Shown one piece after another: positions 1 through 64,000 of a stretch of 64,000 bases of DNA (within the stretch, counting starts at the first letter, position 1; each line of letters begins with the position of its first letter). A program made the translations under genes and the position numbers. Source of the stretch: Rhodococcus sp. PAMC28707 (GTDB lineage Bacteria; Actinomycetota; Actinomycetes; Mycobacteriales; Mycobacteriaceae); contig NZ_CP039253.1 in assembly GCF_004795915.1 (NCBI RefSeq), positions 2,976,001 to 3,040,000 of the forward strand. The letters run 5' to 3'. A model generated the notes under the pieces. The model was not told the origin of the DNA. It ran no database searches and was given only the letters and a program-made list of their open reading frames with translations.

Positions 1-320
1 ACATTGCGGACCATTCCGCCCTTGCCCGCAGTGTCCATTCCCTGCAGTACCAGAAGAATCGAGCGTAGATCTCCGGCACGTCCGTTGGCGTACAACTTTT
101 CCTGAAGCGCTGAGAGAACTTTGCCGCGCTCGAGGAGGAGAGCCTGACCCTCGGCTTTCGTGCCCTCGAATCCGGGCGTCTCATCGAAGTCGATGTCCTC
201 GATCCGCGTCGAGTCGGTTGCGCGGAGAATCTTGACGGGCGGGGTAGACCACAACGAAGGCTTCTCTTCCTTCGATTCCACGTTTTCCGGTGACGCCGAC
301 TTCTCGGATGACTTGGCCAT
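1..320 (-). CDS. ppk2: PPK2-family polyphosphate kinase, N-terminal part (cut by window edge)
   Basis: The minus strand reads from an ATG at 318-320 to the window edge, giving about 106 residues. The first 30 are charged and low-complexity (MAKSSEKSASPENVE...). The Walker A-like motif QGMDTAGKGG follows near residue 94, which is the hallmark of PPK2 enzymes; these transfer phosphate between polyphosphate and nucleotides in the cytoplasm. The rest of the kinase (Walker B, lid) lies outside the window. It is divergent from the PPOX gene, whose start is 42 bp away. Family assignment is firm; the donor/acceptor class (NDP or NMP kinase) cannot be judged from this fragment. Confidence 0.9.
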   Translation of the reverse strand, partial: MAKSSEKSASPENVESKEEKPSLWSTPPVKILRATDSTRIEDIDFDETPGFEGTKAEGQALLLERGKVLSALQEKLYANGRAGDLRSILLVLQGMDTAGKGGMVRN

Positions 321-362
321 TTACCGACCTTAGTCGGCGGCGGAGAATCTACCCTGGGAATC

Positions 363-824
363 ATGGCTCCGAAACTTGCGTCAGCGCAGTCCGTCGACCG
401 CTCCGAGATTCTCGACTTCGTTTCTCCTCGACACCAGCTCACTCTCATCACTCGTAAACGGGACGGCGGAGTGCAAGTCTCGCCGGTGACGGCCGGGCTC
501 GATTCGGAAGGCCGCATCGTGATTGCGACGTACCCGGAGCGCGCGAAGGTCTACAACATTCGTCGCAATCCGTCGGTGACCGCGCTGATCCACTCGGACG
601 AGTGGAACGATGCGTACGTCCAAATCGACGGCACGGCCGAGATCATCGACCTCCCGGATTCGGTGGAACCGCTCGTCGAGTACTTCCGGAGCGTCGCCGG
701 TGAGCATTCCGACTGGGATGAGTATCGAGAGGCGATGCGGAAGCAAGGAAAATCGTTGATACGCATCACGATCGAGAGCTGGGGCCCGATCGCCGAAGGT
801 GGCTTCCCCCCGGGGAGAGTGTGA
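363..824 (+). CDS. PPOX-class F420-dependent (or FMN) oxidoreductase, Rv1155-like
   Basis: This is a 153-residue protein of the split-barrel pyridoxamine-5'-phosphate-oxidase fold. The family pattern is visible: an N-terminal LTLITRKRDGGVQVSPV strand pair, then IVIATYPERAKVYNIRRNP, typical of small actinobacterial F420/FMN-binding reductases (TIGR03618-like). Such proteins reduce a range of small molecules using F420H2 or bind flavin; the substrate is unknown. The ATG at 363 is the first start. The last codons, including the stop TGA at 822-824, lie inside the first unit of a triple 23-bp repeat, so the C-terminal GFPPGRV is repeat-encoded. It converges on the siderophore-binding gene. Confidence 0.85.
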   Translation: MAPKLASAQSVDRSEILDFVSPRHQLTLITRKRDGGVQVSPVTAGLDSEGRIVIATYPERAKVYNIRRNPSVTALIHSDEWNDAYVQIDGTAEIIDLPDSVEPLVEYFRSVAGEHSDWDEYREAMRKQGKSLIRITIESWGPIAEGGFPPGRV

Positions 825-873
825 TCAGCCCCCCGGGGAGAGTGTGATCAGCCCCCCGGGGAGAGTGTGATCA
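806..873. repeat. Three tandem copies of a 23-bp unit at a convergent gene end
   Basis: Units lie at 806-828, 829-851 and 852-873 (the last is one base short of identity at 874). Each unit starts with CCCCCCGGGG and ends with GTGTGATCA. The plus-strand gene stops in unit 1 (TGA 822-824) and the minus-strand gene stops in unit 3 (TCA 871-873). Each unit therefore carries a usable stop for both strands, and a CCCCGGGG dyad. Tandem duplication here is neutral for both proteins. It may also act in transcription ending, but no T-run is present. Confidence 0.9.
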
Positions 874-1839
874 ACCCTTTTCGAAGAGCGGTACCGCGTT
901 GTCGAGGGCGTACTGGGTGCCTGCCGCTGACGCGGAAGAGAAGGCGTTGTTCAGGTCCTGGTCCTCGAGCACGACGAGTCGGCCGTCACGAGCTGAGGGT
1001 AGGGCTTGGATGGCAGCGTCGTCGGTGATCGATTCGGCGCTGCTTCCGATCGGAAACATGACGGTCAGGTCTGCGTCGAGGGCAGCTGTGTTCTCGGCCG
1101 AGAGCGTGATGGCGAACTTGTTCGGCTCGGCGAGGGCCTGAATTTCGGGCTTGTTGACGAAACCGAGCCTCTTCATGAAGTCCACACGAACGTCTCCGTC
1201 GACGTAGGCGCCGAGTTGGCCGCTGTAGAGCGTGCCGACGGCAACGGTTTTGTCGGCGAACTGCGGGTTCGCCGCGACGGCCTTGTCGAACTTTTCGTTG
1301 GTCTCGTCGATGATCCGGCGACCGTCCTCGGATTTACCGAGCGCGTCGGCGATCAATTGGGTCTGCCCGTCCCACGTTGTTCCGTAGGCGATGTCGGTGC
1401 CGACGGGCGCGCCGACGGTCGGGGCGACGTCGGAAAGGTCCTCGTAGAGTGCCTGGTCGTTCGTGCTGCGAGTCCACAGGATCAGGTCGGGCTCGAGTGC
1501 GGCCACCGATTCGACGTCGATCTCGTAGGTGCCGAGGATCGTCGGGCTGGTGTCGTAGCTTTCCTCGACCCATGGTCCGAGTCCGTCACCGCCGACGGCG
1601 AGCCAGTCGCTTGCGGCGACGGGCTGTATTCCGAGTGCGAGTGCCGTCTCGGCGTCCGACCATCCGAGTGCGACGACGCGTTGTGGGGCGGCCGGCACGG
1701 TGACTTCGCCGAACATCGTGTCGACGGTGGGGCCGTCGGCAGTTGCGTCGCTTCCCGAGTCGGCGCCACAGGCTGTCATGGTGACAACCGCGAGGGCAGC
1801 GATCACCGGGGCTAATGTCGAGATTCTACGTAAGCGCAT
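871..1839 (-). CDS. Iron-siderophore ABC transporter substrate-binding lipoprotein (FecB/FepB family)
   Basis: A 322-residue protein with a lipoprotein signal: MRLRR n-region, hydrophobic stretch, lipobox TMTAC with Cys24. The body reads as a periplasmic-binding-protein class III fold: PQRVVALGWSDAETALALG, VESVAALEPDLILW and a long central helix. It should be anchored outside the membrane and deliver a ferric siderophore to a permease that is not in this window. An IdeR-like palindrome covers the start codon, so iron repression is likely and the transcript is probably leaderless. No alternative start keeps the signal peptide. The stop lies in the 23-bp repeat shared with the preceding gene. 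Confidence 0.88.
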   Translation of the reverse strand: MRLRRISTLAPVIAALAVVTMTACGADSGSDATADGPTVDTMFGEVTVPAAPQRVVALGWSDAETALALGIQPVAASDWLAVGGDGLGPWVEESYDTSPTILGTYEIDVESVAALEPDLILWTRSTNDQALYEDLSDVAPTVGAPVGTDIAYGTTWDGQTQLIADALGKSEDGRRIIDETNEKFDKAVAANPQFADKTVAVGTLYSGQLGAYVDGDVRVDFMKRLGFVNKPEIQALAEPNKFAITLSAENTAALDADLTVMFPIGSSAESITDDAAIQALPSARDGRLVVLEDQDLNNAFSSASAAGTQYALDNAVPLFEKG

Positions 1840-1856
1840 AGGTAACGCTAACCTAT
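1838..1856 (-). promoter_or_regulatory. IdeR/DmdR1-type iron box overlapping the start codon
   Basis: On the minus strand the 19 bases read ATAGGTTAGCGTTACCTAT. The IdeR consensus is TTAGGTTAGGCTAACCTAA; I count 14 identical positions of 19 and a symmetrical AGGTTA/TAACCT-like core. The site shares two bases with the ATG at 1837-1839 of the siderophore-binding gene. A repressor bound here would block transcription and the transcript start itself. Family knowledge: IdeR with Fe2+ represses siderophore uptake genes in Mycobacteriales. Confidence 0.7.
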
Positions 1857-1896
1857 GTTTGTTGTCCTCGACTGCGTGCCCCGTCGCGCGGCCTTC

Positions 1897-2682
1897 TCAG
1901 GGGCGGTCCTCGTCGACGAGCGGGTGCGGCTGCGATTTGAACTTGGCAGGCGATCCGTCGGCTTGTGCGACACCGTGGATTCCACCCCACACCATCATGC
2001 AGAGATAGTCGATGAGATCCTCGGCCGACATCGACTTGTTCGAGATCCACCAGTGCGTAGCAAGCTGAACGGCACCGACGATCGCAAATGCCCACGGCAC
2101 CGACCCGCCGGAGTCCATTTCGTGAGCACGTAGTCTTTCGCCGAGGACGGTGGCGAGTAGCTCGGCGATCATTCGCTCCGACTCGGCGACAACGTCACGA
2201 TTGTTGCCGGCATTGTTGGCCATCACATAGAGGTAGACCTCGGGGTCGGTGGCGACAGTCTCCACGTAGGCCGCGATGACAGCCCGGGCGAGTTGATATT
2301 CGTCGAGTTCTTCCGAAATGGCCGTGTAGATCCGCGGGGCCAGAGTCGTCTCGACGTAACGAGTCATCGTCGCGTTGGTCAGATCGTTCTTGTCCGCGAA
2401 GTAGCGATAAAGAACCGTCTTCGAGATTCCGATCTCCGACGCGATCTCGTCCATGCCGATCTCGCGGCCCCGCAAGCGAATTGCGGCCAACGTGCCGTCG
2501 ACGAGTTCTTCACGCCGGGCGATCTTGTGATCGCGCCACCGCCGTTTTCTGCCGTCCGGCTTCGCTGGCTTCGTTGCCGCCTCGGTATCTGCCTTCTTGG
2601 AGTCGACTTCTGCTTCGAGTGTGCCGTCTTCCATCGCTTTCGGACTGCTCACTTTTGCCGCTGTCGTCGCATTTCTCGCCAC
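1897..2682 (-). CDS. TetR/AcrR family transcriptional regulator
   Basis: This is a 261-residue protein. The first 55 residues are a charged, Lys/Ala/Glu-rich tail (KAMEDGTLEAEVDSKKADTE) not seen in the core fold. The TetR HTH follows: REIGMDEIASEIGISKTVLYRYFADKNDL, around residues 72-100. The C-terminal ligand domain is Trp/Met-rich. An internal start near residue 45-50 is possible, since many homologues begin just before the GRKRRWRDHKIARRE stretch. The gene is divergent from the DUF445 membrane protein (150-bp gap), which is the simplest candidate target. The inducing ligand is unknown. Confidence 0.85.
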   Translation of the reverse strand: MARNATTAAKVSSPKAMEDGTLEAEVDSKKADTEAATKPAKPDGRKRRWRDHKIARREELVDGTLAAIRLRGREIGMDEIASEIGISKTVLYRYFADKNDLTNATMTRYVETTLAPRIYTAISEELDEYQLARAVIAAYVETVATDPEVYLYVMANNAGNNRDVVAESERMIAELLATVLGERLRAHEMDSGGSVPWAFAIVGAVQLATHWWISNKSMSAEDLIDYLCMMVWGGIHGVAQADGSPAKFKSQPHPLVDEDRP

Positions 2683-2832
2683 GTGTATCCGCCGTATCCC
2701 GTCGTTTTCGTTCCCGACTCAGCTTAGGCGTCCTCCTGTGTCGATTCCTGCCGCACCGAGCTGCGTGTGCGGATCGGTGCATCCGGGAGGACCGCTCTCG
2801 CCGAACGCAGGCACAATGGCGAGGTGCAGCTG

Positions 2833-4083
2833 ATGAACTTCGACGATGCGACCAAGCGTCGCGACCTTCGCAAGATGAAGGGCCTCGCCACGGGGTTCCT
2901 GGTATTCGCCACCGTGGTCTACATGTTCTGCAGATGGCAGGAGTCCCGAGGAGCAGGCGAGTGGGTCGGCTACGTCCGGGCCATGGCCGAGGCGGGAATG
3001 GTCGGCGCGCTGGCGGACTGGTTCGCGGTGACCGCGCTTTTCAAGCACCCGTTGGGTATTCCGATCCCGCACACGGCCATTATCAAGAAGAAGAAAGATC
3101 AGCTCGGTGCCAGCCTCGGCTCGTTCGTCGGAAGCAACTTCCTTGCGCCCGATGTCGTGTCGGAAAAGATCGGTTCGGCACATATTCCGCTCCGCCTCGG
3201 GACCTGGTTGGCGCAGCCGGAGAACGCGGACAGGGTGGCGGCCGAATCGGCGACGGTGCTGCGCGGGGTCGTCGAAGTGCTGAACGACGACGACATCACA
3301 CAGGTGATCGACAACACCATCGTGCGTAGGCTCGCCGACCCCGAATGGGGTCCGCCGATCGGTCGGGTCTTGGGCGAACTCATCAAGGAGAATCGCCAGC
3401 TGCCGTTGATCGACATGCTCGCCGAGCGGGCTCACCAGTGGGCGCTGGGAAGTCAGGAGACGATCGAACGCGTCGTCAGTCGTGATTCTCCGACCTGGTC
3501 CCCGAAGTTCGTCGACACCCTGCTCGGGGAGAAGATATACAAGGAACTCGTCGAGTTCACCTGGAAGGTCAGGTCGACGCCGGAGCACGAACTGAGGCTG
3601 GCCGCCAACAAGTTCCTCGTCGACTATGCGCACGATCTCCAGCATGATCCGGCGACGATCAAGAAAGCCGAATCGTTGAAGTCGCAGATCATGGGTCGCG
3701 CGGAGGTCACGGGGCTTGCGTCAGCCACCTGGAAGGTCGCCAAGCGGTTGATCATGGAGTCGGTGGACGACCCGTCGAGCACATTGCGACGCAAGATCAG
3801 TGAGAACGCGGCCGGCTGGGGTGTTCGGCTACGCGACGATGACGAACTCCGCGGAAAGGTCGATGGCTGGCTGCTCGGCGGAGCGCGCTACATCGCCGCG
3901 AACTATGCAGACGAGATCACCACGATCATTACCGACACGGTCGCCCGCTGGGATGCGGAAGAAGCGAGTTCGAAGATCGAGTTGCAGGTGGGTCGCGATC
4001 TCCAGTTCATCCGCATCAACGGCACCGTTGTCGGGGCGTTGGCAGGTTTGGCCATCTACTCGGTGTCGAATCTGATTTTTTGA
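2833..4083 (+). CDS. DUF445 family membrane protein (YjiN-like)
   Basis: From ATG 2833 the product is 416 residues; GAGG at 2821-2824 gives an 8-nt spacing. A longer GTG start at 2767 lacks a ribosome site. One membrane segment lies near the N-terminus (ATGFLVFATVVYMF), followed by GMVGALADWFAVTALFKHPLGIPIPHT, the conserved DUF445 core. Long amphipathic helices follow, and a C-terminal hydrophobic tail (GTVVGALAGLAIYSVSNLIF). DUF445 proteins resemble bacterial membrane-tethered helical proteins of unknown role. It may be controlled by the divergent TetR gene. Confidence 0.85.
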   Translation: MNFDDATKRRDLRKMKGLATGFLVFATVVYMFCRWQESRGAGEWVGYVRAMAEAGMVGALADWFAVTALFKHPLGIPIPHTAIIKKKKDQLGASLGSFVGSNFLAPDVVSEKIGSAHIPLRLGTWLAQPENADRVAAESATVLRGVVEVLNDDDITQVIDNTIVRRLADPEWGPPIGRVLGELIKENRQLPLIDMLAERAHQWALGSQETIERVVSRDSPTWSPKFVDTLLGEKIYKELVEFTWKVRSTPEHELRLAANKFLVDYAHDLQHDPATIKKAESLKSQIMGRAEVTGLASATWKVAKRLIMESVDDPSSTLRRKISENAAGWGVRLRDDDELRGKVDGWLLGGARYIAANYADEITTIITDTVARWDAEEASSKIELQVGRDLQFIRINGTVVGALAGLAIYSVSNLIF

Positions 4084-4128
4084 TGCGTCGACCTGCAGAT
4101 CAGCTACCTGGGCAGCAGTGCTAGCTGA

Positions 4129-4161
4129 GTGCTTGCAATAGCAAGCACCCTTGGGTATGGT
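4129..4161 (+). promoter_or_regulatory. Promoter with a perfect 20-bp palindrome over the -35, upstream of the XRE-hbhA operon
   Basis: GTGCTTGC (4129-4136), spacer AATA and GCAAGCAC (4141-4148) form a perfect inverted repeat. It overlaps a -35-like TTGCAA (4133-4138), followed after 17 bp by a -10-like TATGGT (4156-4161). The next gene begins at 4206. A repressor dimer on the dyad would block RNA polymerase, so the site is the natural candidate for autoregulation by the XRE protein. The promoter call is inference from spacing and consensus. Confidence 0.6.
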
Positions 4162-4205
4162 CGGACCTGACGCCGAGACCACAAGTTTCGATGCAGGAAC
4201 GAGTA

Positions 4206-4757
4206 GTGAACATGACCCCCAGCAATGATGATCAGACCGACAATCAGGGGATAGTCGCCAAGGTCTCCGAAGCTACGGAGGTCGTGGCGGAGGCGAGTGA
4301 TCTTGTCGCCAGTGTCGTGACCACAGCAGCGTCGGACATCGGCAGTTACATCCGTTCGCAACGCGAGGCCGCGCAGGTGTCCATGCGGCAACTCGCATCG
4401 AGGGCGGGGGTGAGCAATCCGTATTTGAGTCAGATCGAACGCGGGCTTCGTAAACCCTCCGCCGACGTGCTCGCGCAGATCGCCAAGGGTCTGCGCGTGT
4501 CCTCGGAAGCTCTATACGTACGGGCCGGGTTCTTGGAAGAGCGTCCACACGGTCCGGTTCGAGACACGCTGCTCGGCGACACCGAGATCACCGAACGGCA
4601 AAAGCACGTGCTGATCGAAATCTACGACTCGTTTCGTCGGGAGAACGAACAAGCGCGTAAGGCGAGCGACGCAGCGTCGATCGAACCTTCGTCGCCGCCC
4701 GAACCAGATGTGTCAACAGACCCAGAATCACCCACACAGGAGTCTTCTCATGACTGA
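4206..4757 (+). CDS. XRE-family helix-turn-helix regulator (Rv0474 homologue)
   Basis: From GTG 4206 the protein is 183 residues; AGGAACGAG at 4195-4203 fits GTG 4206 or ATG 4212. An N-terminal Val/Ala-rich helix precedes the HTH (RQLASRAGVSNPYLSQIERG), with DVLAQIAKGLRVSSEALYVRAG completing the XRE fold. The C-terminus is acidic and Pro/Ser-rich. It overlaps hbhA by 8 bp and is clearly co-transcribed. The M. tuberculosis homologue Rv0474 has been described as copper-responsive; whether that holds here is unknown. The upstream palindrome suggests self-control. Confidence 0.88.
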   Translation: MNMTPSNDDQTDNQGIVAKVSEATEVVAEASDLVASVVTTAASDIGSYIRSQREAAQVSMRQLASRAGVSNPYLSQIERGLRKPSADVLAQIAKGLRVSSEALYVRAGFLEERPHGPVRDTLLGDTEITERQKHVLIEIYDSFRRENEQARKASDAASIEPSSPPEPDVSTDPESPTQESSHD

Positions 4758-5547
4758 TCCCAAAAACTTCGATATCCAGACCCCGTTGTACGCCGCAGTC
4801 GGCGCAGGCGACGCAGTTGTCCAGGCCGTCGCGGACGTCGTAGCGCAGGTTCGTTCACGCGCCGAGTCCCGCAGTACCGAGGTCACCGAGCGTGTCGACA
4901 CTGCCCGGGCCCGGATTGCAGACCTGTCCGAAGATGTGACCGAGGGAGTAGAGGGTCTTCGTGAGCGCCTCGCCAAGCTGCCCGCCGAACTCCCCGACGA
5001 AATCGCCGACCTGCGTGAGCGTTTCACCCAGGACGAGCTGCGCAAGGTGGCCGAGGCATACCTGAAGGTCGCATCGGATCTTTACACCTCTCTCGCCGAG
5101 CGCGGCGAAGAGGCCGTCGAGCGCATCCGTCGCACACCGGCTGTCGAAGAAGGCCTCGATCGTGCGAACGCCGCAGCCAATGACGTCGTCGATCTCACCG
5201 AGCAAGCTCTGGGAACCGTTGCTTCGCAGACGCGCGCTGTCGGCGAACGCGCAGCTGCACTCGCAGGCATTGCGTCGGACAAGGTCCGCGAAACCGCAGA
5301 CGAACTGGCCGACGAGATCGACGAGGCCGGTGACAACGCCAAGGAAGCTGCCACCGACGCCTCACAGAAGGTCAGCGGAACCGCTGGAAAGGTCGAGTCC
5401 AAGACTCGCGGCAACGTGGATGCTCCCTTGAAGAAGGCGGCTCCGGCGAAGAAGGCAGAGTCTGCCTCGACTCCTACGCCTGCCACCGCAGCCAAGCAGA
5501 CCGCAGGGCCCGCCAAGAAGGCGCCTGCAAAGAAGTCCACTAGCTGA
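4750..5547 (+). CDS. hbhA: Heparin-binding haemagglutinin HbhA-like protein
   Basis: This 265-residue protein starts at ATG 4750, with AGGAG at 4738-4742. Long uninterrupted charged helices (residues about 30-210, Ala/Glu/Arg heptads) form a predicted coiled coil. The tail is Lys/Ala/Pro-rich (KKAAPAKKAE, PAKKAPAKKSTS), the methylatable heparin-binding region in mycobacterial HbhA. There is no signal peptide, as in other HbhA proteins. In this genus it may serve lipid-inclusion or surface binding roles; adhesion to host cells should not be assumed. It shares an operon with the XRE regulator and ends in a strong terminator. Confidence 0.9.
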   Translation: MTDPKNFDIQTPLYAAVGAGDAVVQAVADVVAQVRSRAESRSTEVTERVDTARARIADLSEDVTEGVEGLRERLAKLPAELPDEIADLRERFTQDELRKVAEAYLKVASDLYTSLAERGEEAVERIRRTPAVEEGLDRANAAANDVVDLTEQALGTVASQTRAVGERAAALAGIASDKVRETADELADEIDEAGDNAKEAATDASQKVSGTAGKVESKTRGNVDAPLKKAAPAKKAESASTPTPATAAKQTAGPAKKAPAKKSTS

Positions 5548-5560
5548 CTTTCAACCCTGA

Positions 5561-5595
5561 ACGCCCCCTGCATCGAGCGGTGTGGGGGGCGTTTT
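5561..5595 (+). terminator. Rho-independent terminator after hbhA
   Basis: ACGCCCCC (5561-5568) pairs with GGGGGCGT (5585-5592), followed by TTTT. It sits 14 bp after the hbhA stop and just before the next gene's start at 5603, so it separates the two transcription units. Confidence 0.8.
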
Positions 5596-5602
5596 GCGTA
5601 GT

Positions 5603-5905
5603 ATGGGTCTCGTGCCAGCCGTCGACAGTCTCACTTCGTGGATCCTTCTCCTCCTTCGCCTCATCGCGCTCGGTGGTGCTGCCTACGCGGTATTTCACGC
5701 CGTCAGGCAACGGCCCGACGCCTTCACCGCGGTGGACAAGCTGACCAAGCCTGTGTGGCTCGCCATCCTGATCGTGGCGTTGCTGGTCATCTTCGTTTTC
5801 GGAGCCATCAACTTCATCGGCCTGATCGGTGTGGTCGCGGTGTGCGTCTACCTGATCGACGTGCGGCCGAAGGTGGACAGCATTCAGCGCGGACCGCGCT
5901 GGTAG
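5603..5905 (+). CDS. DUF2516 family small membrane protein (Rv0476 homologue)
   Basis: From ATG 5603 the product is 100 residues. There are two or three hydrophobic segments: LTSWILLLLRLIALGGAAYA, then LAILIVALLVIFVFGAI and FIGLIGVVAVCVYLI. The C-terminus is DVRPKVDSIQRGPRW, a basic cytoplasmic tail. A longer ATG at 5582 lies inside the hbhA terminator and is unlikely. Function is unknown; the gene keeps its place after hbhA across Mycobacteriales. Confidence 0.85.
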   Translation: MGLVPAVDSLTSWILLLLRLIALGGAAYAVFHAVRQRPDAFTAVDKLTKPVWLAILIVALLVIFVFGAINFIGLIGVVAVCVYLIDVRPKVDSIQRGPRW

Positions 5906-6037
5906 CTCTCCACGGCGTTGCTGCAGCGGCCGGGCCGTTGGCGCACGCGTGTGACCCGTACAGATTCGATACGACGCAATGTCCTCGGCTGCGTCGTATC
6001 GATCAGTTCTGTCACCAATATCGAAGGAGTTCGGTTC

Positions 6038-7063
6038 GTGGTTTCACATAGAGCTGTAGAAGGTTCCATCCTCGGCATCGGGGGATTGGCTGCCGCGGCA
6101 GGAATCGGTGTCTACCTCGTGCGGCGACGGGCTCGCACTTCGATAACAAGGACCACCGACACTGCCCCGGACGCGTTACTGCGGACGCCGACATTCGTCC
6201 CCCGCATCGTCCCTGTCGTAACCGATGACGGTGCAGAACTTCACGTGCGCGTGTACGGCGACCCGGATGCTCCACCGATCGTGTTCAGTCACGGGTGGAC
6301 ATGTTCGGCGGATTATTGGATCCCGCAGATCAACGCGTTCGCCGAGAACTACTCTGTCATCGTCTATGACCAACGCGGCCACGGTCGCAGCGACGTCGGC
6401 ACCAGGTTGCTCGGACCCGACGTCCTGGCCGACGACCTCGCGGACGTCCTGGCCGCTACCGTCACCGAGGACAACAAGGCCGTTCTGGTCGGGCACAGTA
6501 TGGGCGGAATGTCGATCATGGCGTGGGCCGGCCGCTACCCGAAACAGGTCGATCGACTCGTCAGCGCGGTACTGCTTGCAAGCACTGCCACCGACAGCCT
6601 CGTTCGCGAGACGACGGTCATTCCTCTTCCGGAGCGTTTTCGCCGAGTCCCGTTGCCACTCTCGCGCGCGGTACTCGGGTCGGCCGTGCCACTTCGGCCG
6701 TCACCGGTGATGCGGCAGGCCATCAAGTACGTCTCGATGGCACCGGGGGCGACACCTGCCGAGGTCGCGTTCTGCGAAAAGATCGTGCTCGAGTGCCAAC
6801 CTCGGACGCGCGGGATCTGGGGAGCTGCGCTGACCGAACTCGACATTCACGAAGCGTTGGCCAACATGAGTGTGCCGACCAGTGTGCTGGTCGGTACCTC
6901 GGATCGGCTGACTCCACCGGTGCAAGCGCGCAAGCTGGCGCAGGCATTGGAGAGCCACGATCACCTCAGCAGGCTGATCGAGATACCGCGGATCGGGCAT
7001 ATGAGCTCCGTCGAGGCGATCGACGAGTTCAACGAAGAGGTTTTGCGCCTGCGGCTTCTCTGA
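6038..7063 (+). CDS. Alpha/beta hydrolase with N-terminal membrane anchor
   Basis: GTG 6038 is preceded by GAAGGAG (6023-6029) at ideal spacing, giving 341 residues; the open frame to 5918 upstream is not needed. A single membrane segment near residues 8-28 (SILGIGGLAAAAGIGVYLV) is followed by RRRAR, so the enzyme is predicted to be anchored. The catalytic nucleophile motif GHSMGGMS, the oxyanion region HGWTCSADYW and the C-terminal His in IGHMSS are all present. The substrate is unknown. It converges on purU with 13 bp between stops. Confidence 0.85.
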   Translation: MVSHRAVEGSILGIGGLAAAAGIGVYLVRRRARTSITRTTDTAPDALLRTPTFVPRIVPVVTDDGAELHVRVYGDPDAPPIVFSHGWTCSADYWIPQINAFAENYSVIVYDQRGHGRSDVGTRLLGPDVLADDLADVLAATVTEDNKAVLVGHSMGGMSIMAWAGRYPKQVDRLVSAVLLASTATDSLVRETTVIPLPERFRRVPLPLSRAVLGSAVPLRPSPVMRQAIKYVSMAPGATPAEVAFCEKIVLECQPRTRGIWGAALTELDIHEALANMSVPTSVLVGTSDRLTPPVQARKLAQALESHDHLSRLIEIPRIGHMSSVEAIDEFNEEVLRLRLL

Positions 7064-7076
7064 TGACTCCGGGGTC

Positions 7077-7964
7077 TCAGCTGAAGACGACGGTCTTCCT
7101 GCCGTGAACGAGGACTCGGTCCTCGAGGTGCCAGCGCAGTCCGCGGGACAGGACCAGTTTTTCGATGTCGCGGCCTTGCCGGACCATGTCCGCGACCTCG
7201 TCGGAGTGATCGACGCGGATGACGTCCTGCTCGAGGATCGGGCCCGCATCGAGTTCGGCGGTCACGTAGTGGCAGGTTGCCCCGATCAGCTTCACTCCGC
7301 GGGCGAATGCTTGGTGATACGGACGCGCGCCGACGAACGACGGCAGGAAGCTGTGATGGATGTTGAGGGCACGGCCCGACCAGTGAGCGCACAGTTCCTC
7401 GGGTAGTACCTGCATGAACCGGGCGAGTACGACGGCATGTGGATCGTACGAGTCGACGAGGTCACGGACTTCGTCGAAAGCAGGGCCGCGCTCAGCGGGG
7501 TCCTTGGCGAATTCGACGTGGTGGAACCGAACGCCGTGCGCGGTCGCAACCGACTCGAGAGACTTGTGATTGCCGATCACTGCGGAGATCTCGGCGGGAA
7601 GCTCGCCGCCGGCTGCGCGCCCCAGCAGGTCGTGCAGGCAGTGCGCTTCCTTGCTGACCAGAATGACGACACGCTTGCGTTCGCCCGAATCCTGAAGTGT
7701 CCATTCGGTTTCCGGTCCGATCTCGGCGGCGACGGCTTCGAAGCGAACCCGCAATTCGTCGATGCTCATATCGACCGAAGACGCACGGACTGCTTGCCGA
7801 GTGAAGAACCAGTCGGTGTCGGGATCGGCGTGGTACGCAGCCTCGACGATCCAGCCACCGACGTCGGCGAGGAATGTCGAGATTTTGGCGACGATGCCCG
7901 TGCGGTCGGGGCATCCGAGTGACAGGACGTAGCGACGGTCGTCGGCGACAGCAGCGGAGCTCAT
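7077..7964 (-). CDS. purU: Formyltetrahydrofolate deformylase
   Basis: This 295-residue protein has an N-terminal ACT domain (about 10-90, starting [19 protein letters not shown]) and a C-terminal formyltransferase-fold domain. Catalytic features are present: [10 protein letters not shown] with the active His, and [12 protein letters not shown] with the Asp. PurU hydrolyses 10-formyl-THF to THF and formate, balancing one-carbon units with purine synthesis. Length and motifs match the family. The ATG at 7964 has only a weak ribosome site. Confidence 0.95.
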
Positions 7965-8060
7965 TTCTCGATTGTCTCAGGTGGTCCGGACAGCAGTGTC
8001 CACCAGTGTGCGCAGCGCGCGACTCCTCCTCGGCCGTCGGGCTGTGGTTGGCTTGCCTCC

Positions 8061-8711
8061 ATGTCTCTCACCCGCGCCGAACTGGCCCGCATGGTCGACC
8101 ACACGCTGCTCAAACCGGAAGCGACCCGCGCAGACGTGGAGGAACTGATCGTCGAGGGCCGCGCTCTCGGCGTGCTCGCGGTCTGCGTCTCACCGTCGAT
8201 GCTGCCCATCCACGCTGAGGGACTGGTCACCGCCGTCGTGGCCGGATTCCCGTCCGGCAAGCATCATTCCCTCGTCAAGGGGGCGGAAGCGCGACTGGCA
8301 GTCGATCAGGGTGCCCGTGAAATCGACATGGTGATCGACATAGGTGCGGCGGTCGAGGGGGATTACAACGCGGTGCTCGCCGACATCCTGACGGTTCGTG
8401 AAGCCATCGGATCTTCGGCGATCCTGAAGGTCATCATCGAATCGGCCGCACTATCCGAGGAAGCGATTGTCGAAACCTGTGTGGCGGCGGAGAGAGCGGG
8501 CGCAAACTTCGTCAAGACGTCCACCGGCTTCCATCCCGCCGGAGGTGCGAGTGTCGAGGCGGTGAAATTGATGGCCGCCACCGTCGGGGGCAGGCTCGGG
8601 GTGAAAGCCAGCGGCGGTATCCGAACGACCGAGGCAGCGTTGGCCATGGTCGAAGCAGGTGCAACGCGATTGGGTCTGTCCGGGACGCGAGCAGTGCTGG
8701 ACGGTCTCTGA
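8061..8711 (+). CDS. deoC: Deoxyribose-phosphate aldolase
   Basis: This 216-residue class I aldolase splits 2-deoxyribose-5-phosphate into acetaldehyde and glyceraldehyde-3-phosphate in deoxynucleoside salvage. The Schiff-base Lys152 sits in FVKTSTGF; the proton-relay Asp93 (EIDMVID) and Lys182 ([10 protein letters not shown]) are present. The gene occupies the Rv0478 position. It ends in a strong bidirectional hairpin shared with the convergent DUF2993 gene. No ribosome site is obvious before ATG 8061, so the message may be leaderless or coupled to an upstream promoter in the divergent purU gap. Confidence 0.95.
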
Positions 8712-8720
8712 GTCTGCCCT

Positions 8721-8758
8721 CGCGCCTTGTGCGTATCCTCCGGCACGCACAAGGCGCG
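8721..8758. terminator. Bidirectional hairpin terminator between deoC and the DUF2993 gene
   Basis: CGCGCCTTGTGCGT (8721-8734) and ACGCACAAGGCGCG (8745-8758) are a perfect 14-bp stem with a 10-base loop, located between two convergent stops. No T-run follows on either strand, as is common in actinobacteria. Confidence 0.8.
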
Positions 8759-8763
8759 CCAGT

Positions 8764-9498
8764 TCAGGCGATCAGGGAGCAGCCCTCGGGCGTCTGCTGG
8801 GTCTGGTCCGCCGAAACCGGCGGGAGGGTGTACCGATCTCCCTGCAAGGTAAGTTCGATGCCGGAGTCGGTTACGGTCAGCGAGGTCGGTGCCATGTCGA
8901 GCGGGTACTGCTGCAGGCTGTCCGACAGAACTCCGACGATGCTGTCCACCAGGTCGGTTGGGATTCCAAGCCCCAAAATGGATGCGCCGACGGTCTGGAC
9001 ATCCACGCGGCCGCCTGCGACGACCGGCTTGACGGTCAGCTCTGCCAGTCCGCCGACTGCGAAGGACAACGTGCCCGCACTTGCGTCACTCGTCACGCCG
9101 GTGACGAGTGCACCGATGCCCTGCGACTGCAGCGTCGACGCGATGCCTGCCGTGGACCAGTCGATGTCCGCGCTCGACGAGCCGATCGTGCCGTTGCTTT
9201 CCGCGCTCTGCTGAAAGTTCACGTCGTTGACCTCGGCGTGCACCGTCATGCCTTCGGCGGGCCCGAACCGTGCGTCGTTGCTGTCCAGGGTCACCGAGGA
9301 GACCTGCTTGTCGATCAGCGAGATCAGTATCGGCTTCCAGCCGAGCCCGACATCGACCTGACTACCGATCTCACTTTCGAGCTGGCCTGCCAGGCAGGAC
9401 TTGATCTGCTGACGAAAGAACAGTTCACCGCCGAGCAGCGCCGCGACCACCAGGACCGCAACGAGCGCCAAGATCAAGGGAGTTTTGCTTCGTGTCAT
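8764..9498 (-). CDS. DUF2993 (LmeA-like) lipid-binding protein, membrane-anchored
   Basis: A 244-residue protein with an uncleaved or signal-type N-terminal helix (ILALVAVLVVAALLGGELFF) and a beta-rich DUF2993 body with repeated VNDVNF and VTSDASAGTLSF-type strands. Known relatives such as LmeA bind phospholipid and assist lipomannan elongation in the periplasm. The position matches Rv0479c. The C-terminal PEGCSLIA contains one of two Cys residues; the other is in KSCLAGQ, so a disulfide is possible. Exact role unknown. Confidence 0.8.
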   Translation of the reverse strand: MTRSKTPLILALVAVLVVAALLGGELFFRQQIKSCLAGQLESEIGSQVDVGLGWKPILISLIDKQVSSVTLDSNDARFGPAEGMTVHAEVNDVNFQQSAESNGTIGSSSADIDWSTAGIASTLQSQGIGALVTGVTSDASAGTLSFAVGGLAELTVKPVVAGGRVDVQTVGASILGLGIPTDLVDSIVGVLSDSLQQYPLDMAPTSLTVTDSGIELTLQGDRYTLPPVSADQTQQTPEGCSLIA

Positions 9499-9603
9499 TC
9501 GGAGCAGTCTTCCCGAAGAGTCTGAAAGAGCTCTGTGAATCTGGCCGATGCGGCGAGTCGGAGGGCGTCGAAGTGGAACGTCGACGTATTACACGCCGTG
9601 TTT

Positions 9604-9641
9604 TTGTGACCTGCAACACACCTTCACGTACTGTCTAATGC
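9604..9641 (+). promoter_or_regulatory. Possible leaderless promoter for the AbiEi-like gene
   Basis: TTGTGA (9604-9609) and TACTGT (9629-9634) are separated by 19 bp. The ATG at 9642 lies 7 bp after the -10, where the transcript would start. No Shine-Dalgarno is visible. The -35 spacing is wider than optimal, so the call is tentative. Confidence 0.4.
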
Positions 9642-10229
9642 ATGAGCACGATAGAAGGAAGCGCCGCCGAACTCCGTCGTCTCGCGGCGAGTCAGGACGG
9701 ATACTTCACCACCGAACAAGCCGAAGGTCTCGGGTTCGGTCGTTCGACGCTTCACGTCAACTTTGTCACCGGTGACTGGATGCGAGTCGAGCGCAATCTC
9801 TGTCGACTCAGCGATTGGCCGCGCAGCGACCTCGAACAGTTCGCGATGTGGTGCGCGTGGTTCGGCGGCGACGCCGTCATCTCGCATCAGAGCGCGGCGG
9901 AACTACACGGATTCGGTCACCTGCATCCGCAGTTCGTACACGTATCCGCGTTCACCGCTCTTCGTCTCACCGACACCCGCCTCGCCGTTCATCGGCTCAA
10001 GCTCGAGCCCCACGACTTCGAGTCGACGGGCACCTTTCGGCTTACGACGCCGATCCGCACTGTCCTCGACCTCGCGGGAGGCGGAATCTCCCAGATAACC
10101 CTCGACGAGGTCGTCGGTGACGCTGTTGCCATCGGTCGCGTCGACGCAGGAGCGTTGTATCGGGAAGCTACTGCTGGATCCGACCGCGTCTCCGAGCGCA
10201 TCGAATTGGCTCTCTCCGCTTGTATCTAG
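9642..10229 (+). CDS. AbiEi-like antitoxin-domain protein, orphan
   Basis: This 195-residue protein begins with a small winged-helix region: LAASQDGYFTTEQAEGLGFGRSTLHVNFVTGDWMRVERNLCRL. It continues with the AbiEi_4-like body SHQSAAELHGFGHLHPQFVHV and TTPIRTVLDLAGG. In type IV toxin-antitoxin pairs this fold represses its own operon, next to a nucleotidyltransferase toxin AbiEii. No such toxin follows: the next gene is a convergent methyltransferase overlapping the stop by 4 bp. In actinobacteria such single-gene relatives are common and may be plain regulators. Family level is confident, function is not. Confidence 0.7.
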   Translation: MSTIEGSAAELRRLAASQDGYFTTEQAEGLGFGRSTLHVNFVTGDWMRVERNLCRLSDWPRSDLEQFAMWCAWFGGDAVISHQSAAELHGFGHLHPQFVHVSAFTALRLTDTRLAVHRLKLEPHDFESTGTFRLTTPIRTVLDLAGGGISQITLDEVVGDAVAIGRVDAGALYREATAGSDRVSERIELALSACI

Positions 10230-11182
10230 GCGCCTGTATCCAAGTCGTTGGGCCGCACGAGGTCCCATGGCACAGTCAGAACGTTGTCCCGCATCCGTCG
10301 ACGAGGAGGCACCGTCGGCACTCCGTTGCCGGCCAACTGTCTCAGCGCTGCGCGCCACCGCACCCGCGGGCCGAACGGTGCCAGGGGCGCTGCCGTCGAC
10401 CATGCGCGGTCCGCGGCTTGTAGCAACCGGTGAATGGGTTCGCCTGGGATATTGCGGTGAATGAGCACTTTGGGTAACCGTTCGGCGATATCCGAGGGCA
10501 TGGCCACGGTGAACGGATCCCATGCAAGCGTCAGCGAGATCGGTCCGTGAGCATCGAGCAGGACCCATGCGCAGCGTCGGCCCAGCTCGTCGCAGGTGCC
10601 GTCGACGAGCAGTCCGCCGGGCGCGAGTCCCGACAGAATGCGCGACCAGGCTTCGGGCACAGCTTCTTCGGGATACTGCCGAAGCACGTTGAATGCGCGA
10701 ACGAGGTTCGGGCGGAGTCCTGCCATTTCGAAGCCGCCGCGGGCGAAATTCACGCCCTCGACCGAGTCCACTACGCGAGCGGGGTCGATTTCGAGTCCGG
10801 TGACGCGCAGATCGGGCCGGATCGTGCGTAGCCGACGGGCCATCTCCAGAGTGGTGTCCGGTCGCGCTCCGTAGCCGAGATCGACGACGAGCGGATCGGG
10901 TGCCTCGATGAGCGTGTGCCGGACGGCCATGCTGTGGGTGAGCCACCGATCGCTGCGACGAAGTCGGTTGATTCCGGTCGTGCCTCTGGTTATGACGCCT
11001 TCAGGAGTGGAGCCTGCGGAACGACCCGGAAAAGCGGGAGTGGAGCCTGCGGAACGACCCGGAAAAGCAGGAGTGGAGCCTGCGGAACGACCCGGGTGGG
11101 CGGGAGTGGAGCCTGCGGAACGACCCGGAAAAGCAGGAGTGGAGCCTGCGGAACGGATGGGGTGTTCAGGAGTTCTGCGCAA
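10226..11182 (-). CDS. Class I SAM-dependent methyltransferase-like protein with repeat-encoded N-terminus
   Basis: The open frame from TTG 11182 encodes 318 residues and overlaps the preceding gene's stop by 17 bp. Residues about 11-60 are repeats of an 11-residue Pro/Ser/Gly unit (AGSTPAFPGRS) encoded by a 33-bp minisatellite. The conserved protein starts only at RGTTGINRLRRSDRWL. Next comes VVDLGYGARPDTTLEMARRL, a variant SAM motif I, then VTGLEIDPARV and APGGLLVDGTCDELGR. No ATG/GTG lies between the repeat and the conserved core; the next ATG (MAVRHTL) removes conserved sequence. The repeat is therefore probably translated. Substrate unknown. Confidence 0.75.
   Translation of the reverse strand: MRRTPEHPIRSAGSTPAFPGRSAGSTPAHPGRSAGSTPAFPGRSAGSTPAFPGRSAGSTPEGVITRGTTGINRLRRSDRWLTHSMAVRHTLIEAPDPLVVDLGYGARPDTTLEMARRLRTIRPDLRVTGLEIDPARVVDSVEGVNFARGGFEMAGLRPNLVRAFNVLRQYPEEAVPEAWSRILSGLAPGGLLVDGTCDELGRRCAWVLLDAHGPISLTLAWDPFTVAMPSDIAERLPKVLIHRNIPGEPIHRLLQAADRAWSTAAPLAPFGPRVRWRAALRQLAGNGVPTVPPRRRMRDNVLTVPWDLVRPNDLDTGA
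11005..11155. repeat. 33-bp tandem minisatellite, four full units plus a partial fifth
   Basis: The unit begins GAGTGGAGCCTGCGGAACG at 11005, 11038, 11071, 11104 and 11137, an exact 33-bp period with few substitutions (unit 3 carries GGGTGGGC where the others have GGAAAAGC). The period is a multiple of three, so copy-number change leaves the methyltransferase frame intact. There are no unique spacers, which excludes a CRISPR array. Confidence 0.95.
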
Positions 11183-11669
11183 GCCAGTCGGCTGTCACTT
11201 CGCCTTCACCGCGCCACAGGTCGATGAGGTTGACCAGCATGAGCTGCTCGAGTTTGCTGCCGATGAACGGCAGGAAGACTTTGGCTTCCGAGGAGGTTCG
11301 AAGGGTGGATCCGGCTTCGGTCGCGAAAAGTGAGGTGGAACCTTTCAGGCTGCCGGGGCCGGCCGGGATGGAGGCATCGTATTTGCCCGTAGTGGTTTCG
11401 CCGAATGGGTCGAAGTGCACGTTTCGGGTGATGATCATGTCCTTTTTGAGGACTGTCTGGGCGATGTCCGGCAGTTCGGTCCGCGGAATGATGTGGTGCA
11501 TCACGATGTCGATTCCCTCGTCTCCGACCTCGAAACTTTTCAGCTCGTTGTGGGAGTACTTCTTCATCTCCTCGATACGGGCGTCCCAGTGATCGCGGCT
11601 GGACAACGCGGCGTACACCTGCTCGGTGGAGTGGGTGAACCGGGCTGAGTAGTTCATGCGGCGAGCCAT
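11166..11669 (-). CDS. DUF2505 domain protein (SRPBCC-like), copy 1
   Basis: This 167-residue protein begins MARRMNYSARFTHSTEQVYAALSSRDHWDARIEEM. This is the DUF2505 pattern, a START/SRPBCC-like ligand-binding fold. It has no signal peptide. It is a paralogue of the next gene (11735-12241), with shared layout: VYAALSSRDHWDARIEEM versus VHAALVSEQYWKDRIEEIGG, and a C-terminal GEVTADWLAQN versus FTAKWIAENL. Both run in one direction with a 65-bp gap. Function and ligand are unknown; DUF2505 genes are largely confined to actinobacteria. Confidence 0.8.
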   Translation of the reverse strand: MARRMNYSARFTHSTEQVYAALSSRDHWDARIEEMKKYSHNELKSFEVGDEGIDIVMHHIIPRTELPDIAQTVLKKDMIITRNVHFDPFGETTTGKYDASIPAGPGSLKGSTSLFATEAGSTLRTSSEAKVFLPFIGSKLEQLMLVNLIDLWRGEGEVTADWLAQNS

Positions 11670-11734
11670 AGTGCAACAGGGTACCGGCTCCGTCGGCGGG
11701 CCTGGCCAGGGTGCCTACCCGCCGGTATGTCCGG

Positions 11735-12241
11735 TCAGCTCAGGTTTTCGGCGATCCATTTCGCGGTGAATCCGTGCTCGTTGTCGATGAGCGAGAGAAC
11801 TTGCTCGCTGATCATGGCTTCGATCTTTCCGCCGAAGATCGGAACCTTCACCTCTGTGGTGCCGGACAACGACATGGTCGACGCCTCGGCGTTTCCTTCG
11901 AGCAGCGTGGTTCCGGAGACCGTTGCGGGAGCACCCTCGACGGTGGCACCGAATTTGCCCTCGGCGCGGTTTCCGCCGATCGGGCCCCAGGACTCGGTGC
12001 GCTCGATGACGAGCGGGCCCTTCTTGAACGCGGTGACGGCAGCGGGCAGTTCCTCTTCCGGGATGGATTGGGACATGACGACGCTGATCGTCCCGTTGAT
12101 CGCATGCACGCTGACCAGGCTTGCGCTGGGGCCGCCGATCTCCTCGATACGGTCTTTCCAGTACTGCTCGGACACGAGCGCGGCGTGCACCTTGTCGACG
12201 GGTGCGGGAACGGATGCGCTGTGCGCGATGGGGCGAGGCAT
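11735..12241 (-). CDS. DUF2505 domain protein (SRPBCC-like), copy 2
   Basis: This 168-residue paralogue of the adjacent DUF2505 gene starts MPRPIAHSASVPAPVDKVHAALVSEQYWKDRIEEIGG. A strand-rich middle section (GPIGGNRAEGKFGATVEGAPATVSG) suggests a hydrophobic-ligand cavity. The start codon is 57 bp from that of the divergent murB, so the two may share a promoter region. No function can be assigned beyond the fold. Confidence 0.8.
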   Translation of the reverse strand: MPRPIAHSASVPAPVDKVHAALVSEQYWKDRIEEIGGPSASLVSVHAINGTISVVMSQSIPEEELPAAVTAFKKGPLVIERTESWGPIGGNRAEGKFGATVEGAPATVSGTTLLEGNAEASTMSLSGTTEVKVPIFGGKIEAMISEQVLSLIDNEHGFTAKWIAENLS

Positions 12242-12298
12242 ACGCGGAGGTTACCGGGTGGCTCGGAGGACTATGTGAGACCGGTACCCTGGGTTCCC

Positions 12299-13315
12299 GT
12301 GCCTACCGCAATTTCCGAGCTCACCACGATGCGTGTCGGCGGCCCGGCTCGCGAGTTCGCCGTCGCCGCCAGCAGTGACGAGCTTGTCGCCCTGGTCCAG
12401 GATGCCGATGCGTCGGGGACGCCTGTGCTGCTCGTCGGCGGGGGATCGAACCTCGTTGTCGGTGACGACGGCTTCGACGGCCTGGTCGTCAAGGTCGAGA
12501 CGTCGGGGATGCGGATCGACGGTGAGTCGCTCTGGGTCGCTGCGGGGACGTCGTGGGATTCGGTGGTGGCCGCCTCGTTGGACGAGGGGTTGGCCGGACT
12601 CGAAGCGCTCTCGGGGATCCCCGGGCTTTCCGGTGCGACGCCCGTGCAGAACGTCGGCGCGTACGGCACGGTGACGTCGGACGTGTTGGCGAGCTTGACC
12701 GTCTATGACCGTGTGACCGGGGAGAGAGCAACCTGGACGCCGAATAGGTGCGGGTTCGGATTGCATCGCCAGTCGGTGTTCAAGCACTCGAGCAGGTACG
12801 TCATTCTCGATACCACGATGAAGCTTCGTCGGTCCGAATCCTCGGATCCGGTCCGGTATGCGGGCCTCGCCGACCGACTCGGCGTGAGCATCGGCGACAC
12901 GGTTGCTGCCAAGGAAGTCCGTGAAGCAGTGCTGGATCTGCGCGGGCAGAAGGGCATGGTCCTCGACGCCGAGGACCATGACACCTGGAGCGTCGGATCG
13001 TTTTTTCTCAACCCGGTGCTGACCGATGTTCCGGTCGAGGCAGCGCGCGCCCCGCAGTATCCCGACCCGTCGGGCATCAAGGTGCACGCTGCATGGCTCA
13101 TCCAGAACGCAGGATTCGCGCACGGGTACGGCCGTGAATTCGGTGCAGGGACCGTCTCACTGTCGACAAAACACGTGCTGGCCGTCACCAACCGGGGCGG
13201 TGCACGCACAGCGGATGTCATGGCCTTCGCATCACACATTCGCGACGGCGTCGAAGCCGAGTTCGGCATCACACTCGTCCCCGAATGCGATTTGGTCGGT
13301 TGCTCGCTGAACTGA
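12299..13315 (+). CDS. murB: UDP-N-acetylenolpyruvoylglucosamine reductase
   Basis: From GTG 12299 (VPTAISELTTMRVGGPAREF) the enzyme has 338 residues; the frame is open far upstream to 11711 but that sequence is antisense to the DUF2505 gene. FAD-binding motifs are clear: VGGGSNLVVGDDGFDG and GIPGLSGATPVQNVGAYG. The catalytic Ser lies in WSVGSFFLNPV and the terminal Glu in VPECDLVG. MurB reduces UDP-GlcNAc-enolpyruvate with NADPH to UDP-MurNAc, the second committed step of peptidoglycan synthesis. Position corresponds to Rv0482. Confidence 0.95.
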   Translation: MPTAISELTTMRVGGPAREFAVAASSDELVALVQDADASGTPVLLVGGGSNLVVGDDGFDGLVVKVETSGMRIDGESLWVAAGTSWDSVVAASLDEGLAGLEALSGIPGLSGATPVQNVGAYGTVTSDVLASLTVYDRVTGERATWTPNRCGFGLHRQSVFKHSSRYVILDTTMKLRRSESSDPVRYAGLADRLGVSIGDTVAAKEVREAVLDLRGQKGMVLDAEDHDTWSVGSFFLNPVLTDVPVEAARAPQYPDPSGIKVHAAWLIQNAGFAHGYGREFGAGTVSLSTKHVLAVTNRGGARTADVMAFASHIRDGVEAEFGITLVPECDLVGCSLN

Positions 13316-13420
13316 CCTGTCCACTCGGCCTACCATCGAAGCAGTTACATGGAGTTCTGATCCACAGCAGCTGTGCGAGTGCGGGGCTGTGGGTACCACT
13401 CGTGAAAGAGGAGCAATTCT

Positions 13421-14974
13421 TTGCAGGTCACAAGCGTCGGGCACGCCGGATTTCATATTCAGACCGATGCCGGCAGCATTCTGTGCGATCCGTGGGTGAA
13501 CCCCGCCTACTTCACCTCGTGGTTTCCTTTCCCCGACAACTCGCAGCTGGACTGGGACGTTCTCGGCGATTGTGACTACCTCTACGTCTCGCACCTCCAC
13601 AAGGATCATTTCGACCCGAAGAATCTGGCCGAGCACGTCAACAAGGACACGACCGTGCTGTTGCCGGACTACCCGGTCCCGGACCTTCGGCACGAGCTCG
13701 AGAAGCTCGGCTTCCACAAATTCTTCGAGACCACGACGTCGGTGAAGCACACGGTGTCCGGCCCCAAGGGCGACCTGGACATCATGATCATCGCGCTCCG
13801 CGCACCTGCGGACGGACCCATCGGTGACTCGGGGCTCGTAGTGTCCGACGGCAAGACCGTCGCGTTCAACATGAACGACGCGCGGCCGGTCGATCTCGAT
13901 GTCCTCACCGAGCAGTTCGGGCACGTGGACGTGCATATGCTGCAGTACTCCGGCGCAATCTGGTACCCGATGGTCTACGACATGGTCGAGCGCGCGAAGC
14001 GAACGTTCGGTGAACAGAAGCGTCAGCGTCAGATGGACCGTGCGCGTCAGTACATCGAGCAGATCGACGCCACCTGGGTCATCCCGTCGGCCGGGCCGCC
14101 GTGCTTCCTCGACGACGAGTTGCGGTTCCTCAACGACGTCTACGCAGATCCGTCGAACATCTTCCCGGACCAAATGGTCTTCCTCGACCAGATGCGTCGC
14201 AACGGCCATGACAAGGGTCTGTTGATGATGCCGGGAACCACCTCGACCTTCGAAGGCAGTGAGCTGCTCGCGCACGTGCATCCGATTCCGGTCGACGAGG
14301 TCGAGGCGATCTTCACCACAGGAAAGGCCGACTACATCGAGGCGTACGCCCAGCGTCAAGCCGGAGTCATCGCCGCCGAGAAAGCTGCCTGGGCTCCGGC
14401 CGAGGGCGAGCTGTTGCTCGAGCCGCTTCGAGCCTTGTTCGAACCGATCATGATTCAGTCCGATCAGATCTGCGACGGCATCGGCTACCCGGTTGCGATG
14501 ATGCTCGGCGAGGAAACCGTCGTACTCGATTTTCCGAAACGGATCGTGCGTGAGCCGATCGTGAAGGAACGGTTCCGCTACAGCTTCACGATCGCGCCCG
14601 AACTGGTTCGTACGGCCGTACGGGACGAGGAGCCCGATTGGGTCAACTCGATCTTCCTGTCCACTCGATTCCGGGCTCGCCGAGTCGGCGGATACAACGA
14701 GTTCCTGTACACATTCTTCAAATGCTTGACGGACGAGCGCATCGCGTACGCGGACGGTTGGTTCGCCGAAGCACACGATGACACCGCGACGATCGTCAAG
14801 GACGGCTACGAGATCCAGCGCCGTTGCCCGCATCTGAAGGCGGATCTTTCTAAGTTCGGAATCGTCGAGGGCAACAAGCTGACCTGCAATTTGCATGGGT
14901 GGGACTGGAACCTCGACACCGGACGCTGCCTGACATCGAATGGGCACGAGTTGAGGACCAAGAAGCTCGACTGA
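13421..14974 (+). CDS. Metallo-beta-lactamase fold hydrolase fused to a C-terminal Rieske-like [2Fe-2S] domain
   Basis: TTG 13421 is supported by AAAGAGGAG at 13405-13413, giving 517 residues. The N-terminal half is an MBL domain with the metal motif SHLHKDHFD (His58, His60, Asp62, His63). A central helical part follows. The C-terminal 50 residues hold a Rieske cluster motif: Cys469-Pro-His471, 17 residues, then Cys489-x-x-His492. The MBL plus Rieske arrangement resembles CMP-Neu5Ac hydroxylase-type proteins with the domain order reversed. The reaction is unknown, but a redox-linked oxygenase or hydrolase acting on a nucleotide sugar or lipid is plausible. It lies between murB and an L,D-transpeptidase. 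Confidence 0.85.
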
Positions 14975-15065
14975 CGGTTCGTGCCGAAGTGAATTCGATG
15001 TGAATCTGCCCGCATCGGCGGCTCGGATAGGCCGGACGGCGGTTGCCGCGGGTACGTTGGAAAGC

Positions 15066-16301
15066 GTGCATACGCAGGTGGAACGGACAAATCGAACGCG
15101 ATTGCTGTGGTTGGTCACGGTTTTCGCAGCATTGGCGGCATTGGTTTCGGGCTGCACTATCGGCGGTAACGACGGGGGCTCTTCCAACGGAGCGCCGGCA
15201 GCCGAGGCGGCTCCCGTCGCGGAGGTGTCCTCGACTCCTGCCGACGGCGCCGAGGGAGTCAGTCCTATCGCACCGATTTCGGTGTCGGTGAAGAACGGGA
15301 CGTTGGGCGAGGTCACGCTCACCAACGAGGACGGCAAAGTAGTTCAGGGTGCCCTCGCGCCGGACAAGACGTCGTATGCCGTCACCGAGCCGCTCGGGTA
15401 CGGCATCACGTACAGCTGGGCGGGCACTGCAGTCGGCACCGACGGTAAGTCCGTCGCTGTCGAGGCAAGCTTCACCACGGTCGAACCCGAGAGCCGTACC
15501 TCGGTCAGCACCAACATCGGTGACGGCCAAGAAGTGGGCATCGCGGCGCCGATCATTCTGCAGTTCGATTCGGCGATCGAGAACAAGGCCGCGGTCGAGA
15601 AGGCATTGACGGTCACCACCAACCCGCCGACACCCGGTGCCTGGGCTTGGTTCCCCGATGACAACGGCTCGCGCGTGCACTGGCGTCCGACGAACTACTG
15701 GGCCCCCGGCACGGCCGTATCGGTCGAGGCAAAACTGTACGGCTTGGATTACGGCGGCGGTGCGTACGGCGCCGACGATGTGTCCATCGACTTCACTGTC
15801 GGGCGCAGCCAGGTGGTGAAAGCCGATGCCACCAGTCACCGCATGCAGGTCGTCCGTGACGGCCAGACCATCATGGACATCCCCGTCAGCTACGGCGAGG
15901 GCGACGAGGAACGCAATGTGACGCGCAGCGGTATCCATGTGGTGACCGAAAAGCACGAGGACTTCCTCATGTCGAACCCGCCGTTCTATGAGAATGTGCG
16001 CGAACGTTGGGCAGTGCGTATCTCCAACAACGGCGAGTTCATTCACGCCAACCCGCTGACCACGGGTGTTCAGGGCGCATCCAACGTCACCAACGGCTGC
16101 ATCAACCTCTCGAACGCCGATGCTCAGCAGTATTTCGCTACGGCGATGTACGGCGACCCAGTGGAGGTCACGGGTACGCGCATCGACCTCTCCGCCGCGG
16201 ACGGAGACCTGTACGACTGGGCCATCGACTGGCCGACGTGGCAGTCGATGTCCGAGCTGCCCGTCGGAGCAGCGACTCCGGCGCCGGTCCCAGCAGGCTA
16301 G
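15066..16301 (+). CDS. L,D-transpeptidase lipoprotein (YkuD; LprQ/Rv0483-like)
   Basis: From GTG 15066 the product is 411 residues; a longer frame to 15000 exists. The signal peptide ends in lipobox LVSGC with Cys30. Two Ig-like domains (about 65-270) precede the YkuD catalytic domain. The catalytic site reads FIHANP and [12 protein letters not shown], with His about 327 and Cys about 345, matching the HxxxxxxxG...S/TxGC pattern. The enzyme forms 3-3 cross-links in peptidoglycan and anchors to the outer face of the membrane. It sits in the Rv0483 position, after murB. Confidence 0.92.
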
Positions 16302-16359
16302 CGTCCTGGCTCCACCGCATCTCGACCGTGCGGCAGAGCCGGACCCGGCTACGGAAGGG

Positions 16360-17115
16360 CTACGTGCGCGAAAAGCGCCCAGGGCCCGCCTGATCACGCG
16401 GCTTGATGATGATCTGGTCCAGATTCACGTGAGATGGACGAGACGCCACGAAGCCGATCACCTCGGCGATGTCCTGCGCAACGAGCGGGGTGATTCCCTG
16501 GTACACCGCTTCGGCCTTTGCCTCGTCACCGTCGAATCGCACCAGCGAGAACTCGGTCTCGACGGCACCCGGCGCGACCTCGGTGAGGCGGACGGGTTGG
16601 CCCAGCAGTTCGCCTCGCAGCGTGCGATGCAGCACTGCCTGCGCGTGCTTGGCCGAGGTGTATCCCGACCCGTTGTCGTAAGCCTCGAAGGCCGCAACCG
16701 AGGTGATGGTCACTACGAGTCCGTCGCCGGATTCGATCAACTTGGGCAGTAGCGCCTTGGTGATGCGCAGGGTCCCCAGAACGTTGGTCTCCCACATCCA
16801 GCGCCAGTCCTCGAGATCGGCGTCGATGACAGGTGCCAGCCCTTTGGCGCCGCCGGCATTGTTGATCAGCACGTGAACCCGGGGAATGACTGCGGTGAAC
16901 GCGGCCACCGAATCCTCTTCTGTCACATCTAGTTCCAGTGCGGTGCCGCCGATTTCGTCGGCAACCGCTTCGAGTCGGTCGAGTCGACGTGCCCCGATGA
17001 CGACGTGGTATCCCTGGGCGGCGAGCTGGCGAGCAGTGGCTTCGCCGATTCCTGAGCTGGCGCCGGTGACGACGGCAATGCGAGCGTCAGGCGAAATGTT
17101 TTCGGACAATGTCAT
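16360..17115 (-). CDS. SDR-family NAD(P)-dependent oxidoreductase (Rv0484c-like)
   Basis: This 251-residue classical short-chain dehydrogenase has cofactor motif TGASSGIG (17-24), NNAG (85-88), catalytic Ser139, Tyr152 and Lys156 (YTSAK). Its closest general type is the NADP-dependent 3-hydroxy acid (serine-type) dehydrogenase group (YdfG-like), judging by IDADLEDWRWMWETNVLG. Substrate unknown. It is convergent with the L,D-transpeptidase and divergent from the leader ORF/ROK unit. Confidence 0.88.
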   Translation of the reverse strand: MTLSENISPDARIAVVTGASSGIGEATARQLAAQGYHVVIGARRLDRLEAVADEIGGTALELDVTEEDSVAAFTAVIPRVHVLINNAGGAKGLAPVIDADLEDWRWMWETNVLGTLRITKALLPKLIESGDGLVVTITSVAAFEAYDNGSGYTSAKHAQAVLHRTLRGELLGQPVRLTEVAPGAVETEFSLVRFDGDEAKAEAVYQGITPLVAQDIAEVIGFVASRPSHVNLDQIIIKPRDQAGPGRFSRT

Positions 17116-17160
17116 GCATCGATCCTAGACGCCGATTTCGCCTGCATACCGGACCCGGGA

Positions 17161-17189
17161 TTGGTGAAATGGCCGTGCAGTGCTAATTT
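17161..17189 (+). promoter_or_regulatory. SigA-type promoter driving the leader ORF and ROK gene
   Basis: TTGGTG (17161-17166), a 17-bp spacer and TAATTT (17184-17189). The A of an ATG lies at 17196, 7 bases after the -10, which is the usual transcript start distance. The spacing and both hexamers fit the housekeeping consensus well, and the arrangement predicts a leaderless message. Confidence 0.6.
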
Positions 17190-17195
17190 TGCGCC

Positions 17196-17309
17196 ATGTC
17201 CGCAAGCCTCACCCTCGCGTTGCGGGTCACCTATGTGACCGTCGCCCTGGGGTCTCGGCTGCCACTTCCCAGGGAACTGTGTTGTCCCGGTCTCGGAACC
17301 TGCCGCTAG
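17196..17309 (+). CDS. Putative leaderless 37-residue leader peptide with three Cys codons
   Basis: ATG 17196 opens a frame of 37 codons ending at TAG 17307-17309. The peptide begins MSASLTLALRVTYVTVALGS and ends RELCCPGLGTCR, so cysteines are at positions 29, 30 and 36. A predicted SigA promoter places the transcript start on the ATG itself. Leaderless short ORFs with Cys codons near the end act as cysteine-responsive attenuators in mycobacteria. Here the downstream genes are a ROK regulator, a hydrolase and mshA, the first enzyme of the cysteine-containing thiol mycothiol. Coding status is not proven; a 16-bp palindrome lies inside it. Confidence 0.4.
   Translation: MSASLTLALRVTYVTVALGSRLPLPRELCCPGLGTCR
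17225..17240. promoter_or_regulatory. Perfect 16-bp inverted repeat inside the leader ORF
   Basis: GGTCAC (17225-17230), CTAT, GTGACC (17235-17240). It lies about 30 bases downstream of the predicted transcript start and 177 bp before the ROK gene. It could be an operator for the ROK regulator or another dimeric protein; as an RNA hairpin its 6-bp stem would be weak. Confidence 0.4.
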
Positions 17310-17416
17310 TTTCCGCGCTCGCCTGGCTGAATCGCGTCGTATTGCGCGTCTTCTGCCTCGAGTTTCATGCACCACCTGTCTCGCGAAGACGGGTTCATTG
17401 CTGAGGACCGATCACT

Positions 17417-18712
17417 GTGTCAATCGCTATTTCGCCTATCTCGACGCCGATTCCATTGCGGCGCAACGCTCGACCCACTCCCACGCTCGCGGCATCGTCC
17501 GCACTGCCGAGGGCAGGTGTGCAGGTGGTCGCTCCGGATCTTCGGATCGCGGACAACCCTGCTGCATCGGTCCTTCGTGTCGCGTCCACGGAAGGCCCGA
17601 TCTCGCGCGATAGTGCTTCTCGTGCGACAGGATTGAGTATCGCAACGGTCAACCGCCAGGTATCCGCACTGCTCGGTGTCGGACTTCTTCGTGAACGAGC
17701 AGACCTCACCGCCTCCGGTGCCGTCGGACGTCCGCGGATACCGTTCGAGATCAACCACGAGCCCTACGCCACCATCGGAATTCATATCGGTGCCGTGGTC
17801 ACCAAAGTCGTCATCAGCGACCTGCGTGGTCGCATTCTCGGCGCTGTCGAGATTTCGACGCCTCCAGGGTCGGCGCCGACTGCACTTGCCTCCATCACCC
17901 GTAGCGCAGGTGCCTTCGCCGCGCGGTGGCATCGGCGCACCCCACTCTGGGTGGGAGTTGCAGTGGGTGGTCGCGTCGATACGGCAACCGGCTCGGTCGA
18001 TCATCCGCGACTGGGTTGGGAAGGTGCTCAGGTCGGGACGATCATCGGTGGGGGACTGGGGCTTCCGGTGTCCGTGTCAGGGCACGTCGAAGCCATGGCC
18101 GCGTCGGAGCTGTTGCTGGCGCCGGTGCGGACCGACGAGGTCACGACTGGAACGAGCCTGTACTTCTACGCCCGTGAAACCGCCGGAATCGCACTGACCA
18201 TCGACGGACGCGTCCACACTCCGTCGACCGGCCCGGGATCGATCGCGCATGTGCCGACCGGATCGAATGCGCAGTGCTTCTGCGGTAGTCGCGGATGCCT
18301 CGAAGCCACCGTCAGCGACCGAGCCGTCGTAGCGACTGCCATCGAGCGTGGTGTGTTGACGGCGGACGATCCGCGCCGGTCGGTCGCGACGGTGCATCAA
18401 CTCGCACAGAACGGATCACTCGGAGCTCAGGAGGTGCTGACCGAGCGAGCGCAGGCACTCGGAAAGACCGTCGGGTTGTTGCGTGATCTCTTCAACCCGG
18501 ATCGGGTCATGCTCGGTGGCCAGGCCTTCACCGAGTATCCCGCCGGAATCCCACACGTCGCAGCGGCGTTCTCTCGATCATCGACTCTGCCGCGCAGGGA
18601 TATTCGCATCACCGGATTCGGCAGCAAGGTTCAAGAGTTCGCGGCAGCAGTGATCTCGCTCAGTTCTGTGTACTCCGATCCGCTCGCCTCCATGCGTCGG
18701 GCCGCAGCCTGA
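17417..18712 (+). CDS. ROK-family transcriptional regulator / sugar-kinase-like protein (Rv0485 homologue)
   Basis: GTG 17417 is preceded by TGAGGA (17402-17407), giving 431 residues. The N-terminal wHTH spans about 60-100 (GPISRDSASRATGLSIATVNRQVSAL). The ROK domain follows with IGIHIGAVVTKVVISDL, VGVAVGGRVD and the zinc motif CFCGSRGCLEA. It is therefore a NagC/Mlc-like regulator rather than a plain kinase. Rv0485, the M. tuberculosis counterpart, has been linked to control of pe13/ppe18. Here its neighbours are a hydrolase and mshA, apparently in one operon. Confidence 0.85.
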   Translation: MSIAISPISTPIPLRRNARPTPTLAASSALPRAGVQVVAPDLRIADNPAASVLRVASTEGPISRDSASRATGLSIATVNRQVSALLGVGLLRERADLTASGAVGRPRIPFEINHEPYATIGIHIGAVVTKVVISDLRGRILGAVEISTPPGSAPTALASITRSAGAFAARWHRRTPLWVGVAVGGRVDTATGSVDHPRLGWEGAQVGTIIGGGLGLPVSVSGHVEAMAASELLLAPVRTDEVTTGTSLYFYARETAGIALTIDGRVHTPSTGPGSIAHVPTGSNAQCFCGSRGCLEATVSDRAVVATAIERGVLTADDPRRSVATVHQLAQNGSLGAQEVLTERAQALGKTVGLLRDLFNPDRVMLGGQAFTEYPAGIPHVAAAFSRSSTLPRRDIRITGFGSKVQEFAAAVISLSSVYSDPLASMRRAAA

Positions 18713-18757
18713 GCGGGCGTTGGGCCGCTGCCTGGTCGAGGCCGGCAATCGGCGACA

Positions 18758-19600
18758 ATGGGCGCCATGGCAAAGAGCGAGGTTCGGCAGGCATCCAGCA
18801 TCGACGGCACCAACATCGTCTACCGAGTTTCGGGTGATCCTGCCGCTCGACCGTTGGTATTGCTGCACGGTTGGGCGCAGTCCTCGGTGTGCTGGGGTGA
18901 GGGCGTGCTGAACGGATTGGCCGACTCCTACCGGTTGATTGCCGTGGATCTGCGTGGACACGGATACTCGGACGCGCCTGCCGACGGGTACGCGGACCCC
19001 CTCAATTGGGCGGGCGACGTCCACGCAGTCCTCACCGCAGAGGCAATCGAAGCGAATGCAGTTCTCCTCGGCTGGTCCTACGGTGGTCTGGTGATCTGTG
19101 ACTACCTCGCCGAGCACGGCAGCGCGGCGGCAGCGGGCGTCGTGCTCGTGGGCGCGATCACCGGGATCGGCCGAGGGGAGGCAGGCGGAAAGGTCGGGAG
19201 TTCGATGCGCGCGGCTATCCCCGATGCCATGTCGGAGGTGCCGAGCGTCGCCATTCATGCACTCGGCAGCTTCGGTAATGCACTCACCGGCCCAGTCGAG
19301 GGGAAGGGCGCGCAGGCGCAGCAACTCCTCGGGCTCACTCTCGCGACAGCCCCTCGCGTCCGGGCTGCGTTGTTCGACCGGACGGCCTCACACGATGAGC
19401 TCCTGAGCAGCCTCGAGGTGCCGGCCCTCGTCCTGCACGGAACCGCCGATACGGTCGTCGACGTCTCGTCCGGACGGCACGCAGCGTCGTTGATTCCGCA
19501 GGTCACCGAGTCGTACTGGGAGGGTGTCGACCACGGTCCGTTCGTCACCGACCCTGCGCGTTTCGTGGCGGAGGTCGGGGCCTTCATCGAGGGTCTGTGA
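18758..19600 (+). CDS. Alpha/beta hydrolase
   Basis: This 280-residue protein can start at ATG 18758 or 18767; neither has a clear ribosome site. The fold is visible from [14 protein letters not shown] (oxyanion), [10 protein letters not shown] (nucleophile Ser), [10 protein letters not shown] (acid) and GVDHGPFV (His). No signal peptide or membrane helix, so it is cytoplasmic. It lies between the ROK regulator and mshA, which suggests co-transcription, but no substrate is suggested by the sequence. Confidence 0.85.
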
Positions 19601-19634
19601 AGATCCGTACTGTGGGGGAGTGCAAACTGGAACG

Positions 19635-20963
19635 GTGAGTGGTCGCCAGTTGAACCGGGTTGCGGTGCTGTCTCTGCATACCTCTCCACTGGCACAGCCC
19701 GGCATGGGTGATGCCGGTGGCATGAATGTCTATGTGCTTCAGAGCGCTAAAGAGCTGGCCAAACGCGGCGTCGAGGTGGAGATATTCACCCGGGCGACGT
19801 CTTCGGCCGACGAACCTGTCACCGAGGCAGCACCAGGTGTTCTGGTGCGCAACATCGTGGCCGGACCGTTCGAGGGCCTGGACAAGCAGGATCTGCCGAC
19901 GCAGTTGTGCGCATTCGCGGCAGGCGTACTTCGCGAAGAAGCGCGTCACGACGTCGGATACTACGACCTGGTTCACTCCCATTATTGGCTGTCCGGACAA
20001 GTCGGTTGGCTTGCGCGCGATCGATGGGGTGTGCCATTGGTGCATACCGCTCATACGCTCGCCGCCGTGAAGAACGCGTCGATGGCCGCGGGCGACTCAC
20101 CGGAACCAGCAGCCCGGCAGATCGGTGAACAACAGGTCGTGGCCGAGGCGGATCGGTTGATCGCCAACACCTCGGGAGAGGCCCAGCAACTCGTCGATAT
20201 CTACGGGGCATCGCCGGATTCGATCGACGTCGTTGCACCCGGCGCCGATCTGACCAGGTACCGACCAGGTGAGAAGAAAGCGGCTCGCGCGGAGTTCGGA
20301 ATCGACCCGACCGAGACGGTCGTCGCGTTCGTCGGCAGGATCCAGCCGCTCAAGGCACCCGACGTACTGCTCCGTGCCGCCGCGGAGCTTCTCGCACGTG
20401 ACCCGAGTGTGCCGCTTCGAATTCTCGTGGTCGGTGGACCGTCGGGTAGCGGTCTGGACCGACCTGACATTCTCATCGAACTTGCTGCCGCACTGGGTAT
20501 TTCGGAACGTGTGACGTTTCTTCCGCCACAGCGTTCGGAGAAGCTAGCGCAGATCTATCGCGCCGCTGATGTGGTAGCCGTTCCGAGTTACAACGAATCG
20601 TTCGGATTGGTTGCCATCGAAGCGCAAGCATGCGGAACTCCCGTGATTGCTGCCGATGTCGGCGGTCTGGGTGTCGCGGTCCGATCGGGCGAGACCGGTG
20701 TGTTGGTGCAGGGTCACCGCACCGAGGACTGGGCCACTGCGTTGGGAAACATGCTGCGCGAGCGTACTGCGCTCGCGCGCATGGCATCCGCCGCGCCGAT
20801 TCACGCCGCAGACTTCTCGTGGGAACGCACCGCCGAAGGCCTCATGGAAAGCTACCGGGCCGCCAAGTTCCAGTTCGATCGCCATGAAGCGCCGAGTGAA
20901 TTCTCGCCGCGCCGATCTCGGGGACTATGGAAACTACGACGAACAGGAGCCGTCACGGCATGA
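19635..20963 (+). CDS. mshA: D-inositol-3-phosphate glycosyltransferase (mycothiol biosynthesis)
   Basis: MshA adds GlcNAc from UDP-GlcNAc to 1L-myo-inositol-1-phosphate, the first step of mycothiol synthesis. The GT-B/GT4 fold is clear: [26 protein letters not shown] at the start (nucleotide-sugar family signature), [28 protein letters not shown] and the GT4 motif [14 protein letters not shown]. From GTG 19635 the length is 442; GTG 19620 would add five residues, and a longer frame from 19524 overlaps the hydrolase. The stop overlaps the next gene's start (ATGA), so translation is coupled. Confidence 0.94.
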
Positions 20964-21442
20964 GCGACACGATGACTCTCATCGACGAGGTGTTGACCGA
21001 GCGCGGACTCGAATATCAACGCAAGAACGACAATTCCTTCATCGTCGAGTTGCCGGGTGAGCGGAAGCTCAAAACCGCGACCATGCTCACGGTCGGTCGT
21101 CACGGTGTTCGCATCGAGGCATTCGTGTGCCGCAAGCCCGACGAGAACTTCGAAGGCGTCTACAAGTACCTCCTCCGACGCAACCGCAGACTGTACGGAG
21201 TTCACTACACGATCGACAAAGTAGGCGACATCTACCTCGTCGGTGGAATGTCGCTGCACGCGGTGACCGGTGACGAGATCGACCGCGTACTGGGCCAGGT
21301 TCTAGAGGCCGCCGACGGTGACTTCAATGTTCTGCTCGAACTCGGTTTCGCCGAATCCATCAAACGTGAATGGGCATGGCGTGTTTCGCGCGGAGAACCG
21401 TTGACCAATCTCGCGGCGTTCGAGCATCTCATCGACGACTGA
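20960..21442 (+). CDS. YbjN domain protein (Rv0487 homologue)
   Basis: ATG 20960 overlaps the mshA stop; the product is 160 residues. Its sequence ([28 protein letters not shown], then [34 protein letters not shown]) is a YbjN-type sensory fold, related to type III secretion chaperone-like proteins. No enzymatic motif. Conserved coupling with mshA across Mycobacteriales suggests a linked role, but none is established. Confidence 0.85.
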
Positions 21443-21545
21443 TCGGTGTGACCGACAACCGGTTTCGAACAGGCCTATCGTCCGTTGTGACGGGGTTCAC
21501 TGTAGGATTTCGACCATCTGCCGTAAGCATGTTCGAAGGAGAGCC

Positions 21546-23135
21546 ATGAGCTTCAACAGCCCCTTTCCCGATGTCGAGATCCCGAACCTCAGTGTCTACG
21601 ACTATCTGTTCGGGTCCATCTCGGAGGCTGATCTCGACAAGCCTGCGCTCGTCGACGGCAGCTCCGGAGCAGTCACCACCTACAGGGCACTCATCGGGCA
21701 GATCGACGGCATAGCAGGAGCCCTCGCAGCCCGTGGTCTCGAACTCGGCGACGTCGTAGCGCTCCACTCGCCGAACATCCCCGCCTTCGCCTCGGTACTG
21801 CACGGCATTCTGCGCGCCGGCGGTACCGCAACGACGATCAACGCGCTCTACACAGCCGAGGACATCGCCAAGCAGCTCACCGGCTCTGGCGCAAAGTTCC
21901 TGTTCACCGTCTCACCGCTGTACCCGCAGGCGAAGGCCGCGGCCGATAAGGTCGGTATGGCGGACGATCACATCATCGTTCTCGACGGCGCAGAGGGCCA
22001 CCCCAGTCTGCGGGACCTACTGACAGAGGGCGCGCCGGCCCCGGAGGTGTCGTTCGATCCGTCGACACATATCGCCGTGCTGCCGTACTCCTCGGGCACG
22101 ACAGGCGTCCCGAAGGGCGTGATTCTGACGCACCGCAACCTCGTGGCGAACGTTGCGCAGATGGAGCCTCGCGTCGGCATCGACACCGACGACGCGATCC
22201 TCGCGCTCTTGCCGTTCTTCCATATCTATGGGCTGACCGTACTGCTCAACATCGCGTTGAAGCTGCGTGCGCGCCTTGTCACGATGCCGAAATTCGACCT
22301 CGTCGAATTCTTGCGCATCATCCAGGACCACAAGCTCACCTACCTCTTCATCGCACCTCCCGTTGCCGTGGCGTTGGCCAAGCACCCGATGGTGGACCAG
22401 TACGACCTCTCCAGCGTGCACACCATCTTCTCCGGTGCTGCCCCGCTCGACGAAGAGCTCGGCAAGGCTGTCGCGAAGCGTCTGAACACGCGGGTTCGTC
22501 AGGGCTACGGGATGAGTGAACTCAGCCCCGTCAGCCATGCCATTCCATTCGACCGCGACGACATGCCGCTGAGCTCGGTCGGGCTGCCGCTGGCGAACAC
22601 CGTCAACAAGATCGTCGACCCGGGGACACTCGAAGAGATCGCTCTTCCGACCGAGGGGCTTTCGGAGCCCGGCGAGCTGTGGGTCAAGGGCCCGAATGTC
22701 ATGGTCGGTTACCTCAACAACCCCGAGGCGACAGCTGAAACACTCGACGCCGACGGCTATCTGCACACCGGCGACATCGCCGTCGTCGACGCCGAGGGTG
22801 TCGTGTACATCGTCGATCGCCTGAAGGAACTGATCAAGTACAAGGGCTACCAGGTGCCGCCCGCAGAGCTGGAAGCGCTACTGCTGACGCACCCGGATAT
22901 CGCCGACGCGGCCGTCATCGGAGTCATCGACGAAGCAGGCGAAGAGGTCCCGAAGGCTTTCATCGTGCTGCAGGCCGATGCAAAGATCGACGCGGACGGC
23001 GTGATGGCCTTCGTCGCCGAGCGCGTCTCGCCGCACAAGAAGGTGCGCAAGGTCGAATTCATCGATATCGTGCCGAAATCCGCGGCAGGCAAGATTTTGC
23101 GCAAAGACCTTCGCGCCGCGGAATCGGGCAAGTAG
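21546..23135 (+). CDS. 4-coumarate:CoA ligase-type acyl/aryl-CoA synthetase
   Basis: This 529-residue ANL-family ligase starts at ATG 21546 after GAAGGAG. Motifs in order: A3 YSSGTTGVPKGVILTH, A5 GYGMSELSPV, A7 GYLHTGDIAVVD, A8 DRLKELIKYKGYQVPPAE and A10 PKSAAGKILRKDL. This layout is that of 4CL-like enzymes, which activate cinnamate-type or medium-chain acids as AMP esters and then CoA thioesters. It begins the block that separates ybjN from gpmA and ends at a GC-rich hairpin. Confidence 0.88.
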   Translation: MSFNSPFPDVEIPNLSVYDYLFGSISEADLDKPALVDGSSGAVTTYRALIGQIDGIAGALAARGLELGDVVALHSPNIPAFASVLHGILRAGGTATTINALYTAEDIAKQLTGSGAKFLFTVSPLYPQAKAAADKVGMADDHIIVLDGAEGHPSLRDLLTEGAPAPEVSFDPSTHIAVLPYSSGTTGVPKGVILTHRNLVANVAQMEPRVGIDTDDAILALLPFFHIYGLTVLLNIALKLRARLVTMPKFDLVEFLRIIQDHKLTYLFIAPPVAVALAKHPMVDQYDLSSVHTIFSGAAPLDEELGKAVAKRLNTRVRQGYGMSELSPVSHAIPFDRDDMPLSSVGLPLANTVNKIVDPGTLEEIALPTEGLSEPGELWVKGPNVMVGYLNNPEATAETLDADGYLHTGDIAVVDAEGVVYIVDRLKELIKYKGYQVPPAELEALLLTHPDIADAAVIGVIDEAGEEVPKAFIVLQADAKIDADGVMAFVAERVSPHKKVRKVEFIDIVPKSAAGKILRKDLRAAESGK

Positions 23136-23153
23136 CAACAACAGGTAAGAACA

Positions 23154-23187
23154 AGCGCACCCCGTTCCGCGAGGAGCGGGGTGCGCT
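23154..23187 (+). terminator. Hairpin terminator after the 4CL-type ligase
   Basis: AGCGCACCCCG (23154-23164) pairs perfectly with CGGGGTGCGCT (23177-23187) around a 12-base loop. It lies 18 bp after the ligase stop and lacks a real T-run. Confidence 0.75.
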
Positions 23188-23221
23188 CTGTGTTGGTGGG
23201 GGACTTCTAGGGGGCGTCGTC

Positions 23222-24436
23222 ATGGTGGGGGCAAACAATCCGTACACCCCGGGCGCGGGGGAAAGACCGCAGGCGTTGATCGGGCGAGACCAACAACAAG
23301 GCTTGTTCGATGCGCTGCTTGCCGGGTTGGAGCGGCAACGATCCATGCGTTCGATGCTCGTGGTCGGGCTACGCGGGGTCGGCAAGACAGCACTGTTGCG
23401 CGATTGCGTGGAGAAGGCACGTGCGCGGAACTGGGCGATCATCGATATCGAGGTGAGCAAACGCGAGGACGACGCGTTTCGCCGTCAACTCACCTTCGAA
23501 TTGCGGGGAGCCTTACTCGGACTGTCACCCCGCTCACGGTGGGGCGAGGCTGCCACTCGCGCAGCCGCAGTGCTGCAGTCATTCGGGCTCGGTGCCGACG
23601 GCTCGATGATGGCCAACTGGGAGGTCGCAGCCGCTGATGGAGTAGCGGATAGTGGTGATCTGGCCGCCGACCTGACTCAGGTCATCTTGGCAATGGGCGA
23701 CGCCGCACTCGAGAACGCGCGGGGCGTGGTGATAGCAGTCGACGAAATCCAGCTGTTGTCGCAGACTCAGTACGCTGCACTGGTCTCGGCATTTCACCGA
23801 CCGTTCCTGCGTGAATTGCCGATTACGTTGGTGGCGGCAGGTTTACCGCGCGCGGGCCTGACCCCCGAGATCGAGCGCTACGCAAAGCGGATCTTCGAGT
23901 TCCCTGTCCTGGGTGCCTTGACGGACGTAGATGCCCGGCGTGTCCTGAGCGAACCGGCGGCCGCACTCGGAGTGGAGTTCGAGAAGGCCGCGCTGGATGC
24001 TGCAGTCGAACTCACCGGCCGATACCCCTACTTCCTGCAGGAACTCGGCAGCGCTGTCTGGTCCACGAAGGTCGGAAGCACGATCAGCGCGCAGGATGTT
24101 ACTGCTTCGTCGGCGCAGTATTACAAGTCGCTCGACGCCACGTTCTTCGCCAGAAAGTTCGGTTCGACAACCGATCTGGATCGTTCGTATCTCCGGGCGA
24201 TGGCCGAGGCCGGTCCCGATCCGCAGCACGAGAGCGATATCGCCCGAATGCTAGACCGCACTGTTACGCAGTGTTCGCAGACCCGCAGATCGTTGTCGGA
24301 CCGAGGGTTGTTGCACGAATTCGACAGCGGCGGTGTGGCATTCGCTGCTCCCCATTTCGACCGGTTCATCATCAGGGTCATGCCTTCTCTCACCGTTCCC
24401 GCGCGGGCCACGCGTCGGCGTCGGTTCGATCCGTAG
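23222..24436 (+). CDS. AAA/STAND-type ATPase of unknown role
   Basis: This 404-residue protein has Walker A GLRGVGKT (49-56) and Walker B VVIAVDEIQLL (Asp174, Glu175), then GLTPEIERYAKRIFEFPVLGAL and TGRYPYFLQELGSAVW. This is the archaeal-type AAA/Orc1-like layout with a C-terminal winged-helix region (SDIARMLDRTVTQCSQTRRSLSDRGLL). It ends in a basic tail RATRRRRFDP. Such stand-alone proteins are common in actinobacteria; DNA binding or a signalling role is possible. No toxin, nuclease or partner gene is adjacent, so a defence role is not supported. Confidence 0.75.
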   Translation: MVGANNPYTPGAGERPQALIGRDQQQGLFDALLAGLERQRSMRSMLVVGLRGVGKTALLRDCVEKARARNWAIIDIEVSKREDDAFRRQLTFELRGALLGLSPRSRWGEAATRAAAVLQSFGLGADGSMMANWEVAAADGVADSGDLAADLTQVILAMGDAALENARGVVIAVDEIQLLSQTQYAALVSAFHRPFLRELPITLVAAGLPRAGLTPEIERYAKRIFEFPVLGALTDVDARRVLSEPAAALGVEFEKAALDAAVELTGRYPYFLQELGSAVWSTKVGSTISAQDVTASSAQYYKSLDATFFARKFGSTTDLDRSYLRAMAEAGPDPQHESDIARMLDRTVTQCSQTRRSLSDRGLLHEFDSGGVAFAAPHFDRFIIRVMPSLTVPARATRRRRFDP

Positions 24437-24454
24437 TCGTTTCGACCAGCCATC

Positions 24455-25069
24455 CTATTTCGAACTCGCCCTCGTCGGGGCTGCACGGACGTGTGCGCGT
24501 TCACCCTGCTTGCCGACGAGACTGAGAAACTCCACCGGGCCCGAGCTGGTCGCGCCGAACCAGTGTGGGGTCCGGGTATCGAACTCCGCAGCCTCGCCAG
24601 GTTCGAGAATGAGATCGAGCTCGCCGAGGACGAGACGTAATCTGCCGTCGAGAACGAAGGCCCAGTCGAAACCTTCGTGCGTGCGTAGAACAGGAGTTGC
24701 GTTCTCACGCCCCGCGGGGAGGACGAACTTGTAGGCCTGAATACCTCCAGGCCGACGCGACAAAGGCACGATGGTGGTGCCGTCATCGGTGGGCAGTGGG
24801 CGCATGTTGATTCGGGGATCACCGGTGGGCGGGGCGTCGACAAGCTCGTCCAGAGTGACGCCGTAAGCACGGGCCAGCGGCAGCAGCTGTTCGAGGGTGG
24901 GGCGCCGAAGTCCTGCTTCGAGTCGTGACAACGTGCTGCTCGAAATGCCCGTCTCTTCGGCGAGAGCGATCAACGTGATGTCGCGGCGCTGTCGTAATTG
25001 CTTGAGCCGCGGTCCCACGGCGTCGATGGTGCGATCCGTGGCTTTGTCCATGCGGTTCGACTTTGCCAT
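24455..25069 (-). CDS. XRE-family regulator with C-terminal cupin sensor domain
   Basis: From ATG 25069 the product is 204 residues; ATG 25051 (MDKATDRTI) is an alternative, and the longer frame to 25123 is unlikely. HTH residues are LKQLRQRRDITLIALAEETGISSSTLSRLEAGLRRPTLE, followed by a cupin (about 100-195; LRTHEGFDWAFVLDGRLRLVLGELDLILEPGEAAEFD, PHWFG). The His/Glu set can bind a metal or small ligand. It is divergent from the methyltransferase at 25148; a 14-bp palindrome covers the start, so it likely controls both genes. Confidence 0.88.
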   Translation of the reverse strand: MAKSNRMDKATDRTIDAVGPRLKQLRQRRDITLIALAEETGISSSTLSRLEAGLRRPTLEQLLPLARAYGVTLDELVDAPPTGDPRINMRPLPTDDGTTIVPLSRRPGGIQAYKFVLPAGRENATPVLRTHEGFDWAFVLDGRLRLVLGELDLILEPGEAAEFDTRTPHWFGATSSGPVEFLSLVGKQGERAHVRAAPTRASSK

Positions 25070-25076
25070 TCGGCAA
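25063..25076. promoter_or_regulatory. Perfect palindrome at the start of the XRE-cupin gene
   Basis: TTGCC (25063-25067), ATTC, GGCAA (25072-25076). A related half-site (TTGCAATGCCG, starting 25083) follows in the 78-bp divergent gap. The site covers ATG 25069, which favours ATG 25051 as the real start or a leaderless message. It is a candidate operator for the XRE-cupin protein. Confidence 0.5.
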
Positions 25077-25147
25077 CACGGTTTGCAATGCCGTGCTGCT
25101 CCGGTCACAGTCGAAGAAGCCACCTATATCGAGAAGGAGAACATACG

Positions 25148-25792
25148 ATGACGCACTCGTTCGACAAGAACTACTGGGACCAGATCTGGCAGGGCGACCG
25201 CGCTGCGGGGATGGCTGCCAGTGAACCGAACCCGCACCTGGCCCGAGAATTCGCAGACTCGACCCCCGGCACCGTACTCGAAGCGGGCTGCGGCGCCGGA
25301 GCCGAAGCGATCTGGCTCGCCGCACACGGCTGGCAGGTCACAGCAGCCGACATCGCCACCGATGCTCTCGCTCACGCGGCCCAGCGAGCCACCGCCATGG
25401 GCGTCGCCGACCAGGTGCAGTGGATCGAGGCCGACCTGGCCACCTGGGAACCCGACGCGAAGTACGACCTGGTGACCACCCACTATGCGCATCCCGCGAT
25501 GCCGCAGCTCGAATTCTACGACCGCATCGCATCCTGGGTCGCCCCCGCAGGCACCTTGTTCATCGTCGGCCACCTACATCATGAAAACCACGGCGCGGAC
25601 ACCGGGCATGGTCATGGTGACGAAAATCCACCCGCGTCGGCCTCTGCGACGGCCGCCGGCATCACCTCGCGACTCGACCCTGCCGTCTGGGAGGTCGTCA
25701 CCGCCGCCGAATCACACCGAGAATCGACGGGACCCGACGGCCGCCGTACCCCGATTCACGACGTGGTCGTCAAGGCCGTCCGCCGCCAGTGA
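25148..25792 (+). CDS. Class I SAM-dependent methyltransferase with His-rich segment (TehB/thiopurine-MT-like)
   Basis: ATG 25148 follows AGAAGGAG; the product is 214 residues. Motifs: FDKNYWDQIWQ, SAM-binding motif I VLEAGCGAGAEAIWLA, motif II VTAADIAT. Residues 141-160 are His-rich (His142, 144, 145, 148, 154, 156) with Asp/Glu, a possible metal-binding loop. Such proteins methylate small thiols, halides or chalcogen compounds. The divergent XRE-cupin regulator probably controls it. The substrate is unknown. Confidence 0.85.
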   Translation: MTHSFDKNYWDQIWQGDRAAGMAASEPNPHLAREFADSTPGTVLEAGCGAGAEAIWLAAHGWQVTAADIATDALAHAAQRATAMGVADQVQWIEADLATWEPDAKYDLVTTHYAHPAMPQLEFYDRIASWVAPAGTLFIVGHLHHENHGADTGHGHGDENPPASASATAAGITSRLDPAVWEVVTAAESHRESTGPDGRRTPIHDVVVKAVRRQ

Positions 25793-25809
25793 GCTTGTGG
25801 GCGACCGGC

Positions 25810-25888
25810 GTGGGCATGGTGTTCCACCGAGACGAACCACCAGTCGGAATCCCGCCTGAAAACCGCGCAACCGGAACACCATGCCCAC
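25810..25888. repeat. 16-bp perfect inverted repeat with a 47-bp spacer
   Basis: GTGGGCATGGTGTTCC (25810-25825) and GGAACACCATGCCCAC (25873-25888) lie in the 117-bp gap between the methyltransferase stop and the carboxylesterase start at 25910. Outside the arms there is no identity. It could be a terminator with a large loop, a dispersed palindromic repeat or an operator pair. Confidence 0.7.
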
Positions 25889-25909
25889 TTGTTCGGGTAA
25901 CAATGAGGG

Positions 25910-27379
25910 ATGGATGTCACTGTCGAGATCGCTCAGGGCCGGTTACGTGGACAACGCGTCGGCGCTGTCACGTCGTTCCTCGGAATTCCCTACGCGGAAG
26001 CACCCTTCGGGCCGAACCGCTTTGCGGCACCGACGCCTCCGCCGAGGTGGGCGGGCGTTCGTGATGCAGTTGCCTACGGCGCGACGGCACCGAAGATCGG
26101 ATATCGGCCGCCGACCAGCACTATTCTCAGTGAGCCGGTGGTGCCGGGCGAAGAGTGCCTCAACCTCAATATCTGGACGCCGGATATTGCCGAGACCGGT
26201 TTGCCGGTCTTCGTGTGGATCCACGGTGGCGCATTCGTCAACGGCAGCAATGCAGTACCGGTCTACGACGGCAGCGCCTTCGCGCGCGACGGGATCGTCG
26301 CGGTCGTCATCAACTATCGACTCGGGGCCGACGGTTTCGCACGGATCGAGGGTGCGCCGGCGAACCGAGGGCTGCTCGATCAGGTCGCAGCTCTGGAATG
26401 GGTACGCGACAACATCAAAGCGTTCGGGGGCGATCCGGGGAAAGTGACCGTCGCGGGGGAGTCCGCCGGAGCAATGAGCATCGGGACACTGTTGTCGATG
26501 CCGCGCGCGGAAGGGTTGTTTTGCCGGGCGATCCTGCAGTCCGGAGCCGGTCATCACGTCATCTCCGAATCAACGGCAGCCAAAGTTTCCACTGCGCTGG
26601 CCCACACGGTAGGGGTGAGCGCCGATGTCGAGGGGTTCGGTTCGGTCCCCGTCGACACGCTCGTGGATGCGCAACGAGACCTCGGTGACCGCATCACTGC
26701 CGAGGCGCCTACCGGAGCGTGGGGTGAACTCGCTTTCAACGCAATGCCGTTCGAGCCCTACATCGACGGGGATATCGTTCCAGAGTTGCCGTACACGCGA
26801 ATCGCGGAAGGCGCCGGTGCCGACGTCGACCTGCTCATCGGAACCACCAGTGAGGAGTTCGCGTTCTTCCTCGTTCCAGCCGGGGTAACCCAGTACGTCG
26901 ACGAAGCCCGCCTGCGCCTCGTACTCGGCACGTATGGCGCCGACGTCGATGCCGCGCTCGCCGAGTATGCCGCGCTGTCGCCCAACGCGTCACCAGGTGA
27001 GCTTCTCATCGCGGTGATGACCGACTGGTTCTTCCGATTGCCGGCGTTACGAGTCGTCGAGGCCAGAGGCGGGCAGGCATTCGTCTACGAATTCACCTGG
27101 CGGTCAACGCTGTACGACGGCTACCTCGGCGCTTGCCATGCCTTGGAGATCGGTTTCGTGTTCGACGCACTGGAGCGAAGCGAACGAATCACCGGAACCG
27201 GCCCACCGCAGCAGCTGGCCGAAAAAATGCACAAGGCCTGGGTAGATTTCGTGCGCGACGGCACTCCCGGGTGGACTCCTTACGGTAGCGAGCGTTCGGT
27301 CATGATGTTCGGTGAGCAGTCCGGCGTCGTCGACGATCCCAGGGCGAGAACGCGCGAACTATGGTCGGGGGTGCGCTGA
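25910..27379 (+). CDS. Type-B carboxylesterase
   Basis: This 489-residue protein begins MDVTVEIAQGRLRGQRVGAVTSFLGIPYAE, the canonical COesterase start. Catalytic Ser185 sits in GESAGAMS and the oxyanion hole in WIHGGAFVNGS (about 104-113). The Glu/His triad residues are expected in the last third (CHALEIGFVFD carries the His). No signal peptide. It hydrolyses carboxylic esters, with no hint of the natural substrate. Confidence 0.9.
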   Translation: MDVTVEIAQGRLRGQRVGAVTSFLGIPYAEAPFGPNRFAAPTPPPRWAGVRDAVAYGATAPKIGYRPPTSTILSEPVVPGEECLNLNIWTPDIAETGLPVFVWIHGGAFVNGSNAVPVYDGSAFARDGIVAVVINYRLGADGFARIEGAPANRGLLDQVAALEWVRDNIKAFGGDPGKVTVAGESAGAMSIGTLLSMPRAEGLFCRAILQSGAGHHVISESTAAKVSTALAHTVGVSADVEGFGSVPVDTLVDAQRDLGDRITAEAPTGAWGELAFNAMPFEPYIDGDIVPELPYTRIAEGAGADVDLLIGTTSEEFAFFLVPAGVTQYVDEARLRLVLGTYGADVDAALAEYAALSPNASPGELLIAVMTDWFFRLPALRVVEARGGQAFVYEFTWRSTLYDGYLGACHALEIGFVFDALERSERITGTGPPQQLAEKMHKAWVDFVRDGTPGWTPYGSERSVMMFGEQSGVVDDPRARTRELWSGVR

Positions 27380-27674
27380 TCGGCAGCATGTGGCGGTAGT
27401 GCGTGGCCTTCGGTGCGAGCATCTTCACCCGAGCTGGGGTGCCTTTCGTGGATCACGATTGGGGGAATCGTTGAAGGTCGACACTGAAATTTGCGAATGT
27501 TCGCCGCGGCCCCGGGCGGTCTCGTTGCCTGGGGCGGTTCCAAGGTCATGCAGAATCTGTGGGATTGACATGGGTTCTGAAAGGGGCTATTCGCAACCTC
27601 GCACAGATCTTCCAGTGCTGCAGTGGATTCCACGGTCGCCGTAGAGGATTCAGTGGACGGGTTTCTCGAGTGCA

Positions 27675-28511
27675 GTGTTCATTGCGGCCTTCGCCGTACT
27701 GGTTTTCGTAGCGTTGTTCAAGGGAGTTTCCAACGGAAGTTGGCTGGCCACTGCCGGATTCGTCGGTCTGGCCATCGTGTTCGTGATCATGGCCGCGCAC
27801 ATGTCGGGCACAGCGGGTATTCGGTACGTGTCACTTTCTCGACGCGTGAGAAGCTGTGACCACCCCCTCTACGGGACAGGCGTCGAGATCGGACAGCAAA
27901 GACTGGCCTACGCGGCCATGTTGACTGTTCTGGCTGGGGCGATGACCCACGGGTTCGCGGCAGTTTTCGCATGGGCCGTTGGCCAGGGCTCGACACTTCT
28001 ACCTGTTGGTCGCGACGGTCGTACTGGTGCAATGATCGCCGGTGCAGCCGGCGTCGTTCTGTTGGCCGCAATGCTGCTGCTTGTGCTCTTACTCAATGTT
28101 GTGACCATGTCGATCTTCGAAAGCGGACTTCACCGGACGGTAGCGAAATGGCGGTTCGGTCGATTGCAGGTTGTAGACAGTTTTCTCGCTTGGGAAGACA
28201 TCGACGACGTCGTTGCCGATGACTATGTCGTTCACGTCGGTAAGTCGGTCGCGAACCCGATGATTCGTCTGAGCCATCACGACGCCGTCCTTGACGACAC
28301 GTGTGTCGGACAAGATCAGAAAGGAGAACTGGTCGTGCTCGCGTACGACATGGTGTCCGAACCGAACATGTTGCTGTCGCTGGTGAACTTTATGCGTCAA
28401 AATCCTGATAAGCGAACAGCAGTGACGCGAGCGGACGCCGTCGAGATGCTGCGGCCGCGCCTATTGTCTACTCGTTTTCGGCTCTCCAGCCTCTCGGCTG
28501 GATCCGCATAA
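27675..28511 (+). CDS. Four-helix membrane protein of unknown function
   Basis: This 278-residue protein starts at GTG 27675. It has hydrophobic segments near 2-16, 23-42, 77-102 and 118-145, then a soluble C-terminal domain of about 130 residues (FGRLQVVDSFLAWEDIDDVVADDYVVHVGKSV). That layout suggests a membrane-anchored PH-like domain. I do not recognise a family. The 295 bp before it (27380-27674) holds no gene or clear promoter. It abuts the convergent catabolic cluster. Confidence 0.6.
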   Translation: MFIAAFAVLVFVALFKGVSNGSWLATAGFVGLAIVFVIMAAHMSGTAGIRYVSLSRRVRSCDHPLYGTGVEIGQQRLAYAAMLTVLAGAMTHGFAAVFAWAVGQGSTLLPVGRDGRTGAMIAGAAGVVLLAAMLLLVLLLNVVTMSIFESGLHRTVAKWRFGRLQVVDSFLAWEDIDDVVADDYVVHVGKSVANPMIRLSHHDAVLDDTCVGQDQKGELVVLAYDMVSEPNMLLSLVNFMRQNPDKRTAVTRADAVEMLRPRLLSTRFRLSSLSAGSA

Positions 28512-28658
28512 TCGGCGTGAGCGAGCACAAGTTGGGAGACTCGGCGAACCCAGTTTCGTCGCAGCGATCTTGGATCTGACGCCGGTCCACGACGGGACCC
28601 GGCCCGCCCGTTTGCTGGCGATGCTCCCTGGACGTTCCATCGCGGCGGTGCTGGACGG

Positions 28659-29408
28659 TCAGCGGCCGCGCCACTGGGGTGGGCGCTTTTCGAAGAAGGC
28701 GCTGATGCCCTCACTCATGTCCTCGGAGGCGCGGAAGACCTCGATGGCCTGTTTGGTGGCCTGCCAGCCGAGGGTGTCCTCGGCTGCCGTGATCGCGCGC
28801 AGCGCACGCAGGGTTTCGCCCACCGCCATGGGGGAGGACAGGCAGATGTCCTCGGCGAGCGTGAGCGCCCGCTCGAGCGCGCAGCCCGGCTCGGCCACCT
28901 CGTTGACCAGGCCCAACTGGTATGCGCGTTCTGGTTCGAGGTGGCGGCCGGAGATGAGCAGTTCCCGCGCGATGTTCGGCGGCAGCGCCCGGGCGGCGCG
29001 GAAGAGCGCGCCCGAGGTGGCGACGAGTCCGCGTCGGGTCTCGGGAAGACCGAAACGCGCGGTGCGGGAGGCGATGATCGCGTCGCAGGCGAGTGCGATC
29101 TCGAATCCGCCGCCGAGCGCGAGCCCCTCGACCGCGGCGATCAGCGGCGTGCGGCGCTCGCGCCTGATGACCCCGTACTCCCCGCCCCGCTCGGTCCGCA
29201 GGCTCACGCCCGCGCTGAGGTCGGTGCCCGCGCTGAACACCTGAGCGGTCCCGGTGATGACGCCGGCCCACAACTCCGGATCGTCCTCGAGCCGGTTCAG
29301 CGCCGCGTCGATGCCCTCCGCGGTGGCCCGGTCGATGGCGTTGCGTTTGGCCTCCCGCTCGAGGCGGATGACGAGGACCCGGCCCCGACGCTCCTCGACG
29401 ACGCTCAT
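28659..29408 (-). CDS. Enoyl-CoA hydratase/isomerase family protein
   Basis: This 249-residue crotonase-fold protein has the oxyanion-hole regions FSAGTDLSAG and AAVEGLALGGGFEIALACD, with the CoA-binding FGLPETRRGL. Catalytic glutamates of true hydratases are not both obvious, so it could hydrate, isomerise or hydrolyse an acyl-CoA. Its start overlaps the nitroreductase stop (ATGA), so the two are translated together. It is the last gene of the four-gene minus-strand operon headed by a TetR. Confidence 0.85.
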   Translation of the reverse strand: MSVVEERRGRVLVIRLEREAKRNAIDRATAEGIDAALNRLEDDPELWAGVITGTAQVFSAGTDLSAGVSLRTERGGEYGVIRRERRTPLIAAVEGLALGGGFEIALACDAIIASRTARFGLPETRRGLVATSGALFRAARALPPNIARELLISGRHLEPERAYQLGLVNEVAEPGCALERALTLAEDICLSSPMAVGETLRALRAITAAEDTLGWQATKQAIEVFRASEDMSEGISAFFEKRPPQWRGR

Positions 29409-30097
29409 GCCCGCATCCAGGTCGCGGCCGTGCCGATGTCCGCCCGCGGGGTGCGGAAGGAGTTGGCAGGGTGCTCTTCGTCGGCGTAGCCGAACGAGAT
29501 GGAACAGACCACTTTCCGGTCCTCGGGCAGGCCGAAGAACTCGCGCAGGTAGGGCGCGCTGCCGGCGAGTGCAGCCTGCGGGATCGTCGCCACACCGAGG
29601 CTGTGTGCAGCGAGTAGGAAGGTATTGACGTACAGGCCGCAGTCGACGGCTCCGTAGATCCCGAGGGCCTCGTCCGAGGTGATGACGGCGACATGGGGTG
29701 CGCCGAACAGCTCGAAATTCTTCATCGTCTGCGCCGACGAGGCCTGGCGGTCGCCGGGCGCGATGCCCACACTCGCGTACAGCTGCATCGCGCAGTCCTT
29801 ACGGCGGGCGCCGTAGTCACCCTGATACGCGGTGGGGAAGGGGAAGTCCGGCGCCTGCGGAGAGGACCGCACATACTCGCCGAGCCCTTTCCGGAACCGT
29901 TCGGTGCCCTCACCCTCGGTGATCGACACCTGCCAGGGCTGGGTGTTGCACCAGGACGGCGTCCGCTGCGCCATCTCGAGGATCTGCTCGATCGTGCTGC
30001 GGGGTACGGGGTCGGTGCGGAATGCGCGGCAGCTGCTGCGGGTGTCGAGCAGTGCTTTCAGCTCGGAGTGGGGGCTGGGGGCCGGCGCATCTATCAA
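29405..30097 (-). CDS. Nitroreductase-family FMN oxidoreductase
   Basis: TTG 30097 is supported by AGGAGAG seven bases upstream; the product is 230 residues. The FMN-binding start TRSSCRAFRTDPVPRSTIEQILEMAQRTPSWCNTQPWQV is typical, and GVATIPQAAL with FGLPEDRKVVCSISFGYADEEHPANSFRT completes the nitroreductase-like layout. Members reduce nitroaromatics, enones or act as flavin-dependent dehydrogenases. It sits between the TauD dioxygenase (51-bp gap) and the hydratase (4-bp overlap). Confidence 0.88.
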   Translation of the reverse strand: MIDAPAPSPHSELKALLDTRSSCRAFRTDPVPRSTIEQILEMAQRTPSWCNTQPWQVSITEGEGTERFRKGLGEYVRSSPQAPDFPFPTAYQGDYGARRKDCAMQLYASVGIAPGDRQASSAQTMKNFELFGAPHVAVITSDEALGIYGAVDCGLYVNTFLLAAHSLGVATIPQAALAGSAPYLREFFGLPEDRKVVCSISFGYADEEHPANSFRTPRADIGTAATWMRA

Positions 30098-30148
30098 GGT
30101 CGGACTCTCCTAATTCTATTGCAGGACAAGGGGATGGCGCGGTGGGGG

Positions 30149-31093
30149 CTATTCGGCACCGATGGGCGTGTCGCCGGCGATCGATATTCGCTCCATGACG
30201 CGTCGCGCCGGGAAGTAGTCGCTCGAAGCGTAGTGCTGGCTGGCGCGGTTGTCCCAGAAGGCGATCGTATTCGGCTGCCAACGCAGCCGTACCTGCAGCT
30301 CTGGGCGCATGGCATGCCGGTAGAGCATGCGCAGCAGCTCGTTCGATTCGTCCGCCGAGACGCCGAGGATGCGCTGGGTGAAGGCGACGTTGACGAACAG
30401 CACGCGGCGGCCGGTCTCGGGGATGACCCGCACCACCGGGTGCGTGACCGGCGGGAACTGGGGTCGCAGCATGTCGATCGCGTCCTGTGGCATCCCGGAG
30501 CCGAACGAACGGAGCCAGTCGTGCTCGGCCTGGAGGTGGTCGATCCGCGCCTTGATGTTTTCGGGCAGCAGATCGTAGGCCGCGCCCATGTCGGCCCACA
30601 GCGTGTCCCCGCCGACTGGGGGGATCTCGACCGCGCGCAGGACCGCCGCGAACGAGGGTGTCCGATGCCAGGTTACGTCGTTGTGCCAGATGTTCTCGGC
30701 GCCGACGGCGGTCGCGTCCTTGGCCAGCGTCGCGACGTCGATGTCGCTCTGCCCGGGCTGGGTGTACTTGTAGAACGGATGCTGCTCTAGTTCTCCCCAC
30801 TGTGCGGCGAATGCGCGGTGCTCGGCCCGCGTGATGTCCTGGTCGCGGAAGAACAGCACCTTCCACTCGAGCAGCGCGCGGCGCAATTCCGCCAGGACCT
30901 GCTCGGAGAGGTTTCCGCCGAGTCGGATGCCGGAGATCTCGGCGCCGATGGTGGGGGTGTGCGGGTTGAGCGTGAACAGCTCGTAGGGCCGATCGTCCGC
31001 GGCTGCCGTCAGGCGTGGGGCGATGATCGGCCCGAAGTATGCCAGCGGGTCGGTAGGGGTGGGGGCAGCGGTGCTGGGAAGCGCGTAGGTCAT
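30149..31093 (-). CDS. TauD/TfdA-family Fe(II)/2-oxoglutarate-dependent dioxygenase
   Basis: This 314-residue protein starts at ATG 31093 with AGGAG seven bases upstream. The iron triad is His137, Asp139 (WHNDVTW) and His287 (SQHYAS); Arg298 or Arg302 should bind 2-oxoglutarate. VGGDTLWADM and HPVVRVIPETGRR are typical of taurine/alkylsulfonate or aryloxyacetate dioxygenases. It would hydroxylate a substrate next to a heteroatom, releasing it. It is downstream of TetR with a 10-bp gap. Relationship to isonitrile-forming TauD proteins was considered, but no NRPS or thioesterase is present. Confidence 0.9.
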   Translation of the reverse strand: MTYALPSTAAPTPTDPLAYFGPIIAPRLTAAADDRPYELFTLNPHTPTIGAEISGIRLGGNLSEQVLAELRRALLEWKVLFFRDQDITRAEHRAFAAQWGELEQHPFYKYTQPGQSDIDVATLAKDATAVGAENIWHNDVTWHRTPSFAAVLRAVEIPPVGGDTLWADMGAAYDLLPENIKARIDHLQAEHDWLRSFGSGMPQDAIDMLRPQFPPVTHPVVRVIPETGRRVLFVNVAFTQRILGVSADESNELLRMLYRHAMRPELQVRLRWQPNTIAFWDNRASQHYASSDYFPARRVMERISIAGDTPIGAE

Positions 31094-31103
31094 AGCGTGG
31101 CTC

Positions 31104-31724
31104 CTAGAGGTACGGGGTGGGGATCGAGACTGGTGCTTCGATCATGGCGGCGAGGGTGTCGACGAGGTTGGAGACGATCGCCGTGGTCTCGGCGTCGGTC
31201 CGTTCTGTGCCCTCCCGCGTGGCGAGGGCTGTCATGCTGAACATGACGGCGTTGTTGGTGCGCCAGGTCGCGATTTTTCCTGGCGCGGGGCAGAGTTCGA
31301 CCAATATCTGGTGGACGCGACGGTAGCTTTCCGCCTGCAGGTGTTTCTGGGTCACCTCGGCGAGAACCGGGTCGATCACCGCCTGCACGAGAAAGCGCGC
31401 GTAGCGGCTGCCCGGCCGGCCGAGTGTCTCGGCGGCGAGGGGATGCACGAGGGCTTCCACGGCTTGTCGGACGAGCGTCGGATCGCTGGACCGCTCGATC
31501 TCCTCGATCAATTCTGTTCTGCGGGCGTTGATGGGTCCCATGCGCGCCGCGATGAGGGCCTCGATGAGTCCTTCACGGGATCCGAAGTGGTACTTGGCCG
31601 CCGACTTGTTGGACTGGTCCGCCGCGATTTGGACATCTTTGAGCGTGAGCGCGGGCAGCCCGCGTTCGGCGATTATCTGCTCGGCGGAGTCGATCATCGC
31701 GATTCGTGCCGTGATTGGGGTCAC
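31104..31724 (-). CDS. TetR-family regulator of the catabolic-looking cluster
   Basis: This 206-residue protein has an HTH at about 22-45 (ALTLKDVQIAADQSNKSAAKYHFGSREGLIEALI) and a helical ligand-binding C-terminus. It is the first gene of the minus-strand operon and is divergent from the ABC binding lipoprotein. An 18-bp palindrome 11 bp before its start codon is the likely operator and would control both directions. The inducer is probably a substrate or CoA intermediate of the cluster. Confidence 0.87.
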   Translation of the reverse strand: MTPITARIAMIDSAEQIIAERGLPALTLKDVQIAADQSNKSAAKYHFGSREGLIEALIAARMGPINARRTELIEEIERSSDPTLVRQAVEALVHPLAAETLGRPGSRYARFLVQAVIDPVLAEVTQKHLQAESYRRVHQILVELCPAPGKIATWRTNNAVMFSMTALATREGTERTDAETTAIVSNLVDTLAAMIEAPVSIPTPYL

Positions 31725-31734
31725 AAGATGTAGG

Positions 31735-31752
31735 TTAAGGTCGTAACCTTAA
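31735..31752. promoter_or_regulatory. 18-bp palindromic operator candidate for the TetR regulator
   Basis: TTAAGGT (31735-31741), CGTA, ACCTTAA (31746-31752): perfect 7-bp arms. It lies 11 bp before the TetR start and 74 bp before the divergent lipoprotein gene, as is typical of TetR autoregulation. Confidence 0.65.
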
Positions 31753-31825
31753 GCTGTCAAACGTCATCTGATCTTGTGCTGGCAGCGACGTCTGGCGTAC
31801 CTCCGACTGAAAGAAAGAGTGCGAT

Positions 31826-33424
31826 ATGGCCTTGCGTGCACTATCGGGAACCGGCCGCGTGTTGGCCGCGTTCACCGCGGTGGGACTACTCCTCGTGGGT
31901 TGCTCGAGCGGCGAATCCGTCTCATCGGCGAGTTCGGACGGCGTGGCCAACGGGCTCGTCGGGGTGCAGTCCGACGGTGATCCGAGGCTGGGCGGGACCA
32001 TCGCTTACGCCGGATACTCCTCGGTGAGCAGTCTGGACCCGGCCGCCCGCCAGGACGGCGGCTCCACTGGCGGCACCGAGATGGCTGCGCTCTACGACCT
32101 GTTGCTGCGCTATGACCAGGATTCCTCCGAGTACGTCCCCCAGCTCGCGGAGTCGATCGCCGCGAACGAGGACAACACCGTCTGGACCGTGAAGCTCCGC
32201 GACGGTGCCACCTTCAGCGACGGCACGCCTGTCGACGCGGCGGCAGTGACCTGGAGTATCGAGCGCTACCTGCAGAAGAAGGGCACCCACACGCAGGTGT
32301 GGGCGGCTTCGGTCGAGAAGATGCAAGCGACGGACGAGTCGACGGTCACGTTCACTCTCCAGCGTCCGTGGCGGGAGTTCCCGGCGCTGCTGACCAGCGG
32401 GCCGGGCATGGTCGTCGCGCCGTCGTCGATGGCCGGCGGCGAGTTCGCTCCCATCGGGGCGGGCCCGTTCACGCTGGAGCGGTTCGCCTCGCAGGAGGAG
32501 CTGGTGCTGACGGCGCGTGCGGACTACTGGGGCGGCAAGCCGTACCTGGACTCCGTGCGCTTCCCCGCGATCGTCAACGAGACCACCCGGCTGGAGTCGG
32601 TGCAGTCCGGCAACGTACAGATCGGCTATCTGCGCAACCCCGAGAACGTGCACAAGGCAGAGGAGGCGGGTCTGCCCGGCGCGGTGTACACGGCCAACAT
32701 GGGCGGCACGGTGATCATCAACAACCGCGAGGGTCGCCCGGGTGCGGACGAGCGGGTCCGCCGGGCGTTGGTCGCCGCGTACGACCCCGACCTGTTCAAC
32801 CAGCGCGTGCAGAGCGACAGTGGAGTGGCGAGCAGCGACATGTTCGCTTCGCAGTCGCGGTGGCACTCCGACATCTCGGGCGCCGGCTACGACCCGGACA
32901 CGGCCCGCAGCTTGCTCGCCGAGGCCAAGGCCGATGGCTATGACGGAAAAATCGTCTACGTGGGTACCAACGACCCCGAGACCCAGCGCAGCGCCCTCGC
33001 GATTCAGGCGATGCTCCAGGACGTGGGCTTCGAGGTCCAGATCAACTACGCCAGCTCGATCAACGACCTGGTCAAGATGCTGTACGCGCAGCACGACTAC
33101 GACGTCTCCTACGCCGGCTTCAACGTGCTCGACGAGGTGCCGTTCATTCGGATGTACGGCAACCTCCACAGCGCGTCCGCGTCCAACGTGCTCGGCTATG
33201 CCAACCCAGCGATGGACGAACTGCTGGGCCGGCTTCAGACTGCTCGCGACGATGACGACCAGCGCCAGACCCTGGCGGACGTCCAGACGCTGGTGAACGA
33301 AACTGCGCCGATGGCGGTGACCGGGCCCTATCGGTTGTTCATGCCGTTCGCGGACAACGTGCGCGGAGTGCAATTGAGCTCGGACGGCATCTTGCTGTTC
33401 GACAAGGCGTGGACCACCGACTGA
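31826..33424 (+). CDS. ABC transporter substrate-binding lipoprotein, peptide/nickel (SBP_bac_5) family
   Basis: ATG 31826 follows AAAGAAAGAG. The 532-residue product has a lipobox LLVGC with Cys26. Family features are GGTIAYAGYSSVSSLDPAA, YVPQLAESIAANEDNTVWTVKLRDGATFSDGTPVDAAAVTWSIERYL and GPFTLERFASQEELVL. It binds an oligopeptide or other medium-sized solute at the outer face of the membrane. No permease or ATPase gene is next to it, so it is an orphan receptor or uses a transporter elsewhere. It is divergent from TetR and probably co-transcribed with the ligase. Confidence 0.9.
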   Translation: MALRALSGTGRVLAAFTAVGLLLVGCSSGESVSSASSDGVANGLVGVQSDGDPRLGGTIAYAGYSSVSSLDPAARQDGGSTGGTEMAALYDLLLRYDQDSSEYVPQLAESIAANEDNTVWTVKLRDGATFSDGTPVDAAAVTWSIERYLQKKGTHTQVWAASVEKMQATDESTVTFTLQRPWREFPALLTSGPGMVVAPSSMAGGEFAPIGAGPFTLERFASQEELVLTARADYWGGKPYLDSVRFPAIVNETTRLESVQSGNVQIGYLRNPENVHKAEEAGLPGAVYTANMGGTVIINNREGRPGADERVRRALVAAYDPDLFNQRVQSDSGVASSDMFASQSRWHSDISGAGYDPDTARSLLAEAKADGYDGKIVYVGTNDPETQRSALAIQAMLQDVGFEVQINYASSINDLVKMLYAQHDYDVSYAGFNVLDEVPFIRMYGNLHSASASNVLGYANPAMDELLGRLQTARDDDDQRQTLADVQTLVNETAPMAVTGPYRLFMPFADNVRGVQLSSDGILLFDKAWTTD

Positions 33425-33554
33425 TCATGTCTTCCGGGGAGATCGACGCGATGCGACGGTAGCTGACCAACCCGGACGATCGTCAGTTTTGTAGAGACAA
33501 AATAGTCCCGGCTCCGTGCCGGTGAAGCCAATCGACCAACACTGGAGGACCTCG

Positions 33555-35090
33555 ATGTACCCCGCACTGCACGCCCGCACCCATCCCGACCGCGTCGCCG
33601 TCCGGATGAGCGATGGCCCCGGCGTCACCTACGCCGAGCTCGACGAGCGCTCCATCCGGCTGGCGCGTGAACTGCGGGGGCGGGGTCTGCAGGTGGGCGA
33701 CGGCATCGCGATCCTCGCCGAGAACCACGTCCGGTTCTTCGAGAGCTATTGGGCTGCAGTGCGTTCCGGTCTCTACATCACTGCGATCAACCGGCACAGC
33801 ACGCCAGAGGAGGCCGCGTACATCATGGCGGACTCCAGTGCGAAGGTGTTGATCTGCTCGCACGGCCTGCGGGAGACCGCCACCGGGCTGTTGCCGTTGC
33901 TCGACCCCGCCGTGCACCGCATCATGTTCGACGGCGTGATCGACGGCGTCGAACCCTATGAGGATCTGCTGGCGCGGCAGTCGGCGGAGCCTCTCGACGA
34001 CGAGCCCCGCGGCCAGCTGATGCTTTACTCCTCCGGCACGACGGGTCGGCCCAAAGGCGTCAAGCGCGCGCTGACCGGCCTGCGGGTCGACGATCCGGCC
34101 GCACCGCGGAGCTCCGGCCTGGCCCGCAAGATCACCACGATCGACGAGGAGTCGGTGTACCTCGTGCCCGCGCCGCTCTATCACGCGGCGGCGTTCAACT
34201 GGTCGGTAGCGGTGCAGGAGATCGGCGGCACCGTCGTGGTGATGCCGAAATGGGATCCCGAGGAGTTCCTCGCTCAGATCGAGCGGCACCGCGTCACCCA
34301 CACCCAGGTCGTCCCCACGATGATGGTGCGGCTGCTCAAGCTCGACCCGGAGATCCGCACTCGCCACGACCTGTCCTCGCTGCAGGGTTTACTGCACTCG
34401 GCCGCGCCGTGCCCTGTCGACGTCAAGCGGGGGATGCTGGACTGGTTGGGTCCGATCGTCGATGAGTACTACACCGGCACCGAGGGCGTCGGCGTCACGT
34501 TCATCGCGGCGCGGGATTGGGGGGAGCGGCCGGGCACCGTCGGCCGGTCGGTGACGGGCGTGATCCATATCTGCGACGACGACGGCGCTGAGGTGGCCAC
34601 GGGGGAGGTCGGGACCGTGTACTTCGCGCGGGACGACATACCCTTCAACTATCACAATGACGACGTGAAGACCGCCGGCGCGATGCACCCGGACCGGTCG
34701 ACGTGGTGGACGATCGGCGACATGGGCCGCGTCGACACCGACGGCTACCTGTACCTGACCGACCGCAAGGCGTTCATGATCATCTCCGGCGGTGTCAACA
34801 TCTACCCCGCCGAGATCGAGGGCCACATGATCATGCACCCCGCGGTCGCCGACGTCGCGGTGTTCGGCCTGCCGGACGCGGACATGGGCGAGTACGTGCA
34901 CGCCGTCGTGCAGCCGGCGGAGGGCATTGTTCCTGGTCCTGAGCTGGCGGCGGAACTCCTGGAGTTCGCGCGTGAGGGGCTCTCGCGGTTCAAGGTGCCG
35001 CGGGTCCTCGATTTCCGGGACCAGTTGCCCCGGATGGAGTCCGGCAAACTCCGCAAGGACGTCCTGCGCGCGGACTACCTTCCCGTGTGA
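33555..35090 (+). CDS. AMP-forming acyl-CoA synthetase / ligase
   Basis: ATG 33555 has GGAGGAC at 33544-33550; a longer GTG start at 33516 is less likely. The protein is 511 residues. Motifs: A3 LYSSGTTGRPKGVKRAL, A5 DEYYTGTEGVG, A7 WWTIGDMGRVD, A8 DRKAFMIISGGVNIYPAE and A10 MESGKLRKD. The layout suggests activation of a carboxylic acid to its CoA thioester. With the divergent dioxygenase, reductase and hydratase it could feed a CoA-linked degradation pathway. Confidence 0.9.
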   Translation: MYPALHARTHPDRVAVRMSDGPGVTYAELDERSIRLARELRGRGLQVGDGIAILAENHVRFFESYWAAVRSGLYITAINRHSTPEEAAYIMADSSAKVLICSHGLRETATGLLPLLDPAVHRIMFDGVIDGVEPYEDLLARQSAEPLDDEPRGQLMLYSSGTTGRPKGVKRALTGLRVDDPAAPRSSGLARKITTIDEESVYLVPAPLYHAAAFNWSVAVQEIGGTVVVMPKWDPEEFLAQIERHRVTHTQVVPTMMVRLLKLDPEIRTRHDLSSLQGLLHSAAPCPVDVKRGMLDWLGPIVDEYYTGTEGVGVTFIAARDWGERPGTVGRSVTGVIHICDDDGAEVATGEVGTVYFARDDIPFNYHNDDVKTAGAMHPDRSTWWTIGDMGRVDTDGYLYLTDRKAFMIISGGVNIYPAEIEGHMIMHPAVADVAVFGLPDADMGEYVHAVVQPAEGIVPGPELAAELLEFAREGLSRFKVPRVLDFRDQLPRMESGKLRKDVLRADYLPV

Positions 35091-35292
35091 GCTGAGAGGG
35101 TCCGGCTGTGGCGGTGCCGGGGGATGGAGTTTTCTTTGTCCTCCGGACAACCGTTGATCTGTGAAACCCGAAAGTCGACCAGCTCCAATATGATTCGACT
35201 CACCGACGGCGGCGACCTGCGAGCGGAGTTCGCCGGCCGCCGCGGCTACGCCGTTGGGCTTTGCGTGTCGATGAATACTCTGGACGCTGCGG

Positions 35293-35646
35293 TCAGTCGT
35301 TCTCCGCCCCCACGATCTCGAGCGCAGCAGGCGTAACCGGGTCGAGGGCGTCGTCGAAGTCGTGGTGCTTTTCAACGTAAGCGGCGACGTACGAGCACGC
35401 CGGGACGATGCGCTTTCCGTCGGCTTGCGTGCGGCTCAACGCAGCGGAAACGACCTTTGCAGCGAGGCCCTGTCCGGAATGCTGATCGTCAATTTCGGTG
35501 TGATGGAAAATCCGCTGGTTGTCGGTATCGATGTAGGCCGCGAACCCGGCGCGCTGCCCGTCCACATGGATTTCGTAACGGTGGTGATCGGGAGCATCGA
35601 CTATTGTCGGCCCGTGGCCGTCGTTGTTTTGGTCTCCATTGGTCAT
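35293..35646 (-). CDS. GNAT-fold N-acetyltransferase of the short YidJ/NatD1 type
   Basis: This 117-residue protein starts MTNGDQNNDGHGPTIVDAPDHHRYEIHVDGQRAGFAAYID. It ends with the acetyl-CoA-binding stretch HHTEIDDQHSGQGLAAKVVSAAL and IVPACSYVAAYVEKH. This is the short YidJ-type fold (no N-terminal beta1-alpha1 of full GNATs). Substrate unknown. The 202 bp between the ligase and this gene hold no coding sequence that I can support. Confidence 0.83.
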   Translation of the reverse strand: MTNGDQNNDGHGPTIVDAPDHHRYEIHVDGQRAGFAAYIDTDNQRIFHHTEIDDQHSGQGLAAKVVSAALSRTQADGKRIVPACSYVAAYVEKHHDFDDALDPVTPAALEIVGAEND

Positions 35647-35720
35647 GATCCCACTATGCCCCAGAATGCCGGGCCGTCGTCCGAATCGGCATCCCGGATG
35701 TCACGAGATGAGGGTCGGTT

Positions 35721-36692
35721 ATGAGTAACCTGGAAGCCTCGCCGCAGGAGTTGTCGTGTGAATCGCGCCCTGATCGAGTAGTGCAAGTTCTGGAGGCACG
35801 GGAAGTCCCGTTGGGTGGTCCTCGCGCGATGACTGTTCGGCGCACTCTGCCGCAGCGCGCTCGATCATTGATCGGGGCATGGTGTTTCGTGGATCACTAC
35901 GGGCCCGATGACGTCTCTACCGGAGTTGGCATGCGGGTCCCGGGTCATCCGCATACCGGGCTGCAGACCGTGTCGTGGCTTTTTCACGGTGAGATCGGGC
36001 ATCGTGACACCACTGGAACCCACGCGATGGTCCGCCCCGGTGAATTGAACGTGATGACTGCGGGCACAGGAATAGCGCATTCGGAATTCTCGACACCGAA
36101 CACCTCCGTCCTGCACGGTGTGCAGTTGTGGATCGCATTGCCGGCCGATCATCGGTTCACCGAACCTGCATTTCACCATTACGTTCCGCCGATAGTCGAG
36201 CACGACGGGGTGCGTGCCGCGGTCTTTCTGGGATCACTGTTCGGCCAGACGTCGCCGGTCGAAATGTTCAGCCCCTTGGTTGGAGCCGAGATCATCGTGC
36301 CGGCCGGGAGCAGTGCCCGCCTCGATGTCGATGTCACGTTCGAACACGGCGTCCTCGTCGACAAGGGTGAGATCACCGTGTCCGGCGTAGCAGCCACCAC
36401 CGGGCAATTGATCTATCACGAGCCCGGGGTCGAGACGATCACCGTGCACGCATCCGCAGATGTCGACGTCCGACTTCTGCTCCTCGGAGGCGAACCACTG
36501 AACGAGCGAATCATCATGTGGTGGAACCTCATCGGGCGCAGTCACGAGGAGATAGTCCAGTTCCGCGCGGAGTGGGAGCAGGCGCGTCGGGACACTTCGC
36601 CCACCACGCAGTACGGGGCATTCCCCGCAGAATGGGAAAGCACGCTGCCTGCACCGGAATTGCCGAACACCCGGTTGCAACCGCGCTCATGA
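35721..36692 (+). CDS. Pirin family protein
   Basis: This 323-residue bicupin has the N-terminal pirin signature WCFVDHYGPDD...HPHTGLQTVSWLFHGEIGHRD, with metal-binding His/His and later His/Glu (IAHSEF). Pirins bind Fe and act as quercetinases or redox co-regulators. The C-terminus is longer than minimal pirins. It closes the accessory block; a hairpin-forming repeat follows before gpmA. Confidence 0.9.
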   Translation: MSNLEASPQELSCESRPDRVVQVLEAREVPLGGPRAMTVRRTLPQRARSLIGAWCFVDHYGPDDVSTGVGMRVPGHPHTGLQTVSWLFHGEIGHRDTTGTHAMVRPGELNVMTAGTGIAHSEFSTPNTSVLHGVQLWIALPADHRFTEPAFHHYVPPIVEHDGVRAAVFLGSLFGQTSPVEMFSPLVGAEIIVPAGSSARLDVDVTFEHGVLVDKGEITVSGVAATTGQLIYHEPGVETITVHASADVDVRLLLLGGEPLNERIIMWWNLIGRSHEEIVQFRAEWEQARRDTSPTTQYGAFPAEWESTLPAPELPNTRLQPRS

Positions 36693-36796
36693 GATGGCGT
36701 CGGGCGAACCGTCGGCAGAGGCCGAGCGTGTACGAGTGAATCGGCGTCAGTGCGACGCAGTGCTACTGAACCAGCAGCGTGTGACGCGCACGCGGC

Positions 36797-36887
36797 GGAC
36801 CGAACACCCTTTTTGCAAACCCCGCACAATTGCTCGCGGCTCGGACCTGAATGTGGCGCGCAGGTCGGTAAAAAGGGTGTCCGGTCC
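36797..36887. repeat. 18-bp inverted repeat (one mismatch) with T5/A5 tips, between pirin and gpmA
   Basis: GGACCGAACACCCTTTTT (36797-36814) and AAAAAGGGTGTCCGGTCC (36870-36887) pair with a single mismatch, around a 55-base spacer. The spacer itself contains GACCTG/CAGGTC arms. The 236-bp gap has no gene. It may end transcription on either strand or be a dispersed palindromic element. Confidence 0.7.
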
Positions 36888-36928
36888 ACGCGCGCCAACT
36901 GTTGCGCGGTTCATGAGAAACTGACCTC

Positions 36929-37684
36929 ATGAGTATCGGAACCTTGATTCTGCTCCGCCACGGCGAGAGTGAATGGAACTTCTCCAACCAGTTCACCGGG
37001 TGGGTCGACGTCCGCTTGACGGACAAGGGAGAGGCCGAAGGCAAGCGTGCCGGCGAGCTCCTTGTCGACGCGAACCTGCTGCCCGACGTGCTGTACACCT
37101 CCTTACTGCGTCGAGCGATCAGCACGGCGAACCTCGCGCTCGACGCGGCGGATCGGCATTGGATACCCGTCGTTCGTGACTGGCGCCTCAACGAGCGTCA
37201 CTACGGTGCGCTGCAGGGGTTGAACAAGGCGGAGACCAAGGACAAGTACGGCGACGAGCAGTTCATGCTGTGGCGTCGTAGCTACGACACGCCGCCGCCC
37301 GCGATCGAAGCCGGCAGCAAATACAGCCAGGACGCGGACCCGCGCTACGCCGACCTGCCGACCGTACCGCTGACCGAATGCCTGAAAGACGTCGTCGACC
37401 GGCTGATCCCGTACTTCGAGGACACCATCGTCGCCGAGCTGAAGGCAGGCAAGAACGTTCTGGTCGCGGCGCACGGCAACTCGTTGCGGGCGCTGGTGAA
37501 GTATCTCGACGAGATTTCCGACGCCGACATCGCGGCATTGAACATTCCTACCGGCATCCCGCTGCGCTACGACTTCGAAGCCGGCGAGGGCAAACTGGTA
37601 CCGAGCAACCCAGGCGGAACATACCTGGACCCCGAAGCAGCGGCAGCAGGAGCGGCAGCCGTCGCCAATCAGGGCGGAAAATAG
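36929..37684 (+). CDS. gpmA: 2,3-bisphosphoglycerate-dependent phosphoglycerate mutase
   Basis: This 251-residue enzyme has the phospho-His motif [10 protein letters not shown] (His11), [16 protein letters not shown], and the second His in [16 protein letters not shown]. It interconverts 3- and 2-phosphoglycerate in glycolysis/gluconeogenesis. ATG 36929 has no Shine-Dalgarno but sits in a 7-bp-armed dyad (TCATGAG...CTCATGA). It resumes the conserved gene order (Rv0489) and precedes senX3-regX3. Confidence 0.95.
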
Positions 37685-37834
37685 GACCTTCGGCGGTTCG
37701 TCGGCTCCATTCGGTGACCGATACCCCGAACTCCAGATGAACGGTCGAAGAACACTGTCGCCGAGAGCGGTTGCCACCAGGGGAATGCCTGCGCCCTGGC
37801 TAGACGAGCTCCGCATCGAACGTACGATTCCGGT

Positions 37835-39010
37835 GTGAGTGTTGCATCGGCTGTGCTGCTGGCTATCGCAGCGGCCTTCGTTGGGTACCTCGTCGGCGGT
37901 GTTCTGATTCCGTACCTCGCGACTCGGCATTCGGCGCGGACACGTGCGGCATCGGGATTGACGATGCCGCAGGTGCTGGACCTGATCATTCTCGCGTCGG
38001 AGAGCGGCATCGCCGTCGTCGACAGATTCCACGACGTCGTCCTGTCGAATCCGAGGGCGGAGGAGCTCGGCCTGGTGCGCAATCGACTCATCGACCCTCG
38101 TGCCTGGGAAGCCGCACAGAAGGTCCTCGGTGACGGGAATCCCGTCGAGGTCGACATCAGTTCGAAGGAAGCCCGGACGACGACGAGCCGGGACCGGATG
38201 GCGGTGCGGTGCGTGGCTCGGCTGCTGAGCAAAGAGGACCAACGTTTCGTTGTCCTGTTCGCCGACGACGACTCCGAGCAGGCCCGGATGGAAGCGACGC
38301 GTAGGGACTTCGTCGCCAACGTCAGTCACGAATTGAAGACACCCGTCGGTGCGATGAGCCTGCTGGCCGAAGCACTACTCGAATCCGCAGACGACCCCGA
38401 CTCGGTCCGGCATTTCGGCGGTAAAGTCGTCGCCGAATCCAAGAGGCTGGGCAGCATGGTGAGCGAGCTGATCGCACTCTCTCGCCTGCAGGGCGCCGAA
38501 AGGCTCCCCGACCTCGACGTCGTGGATGTCGATACCGTCGTCAACCAAGCCCTCGATCGGTCGAAGCTCGCATCGGAGAACGCCGGACTCAGCGTCACCA
38601 CGGACCACCCGAGCGGCCTCGAAGTGCTGGGGGACCAGGCGCTACTCGTGACGGCCCTCGCCAACCTGATTCAGAACGCGATCGCATATTCGCCCGATGG
38701 CTCACCGGTCTCGGTGAGTCGAGGTCTTCGTGGCTCGAATGTTGCGTTTGCGGTTACGGATCGGGGAATCGGCATCGCCAAGGAAGACCAGGAGCGGGTC
38801 TTCGAGCGATTCTTCCGTGTCGACAAAGCGCGTTCGAGAGCCACCGGCGGCACCGGCCTCGGTCTGGCGATCGCCAAACACGTCGCAGCCAACCACAACG
38901 GCAGTCTTTCGTTGTGGAGCAAGCTCGGCACCGGATCCACCTTCACCCTGCAGATCCCGGCTTACTTCGAAGAAGACGACCCTGCGTCGACAGAAAGAGA
39001 GACACAGTGA
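37835..39010 (+). CDS. senX3: Sensor histidine kinase SenX3
   Basis: This 391-residue kinase starts at GTG 37835. Two N-terminal membrane helices are seen ([21 protein letters not shown] as one long hairpin), followed by a PAS-like domain ([23 protein letters not shown]). The phospho-acceptor His165 lies in NVSHELKTP. The HATPase domain has N, G1 (DRGIGIA), F (FERFFRV) and G2 ([12 protein letters not shown]) boxes. With RegX3 it senses phosphate starvation through the Pst/PhoU system. Its stop overlaps the regX3 start. No clear RegX3 box was seen in the 150 bp upstream. Confidence 0.95.
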
Positions 39011-39696
39011 CCAACGTGCTTATCGTCGAGGACGAGGAATCGTTGGCCGAACCTTTGGCCTTCATTCTCCGGAAAGAGGGTTTCGAGGTCACCGTCGCCG
39101 TAGACGGCCCTTCGGCGCTCGCAGAATTCGATCGGGCAGGCGCGGACATCGTGCTCCTCGACCTGATGCTTCCCGGCATGAGCGGAACGGACGTCTGCAA
39201 GCAACTGCGTTCGCGTTCAGGTGTTCCCGTCATCATGGTGACCGCGCGTGACAGTGAGATCGACAAGGTGGTCGGGCTCGAACTCGGCGCGGACGACTAC
39301 GTCACCAAGCCTTACTCCGCCAGAGAGTTGATCGCACGTATCCGCGCGGTGTTGCGTCGGGGCAACGATGCCGAGCTGGACGGCATCGTCGACACCGGCG
39401 TGCTGGAAGCGGGGCCGGTTCGCATGGACGTCGAACGGCACGTAGTGCTGGTGAACACCGAGCAGATCACGTTGCCGCTCAAGGAATTCGACTTGCTCGA
39501 ATATTTGCTGCGCAACTCCGGGCGGGTACTCACCCGCGGTCAGTTGATCGATCGGGTGTGGGGTGCGGACTACGTCGGCGACACCAAAACCCTTGATGTG
39601 CATGTGAAGCGGCTGCGATCGAAGATCGAGCAAGATCCGGCCAAACCTGAACGCCTCGTCACCGTGCGCGGGTTGGGTTACAAACTCGAGGGCTAG
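39007..39696 (+). CDS. regX3: Response regulator RegX3 (OmpR/PhoB family)
   Basis: GTG 39007 overlaps the senX3 stop (GTGA), giving 229 residues. The receiver has phospho-acceptor Asp52 ([10 protein letters not shown]), Lys in [14 protein letters not shown], and a C-terminal winged helix ([31 protein letters not shown]...RGLGYKLEG). It controls phosphate-starvation genes as PhoB does. It converges with the DUF3109 gene, with a 13-bp-stem terminator between. Confidence 0.96.
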
Positions 39697-39712
39697 ACGA
39701 CCCTGTCGTAGA

Positions 39713-39749
39713 CGAGTGGAAGTGCTTGTCCGCGGAGCATTTCCACTCG
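39713..39749. terminator. Bidirectional hairpin between regX3 and the DUF3109-like gene
   Basis: CGAGTGGAAGTGC (39713-39725) pairs with GCATTTCCACTCG (39737-39749), 13 bp with one G-T wobble, loop of 11. It lies 16 bp after the regX3 stop and 7 bp before the convergent stop. Confidence 0.75.
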
Positions 39750-39756
39750 CCTGGGA

Positions 39757-40590
39757 CTACTTGGTCCGCTGTGCCTCGCGGGTTGCCGGGTGGACCGCGA
39801 TGAGGCCCAATCCTCGACGACGCTTGCACAGCGACGCCAACTCGTCGTACGCGGGCTTTCCGAGCATCTCGGTCAGTTCGGGCTTGTACGACTCGAAAAC
39901 CTGCTTCTCTCCGACGTGCGCATCGGGAGAGCCGGAGCAGTACCAGGAAAGGTCGTGACCGCCCTCGCCCCATCCGCGACGGTCGTATTCGCCGATGGTC
40001 GTCTTGAGGATCTCGGTGCCGTCTGGCCGGGTGATCCAATCCTGCGTGCGGCGGATAGGCAGTTGCCAGCACACGTCGGGTTTGACCTCGAGCGGCTCGA
40101 TGCCTTTGCGTAGGGCCATCGAGTGCAGCGCGCAGCCGATGCCGCCGGCGAATCCGGGGCGGTTCTGGAAAATGCACGCACCCTTGTACCGACGTGTGCG
40201 CAGCGATTGCTCGTCGTCGAGGTCGTCGAGTTCGACGTAACCCTTCTTCCCGAGCCCCTTGTCCATCAGTTGCCAGTCTTCCGGCGTGAGCAACTTCACG
40301 GACTCGTCGAGCTTGCGCTTGTCGTCGTCATCGGACAGGAAGGCGCCATGTGAGCAACAACCGTCGTCCGGGCGACCGGCAACCGTGCCCTGACAGGCAG
40401 GAGTACCGAATACACACGTCCAGTTGGACAGAAGCCATGTCAGATCGGCCGCAATGATGTGCTCGGCGTTGTCGGGATCGGGAAATTCCACCCATTCGCG
40501 AGGAAAATCCAGATCAACTTCTGCAGCAAAAGTCTGCTGCCCACTACCTGGTGTCACAAGAGAGGACGGTAGACCCAGTACCGTGGTCAT
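39757..40590 (-). CDS. Cys-rich conserved protein, DUF3109/YkgJ-like (Rv0495c homologue)
   Basis: This 277-residue protein holds many Cys residues in an Fe-S or zinc pattern: [33 protein letters not shown] and PDVCW, WYCSGS. This resembles the YkgJ/DUF3109 family, thought to bind a metal or cluster. No signal peptide. Its start at ATG 40590 abuts the divergent ppx remnant's start at 40591 with no gap, so both promoters lie inside the opposite gene or the messages are leaderless. Function unknown. Confidence 0.8.
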
Positions 40591-41013
40591 GTGCGATTAG
40601 GGGTGCTCGACGTCGGAAGCAACACCACACATCCATCGGTGATGGATGAGATTGTCGGTGGCTTCCCCGATCCTGAACTTCCCGCAAGCGAACGCTTCGA
40701 CGTTCTGCGGGGTGGGCTCGAATCGGAACTGCCGACGGATTTACCGGCTGCGGGCGAGGCGGACCGTACGGTGGGAACGTCGAGGACGTTTCGATCGTTG
40801 GTCCGAAGGCCGGGCGCGGACCGTGCAGGATGGGGATGCGTCGGTGTCGATCGGTCACCACAGTCGGTGTCAGGAGCTTTGGTAGCGGAGGCGAGCATGC
40901 GAGCACTGTCGATCGACCCGATCGAAATCCGTCCGAGGGCGCTGAGGGAAGGTTTGATTGTGCGGAAGCTGGACACCGAAACGACCGGCGATCCGGTAGT
41001 GAGTTCGAAATGA
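40591..41013 (+). pseudogene. Internally deleted Ppx/GppA exopolyphosphatase remnant (Rv0496-like)
   Basis: The 140-codon frame begins [12 protein letters not shown], the Ppx/GppA start, and ends GALVAEASMRALSIDPIEI...LREGLIVRKLD, the Ppx/GppA tail. A full protein has about 320-345 residues. After residue 12 the ASKHA phosphate-binding and catalytic core (about 170 residues) is missing; the sequence resumes near PDPELPASERFDVLRGGLES, then TSRTFRSL. A second gap of about 35 residues follows. The reading frame survived both losses, and its stop still overlaps the next gene's ATG (ATGA). The enzyme cannot be active. Compare the full-length Ppx/GppA expected in relatives. Confidence 0.8.
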
Positions 41014-42299
41014 CGAGCAACAACGCAAATCCGGAGGACACCGGGCAGATCTCCGTTGCCGAGCTACTCGCGCGGAACGGTCAGAAGTCGAACCTCAATT
41101 CGGGTGGACGCCGCCGTCGAGGCGTCAAGGGCGGTATCTCCGTCGCCGAGTTGACCGGGGAAATTCCCGTCGTGCGCGACGAACCGGTCTCTGCCGAAGC
41201 GCCGGTCGTCGAACCTCCGCGTGCCGCCCTGCCGTCACCGCAGCCGACGCCCAAGCCTCAGTTTCAGCAATCGACTCGCAGGCAGCAGGAGCCGGAACTG
41301 TTGTCGGGATCGACGACAGCTGCAGCCGATCTGCTCAATCAAGCTCACGACGAGAACGAGCGTCGGCCTTACGAGTCGGCGGCCACTCAGCGACCGGTGC
41401 CGGTCCGTTCGCGTCAAGCACCAGTGTCGCGTCAAGAAACAGTGTCGCGCCAAGAAACAGTGTCGCGTCAAGAAACAGTGTCGCGTCAAGAAACAGTAGG
41501 GAAGCCGAACCAGGAAGCTGAACCGGTCGAGCGCAGTTCCCGCACTTCAGGCTTCGTTCAACGCAGCCGGTTCTCACGCATCGAAGCAGATGCTGTTCCG
41601 AAGACCGTCGCGGTCGACGAGCCGTCGCAGGCTCGGCCGCGTGCGGCCGATCAGCCCAGCACAGCCGCGATGCCAGCGCAGTCGCGACCGCAACTCTCCG
41701 ACCCGGTCCGGCCCAGGACGCCACTGAACCCGGTCGTGGCAGCTGAAAAGAAGTCGGTCGAAAAGAAATCACCGGAAGCTGAAAAGAAGACGGCGGCGTC
41801 GCCCGCTGCAGCACCGACACCGGATGCGAAGCCGAAGCTCGGAAGAGCGTTCGAGCGGCGCGCAGCATCGAAGCCCGACGACGCTGTGACCGAGGTGACC
41901 GATGCCGTCAAGGTTCGACCGGTCGACAAGAAGGTCGGACCGGTCGTCGAGAAGGTTGAGAAGGACCAGGTAGTCCCCGAAGATGACCTCGCGACGGAGG
42001 CCGCGGACGCCTCGAAGGAACGATCCGACAAGAAGAACGCTGCCAAGCAGTGGCTCGCACTCGCAGGTCAGGGCGCCGTCGCAATCGTGGTGGGCGCACT
42101 CTTGTTCAAGGGCTTCGAGAAGCTCTGGGACATGCTGCCGTGGGTTGCCCTGATATTGGCAGTTCTCGTCATCGTCGGGTTGGTAGCCGTGGTGCGAATT
42201 CTGCGTCGAACCGACGATTTGCTCAGCATGGTGATAGCCATAGCGGTCGGGGTGTTCGTGACATTGGGACCGCTGGCTTTCCAATTGAGTACGGGCTGA
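41010..42299 (+). CDS. Pro/Gln-rich protein with C-terminal membrane helices (Rv0497 homologue)
   Basis: From ATG 41010 the product is 429 residues; the upstream frame is the ppx remnant in another phase. It has a conserved start (QISVAELLARNG...RRRRGVKGGISVAELTGEIPVV), a long disordered Pro/Glu/Lys region, a four-unit repeat SRQETV and three C-terminal membrane segments (LAGQGAVAIVVGALLF, LPWVALILAVLVIVGLVAVV, VIAIAVGVFVTLGPLAF). Its role is unknown. Translational coupling to ppx is kept. Confidence 0.8.
   Translation: MTSNNANPEDTGQISVAELLARNGQKSNLNSGGRRRRGVKGGISVAELTGEIPVVRDEPVSAEAPVVEPPRAALPSPQPTPKPQFQQSTRRQQEPELLSGSTTAAADLLNQAHDENERRPYESAATQRPVPVRSRQAPVSRQETVSRQETVSRQETVSRQETVGKPNQEAEPVERSSRTSGFVQRSRFSRIEADAVPKTVAVDEPSQARPRAADQPSTAAMPAQSRPQLSDPVRPRTPLNPVVAAEKKSVEKKSPEAEKKTAASPAAAPTPDAKPKLGRAFERRAASKPDDAVTEVTDAVKVRPVDKKVGPVVEKVEKDQVVPEDDLATEAADASKERSDKKNAAKQWLALAGQGAVAIVVGALLFKGFEKLWDMLPWVALILAVLVIVGLVAVVRILRRTDDLLSMVIAIAVGVFVTLGPLAFQLSTG
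41425..41496 (+). repeat. Four tandem 18-bp units in the Rv0497-like gene
   Basis: TGTCGCGTCAAGAAACAG recurs at 41425, 41443, 41461 and 41479 (one substitution in unit 2; a degenerate unit precedes). It encodes SRQETV repeats and keeps the frame, so copy-number change is tolerated. Confidence 0.95.
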
Positions 42300-42300
42300 G

Positions 42301-43152
42301 TTGACAGTGGCGCCGAAAGGTTTGGTAGCAGTCGGATTGTCCACAGCTTCGGTGTATCCGCAAAACACCGAAGCGGCGTTTCGCTATGCGGCAGAGCTCG
42401 GCTACGACGGCATCGAGCTGATGGTGTGGGCCGAATCGGTGAGCCAGGAAGTCGACGCCGTTGCATCGCTCTCTCGTAAGTATTCGATTCCGGTGCAAGC
42501 CATCCATGCCCCTTGCCTGCTGATTTCCCAACGAGTCTGGGGCGCCGACCCGGCCGCAAAACTTGAACGTTCGGTGCAGGCTGCAGAGAAATTGGGTGCC
42601 TCTACAGTCGTGGTGCATCCGCCGTTTCGGTGGCAGCGGAAGTACGCCGACGGATTCGCTGATCAGGTGGCGGACCTCGAGATGGGTTCGGACGTCGTGG
42701 TCGCCGTCGAGAACATGTTCCCGATGCGGGCGGACAGGTTGTTCGGGCGCAAGGAAGGATCTGCGGCGAGACTTCGCAAGCGTGGCGGCCCTGGTGCTGC
42801 GCTATCGGCGTTCGCGCCGTCCTACGACCCGACTGATTCCGGGCACGCGCACTACACGCTGGATCTGTCACATACGGCAACTGCCGGGACCGATGCGTTC
42901 GAGATGATGGATCGCATGGGTGCGGGCCTGGCGCATCTTCATCTGGCCGATGGTAGGGGCGCGTCGGTCGACGAGCATCTCATTCCCGGGCACGGCGAAC
43001 AACCGTGCGCCGAGGTGTGCACGGAGTTGGTTCGTCGCGGTTTTCGCGGGCAGGCCGTCATCGAGATCAATACGCAGAACGCGCGCACGCTGCCCGAACG
43101 AGCGTCGATGCTCGGGCAGGCCTTGGCCTTCGCACGGCGGTATCTCGGGTAG
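42301..43152 (+). CDS. Sugar phosphate isomerase/epimerase-like TIM-barrel protein (Rv0498 homologue)
   Basis: This 283-residue protein starts at TTG 42301, or GTG 42307, right after the previous stop. It has the AP-endonuclease-2/xylose-isomerase-like barrel: LSTASVYPQNTEAAFRYAAELGYDGIEL, VVHPPFRWQRKY, VVAVENMFPMR, LDLSHTATAGTDAF, HLADGRG and the closing VIEINTQNAR. Metal ligands Glu/Asp/His fit this. Substrate unknown. Confidence 0.85.
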   Translation: MTVAPKGLVAVGLSTASVYPQNTEAAFRYAAELGYDGIELMVWAESVSQEVDAVASLSRKYSIPVQAIHAPCLLISQRVWGADPAAKLERSVQAAEKLGASTVVVHPPFRWQRKYADGFADQVADLEMGSDVVVAVENMFPMRADRLFGRKEGSAARLRKRGGPGAALSAFAPSYDPTDSGHAHYTLDLSHTATAGTDAFEMMDRMGAGLAHLHLADGRGASVDEHLIPGHGEQPCAEVCTELVRRGFRGQAVIEINTQNARTLPERASMLGQALAFARRYLG

Positions 43153-43182
43153 TTCGGCTCCCACGGTGAGGTAAAGTTTCCT

Positions 43183-43199
43183 GGATACTACGGCTATCC
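43183..43199. promoter_or_regulatory. Dyad immediately upstream of the MerR gene
   Basis: GGATA (43183-43187), 7 bp, TATCC (43195-43199), ending two bases before ATG 43202. A MerR dimer could bind here to control itself; short arms make this tentative. Confidence 0.4.
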
Positions 43200-43201
43200 A
43201 A

Positions 43202-43849
43202 ATGGTCGAAGCGTCCCATTGGAACGTCGAGGGAGCACCGGTGCGCTCATCCGAGCTCGTCGCCAGATCTGGCGTGCCACTCGCGACGATCAAGTACTAC
43301 CTCCTCGAGGGCCTTCTGATGCCGGGGAAATCCACCAGTGCCACCCAGTCGACGTACGGGGACGATCACCTCGAAAGGCTTTCGCTGATCAAAGCTCTGG
43401 CCGGAGCTGGATTGCCCATCGACAGAATCCGTAACGTGCTGGAGCTGATCGAACACCCCGCAGAATCTCTCTACGAGACATTGGGCAATGCGATCGCCGA
43501 ACTACCGCCAGTGATCGACCACGTGTGCGCGGAGTATCCGCGTGCCGAAGCCGTGTTGGCTAAGCTCGGTCAGATCTACGACCCTTGCTTCGTCGCGGTA
43601 GCGCAGCTGGAACGGGCACTGCAGGCCGCCGAGGACGTCGGCATTCCCATGACGGACCAGCGCCTCACGGCGTACGGCACACACCTTCGGGGGATCGCCG
43701 AAGCCGAGCTGGCGATGATGCCGATTGAATCCACCGCTGCTGCCGTCGAGTACGCGGTATTGGGAACCGCCATCTACGAGCCCGTGATCACCGCCCTGCG
43801 CCGCCTCACACACCAACACCTTGCACAAAAGATCTCCACCCCTCCATGA
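43202..43849 (+). CDS. MerR-family transcriptional regulator
   Basis: This 215-residue protein has an N-terminal MerR HTH (VRSSELVARSGVPLATIKYYLLEGLLMPGKSTSATQSTYGDDHLERLSLIKAL) and a long helical C-terminal part. No Cys cluster for metal sensing is seen. An effector-binding C-domain of the TetR-like type is possible. It starts at ATG 43202 next to a dyad and leads into the thioesterase gene 27 bp on, its likely target. Confidence 0.85.
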   Translation: MVEASHWNVEGAPVRSSELVARSGVPLATIKYYLLEGLLMPGKSTSATQSTYGDDHLERLSLIKALAGAGLPIDRIRNVLELIEHPAESLYETLGNAIAELPPVIDHVCAEYPRAEAVLAKLGQIYDPCFVAVAQLERALQAAEDVGIPMTDQRLTAYGTHLRGIAEAELAMMPIESTAAAVEYAVLGTAIYEPVITALRRLTHQHLAQKISTPP

Positions 43850-43875
43850 CCTCACCCCATCGAAAGGCTCGACCG

Positions 43876-44712
43876 ATGACCGAACCCAGCCCCTTTCGTT
43901 CGGCCACAGCACTGACGACCCTCACTCGCACCGACGTCGAGGGCTCCTTCGCAGCAGTGATCGACCCCATCTGGACCATCGGACCCAAGGTGCACGGTGG
44001 CACGATGCTCGCCACCTGTTCGGCAGCCGCGAAAGCTCAGCTCGACGACGCGCAAGCGCAACCTCTCGCCGTGAGCGTCAGCTACCTGAATGCGCCCGAC
44101 CCCGGGCGAGTGGATCTGACGACGATCGTGCGCAAGCGTGGCAAGCAAGTATCGAGCGTCGACGTCGAAATGTCTCAGGCCGGCCGGGTGGCGGTGCGGG
44201 CCGTCGTCACTCTGGGGCGCCCGGACACCGATTCACCGCGACACGAAGTGCCCTCGGCGCTCGCGTCGATGCCGATCGAACCTCCTGCAGATGCCGACGC
44301 GGTCGGCGGGGAACATCCGATGGCGTCGGTAGTGCACCTGGCGCAGGGGTGCGATATGCGAATCGACCCGACATCGGCACACTTTCTTACCGGTAAACAG
44401 GGCGAATCAGAGATTCGTATGTGGGTCCGGCCCCGTCCGGGCGACGAAGCCGATCCCGACACCGCAGTCCTGTTCGCACACATGACCGGTGACATCTGCG
44501 CACCAGTGACGATGAACCGCGGACTGTTCGGCTGGGCTCCCACCGTGCAGTTGACGTCCTACCTTCGTTGTCGACCCGCTCCTGGCTGGTTGCGGGTAGC
44601 TGCGAGCAGCACCGTGATCGGCGCTACGTGGTTCGAAGAAGATCATCTGGTGTTGGACTCGACCGGCGCCGTGGTCGTGCAGAGTAGGCAGCTGGCGATG
44701 GTCCCGCGCTAG
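43876..44712 (+). CDS. Acyl-CoA thioesterase-like hotdog protein (TesB-type; Rv0499 homologue)
   Basis: ATG 43876 follows GAAAGG; the product is 278 residues. The tandem hotdog layout is seen: GSFAAVIDPIWTIGPKVHGGTMLATCSAAAKA and later VLFAHMTGDICAPVTMNRGLFGWAPTVQLTSYLRCRPAPGWLRVAASSTVIG. This fits acyl-CoA thioesterase 2/TesB-like proteins. It lies between a MerR gene and proC. Confidence 0.8.
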   Translation: MTEPSPFRSATALTTLTRTDVEGSFAAVIDPIWTIGPKVHGGTMLATCSAAAKAQLDDAQAQPLAVSVSYLNAPDPGRVDLTTIVRKRGKQVSSVDVEMSQAGRVAVRAVVTLGRPDTDSPRHEVPSALASMPIEPPADADAVGGEHPMASVVHLAQGCDMRIDPTSAHFLTGKQGESEIRMWVRPRPGDEADPDTAVLFAHMTGDICAPVTMNRGLFGWAPTVQLTSYLRCRPAPGWLRVAASSTVIGATWFEEDHLVLDSTGAVVVQSRQLAMVPR

Positions 44713-44743
44713 GCACGGTGAGGTCGCCTCTAGAGTTGCGGCC

Positions 44744-45559
44744 ATGACGAGAATTGCTGTAATCGGCGGCGGTCGCATAGGCGAGGCACTGATCGCTGGG
44801 CTGCTGGAGTCCGGGCACCCTGTCCGCGACCTGGTGGTAGCGGAGAAGTTCGAGGCCCGAGCCCGCGAGTTGGCCTCGGCGTTCGGGATCCTGACGGCGT
44901 CGATCGCCGAGGCGTCGGAGAACGCCGATGTCATCGTGCTGGCGGTCAAGCCTGGCGATGTGGATGCCGCGCTGACCGAGGTCGCCAAGATCGACCTGGA
45001 CGGCGAACGCGAACAATTGATCGTCTCACTCGTCGCCGGGGTGCCGACTTCGAAGTTCGAATCCAAGCTTCCAGCAGGCTTCCCGGTCATCCGGGTGATG
45101 CCGAATACGCCGATGCTCGTGGGCGAAGGCATGAGCGCGCTGGCCCCGGGGCGACACGCGAAGTCCGAGCACCTCGCACTCGTACGGACTGTGCTGTCCT
45201 CGGTCGGCAAGGTGGTGACGGTGAAAGAGTCTCAGCTCGACGCCGTCACGGCTGTTTCGGGATCCGGGCCGGCGTACTTCTTCCTCGTCGCCGAGGCGAT
45301 GATCGACGCGGGTGTCGGCCTCGGATTGGCCCGCGATGTGTCCACTTCTCTCGTCGTTCAGACGATGGTGGGGTCCGCGGTGATGCTCGATCGGTCCGAA
45401 GAGTCCGCAACGGAGCTTCGTTACGGGGTGACTTCTCCTGGCGGAACGACGGCCGCGGCAGTGCGTGAATTGGAAACAAATGGCCTCCGAGCAGCGTTTT
45501 TCAACGCTTTGGGGGCCGCGAAGCGCAGATCCACTGAGATGGGCATCACAGCTGAATAG
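44744..45559 (+). CDS. proC: Pyrroline-5-carboxylate reductase
   Basis: This 271-residue enzyme has the NAD(P) motif IAVIGGGRIGEALIAGLLESG (3-23) and the C-terminal signature AVSGSGPAYFFLVAEAMIDAGVGLGL...VTSPGGTTAAAVRELE. It makes L-proline from pyrroline-5-carboxylate. Length and motifs match the family. It keeps the Rv0500 position, upstream of the small HTH gene. Confidence 0.96.
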   Translation: MTRIAVIGGGRIGEALIAGLLESGHPVRDLVVAEKFEARARELASAFGILTASIAEASENADVIVLAVKPGDVDAALTEVAKIDLDGEREQLIVSLVAGVPTSKFESKLPAGFPVIRVMPNTPMLVGEGMSALAPGRHAKSEHLALVRTVLSSVGKVVTVKESQLDAVTAVSGSGPAYFFLVAEAMIDAGVGLGLARDVSTSLVVQTMVGSAVMLDRSEESATELRYGVTSPGGTTAAAVRELETNGLRAAFFNALGAAKRRSTEMGITAE

Positions 45560-45686
45560 GGATTCGATTGCCCACACCCGTCGCAGTAACCCCATTGGTC
45601 CCGCTAAGCTCATCAATAGCACGTGCGTGTCTGTTCGGCAGGAGGGGAAGCCTGCCGCGCGAGACGTGCCGGAGGTAAGTGGATCA

Positions 45687-45923
45687 ATGACGCCTATAAG
45701 CAAGCCCTCCAAGGGTTCGTCCCTGGATGGCCAACCAGCTTTTGCTGGAACACAGTTCCTCACAGTCGCCGAAGTGGCGTCACTGATGAGGGTGTCCAAA
45801 ATGACTGTGTACCGACTGGTACACGGCGGAGAGTTGCCCGCAGTACGGGTGGGTCGATCGTTTCGTGTGCACGCGAAAGCTGTGCATGATTACCTCGAGA
45901 CCTCGTACTTCGATGCGGGCTGA
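45687..45923 (+). CDS. Excisionase-type helix-turn-helix DNA-binding protein (Rv0500A/BldC-like)
   Basis: This 78-residue protein starts at ATG 45687. The MerR/Xis-type HTH reads LTVAEVASLMRVSKMTVYRLVHGGELPAVRVGRSFRVHAKAVHDYL. Similar small proteins (BldC type) are developmental DNA-binding factors in actinobacteria. Not part of a phage: no integrase or attachment site is near. The gap to proC has no gene. Confidence 0.9.
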   Translation: MTPISKPSKGSSLDGQPAFAGTQFLTVAEVASLMRVSKMTVYRLVHGGELPAVRVGRSFRVHAKAVHDYLETSYFDAG

Positions 45924-46155
45924 GTAGCGCTCGCACTTTCGGGTGAAGTCGGGCCGGTTTCGCAGATGAATGTCTGCACCGGTAAGATCTACACTCGTCG
46001 TGCCAGTCGCTGTTGTTGCATCGGGCTCTGGCTTCTGCAGCGCCCGAGCGCCAGCTTGGGGATCGACAACTCCGCAAGGGGTTCGAGGATGCCAGGTAGG
46101 CGTACGCAACTTCGCGTGCGCGAAAACGTAGACAAGAACGTGAGGAACACCCGCC

Positions 46156-46257
46156 ATGGGTTCAGTGATCAAGAAGCGTCGCAAGCGCATGTCGAAGAAG
46201 AAGCACCGCAAGTTGCTTCGTCGTACCCGAGTTCAGCGCAGGAAACTCGGTAAGTAG
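46156..46257 (+). CDS. bS22-type small basic ribosomal protein (AURKAIP1-like; Rv0500B)
   Basis: ATG 46156 follows GTGAGGA (46140-46146); the peptide has 33 residues, more than half Lys/Arg ([19 protein letters not shown]...). It matches the conserved mycobacterial 30S-bound peptide bS22. Position after the excisionase-like gene is the same as in M. tuberculosis. A strong terminator follows within 15 bp. The 232-bp gap upstream (45924-46155) shows no further gene. Confidence 0.92.
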
Positions 46258-46267
46258 AGTTCCTCGA

Positions 46268-46303
46268 AAGGGGCCCGTCACCTTATGGTGTCGGGCCTTT
46301 TTT
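46268..46303 (+). terminator. Rho-independent terminator after the bS22 gene
   Basis: GGCCCGTCACC (46272-46282) pairs with GGTGTCGGGCC (46287-46297) with one T-T mismatch and a 4-base loop, followed by TTTTTT (46298-46303). This is the clearest intrinsic terminator in the window. Confidence 0.9.
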
Positions 46304-46459
46304 GTTCGGTGAGCCACCCAGTTTTCGACGTCGGGAGTCCTGAAAAGCACTCTTGTCCGGATCTGCATTCTTCCTGCACAGGGTGCCATTTCTCGTACTC
46401 TCACATCTTCGCTGGATTCCAGTAGGCTGCTTGTTGCGGCACGAATCCTGGGGGTGTGT

Positions 46460-47569
46460 GTGAACTCGAACGATCGAGGCGTCGTGGCGCCGAAAGTGGT
46501 CCTCGTGACCGGTGTAAGCCGTTTTCTCGGGGGTTACCTCGTTACTCGGCTCGCGCAGAATCCATCGATCGAACGTGTCATCGCTGTCGATACGCGCTCA
46601 CCGAGCAAAGACCTGCTGCGCAAGATGGGCCGCGCCGAGTTCGTGCGCGCCGACATCCGCAATCCGCTCATCGGCAAGATCGTCCGCAGCGCGGGCGTGG
46701 ACACGGTTGTCCATGCCGCCACCATTGCCAAACCGCCCCGTTCCGGCGGTCGAGCGACCATGAAGGATCTCAATGTCATCGGGGCGATGCAACTCTTCGC
46801 CGTCTGCCAGAACTCACCGACTGTGCGCAAGGTGGTTCTGCGGTCTTCCTCGTCCGTCTATGGGTGCAGTGCCAAGGACCCGGTCAATTTCACCGAGGAG
46901 ATGAGTGCCCGGCGTCCGCCGCAGGGCGCCTACGCTCGGGACACCATCGACATCGAGGGCTACGTCCGCGGGCTCGGCCGCCGCCGTCCGGACGTCGCTG
47001 TGTCGATTTTGAGGATGGCACCGCTGATCGGGCCACGGCTCAACGGGACCATCTCGCAGTACATGACGTCACCGATCATCCCGAGTATTCTCGGCCGGGA
47101 TGCACGCATGCAATTGCTGCACGAAGAAGACGCCTTGGCTGCACTCGAGCGAGCCACGATCGGCGGACCGGCAGGCACATTCAACGTCGGAGCCGACGGA
47201 ACGATCATGTTCTCTCAGGCTATCCGGCGGGCGGGTCGTATCGAAGCGCCCGTGCCGTTCGCGTTGTTCAACAGCGTCGGTCGAGCACTGATGGGTGGCA
47301 TGATGCGCGAGTTCACCACCGAACAACTCGACTATTTCCATTTCGGCTGCGGGCTCGACACGACCCGTATGAGATCCGACCTCGGTTTCGAACCGCGGTG
47401 GACAACCGTGCAGGCATTCGACGACTTCGTTCGCGGCGCAGCACTGCGTCCGGTCCTCAAAACCGAGTGGGTCGATGCCGCCGAGAAACACTTGTTGTCG
47501 ATCGTCGGTGCAGGTGCAGCAGTGTCGACGAAGGTACTGACCGTCGCGAGTCCGGGACGAAGGAGGTGA
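46460..47569 (+). CDS. NAD-dependent epimerase/dehydratase family protein (Rv0501-like)
   Basis: GTG 46460 has GGGGG at 46450-46454; GTG 46454 is an alternative. The product is about 369 residues. The Rossmann start VVLVTGVSRFLGGYLVTRLAQ is followed by SSSSVYGCS and the active region YARDTIDIEGYVRG. Tyr-x3-Lys is not intact (Y-ARD-T), so catalysis may differ from classical GalE. The next gene overlaps by a few bases in another frame with its own AGGAGG, so the two form an operon. Confidence 0.83.
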   Translation: MNSNDRGVVAPKVVLVTGVSRFLGGYLVTRLAQNPSIERVIAVDTRSPSKDLLRKMGRAEFVRADIRNPLIGKIVRSAGVDTVVHAATIAKPPRSGGRATMKDLNVIGAMQLFAVCQNSPTVRKVVLRSSSSVYGCSAKDPVNFTEEMSARRPPQGAYARDTIDIEGYVRGLGRRRPDVAVSILRMAPLIGPRLNGTISQYMTSPIIPSILGRDARMQLLHEEDALAALERATIGGPAGTFNVGADGTIMFSQAIRRAGRIEAPVPFALFNSVGRALMGGMMREFTTEQLDYFHFGCGLDTTRMRSDLGFEPRWTTVQAFDDFVRGAALRPVLKTEWVDAAEKHLLSIVGAGAAVSTKVLTVASPGRRR

Positions 47570-47574
47570 GCGAC

Positions 47575-48624
47575 GTGGCGAAGGTAATTCCGCTGCACGG
47601 CGGTGGGTCCGGTAGAACGGCGTCCGCGAGAAACACAGACCAAAGCCGGGTGGAACGAAGTCGCAGCCGCCACCCGTCCTCGTACACCGAGGTCCGGCCT
47701 CCCACACCACTCATCACTCCGACCCTCGCCGCACCGCCGGTGACAACAGCTCCGGTGTCCGTGCCCATCGACGCGATCAGAGAAAAATTGGTGGGCCAGA
47801 TTGCCGGAACCGCCGAGTTCCTGCGACGTCGGCTCGCCGGGGACTACCAGATCGACGAATTCGGGTACGACCCCCACTTCGCCGATGCCGTATGGCTTCC
47901 GCTGCTGCGGCCATTGTTCGACAAATGGTTCCGCGTCGAGGTCAAGGGCATCGAGAACATTCCGAACGACGGCGGTGCACTCGTTGTCGCCAATCACGCC
48001 GGCGTCATCCCGATCGATGCGTTGATGACCTCCGTCGCCGTGCGTGATCACCATCCAGCGCACCGACCGCTGCGAATGTTGGCAGCTGACATGGCATTCG
48101 AGATGCCCGGGGTCGGATCGATTGCACGCAAAGCGGGACACACGCTCGCCTGCAACCCCGACGCCGAGCGACTGCTGCGCATGGGGGAGGTGGCGGCGGT
48201 CTTCCCCGAGGGCTTCAAGGGAATCGGCAAGCCGTTCAGCGAGCGCTACAAGTTGCAACGGTTCGGCCGCGGCGGTTTCGTATCGGCCGCCCTGCGTACG
48301 GGGGCCCCGATCATCCCGTGCTCGATCGTGGGGTCGGAAGAGATCTACCCGAAAATCGGCGACCTCACCACCCTCGCTCGGCTGATGGGTATGCCGTACT
48401 TTCCGGTCACGCCACTCTTTCCGCACTTCGGCCCACTCGGTCTCATCCCGCTGCCGTCGAAGTGGTACATCGAGTTCGGTAAGCCGATCTACACCGACTC
48501 CTACGAAGCCCACGCTTCGGACGATCCGATGGTGCTCTTCGAGTTGACCGACCACGTTCGCGAAACGATCCAGCACACGCTCTATCGACTTCTCGCCAAG
48601 CGTCGCAACGTCTTCCTCGGGTAG
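47575..48624 (+). CDS. Lysophospholipid acyltransferase family protein (Rv0502-like)
   Basis: GTG 47575 lies 8 bases after AGGAGG (47561-47566); the product is 349 residues. The acyltransferase block reads LVVANHAGVIPIDALM, H-x6-D rather than the usual H-x4-D, and AVFPEGFKGIGKPF provides the FPEG motif. The N-terminal 65 residues are disordered. It probably transfers acyl chains to lysolipid or glycerol in the membrane leaflet; substrates unknown. It follows the epimerase in an operon. Confidence 0.82.
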   Translation: MAKVIPLHGGGSGRTASARNTDQSRVERSRSRHPSSYTEVRPPTPLITPTLAAPPVTTAPVSVPIDAIREKLVGQIAGTAEFLRRRLAGDYQIDEFGYDPHFADAVWLPLLRPLFDKWFRVEVKGIENIPNDGGALVVANHAGVIPIDALMTSVAVRDHHPAHRPLRMLAADMAFEMPGVGSIARKAGHTLACNPDAERLLRMGEVAAVFPEGFKGIGKPFSERYKLQRFGRGGFVSAALRTGAPIIPCSIVGSEEIYPKIGDLTTLARLMGMPYFPVTPLFPHFGPLGLIPLPSKWYIEFGKPIYTDSYEAHASDDPMVLFELTDHVRETIQHTLYRLLAKRRNVFLG

Positions 48625-48642
48625 CTCTGTAAGGTCCTCGCG

Positions 48643-49131
48643 GTGCTGATCCGAGACACCATCACCGAAGACCTGCCTTCGATACTCGCCATTCACAACG
48701 ACGCCATCGCCACCACGACGGCGATCTGGGACGAGACCGAAGTAGGGCTCGACGAAAGAATCACCTGGTTCGACGGCCGTCTCAGGGCTGGATTTCCCGT
48801 CCTGACGGCCGTCGTCGACGGGTTCATCGCGGGGTACGCGTCGTACGGGCAGTGGCGTCCGAAAAGTGGGTACCGGCTGACGGTCGAGCACTCGGTCTAC
48901 GTCGACAAAGCTTTTCACCGTCGGGGCATTGCCAGCGCCCTGCTAGCGGAGTTGATAGCGCGCGCCCGGACCGCAGGAATCCACGCCATGGTCGCTGGAA
49001 TCGAAAGTGGGAACACCACCTCGATCGCGTTGCACGACAAATTTGGCTTCGTCACCGTCGGACAGCTCCCCGAAGTGGGGGTCAAATTCGACCGGTGGCT
49101 CGACCTGACGCTGATGCAACTCAGTCTGTGA
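48643..49131 (+). CDS. GNAT N-acetyltransferase (phosphinothricin/methionine-sulfoximine acetyltransferase-like)
   Basis: This 162-residue protein begins LIRDTITEDLPSILAIHNDAI and has the acetyl-CoA-binding stretch EHSVYVDKAFHRRGIASALLAELIARA plus MVAGIESGNTTSIALHDKFGFVTVGQLPEVG, typical of the Pat/MnaT subgroup. It would acetylate a small amino compound. It converges on the HAD gene. Confidence 0.88.
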   Translation: MLIRDTITEDLPSILAIHNDAIATTTAIWDETEVGLDERITWFDGRLRAGFPVLTAVVDGFIAGYASYGQWRPKSGYRLTVEHSVYVDKAFHRRGIASALLAELIARARTAGIHAMVAGIESGNTTSIALHDKFGFVTVGQLPEVGVKFDRWLDLTLMQLSL

Positions 49132-49150
49132 CGTCTTGAAGTCGAGCTGG

Positions 49151-50263
49151 TCAGGCAGCCCGACGGCGACCGAGCACGGCAGCGAGCCCGCCGCCGACGG
49201 CACCGATGGCAAGGGCCGTCGGGACTCCGATCCTCGCGGCCTTACGCCCCGTCCGGAAATCTCGGATCTCCCAGCCTCGGTTCTTGGCCACTTCCCGCAG
49301 GTCTGCGTCTGGATTGACGGCGACGGCCGTGCCGACAAGCGAGAGCATGGGAACGTCGTTGTGGCTGTCGGAGTACGCGGTGCAACGTTTGAGGTTCAAA
49401 CCCTCGCGTACGGCGAGTGTACGAACGGCGTGAGCTTTGCCGAGTCCGTGCAGAATATCTCCGACCAACAGGCCGGTGAAGATTCCGTCCTTGCTTTCGG
49501 CGACGGTTCCGAGTGCACCGGTGAGGCCGAGTCGTTTGGCGATGATCTGAGCCAACTCCAGTGGTGTCGCGGTGACCAGCCAGACCTGCTGACCTGCATC
49601 CAGGTGCATCTGTGCAAGTGCGGCGGTGCCCGGCCAAATCTTGTCGGCAATCATCTCGTCGTAGATTTCCTCGCCCAGGCGAGTCAGTTCGGCGGTCGAT
49701 CTTCCGGTGATGAAGGACAAGGCTTTTTCTCGGCCACTGGCGACGTCGTCGCTGTTCTCCTTGCCGCTGACTCTGAATTTCACCTGCTGCCAGGCGAACT
49801 GGGCCAGATCGCCGCTGGTGAAGTACTTCCTGGAGGCCAGACCGCGGGCGAAGTGAATGATCGACGCGCCCTGCACCATCGTGTTGTCGACGTCGAAGAA
49901 CGCAGCGGCGGTCAGGTCGAGTGGCACCGAGCCATCGCTGTCGAGCTGGAGCGCGAGTGCCGCATCGGCGCTCGCCTCTCCGGCGACGTTGGCTCGGACC
50001 TGCGCGTCGGTAGCGCCGAGTGGACTGCGGAATCGACGTTTCCGTCGCTTGTCGGCGGCGGGCTGCCGGGTGTCGACCATGACTGCGTCCGGCACCTCCG
50101 ATATCGGTAAGTCCGGCACTATCGCGTCCGCACGAACTACTTCGGCCCCGTCTACTACCTCGGACTCGTGCGCTGTCGAATCGTGTGAATCCGACATCTG
50201 CGTTTGTGAATCGCCGGAATCTTCGCTGCTGATGTCAGGCGTTTTCGGGTTTCCGTCGGTCAT
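49151..50263 (-). CDS. HAD-IB family hydrolase (SerB1-like, Rv0505c)
   Basis: ATG 50263 has GGGAGG eleven bases upstream; GTG 50275 is also open. The N-terminal 100 residues are acidic and disordered. The HAD motif I is [13 protein letters not shown] (two Asp), motif III region [12 protein letters not shown]. The C-terminus carries a hydrophobic segment ([21 protein letters not shown]) that may anchor it. The family includes phosphoserine phosphatases and phospholipid phosphatases. Substrate unproven. Confidence 0.85.
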
Positions 50264-50413
50264 CTTCTTGCGCACCTCCCTGCTCGAGCACTGCCATAAC
50301 CCTAGTCCGTGTCACGGTGGGCGAGCGCGTACGTGCGGGCGCGATCCACCCCCGTGGCGCCCCGGGGTGCCTGTGAGCTTCGTCTCTGCATCGGGCGGTG
50401 AGACAGTAGGAGC

Positions 50414-50686
50414 ATGAGCTCCAATGAATCTTCCGTGGTTCTTCTCACCCGCGTCGGTTGTCACACCTGTGTCGTCGTGTTCGAGAAGTTGACTGCCGTG
50501 TGTGCTGATTTCGGAATCGTTCCCTCGGCGGTCGATGTGGACCAGGCAGCGGCCACGGACCCTGACCTGCGAGCGGAGTACGGAGACCGTGTTCCCGTGG
50601 TGCTGCTCGACGGGCGCGAACACAGCTACTGGGAGGTCGACGAGCCACGACTGCGAGCGGATCTGACGGCCACCAGGGCACCCTAA
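50414..50686 (+). CDS. Glutaredoxin-family protein (Rv0508-like)
   Basis: This 90-residue thioredoxin-fold protein has a CxxC site, Cys16-His-Thr-Cys19 (TRVGCHTC). Fold markers: FGIVPSAVDVDQAA and YGDRVPVVLLDGRE (cis-Pro region VPVV). It likely reduces disulfides using mycothiol or thioredoxin reductase. It lies just before rex, with a 187-bp gap holding the Rex operator. Confidence 0.88.
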   Translation: MSSNESSVVLLTRVGCHTCVVVFEKLTAVCADFGIVPSAVDVDQAAATDPDLRAEYGDRVPVVLLDGREHSYWEVDEPRLRADLTATRAP

Positions 50687-50745
50687 GAACGTGCGATTGC
50701 TCTCGCTTTGCAGGTGAGGGCCCCTCTAGCACGGATCCAGCGACT

Positions 50746-50763
50746 TTGTTCATTCGTTCACAA
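50746..50763. promoter_or_regulatory. Rex operator (ROP) upstream of rex-hemA
   Basis: TTGTTCATTCGTTCACAA: the Rex consensus is TTGTG-N8-CACAA. Left half matches 4 of 5 and the right half 5 of 5, with the correct length. It lies 111-128 bp upstream of rex. Rex released by NADH would induce the haem operon under low oxygen. Confidence 0.7.
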
Positions 50764-50873
50764 GCGGTTACCGTGGTGCGAACAATATCAATGCTCGAAA
50801 GAGTCGTGATCTGGATGTATCAGGATCAGCGTGAGGACCGGCATTGCTGCCGTTCGGACGAGGAGCCATGAAC

Positions 50874-51686
50874 GTGACCGAAGAACGCCCGGCTGTACCG
50901 GCGACCGTGGAACGGTCTGCTGGGGTCGAACGCGTTATTCCACAGGCTACGGTGACGCGTTTAGCGGCCTACTTGCGGGTCCTCGGAATTCTTGCCGATG
51001 ACGGAGTGATCATCGTATCGAGCGAGGAACTGGCCAACGCCGCGGGTGTCGGCTCGGCAAAACTGCGCAAGGATCTCTCCTTCCTCGGCCCGAACGGTGT
51101 GCGTGGAGTCGGTTACGGCGTCATGCACCTGCGGGCGAAGATCGAGAGCGCACTCGGTCTCGATCGCGGACACAAAGTTGTCCTCGTCGGTGTCGGGAAC
51201 CTCGGTGAGGCACTTGCGCGTTACGGCGGCTTCGGCCGTCGCGGATTCTCGATGGTCGGACTTTTCGATCGGGATGCGAAGAGAGTCGGCACCGATATCG
51301 ATGGACTCGAAGTCCGACATGTGGACCTGTTGGAACAGTCGTGCCGCGAACTCGAAGCGACGATCGGTGTGATCGCCACCCCCGACGCGGCCGCTCAGAC
51401 TGTTGCTTCCGCATTCGTCGCGGGCGGTGTGGAGTGCATCCTCAGCTTTTCCCCGGTGATGCTCGACGTCCCGGATAGTGTCGAGGTGCGTCGAGTCGAT
51501 CTGGCAGTGGAGATGCAGGTTCTGTCTTTCAACAGTTCGCGGAACGAGGCAGCTCATGGATCACCGAGTCTGTCCGGAAATCCGCGCCTCGGACGTAGCC
51601 GAGGACCACGAGTGCCGCCCGGCTCACTACCCGGAGCCATCAGCCCTAGCAGTTCGACAAGAAACGGATCGGTGATTGCACCGTGA
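50874..51686 (+). CDS. rex: Redox-sensing transcriptional repressor Rex
   Basis: GTG 50874 is 8 bases after GAGGAG (50860-50865); ATG 50868 is only 2 bases away and less likely. The product is 270 residues. It has a winged helix ([47 protein letters not shown]), NADH Rossmann motif [19 protein letters not shown] and a C-terminal dimer domain. About 50 extra Ser/Pro/Gly-rich residues follow the usual family end (after [10 protein letters not shown]). It overlaps hemA (GTGA), so it is cotranslated with the haem genes it probably controls. Confidence 0.92.
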
Positions 51687-53065
51687 GTGTCCTTCTCGTC
51701 GGGATTTCGCACCGTAGCGCTCCCGTCGCAGTTCTCGAACGTGTCGCTGTCACCGATACGGATCGGCCGAAAATTACCGACAAGCTCATGGCTACCGGGA
51801 GCATCTCCGAAGTCATGGTCGTCTCGACGTGCAACCGCGTCGAGATCTACGCCGTTGTCGACGCTTTCCACGGCGCTCTGACCGCAGTCGGCGAAGTGCT
51901 TGCCGAACACTCCGGTCTGGAAGTGCAAGAACTGACCCAGCACGCCTACGTTCGATACAGCGAAGCAGCCGTCGAGCATCTCTTCGCCGTCGCCAGTGGC
52001 CTCGATTCGATGGTCATCGGCGAACAACAGATTCTGGGACAGATCCGTGCTGCATACGCGGCCTCGGACAACCAGCAGGCTTCCGGTCGAGTGCTCCACG
52101 AACTCGCGCAGCAGGCGCTGCGCGTCGGCAAGCGCGTTCACTCGGAGACCGGAATCGATTCCGCCGGCGCATCCGTCGTCTCGGTGGCGATCGAGCGTGC
52201 AGCGGCGATGTTCGGTGGGAGCCTCGCAGGAAAGACTGCGGTAGTGGTGGGCGCCGGCGCCATGGGCGGACTGTCGGTAGCACATCTCGGACGTGCCGGA
52301 ATCGGTCGCCTGATCGTGGTCAACCGCACCCGCGAACGTGCCGAGCACCTCGCTGAAACTGCAATGTCCGCCGGTGTGTCCGCGTCGTCGATGGACTTCG
52401 ACGAACTCCCCGCTGCCCTGTCGAACGGCGACGTGCTGGTCACCTGTACGGGCGCGGTCGGTGCTGTCGTTTCGCTCGCGGATGCACACCTCGCGCTTGC
52501 TCAGCGAGATCCAGGGCGACTTCTCGCCATCTGCGACCTCGGGCTGCCCCGCGACGTCGACCCCGCGGTTGCTGGGCTACCGGGCGTCAACGTGTTCGAT
52601 ATGGAGTCCCTGCAACGGGACCCGGCGGCAGGCGCGGCATCTTCCGATGCTGCGGCCGCGCGAGAGATCGTCTCCGCCGAACTCTCCGGATACCTCGCCG
52701 GTCAACGGCTCGCCGAGGTGACGCCGACAGTGACGGCGCTACGCCAGCGCGCCGCCGAGGTCGTCGAAGCAGAACTCATGCGACTCGATTCGCGACTGCC
52801 CAGCCTGGACTCGCCGCAGCGCGACGAGGTTGCCCGGACAGTGCGACGCGTCGTGGACAAGCTCCTGCATTCGCCCACTGTCCGCGTCAAGCAACTAGCC
52901 ACCACCCCTGGCGGCGACTCCTATGCAGCAGCGCTGCGGGAGTTGTTCGAACTGAGCCCGGGAACGGTCGACGCTGTCGCCAGCCCGATCGAGATCAATG
53001 GAATGGAACTCGTGGACGATTTCACTGCCAGCCGGATCGACGGCAAGAAGGGACCACAGCGGTGA
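51683..53065 (+). CDS. hemA: Glutamyl-tRNA reductase
   Basis: This 460-residue enzyme starts at GTG 51683. Catalytic Cys50 lies in [10 protein letters not shown], and the NADPH motif [19 protein letters not shown] follows. It reduces Glu-tRNA to glutamate-1-semialdehyde, the first committed step of the C5 pathway to haem. GTGA overlaps couple it to rex and hemC. Confidence 0.96.
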
Positions 53066-54039
53066 CCGTCGTAAGAATCGGAACACGAGGAAGCCTGCTC
53101 GCAACGACCCAAGCCGACACAGTTCGGCGTGGGTTGATCGCAGCAGGTCTCGATGCAGAACTCGTGATCATCAAAACTGCCGGTGATATGTCGGCCGCTC
53201 CGGTACAGACCATCGGAGTAGGCGTGTTCACTGCGGCGTTGCGTGAGGCTCTCACCGACGGCAAGGTCGACATCGCAGTGCACTCCTACAAGGACCTGCC
53301 TACCGCTCCCGACGAAAGATTCGTCATTGCTGCGATCCCCGAGCGGGAAGATCCGCGCGACGCGCTGGTCGCTCGTGACGGCCTGGTACTCGGCGAGCTA
53401 CCCGTGGGAGCAACCGTCGGGACGTCTGCGCCGCGTCGTGCAGCGCAGTTGCGTGCACTCGGCCAGGGTCTCGATGTCAGGCCCCTGCGGGGCAACCTCG
53501 ACACTCGAATCGGGAAGGTGGCGTCCGGAGAACTCGACGCCGTCGTCGTGGCACGGGCCGGACTCGCTCGGATCGGCAGGCTCGAGGTCATCACCGAAGC
53601 ACTCGATCCGGTGCAGATGATCTCTGCTCCGGCGCAGGGTGCATTGGCCGTCGAATGCAGGATCGCCGATACTGACCTCATCGAGGCGATTCGCACGCTC
53701 GACGACATGAACACGCGAACCTGCGTTGCCGCCGAACGTGGTCTGCTGGCCGAGCTGGAAGCAGGATGCTCGGCTCCGGTGGGTGCCATCGCCGACATCG
53801 TCGAGTCCATCGACGAGAGCGGCCGGGTATTCGAAGAATTGTCACTGCGTGCCTGCGTGGCCGCCCTCGACGGCAGCGATTCCATTCGCGCGTCGATCGT
53901 CGGTGCCACCGACAATGCAGAGGAGTTGGGCCGCGACCTGGCCCGCGAGATGCTCGATCTCGGCGCCCGCAGGCTGGTCGACATAACCGAGCCGGCAGCT
54001 ACTTCCTCTGCGCATTCCGGGGGAACCTCCCATGTCTAG
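53062..54039 (+). CDS. hemC: Porphobilinogen deaminase (hydroxymethylbilane synthase)
   Basis: This 325-residue enzyme has the cofactor-binding Cys236 in [11 protein letters not shown], with Arg-rich contacts [10 protein letters not shown] and VHSYKDLPT. It polymerises four PBG units. It starts 4 bp before the hemA stop. Confidence 0.96.
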
Positions 54040-54198
54040 CTCGATCACCACACCGGTTTGCGGACGCGCCAAACTCAGGGCCCCTCGGCCCCCGGTCCGC
54101 GGCGAATCCATCGCCACTGCACGGTTGATCCCGAAGCGGGGCCCCGCAACCTCGATCGAACTGCAATACCCACACAAGAAAGCACTGGAGAACAACCG

Positions 54199-55761
54199 AT
54201 GAGCCCAGTCCGCAAGAATGCCAACGGACGGATCCTGTTCGTGGGATCGGGGCCGGGTGACCCAGCTCTGCTGACGGTCCGAGCCCGCGAAGTACTCGGC
54301 TCCGCCGAACTCGCGTTCACCGATCCCGATGTCGACAAGGGCGTTATCGCGCTCGTCGGTCACGATCTTCCGCGCGACCCTGAAACCGGCGAGACCGGAG
54401 TCGATGTCCGACCGGCACTCGGTGAGCCGGCCGAGGTCGCCAAAACCCTTCTGGCCGAGGCGAAGAACGGCCACGATGTCGTGCGTCTGGTGTCCGGGGA
54501 TCCGTTGACCACCGACTCGGTCATTGCCGAGGTCAACGCCGTCGCACGTACACAGGTTCAGTTCGAGGTTCTTCCCGGACTGCCGTCTGGTTCAGCGGTG
54601 CCGAGCTACGCCGGAATGGCGTTGGGTTCCGGACACACCGAGGCCGACGTCCGAGGCGAGGTCGACTGGGCGGCACTTGCTGCCGCACCCGGGCCGCTCG
54701 TACTGCACGCGACGTCGGGGCACCTGGCCGAGACGGCCAGTGCACTCGTCGAACACGGGCTCGCTCCGCAGACACCCGCGGCCATCACGGTCCGGGGCAC
54801 GACTCGTCAGCAGCGCACCGTAGAGGCCACTCTCGCCACGTTGAACGATGCAGGCAGTGAGCTCGTAGGTTCGCTCGTCGTCACGGTAGGCAAGGTCGTT
54901 TCGGGTCGAAACAAGATGTCCTGGTGGGAGTCTCGCGCACTGTACGGCTGGACCGTTCTAGTGCCACGCACCAAGGATCAGGCAGGCGAGATGAGCGATC
55001 GTCTCGTGACGCACGGTGCTATCCCGATCGAGGTTCCGACCATTGCCGTCGAACCTCCGCGTAGCCCCGCTCAGATGGAGCGCTCGGTCAAGGGACTCGT
55101 CGACGGCAGGTACCAGTGGGTCGTCTTCACCTCGACCAATGCGGTTCGCGCCGTGTGGGAGAAGTTCGAAGAGTTCGGTCTCGATGCCCGTGCATTTTCG
55201 GGTGTGAAGATCGCGTGCGTCGGAGAAGCGACGGCGGAGAAGGTTCGGTCGTTCGGTATCAACCCCGAACTGCTGCCGTCGGGCGAGCAGTCTTCCCTCG
55301 GTCTCCTCGAGGACTTCCCGCCGTACGACGAGGTATTCGACCCGGTCAATCGGGTTCTGTTGCCGCGTGCCGATATCGCTACCGAAACGGTTGCCGAAGG
55401 GCTTCGTGAGCGCGGGTGGGAGATCGACGATGTCACTGCCTACCGAACCGTGCGCGCTGCGCCGCCTGCCGCCGAGACACGCGAGATGATCAAGACCGGA
55501 GGGTTCGACGCGGTGTGCTTCACGTCGAGTTCGACTGTTAGAAATCTCGTCGGTATCGCTGGGAAGCCGCACGCACGCACGCTCGTTGCGTGCATCGGTC
55601 CGAAGACGGCAGAGACTGCTGTCGAGTTCGGTCTGCGGGTCGACGTTCAGCCGGAGACCGCGCAGGTCGGTCCGCTCATCGAGGCACTTGCCGAGCATGC
55701 TGCGCGTCTGCGTGCCGAAGGTGCATTGCCGCCCCCGCGTAAGAAGAGTCGCAGGCGCTGA
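54199..55761 (+). CDS. cobA/hemD: Bifunctional uroporphyrinogen-III C-methyltransferase / uroporphyrinogen-III synthase
   Basis: ATG 54199 follows GGAGA; the product is 520 residues. The N-terminal half (1-250) is an SUMT-like domain ([52 protein letters not shown]). The C-terminal half (260-500) is HemD ([47 protein letters not shown]). It cyclises hydroxymethylbilane and leads to sirohaem. The 159 bp before it hold only the end of hemC and no separate promoter. Motifs in SUMT are partly degenerate ([12 protein letters not shown]), so methylation is uncertain. Confidence 0.9.
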
Positions 55762-55770
55762 CGACCACGC

Positions 55771-55807
55771 TGCGTGGAAATAGCTCTGGTAGAGCTGTTT
55801 CCACGCA
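55771..55807. terminator. 17-bp hairpin between cobA/hemD and hemB
   Basis: TGCGTGGAAATAGCTCT (55771-55787) pairs with AGAGCTGTTTCCACGCA (55791-55807), 17 bp with one wobble and a 3-base loop. No T-run follows; the hemB ribosome site begins 11 bases on. It may attenuate or process rather than end the transcript. Confidence 0.7.
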
Positions 55808-55835
55808 ACTGCACTACGAAGGAGGGCCCGTACAG

Positions 55836-56810
55836 TTGTTTCCCGTAGACCGCCCCCGCCGACTGCGCCGGACTCCGGCGTTGCGCCGGTTGGTGGCCGA
55901 AACGTCTTTGCAAGCGAGGCATCTGGTGCTGCCGATGTTCGTGGCGGACGGGCGCAGTGAGCCGCGAGAGATTTCTTCGATGCCCGGTGTCTTTCAGCAC
56001 ACGCTCGACTCACTGAGCGCTGCGGCTGAAGAGGCCGTGGCGGCGGGCGTAGGTGGTCTGATGCTGTTCGGCGTGCCGCGCCCCGAGGACAAGGATGCGG
56101 AGGGTTCCGGAGCAAGTGATCCCGACGGAATCCTCAATCGCGGACTTCGGCGCCTGAAGGCCGATCTCGGTGACTCGACTGTGCTCATGGCGGACACGTG
56201 TCTGGACGAATTCACCGACCATGGACACTGCGGCGTACTGACCGCCGACGGCGTTGTGGACAACGATGCGACGCTGGCACGGTACGTCGAGATGGCTCTG
56301 TCGCAGGCAGATGCCGGTGCGCATCTATTGGGTCCGAGCGGCATGATGGACGGGCAGGTGGCCGCAATTCGGGAAGGTCTGGATGCGGCAGGCCACGACG
56401 CGGTCGGCCAGCTCGCTTATTCGGCCAAGTACGCGTCAGCTTTCTACGGTCCTTTCCGGGAGGCAGTCGGGTCTTCGCTGCAGGGTGATAGGCGTACTTA
56501 CCAACAGGATTCGGCCAATCGCCGCGAAGCTGCCCATGAAGTCGAGCTCGACTTGGCGGAGGGGGCGGACATGGTGATGGTCAAACCAGCCATGTCGTAT
56601 CTCGATATTCTGCGAGACATTGCCAATATTTCTCCGGTTCCCGTTGCCGCATATCAGATTTCGGGTGAGTACTCGATGATCACCGCGGCCGCGCAGAACG
56701 GTTGGATCGATCGCGACGCGGCAATACTGGAGTCCCTGACCAGCATTCGACGGGCCGGCGCCGATGTGGTGTTGACCTATTGGGCGACGGAAGCAGCTGG
56801 GTGGCTATGA
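55836..56810 (+). CDS. hemB: Delta-aminolevulinic acid dehydratase (porphobilinogen synthase)
   Basis: TTG 55836 follows GAAGGAGGG (55818-55826); the product is 324 residues. Catalytic Lys198 ([11 protein letters not shown]) and Lys250 ([11 protein letters not shown]) are both present. The metal segment reads [14 protein letters not shown], so Cys122 and Cys132 are kept but the central Cys is Asp124. It condenses two ALA to porphobilinogen. It closes the haem operon, after a strong hairpin. Confidence 0.95.
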
Positions 56811-56826
56811 CCGGGCATGGTGAGAG

Positions 56827-57450
56827 ATGACCGATCCATCGCAGCCCGGAGGCGATAGTCCCCGGCCACAGCCGGACTGGGAACGCTGGGAGGCCGAACA
56901 CGGCCCGCCGTCGATGAAGATTCCGTCGTTCGATGCCCTGCCGCTCGAGTCCGCCCAACGACCCGCGCCGGTGGACGTCGAGACTTCGCGGCATCTGTGG
57001 TGGGGGGTAGCCCTCTTGGGCATGCTCGAGTTGCTGATGACGCTCGTTGTCGTCTACGGCGACAAGTCGATCTTCGCGCAGCAACTCGTCGACGATGTCG
57101 CGCTCCAGCAACCGTCCATGCCGTTGACCGCGGAGTCGGCGGAGAGTTACCTGACCGCGGCGCTCGTCTTCATGGTCTTCCTCGGAGTGGGTTTCGGAGC
57201 GCTGTTCTTGTTCTGGGTGAACAAGATGCGGCTCGGTCGGATGTGGGCACGGATGGTCCTGACGATGATCGGGACGGTGACAGTGGTTCTTGCCTTGCCT
57301 CAGCTGTTCGGACTCGGTTCGGCCGACGGTGCATTGGCGCTGTCGATGGCGGTTGCGGGCATCGCGCAGGGTGTCCTCGCAGCCGGTGCGATCTATCTGA
57401 TGCATCGCAAGGAGTCCACCGAGTATTTTCTCGCTTCACGCAAGAAGTGA
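56827..57450 (+). CDS. Membrane protein of unknown function (Rv0513 position)
   Basis: This 207-residue protein has a Pro-rich cytoplasmic start (DPSQPGGDSPRPQPDWERWEAEHGPP) and four hydrophobic segments: WGVALLGMLELLMTLVVVYG, YLTAALVFMVFLGVGFGALFLFWV, MVLTMIGTVTVVLALPQLFG and ALSMAVAGIAQGVLAAGAIYLM. No known domain. It starts 17 bp after hemB, so is probably cotranscribed. Confidence 0.7.
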   Translation: MTDPSQPGGDSPRPQPDWERWEAEHGPPSMKIPSFDALPLESAQRPAPVDVETSRHLWWGVALLGMLELLMTLVVVYGDKSIFAQQLVDDVALQQPSMPLTAESAESYLTAALVFMVFLGVGFGALFLFWVNKMRLGRMWARMVLTMIGTVTVVLALPQLFGLGSADGALALSMAVAGIAQGVLAAGAIYLMHRKESTEYFLASRKK

Positions 57451-57494
57451 CTGTCGGCGTGTCACTTGCGCCCCTCTCTGTTTGTGTGAATAGC

Positions 57495-57520
57495 ATCACT
57501 CGGTATCATCCTCGAGTGAT
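57495..57520. promoter_or_regulatory. 8-bp-armed inverted repeat before a small membrane gene
   Basis: ATCACTCG (57495-57502) and CGAGTGAT (57513-57520) around a 10-base spacer, ending 10 bp before ATG 57531. A TAGCAT (-10-like) lies at 57491-57496. It could be an operator or hairpin. Confidence 0.4.
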
Positions 57521-57530
57521 CGGATCCCAC

Positions 57531-57653
57531 ATGACGCAACCGGAAGTTCGCGAGGTCGAGCAGGAGCGCGGTAAGCCCTGGGCGCTTCTCGGTTTGCTGC
57601 TGGCAGTATCGGTCGCGGTTTTCATCATGGCGCTCGGATTCAGTGCGGGTTGA
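57531..57653 (+). CDS. 40-residue single-pass membrane peptide
   Basis: ATG 57531 opens MTQPEVREVEQERGKPWALL, followed by a hydrophobic helix (LGLLLAVSVAVFIMALGFSAG) and stop at 57653. GTG 57516 would add five residues. No family recognised. It lies between two other small membrane genes, so the region probably encodes a set of tiny membrane proteins. Confidence 0.55.
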   Translation: MTQPEVREVEQERGKPWALLGLLLAVSVAVFIMALGFSAG

Positions 57654-57725
57654 CCTGTGGTTTTGTCTTCCGTGGCCGCCTGGGCTAGCGTGACAGCCAT
57701 CACAGTCGGCGGTCAGGGGAGTCGT

Positions 57726-57884
57726 ATGCAGGTTCGGACCGAGGCCAGGCAAACGCCTCCTGTCGATCGCACCGAGCGTGTGGATCACAGCATGTGGATG
57801 GAGTTGCTCTTGATCGGCCTCGTAGTGACCATGGGCATCCTTGCGGCGATCGCGATCGTCCTGCCCGCTGTCGTCAGTAGCTGA
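57726..57884 (+). CDS. 52-residue single-pass membrane peptide
   Basis: ATG 57726 follows GGGGAG (57717-57722). The peptide has a short charged N-terminus (MQVRTEARQTPPVDRTERVD) and one helix, LLLIGLVVTMGILAAIAIVLP. No family recognised. The next gene starts 28 bp on. Confidence 0.55.
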   Translation: MQVRTEARQTPPVDRTERVDHSMWMELLLIGLVVTMGILAAIAIVLPAVVSS

Positions 57885-57911
57885 CGCCTCCGACCCTGGG
57901 GGGCTTGCACA

Positions 57912-58415
57912 GTGGTACGTGGACGCGAGTTCGGTTCGTCGTTGCCGGACATGGAATTGCTGTTCGGCGAGGAAGGCGCTCGCTGGCGGGCGCTGCTGTG
58001 GGGGCCACTGTTCTGTGTACTGGTGTTGATGATCGAACTCCTGACCGGCCCCGTTATGCATTGGTTCGCTCTGGCGCTGTTTGCGCTCATCCTGGTCGGA
58101 TTCACCTACGTACAGGTCAGTGCCGCGCGTAGGCATGTCAGCGTCGCGGTGACGCCTCAGCAATTACGGCAGGGGACCGAGACTCTCGACATCTCGGAAA
58201 TAGACGAGGTGCTGCCTCCGATCGACTACTCCGATGGCGACTACGAACCGAAGGAGTGGGAGACAGCGCGAGTGCTCGGTGAATTGCATTCGGTGCCGCG
58301 TCGACGCACCGCGATAGGTCTCCGGGTGAAAGGTGGGGCTCTCGTGCAGGCATGGGCCAAAGACGACGATGGACTGCGGGCAGCGCTCGAACATGCGCGA
58401 ATCGAGTACTCGTGA
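57912..58415 (+). CDS. Two-helix membrane protein, DUF3093-like position
   Basis: GTG 57912 gives 167 residues. Two hydrophobic segments lie near residues 35-75 (LLWGPLFCVLVLMIELLTG, ALALFALILVGFTYV). The soluble part has RRHVSVAVTPQQLRQGTETLDISEIDEVLPP and RTAIGLRVKGGALVQAWAKDDDGLRAALEHARI, which looks like a PH-type domain. No firm family assignment. Its stop overlaps the next GTG. Confidence 0.65.
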   Translation: MVRGREFGSSLPDMELLFGEEGARWRALLWGPLFCVLVLMIELLTGPVMHWFALALFALILVGFTYVQVSAARRHVSVAVTPQQLRQGTETLDISEIDEVLPPIDYSDGDYEPKEWETARVLGELHSVPRRRTAIGLRVKGGALVQAWAKDDDGLRAALEHARIEYS

Positions 58416-58660
58416 TCCGGGGACTCGCCATCGCCGAGATCGTCGCCGCGGTGGTGTTCGTGGCTCTTGCGATCCTGTGTTGGAACGCTGGTGTGACCGA
58501 GACGGTGTTCGCTGCGGCAGGCAACGGTGAGCCCGAGTATGTCTCCACCCGTTATGCCGGACCTTGGATCGCGCTGGGTGCGGCGGGTGTCGTCGTCGCA
58601 GGGTTGTTGCTGATCGATGGCGTTCGACGACTCATCCAGCCACCTTCACATACCCGGTAG
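58412..58660 (+). CDS. Small membrane protein
   Basis: GTG 58412 overlaps the preceding stop (GTGA); the product is 82 residues with two helices (IAEIVAAVVFVALAILCW, IALGAAGVVVAGLLLIDGV). Function unknown. Its stop codon TAG 58658-58660 lies within the CsoR operator. Confidence 0.65.
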   Translation: MIRGLAIAEIVAAVVFVALAILCWNAGVTETVFAAAGNGEPEYVSTRYAGPWIALGAAGVVVAGLLLIDGVRRLIQPPSHTR

Positions 58661-58666
58661 GGGTAT
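58650..58666. promoter_or_regulatory. CsoR operator overlapping the upstream gene's stop
   Basis: ATACCC (58650-58655), GGTAG, GGGTAT (58661-58666): the 5-bp-spaced inverted repeat typical of CsoR/RcnR boxes (TACCC...GGGTA). It lies 9 bp before the csoR ATG and includes the stop codon of the preceding membrane gene. Confidence 0.7.
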
Positions 58667-58675
58667 CATCGGGCT

Positions 58676-58957
58676 ATGAGCAGCTATTCCACTGAACAAG
58701 ACGACCTACTGAAGAGACTCAGGCGTATCGAGGGACAGGTTGCGGGCATTTCGCGGATGGTGACGGAGGATCGCTACTGCATCGACGTACTCACTCAGGT
58801 GTCTGCGGCGACGAAAGCGTTGCAGTCGGTATCGTTGAAACTGCTCGACGCGCACCTCGCAGGGTGCGTCGTCGAGGCGGCACGCAAAGGTGGCCCCGAG
58901 GCAGACGCCAAGGTCAAAGAAGCGTCCGACGCGATCGCGCGACTCGTCCGATCCTGA
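58676..58957 (+). CDS. csoR: Copper-sensing transcriptional repressor CsoR
   Basis: This 93-residue protein has the copper site Cys35 (RYCIDVL), His60 and Cys64 (LLDAHLAGCV), the exact C-H-C pattern. Its start includes LLKRLRRIEGQVAGISRM. In copper excess it releases its operator and derepresses copper handling genes. It lies beside copZ. Confidence 0.93.
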   Translation: MSSYSTEQDDLLKRLRRIEGQVAGISRMVTEDRYCIDVLTQVSAATKALQSVSLKLLDAHLAGCVVEAARKGGPEADAKVKEASDAIARLVRS

Positions 58958-58981
58958 TTCCCTGTCCAGAAAGGTGAACAA

Positions 58982-59188
58982 GTGCAGAACGAATACATCG
59001 TCGAGGGAATGACCTGCCAGCACTGCGCCGCATCGGTTTCCGAGGAGATATCCGAACTGGAAGGCGTGACCGGCGTGGACGTCGACGTCGCCAGCGGTGA
59101 AGTTGTCGTCACGAGCGATCAGGACATCGACGCGGCTGCCATCGCTTCCGCGGTCACCGAAGCGGGATACACACTCGTTTCCCGATGA
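58982..59188 (+). CDS. copZ: Heavy-metal-associated (CopZ-type) copper chaperone
   Basis: GTG 58982 gives 68 residues. The metal site is GMTCQHCAAS (Cys12, Cys15) in a ferredoxin-like fold (VSEEISELEGVTGVDVDVASGEVVVTSDQ). It carries Cu(I) in the cytoplasm. It follows csoR with 24 bp between. The usual P-type ATPase CopA is not next to it. Confidence 0.9.
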   Translation: MQNEYIVEGMTCQHCAASVSEEISELEGVTGVDVDVASGEVVVTSDQDIDAAAIASAVTEAGYTLVSR

Positions 59189-59255
59189 GTGAACGGCACC
59201 TGATCGTGGATCCGAAAACGAATCGCCGCGTGGGCAGAGAATCCGGCGCAATGCG

Positions 59256-60389
59256 ATGAACAAGCTGCTGTCCGGTTCCGGAATTTTCGTCTCGATCATG
59301 ACGATGACTCTGGCCTGTTCGTCCGGATCGGTTGCCCGGGATGACAGCGGGGCACCTGCGCTGGATGTGACAACCGAACTGGACGGCCTGAGCAGGCCAT
59401 GGGATGTGGTGGCGGCACCGGACGGCGCAATCCTGACCGGCGAACGGTCGGGTCGATTTATCGTCGAGCGTGCGGACGGATCGGTGGCAGACCTCGAGGC
59501 CGATCTCGGCGATCTCTATGCCGAGGGTGAAACCGGTTTGATGGGAATCGAACTGGCACCGGATTTTTCCTCGTCCAGAACGTTGTACACCTGCCAAGGC
59601 GTCCTTGGGAAGAGCGACTCGGAAGGGAACCGCATCGCCGTCGTTCGTTGGTCCGTGGACGCGGCCTGGACTGAATTGACGAGGGTCGCGACCGTTCTCG
59701 ACGGTATCCCGGTCGCGGGCAACGGCCGTCATGGCGGTTGCCGAATCCTGGCTGCAGAAGATGGTTCGCTGTTCGTGGGAACTGGGGACACTGCGAGCCC
59801 GACTGTCCCGCAGGATCGAACTTCACTGGGCGGCAAAGTACTTCACATAGATGCCGACGGCTCACCCGCCGCAGACGCACCCGACCGCGTGTACACACTC
59901 GGACATCGCAACGTGCAGGGCCTGGCATTCGCGCCCGGCACCGACAGACTGTACGAGGTGGAGCAGGGCACGAGCCGGGACGATGAACTGAACCTCTTGG
60001 TTCCCGCCGGGAACTACGGATACAAGCCGGATCGCGAGCCGGGAATCTACGACGAGTCGGTGGAGATGACCGACCCCGATCGCGTGCCGGGTGCACGCGC
60101 TGCGGTCTGGAGTTCCGGATCACCGACGATTGCGACGCCAGGGCTGGCATTCGCCGATGGCGCAGCGTGGGGTGAGTGGAACGGCGCAGCTGTCGTCTCG
60201 AGTCAACAGGGCCAGAAGCTGGTTTTTCTGAAGCTGACGGACGACGGTACCGGGGTCGCTCGGCATGCCGTTGCGCTCGAGAACGAGTACGGCAGGCTCC
60301 GCTCGGTCACGGGCCTGTCCGATGGTTCGCTTCTGGTTACCACCGACAACGGCTCGGATGACAAGGTGCTGCGCATATCTCCTCGATGA
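59256..60389 (+). CDS. PQQ-dependent sugar dehydrogenase-like lipoprotein (GSDH family)
   Basis: This 377-residue protein has a signal with lipobox LAC (Cys21). The six-bladed GSDH/sorbosone dehydrogenase propeller shows DVTTELDGLSRPWDVVAAPDGAILTGERSGR, HGGCRILAAEDGSLFVGTGD and LGHRNVQGLAFAPGTDRLYEVEQGTSRDDELNLL. Soluble glucose dehydrogenases use PQQ and Ca. No PQQ synthesis genes are present here, so the cofactor may differ or be taken up. It acts outside the membrane. Confidence 0.85.
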   Translation: MNKLLSGSGIFVSIMTMTLACSSGSVARDDSGAPALDVTTELDGLSRPWDVVAAPDGAILTGERSGRFIVERADGSVADLEADLGDLYAEGETGLMGIELAPDFSSSRTLYTCQGVLGKSDSEGNRIAVVRWSVDAAWTELTRVATVLDGIPVAGNGRHGGCRILAAEDGSLFVGTGDTASPTVPQDRTSLGGKVLHIDADGSPAADAPDRVYTLGHRNVQGLAFAPGTDRLYEVEQGTSRDDELNLLVPAGNYGYKPDREPGIYDESVEMTDPDRVPGARAAVWSSGSPTIATPGLAFADGAAWGEWNGAAVVSSQQGQKLVFLKLTDDGTGVARHAVALENEYGRLRSVTGLSDGSLLVTTDNGSDDKVLRISPR

Positions 60390-60415
60390 TGCCCATCTCT
60401 CCCCGAAGACGCACG

Positions 60416-60448
60416 GGGGACCATCGCGCAAAACCGGCGATGGTCCCC
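60416..60448. terminator. Bidirectional hairpin between the GSDH and acyl-CoA dehydrogenase genes
   Basis: GGGGACCATCGC (60416-60427) and GCGATGGTCCCC (60437-60448) form a perfect 12-bp stem with a 9-base loop, between convergent stops at 60389 and 60463. Confidence 0.8.
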
Positions 60449-60462
60449 AACTTATGGCGGCG

Positions 60463-62436
60463 TCAGACTGCGTGAGCCTTGCTCGGATGATCTGCGGACT
60501 CCTCGTCGCTTCCCGCGCCCGGATGACCGAGCATGGCGGCGCCGAGGAGTTCTTCCGGCACGCCGAAGCCCTCGACCAGCTCGAGTGCATGCGGACGCAG
60601 CGAGCGGCACCGCTCGTTGATCCCGCGGGTGACGGCCTTCGATCGCTCCGTCGAGAGATAGCGGTGCTCGACGAACCAGGCTTTGTCCTCCTCGATGACG
60701 GAGAGTGCATAGATATCGCACACCTGCTCGAGAATCTCTTTGGCTGCTTCGTCCTCACACGAGTCGATGCCGGCGCAGAACGCTTCGAGAACGATCCGAT
60801 CGATGTGTGCGCGTGCTGCGTGCAACACGTGGTCCTGGACGGAGTTGAAGGCGTCGAACGCGCTCATTTCCTTCGAGTTCTTCTGCAGGCGCCGTGCGAC
60901 CGTCGACAGTAGATAGTTCTCGCGATCCTCGAACATGCCTATCTGAGTGCCGCGATTGAACAGCGATCCCTCTTCCTCGTTGTCCTGGCGGGAGTCGAGG
61001 ATGGTCTGGATGATCGTCTGTGCGGCAGTGCGTTTGATCACGCGATCGCCGGCGAACTCCGCGGCGAAGCGAACCCACTCGACCGGGCTCATGCTCTTCA
61101 CATCGTCGGCATAGGCGGTGAGTAGCTGCTTAGCGACCAGCTGCGTCAACACGTGGTTGTCACCTTCGAACGTGGTGAACACATCGGTGTCCGCTTTGAG
61201 CGAGATGAGCCGGTTCTCGGCCAGATAGCCTGCGCCGCCGCAGGCTTCGCGTGCTTCCTGAATTGCGGTGGTCGCATGCCAGGTGTTGGCCGCTTTCAAC
61301 CCTGCTGCGCGGGACTCCAGCTCGCGCTGCTCCTCTGGATCCGGGTCGTCACTCGTCTGAAGCTCGTGCATCTTTGCCACGAGCTCGTTCTGAGCGAATT
61401 GCAACGCATAGGACTTCGCGATCAGTGGGAACAGTCGGCGCTGATGCACCAGATAGTCCATGATAAGGACTTCTTCTTCGGAATCCGGTGCCGTGAACTG
61501 CCTGCGCTGCAGGGCATATTGCGTCGCGATATCCAGGGCGACGCGAGCAGCGGCGGCCGCGCTGCCACCGACGGTGACGCGACCACGAATCAACGTGCCG
61601 AGCATCGTGAAGAAGCGTCGACTCGAATTCTCGATAGGTGAGGAGTACGTGCCGTCCGCGGCGACGTCGGCGTACTTGTTGAGGAGATTGTCGCGCGGAA
61701 TGCGGACGTGGTCGAACATGATGCGCCCGTTGTCGACTCCGGGGAGTCCGCCCTTGTACTGGCAGTCGCTGGTCGTAACTCCGGGGAGGTCCGCGCCTTC
61801 GGAGTCGCGCAACGGAACGAAGAAGCAGTGGACTCCGTGTCCTTCCGGCTCCTCGCCCGGTCCAGCGGTGATCAACTGCGCGAATACTGCTGCAACGGTG
61901 GCAGTTTCGGCTGCGCCGCCGATGTAGTCCTTGCGTGAGGACGGCGTGGGGGAGTGCACGACGAATTCGTCGGTTTCGGCATCGTACGTCGCGGTGGTCT
62001 CCAGCGCCTGCACGTCGCTGCCGTGGCCGGTCTCCGTCATCGCAAAACAGCCGAGAAGATCGAGGTCGATGAGGCGCCGCACGTAGGCCTCGTGATGGCG
62101 TTCGGTGCCGAGGTTTTCGATGGCTCCACCGAACAGTCCCCATTGCACTCCGGCTTTGACCATCAGTGAAAGGTCCGACATGGCGAGCATCTCGATCATC
62201 GTCACGGCCCCGCCGACGTCTCCGCCGCCGCCGTGTTCCTTCTTGAAACCGTCTTCGGCTACGCCGTTTCGAGCAAGTAGCTTCATTTGTTCCAAAGCTT
62301 TGGTGCGGGCGATCACGGTGTTCGGGGTGTAGTGCGGACGGAACTCGTCTCGAACGAGTTGCCTACGGGCCTCGTTCTTCACATCACGCCAGCGGCCGTC
62401 CAAGGTGTTGCGAAGGTGATCGGAAGTGGTTGCCAT
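60463..62436 (-). CDS. Acyl-CoA dehydrogenase family protein (FadE, long form)
   Basis: This 657-residue flavoprotein has the FAD motif FAMTETGHGSDVQALETTATYD and substrate/FAD stretch GGLPGVDNGRIMFDHVRIPRDNLLNKYADV. The C-terminal half adds the acyl-CoA oxidase-like helical domain (EAREACGGAGYLAENRLISLKADTDVFTTFEGDNHVLTQLVAKQLL). It is longer than the about 400-residue canonical ACAD and resembles acyl-CoA oxidase-type FadE. It should catalyse the first step of beta-oxidation for long or branched acyl-CoA. Divergent from bioA. Confidence 0.88.
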   Translation of the reverse strand: MATTSDHLRNTLDGRWRDVKNEARRQLVRDEFRPHYTPNTVIARTKALEQMKLLARNGVAEDGFKKEHGGGGDVGGAVTMIEMLAMSDLSLMVKAGVQWGLFGGAIENLGTERHHEAYVRRLIDLDLLGCFAMTETGHGSDVQALETTATYDAETDEFVVHSPTPSSRKDYIGGAAETATVAAVFAQLITAGPGEEPEGHGVHCFFVPLRDSEGADLPGVTTSDCQYKGGLPGVDNGRIMFDHVRIPRDNLLNKYADVAADGTYSSPIENSSRRFFTMLGTLIRGRVTVGGSAAAAARVALDIATQYALQRRQFTAPDSEEEVLIMDYLVHQRRLFPLIAKSYALQFAQNELVAKMHELQTSDDPDPEEQRELESRAAGLKAANTWHATTAIQEAREACGGAGYLAENRLISLKADTDVFTTFEGDNHVLTQLVAKQLLTAYADDVKSMSPVEWVRFAAEFAGDRVIKRTAAQTIIQTILDSRQDNEEEGSLFNRGTQIGMFEDRENYLLSTVARRLQKNSKEMSAFDAFNSVQDHVLHAARAHIDRIVLEAFCAGIDSCEDEAAKEILEQVCDIYALSVIEEDKAWFVEHRYLSTERSKAVTRGINERCRSLRPHALELVEGFGVPEELLGAAMLGHPGAGSDEESADHPSKAHAV

Positions 62437-62637
62437 ACTCGACGGTAACCTCTCGGCCGCCGAGCCGGGACTGAAGGGTCAGGAAGGCCACAGATAATTT
62501 CGATCGCACCGCAGAACCTCCAGCATTTATCGATCCTTTAGTGTCGGCGCATCGATACCTCACAGATTCTGCGAACCGATGCCGCGCACGTCTGGCACCC
62601 GTACGGCGGCTTTCCCGCCTCGACCGCACCACTTGTC

Positions 62638-63819
62638 GTGGAGAGTGCAGCCGGCGTCCGGTTGCGACTGAGCGACGGCCGCGAGCTGGTCGACGGCATG
62701 AGCTCTTGGTGGGCGGCCGTGCACGGATATCGTCATCCGGTGCTCGACGCAGCGGTGCGGGACCAGCTGGGCAAGATGAGTCACGTCATGTTCGGCGGAC
62801 TTACCCACGAACCGGCCGCTCGGCTCGCGGAACTTCTGGTGTCGATCACCCCGGATGGCCTCGACAAGGTCTTCTTCGCCGATTCCGGGTCGGTCTCGGT
62901 CGAGGTCGCGGTCAAGATGTGTATTCAGTTCTGGCGCAGTCGCGGTCTGCCCCGCAAGAGCAGATTGTTGACCTGGCGTGGCGGCTATCACGGAGACACG
63001 TTCGCGCCGATGAGCATTTGTGATCCCGACGGTGGGATGCACACGCTGTGGACCGACGTGCTCAACGCCCAGATCTTCGCCCCCGTTCCTCCGAGTGAAT
63101 TCGATCCTGACTACGTCGCACTGTTCGAGAAGATTCTCGCGAGCAACGCAGGCGATATTGCGGCGATAGTCGTCGAACCGGTAGTGCAGGGTGCAGGCGG
63201 GATGAGGTTCCATGATCCGCGCTACCTCGCCGAGTTGCGGCGGATGGCCGACGACCACGATGTCTTGCTGGTGTTCGATGAGATCGCCACTGGTTTCGGT
63301 CGAACCGGCGCCCTCTTCGCGGCCGAACATGCCGGTGTCGCCCCGGACGTCATGTGCGTCGGGAAGGCGTTGACCGGCGGGTACATGACTCTGGCAGCCA
63401 CCCTGTGTACTTCGGAGGTCGCGGAGGTCATCAGTGCAGGGGAGGCAGGCGGCTTGATGCACGGCCCGACGTTCATGGCGAATCCGTTGGCGTGCGCGGT
63501 CGCGGTTGCGGCCGTCGAGCTACTTCTCGCCCGAGACTGGCGTGCGGAGGTGGCTGCAATCGAATCGGGTCTGCGCTCGGGTTTGGCGCCGGCGCAGGCG
63601 CTAACCGGAGTTGTGGACGTCCGAGTGCGAGGCGGGATCGGGGTGATCGAGATGAGAGAACCCGTCGATATGCAACTCGCGACGGATACAGCTGTGGCTC
63701 ACGGTGTGTGGCTTCGTCCGTTCGGCAGGCTGGTCTATGCCATGCCGCCGTACGTGTGCGAAAAGCAGGACGTGGAGCGCATCGCGACGGCAATGGTGGC
63801 TATCGCCTCAGCGACTTGA
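62638..63819 (+). CDS. bioA: Adenosylmethionine-8-amino-7-oxononanoate aminotransferase
   Basis: The frame is open from 62542; GTG 62638 is the first standard start and gives 393 residues. Homology continues upstream in frame: [16 protein letters not shown] (62578-62625) matches the BioA N-terminus, including the substrate-binding Tyr. No ATG, GTG or TTG lies in this stretch, only CTG 62569, ATT 62566 or ATC 62551. PLP-Lys243 sits in [10 protein letters not shown] (numbered from GTG 62638); the substrate Trp pair is in [10 protein letters not shown]. BioA makes 7,8-diaminononanoate in biotin synthesis. bioF follows 25 bp downstream. Confidence 0.93.
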
Positions 63820-63844
63820 ACGCTGTTCAAGTATGGTGTCTCGG

Positions 63845-64000
63845 GTGAGCACACTCGACTGGCTGACCGAAGCGGCGAACACCCGCCGAACGCTTGGGTT
63901 GCATCGGACGCCGAACGCGCGCCGTCAGGACGACTCGGTCATCGATCTCGCGTCGAACGACTACCTCGGCCTGGTTCGCCACCCCGAAGTTGTCGACGCA
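63845..64000 (+). CDS. bioF: 8-amino-7-oxononanoate synthase, N-terminal part (cut by window edge)
   Basis: GTG 63845 opens 52 codons to the edge: MSTLDWLTEAANTRRTLGLH...VIDLASNDYLGLVRHPEVVDA. DLASNDYLGL is the BioF signature near the start of the PLP fold. BioF condenses pimeloyl thioester with alanine, the step before BioA. It follows bioA closely, so bioA-bioF is one operon. Confidence 0.92.
   Translation, partial: MSTLDWLTEAANTRRTLGLHRTPNARRQDDSVIDLASNDYLGLVRHPEVVDA

Follow-up and report, generated by a model that had tools for sequence, protein, structure and literature searches.

A decayed exopolyphosphatase gene in Rhodococcus that may persist as a translated leader of the following gene

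An open reading frame of 423 nt in Rhodococcus sp. PAMC28707 is the relic of a gene for a Ppx1-type exopolyphosphatase. It retains about the first 12 and the last 68 codons of the 317-codon enzyme gene around an eroded middle. Of the 37 genomes in the genus (Rhodococcoides, the R. fascians group), 13 have nothing more than a relic at the ppx1 locus. On balance, and by a small margin over even, we favour the reading that the dead enzyme gene survives as a translated leader of the Rv0497-like gene behind it.

Remains of the ppx1 gene

The window is the whole analysed stretch of 64,000 nucleotides; its features are listed in Table 1. The original prediction held in its description of an open frame of 140 codons running by ATGA into the next gene, and in the survival of both protein ends with loss of the catalytic core. 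The best full-length gene in the genus has 954 nt; the relic aligns with its nt 1–36 at an identity of 0.97 and with its nt 748–954 at 0.82. The interior contains eroded pieces of about nt 530–650 of the full gene (identity 0.78–0.79), and the pieces at relic nt 37–103 are not placeable with confidence. Two in-frame losses had been proposed. The middle does not consist of two clean deletions; the losses exceed two and differ between lineages.

The Pfam Ppx-GppA profile is matched at positions 241–284/285 only, with 35.2 bits. The NCBIfam exopolyphosphatase model gives 25 bits against a cut-off of 307, so a full-length domain is absent. Ppx/GppA exopolyphosphatases carry two ASKHA loop motifs, DVGSNT and D(I/L)GGGS. 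The N-terminal loop DVGSNT is present in the relic translation and has changed to DVESNT or DVECNT in two of the five 423-nt relics. The second loop is absent from the relic translation; the intact Ppx2 of the same genome has it as DLGGGS. Locus context, start and the end ALREGL-RKLD match the 317-codon genes of relatives and place the relic with the Ppx1 type (Rv0496/MT0516). Unlike that type, it has lost the greater part of the protein together with the second nucleotide/phosphate-binding loop, and shows no protein constraint over the frame as a whole. The source genome is a single 4.73-Mb contig. Assembly collapse at the locus is very unlikely because four other genomes carry the same gap-free 423-nt frame.

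The neighbouring genes are presumably the counterparts of Rv0495c, Rv0497 and SenX3/RegX3, names given here by locus order. The divergent gene has no Pfam or NCBIfam match. The downstream gene matches profiles below the cut-off only, DUF2157 in Pfam and EccD in NCBIfam. The disordered part of its product changes fast, with seven in-frame indels among five genomes; the N-terminus is almost fixed and carries a repeated ISVAEL motif.

Table 1. Features at the ppx1 relic locus (positions within the window)
Feature	Position	Strand	Remarks
Divergent conserved gene	39757..40590	−	Rv0495c-like by position
−10-like box TACCGT, left arm of inverted repeat	40566..40571	−	Presumed promoter of the divergent Rv0495c-like gene
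−10-like box TACCGT (TANNNT), 6 nt before GTG	40579..40584	+	Predicted leaderless-type promoter, serving the relic and the following genes
Ppx1 relic ORF	40591..41013	+	GTG start, 140 codons, TGA stop at 41011–41013
Kept 5′ block, nt 1–36 of the full gene	40591..40626	+	From alignment; nearly invariant in the five 423-nt relics
Eroded middle, near-neutral	40630..40842	+	46/213 columns variable (five genomes); pN/pS 1.22
Kept 3′ block, DNA-level conservation	40860..41009	+	7/150 columns variable; synonymous constraint at codons 241–317 (16 full-length genes)
GGAGG (40887–40891) and in-frame ATG (40897–40899)	40887..40899	+	38 codons before the stop
GGGAAGG (40946–40952) and in-frame GTG (40960–40962)	40946..40962	+	17 codons before the stop; gained start
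Proposed 17-codon minicistron leading ribosomes to ATGA	40960..41013	+	Proposed from the start/Shine-Dalgarno pattern
ATGA stop/start overlap	41010..41013	+	Relic TGA overlaps the ATG of the next gene at 41010
Downstream gene, 429 aa, disordered N-terminal and membrane C-terminal part	41010..42299	+	Rv0497-like by position
TIM-barrel sugar isomerase-like protein	42301..43152	+	AP_endonuc_2, 78.5 bits

Occurrence in the genus and number of losses

The decay is not peculiar to this strain. The other 24 of the 37 genomes have a near-full Ppx1 match, and the relics appear as a short C-terminal match. Five relics have the same 423-nt form and constitute clade A (G000, the source genome; G020, G021, G029, G032). 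The eight relics of group B (G008, G011, G014, G015, G022, G025, G027, G030) are shorter and varied. Relic length ranges from 275 to 423 nt and differs between lineages. All 13 keep at least the first 18–26 nt, about the last 160–240 nt and an NTGA overlap with the next gene; the conserved blocks themselves measure some 25–36 nt at the start and 150–200 nt at the end.

A tree of the neighbouring genes requires three losses. It was built from the same locus and represents the history relevant to ppx1. A single clade of all 13 relics was rejected (AU p 6.4e-46). Two losses are firm and three likely, because a clade of B1 (six genomes) with B2 (G011, G030) was rejected at p 0.027 only and B1 itself has weak support (81/63). 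In G019 (L056), ppx1 has 952 nt and the frame from its GTG breaks early; this is either a sequence error or a recent frameshift, perhaps the beginning of a further loss.

Among 67 genomes of 29 other genera, no C-terminal-only match above the match threshold replaced the second full copy. Seven of the 67 have a single match above the threshold, and weaker relics would escape this count. Split Ppx pieces occur in G071 and G043; G062 and G063 have a fragment in addition to two full copies. In the limited selection of literature searched, no earlier description of a ppx1 relic was found.

Polyphosphate enzymes

The second intact Ppx/GppA that was sought elsewhere in the genome is of the Ppx2 type (G000:C1:1089497–1090378), and a full Ppx2-type match is present in all 37 genomes. 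In the excerpted text of one study, Rv0496 (MT0516) is an active exopolyphosphatase and the Ppx2-type protein of M. tuberculosis had no exopolyphosphatase activity (PMC3411833). PPK1 is encoded in 37/37 genomes (in G018 the match is partial and lies where a contig ends); a loss of Ppx1 through lost polyphosphate synthesis was rejected on this ground. A high-scoring PPK2 (303–349 bits) is found in 32 of the 37 and is missing exactly in the five genomes of clade A. Clade A keeps another PPK2, the one noted earlier at the start of the window, where positions 1–158 hold its end. Elsewhere in G000 and G021, there is only a partial PPK2 match of 34.6 bits. Any change in polyphosphate turnover, as suggested earlier for this strain, would occur with PPK1 and Ppx2 still present.

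Promoter region

In all 77 loci, which come from many genera, a TANNNT box ends 6 nt (66 loci), 7 nt (10) or 8 nt (1) before the ppx1 GTG, everywhere within the 6–9 nt before the start codon by which a leaderless transcript is recognised. One other TANNNT match was found within 45 nt across these loci. Leaderless transcripts of M. tuberculosis have TANNNT centred 7–12 bp before their start sites, according to the excerpted text of PMC3898074, and the spacing at the ppx1 loci resembles such mycobacterial starts, here as a prediction from sequence. The promoter region is probably divergent, because a mirror-image ANNNTA on the other strand, 18–20 nt before the GTG, occurs 73 times in the 77 loci.

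The inverted repeat ACGGTA-N7-TACCGT at 40566–40584 lies between the divergent genes and is conserved in most of the genus. It would be an operator or else a pair of −10 boxes that face each other. The ATG of the divergent gene at 40590 falls within the shared promoter, and G008 and G030 lack this codon. The true start of this gene may be the GTG at 40557–40555 on the minus strand, 8 nt behind the minus-strand TACCGT.

Reading frame and gained start codons

Eleven of the 13 relics can be read without a break from GTG to ATGA; in G014 and G027 this frame is broken. Six of the seven distinct relic lengths are divisible by three (binomial about 0.007, with lengths that are not independent). Counted from codon −17/−18, the frame is open in all 13. 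At this position each relic has an in-frame ATG or GTG, against none of 44 non-relic genes, and in each a Shine-Dalgarno-like (SD) GGAAGG precedes it with an anti-SD energy of −5.9 to −6.4. The 17 full-length subclade genes read TTG ATT TTG there. Clade A, B2 and G008 gained the start by TTG to GTG and B1core by ATT to ATG. Apart from these four gains, one per lineage, the tails that were compared contain no T-to-G change.

Simulations were run with as many changes of each kind as had been observed. A shared gain at two adjacent codons in all four lineages was seen in 2 and 1 of 20,000 runs, and in a second simulation in 1 and 0 of 20,000 (without and with the SD condition). For A, B2 and B1core the figures were 21 and 6 of 20,000, again without and with that condition. 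Pairs of lineages gave 448–1222 without and 150–315 with it, of 20,000; these are the figures that apply if B is one lineage. The pattern was noticed post hoc, and the T-to-G changes in a run of TTTT could reflect a mutational hot spot.

Farther upstream, an ATG at codon −38 with GGAGG (anti-SD energy −9.5) is present in 13/13 relics and in 10/17 full-length subclade genes. G014 and G027 retain the starts at −38 and −18, so ribosomes could enter there despite the broken GTG frame. The SD of the next gene itself is weak in clade A (−3.0). In the 17 full-length genes and the remaining relics it reaches −5.4 to −7.0; the genus g23 has weak values too. Dual coding, with the next gene starting upstream within the tail, was rejected for the relics. 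Its frame is open upstream in 29 of 29 sequences, and all 16 full-length genes have a GTG 25 codons upstream; G021 has no such start and G030 none nearer than −363.

Conservation of the 3′ end in intact genes

Synonymous variation was profiled in 16 of the 24 non-relic genomes; G019 was left out for its frame break, and seven outer members of the genus were treated separately. In these full-length subclade genes the variation is 0.260 at codons 2–16, 0.565 at codons 17–240 and 0.283 at codons 241–317. Among 240 contiguous windows, just one has a value as low as that of codons 241–317. The seven outer members show no 3′ drop (0.487 vs 0.435). The comparison with other genera took in 34 of 40 loci, six having been dropped for unequal length. 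There is hardly any drop in the 20 loci of g23 (0.477 vs 0.525, a level reached by 20 of 240 windows) or in the 14 other loci (0.661 vs 0.589); the values of these 14 were obtained codon by codon, ungapped, and may be inflated by misalignment. Judged from these profiles, the synonymous constraint on the tail is older than the losses and peculiar to the subclade in which they occurred. Many loci of g23 and the other genera share an ATGA-type overlap without the constraint; coupling alone thus does not explain it. Codons 241–317 of the 16 genes contain the invariant run GACCGTGCAGAATTGGAAGG.

The constraint, with synonymous sites about half as variable as in codons 17–240 and in the subclade only, is what would be expected if the 3′ end were kept for a DNA or RNA element that predates the losses and controls the Rv0497-like gene by other means than translation, such as an internal promoter, an operator or a small RNA. 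We regard this as unlikely, though the strongest of the alternatives. A plus-strand TANNNT is absent from the last 230 nt in 8 of the 13 relics and stands at −220 in the other five, and no internal TANNNT is common to all. The promoter scan found no sigma-70 consensus, and no Rfam match exceeded the cut-off. RNAalifold z values ranged from +1.07 to −2.66; the lowest belongs to a small hairpin at −60..+30 and is not convincing. Such an element would also leave the gained start codons unexplained.

Decay of the relic

Over the whole frame, the five 423-nt relics of clade A have a pooled pN/pS of 1.06. Relatives with the identical short form were to count against the original prediction if that form was under purifying selection; four relatives have the form, and at this ratio it does not behave as a protein kept by purifying selection. 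The variable sites are spread evenly over the codon positions (20/21/17). The ratio is 1.22 in the middle and 0.43 in the last 55 or so codons (tail range 0.43–0.56), and some protein constraint could persist in the clade A tail. The tails of seven B relics give 1.20. G011 has a tail indel and was excluded here as well as from the invariant run, most RNA-structure sets and part of the dual-coding test. For the divergent neighbour in the same five genomes, pooled pS is 0.135 and pN 0.003, with dN/dS of about 0.00–0.03. Protein-level constraint on the relic appears largely gone, with both ends conserved as DNA.

The variable columns among the five genomes number 71 of 254 in nearby intergenic DNA, 46 of 213 in the relic middle and 7 of 150 in the tail. 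Compared with synonymous rates of the neighbours, tail divergence is 0.021 vs 0.12–0.20 in clade A, 0.090 vs 0.17–0.22 in B1, about half the neutral rate, and 0.144 vs 0.27–0.41 in G011/G030. Clade A relics have no indels and no stops where about 1.6 of each are expected, a weak signal.

The relics might be passing through plain ongoing decay, the ends being what deletions have yet to remove since larger ones would hit the neighbours. The lineage-specific lengths, the two broken frames and the nearly neutral middle agree with this. However, variability in the clade A tail is about one sixth of that in intergenic DNA, and lineages in which the middle was lost independently still have the same ends, which makes bare decay improbable. 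Least credible is a new functional small protein from the C-terminal end of Ppx, for which the low pN/pS of the clade A tail and the stretch REGLIVRKLDTE common to the A and B2 relics could be cited, but which does not agree with the ratios above one for the whole frame and for the tails of the B relics, with the slowing of synonymous sites as well or with the two broken frames.

Discussion

Retention of the dead gene as a translated leader could have come about as follows. Ppx1 would be the ancestral first gene of the operon. Its promoter, of the leaderless type, would overlap that of the divergent neighbour, and its stop codon overlaps the start of the next gene. The enzyme may have become dispensable and then disappeared on more than one occasion within the R. 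fascians subclade, after which the middle could decay nearly freely. The 5′ end would be kept as operon promoter and start codon and also as upstream DNA of the divergent gene. The 3′ end would be kept since ribosomes must still reach ATGA to start the next gene. Most relics would for this purpose keep a continuous frame from GTG to ATGA though the amino acids hardly matter. In each of four lineages, a new ATG or GTG would have arisen 17–18 codons before ATGA behind GGAAGG, and the minicistron from this start would couple translation into the Rv0497-like gene. Transcription and translation of the relic, and its coupling to the next gene, are read from sequence in this scheme.

The prediction that the relic is retained for the downstream gene and not for enzyme activity gains from the decay pattern, the conserved ends and the gained starts. 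Its narrower form, that only start and stop are retained, does not hold: what is kept also includes blocks at both ends and a promoter of leaderless type, and an internal start codon has been gained convergently. As in coupled leader cistrons of the known kind, the relic is a short frame with an SD-like sequence and a start, and it ends in ATGA. Unlike known leader minicistrons, it consists of the remains of an enzyme gene and was seemingly made several times by decay. That an enzyme gene was turned into a translated leader repeatedly, in at least three and perhaps four lineages that each gained a start at the same place, is a tentative proposal to which we give somewhat less than even weight.

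The relics are easily annotated as exopolyphosphatase from the Pfam match although the enzyme is gone. The enzyme lost is the orthologue of an M. tuberculosis protein whose exopolyphosphatase activity has been demonstrated, according to the excerpted text of PMC3411833. For an operon whose first gene has died, the locus shows which parts selection retains, and the parallel cases and intact relatives serve as controls. It leads to a testable claim for leaderless actinobacterial operons: the first open reading frame can lose its protein, not its translation.
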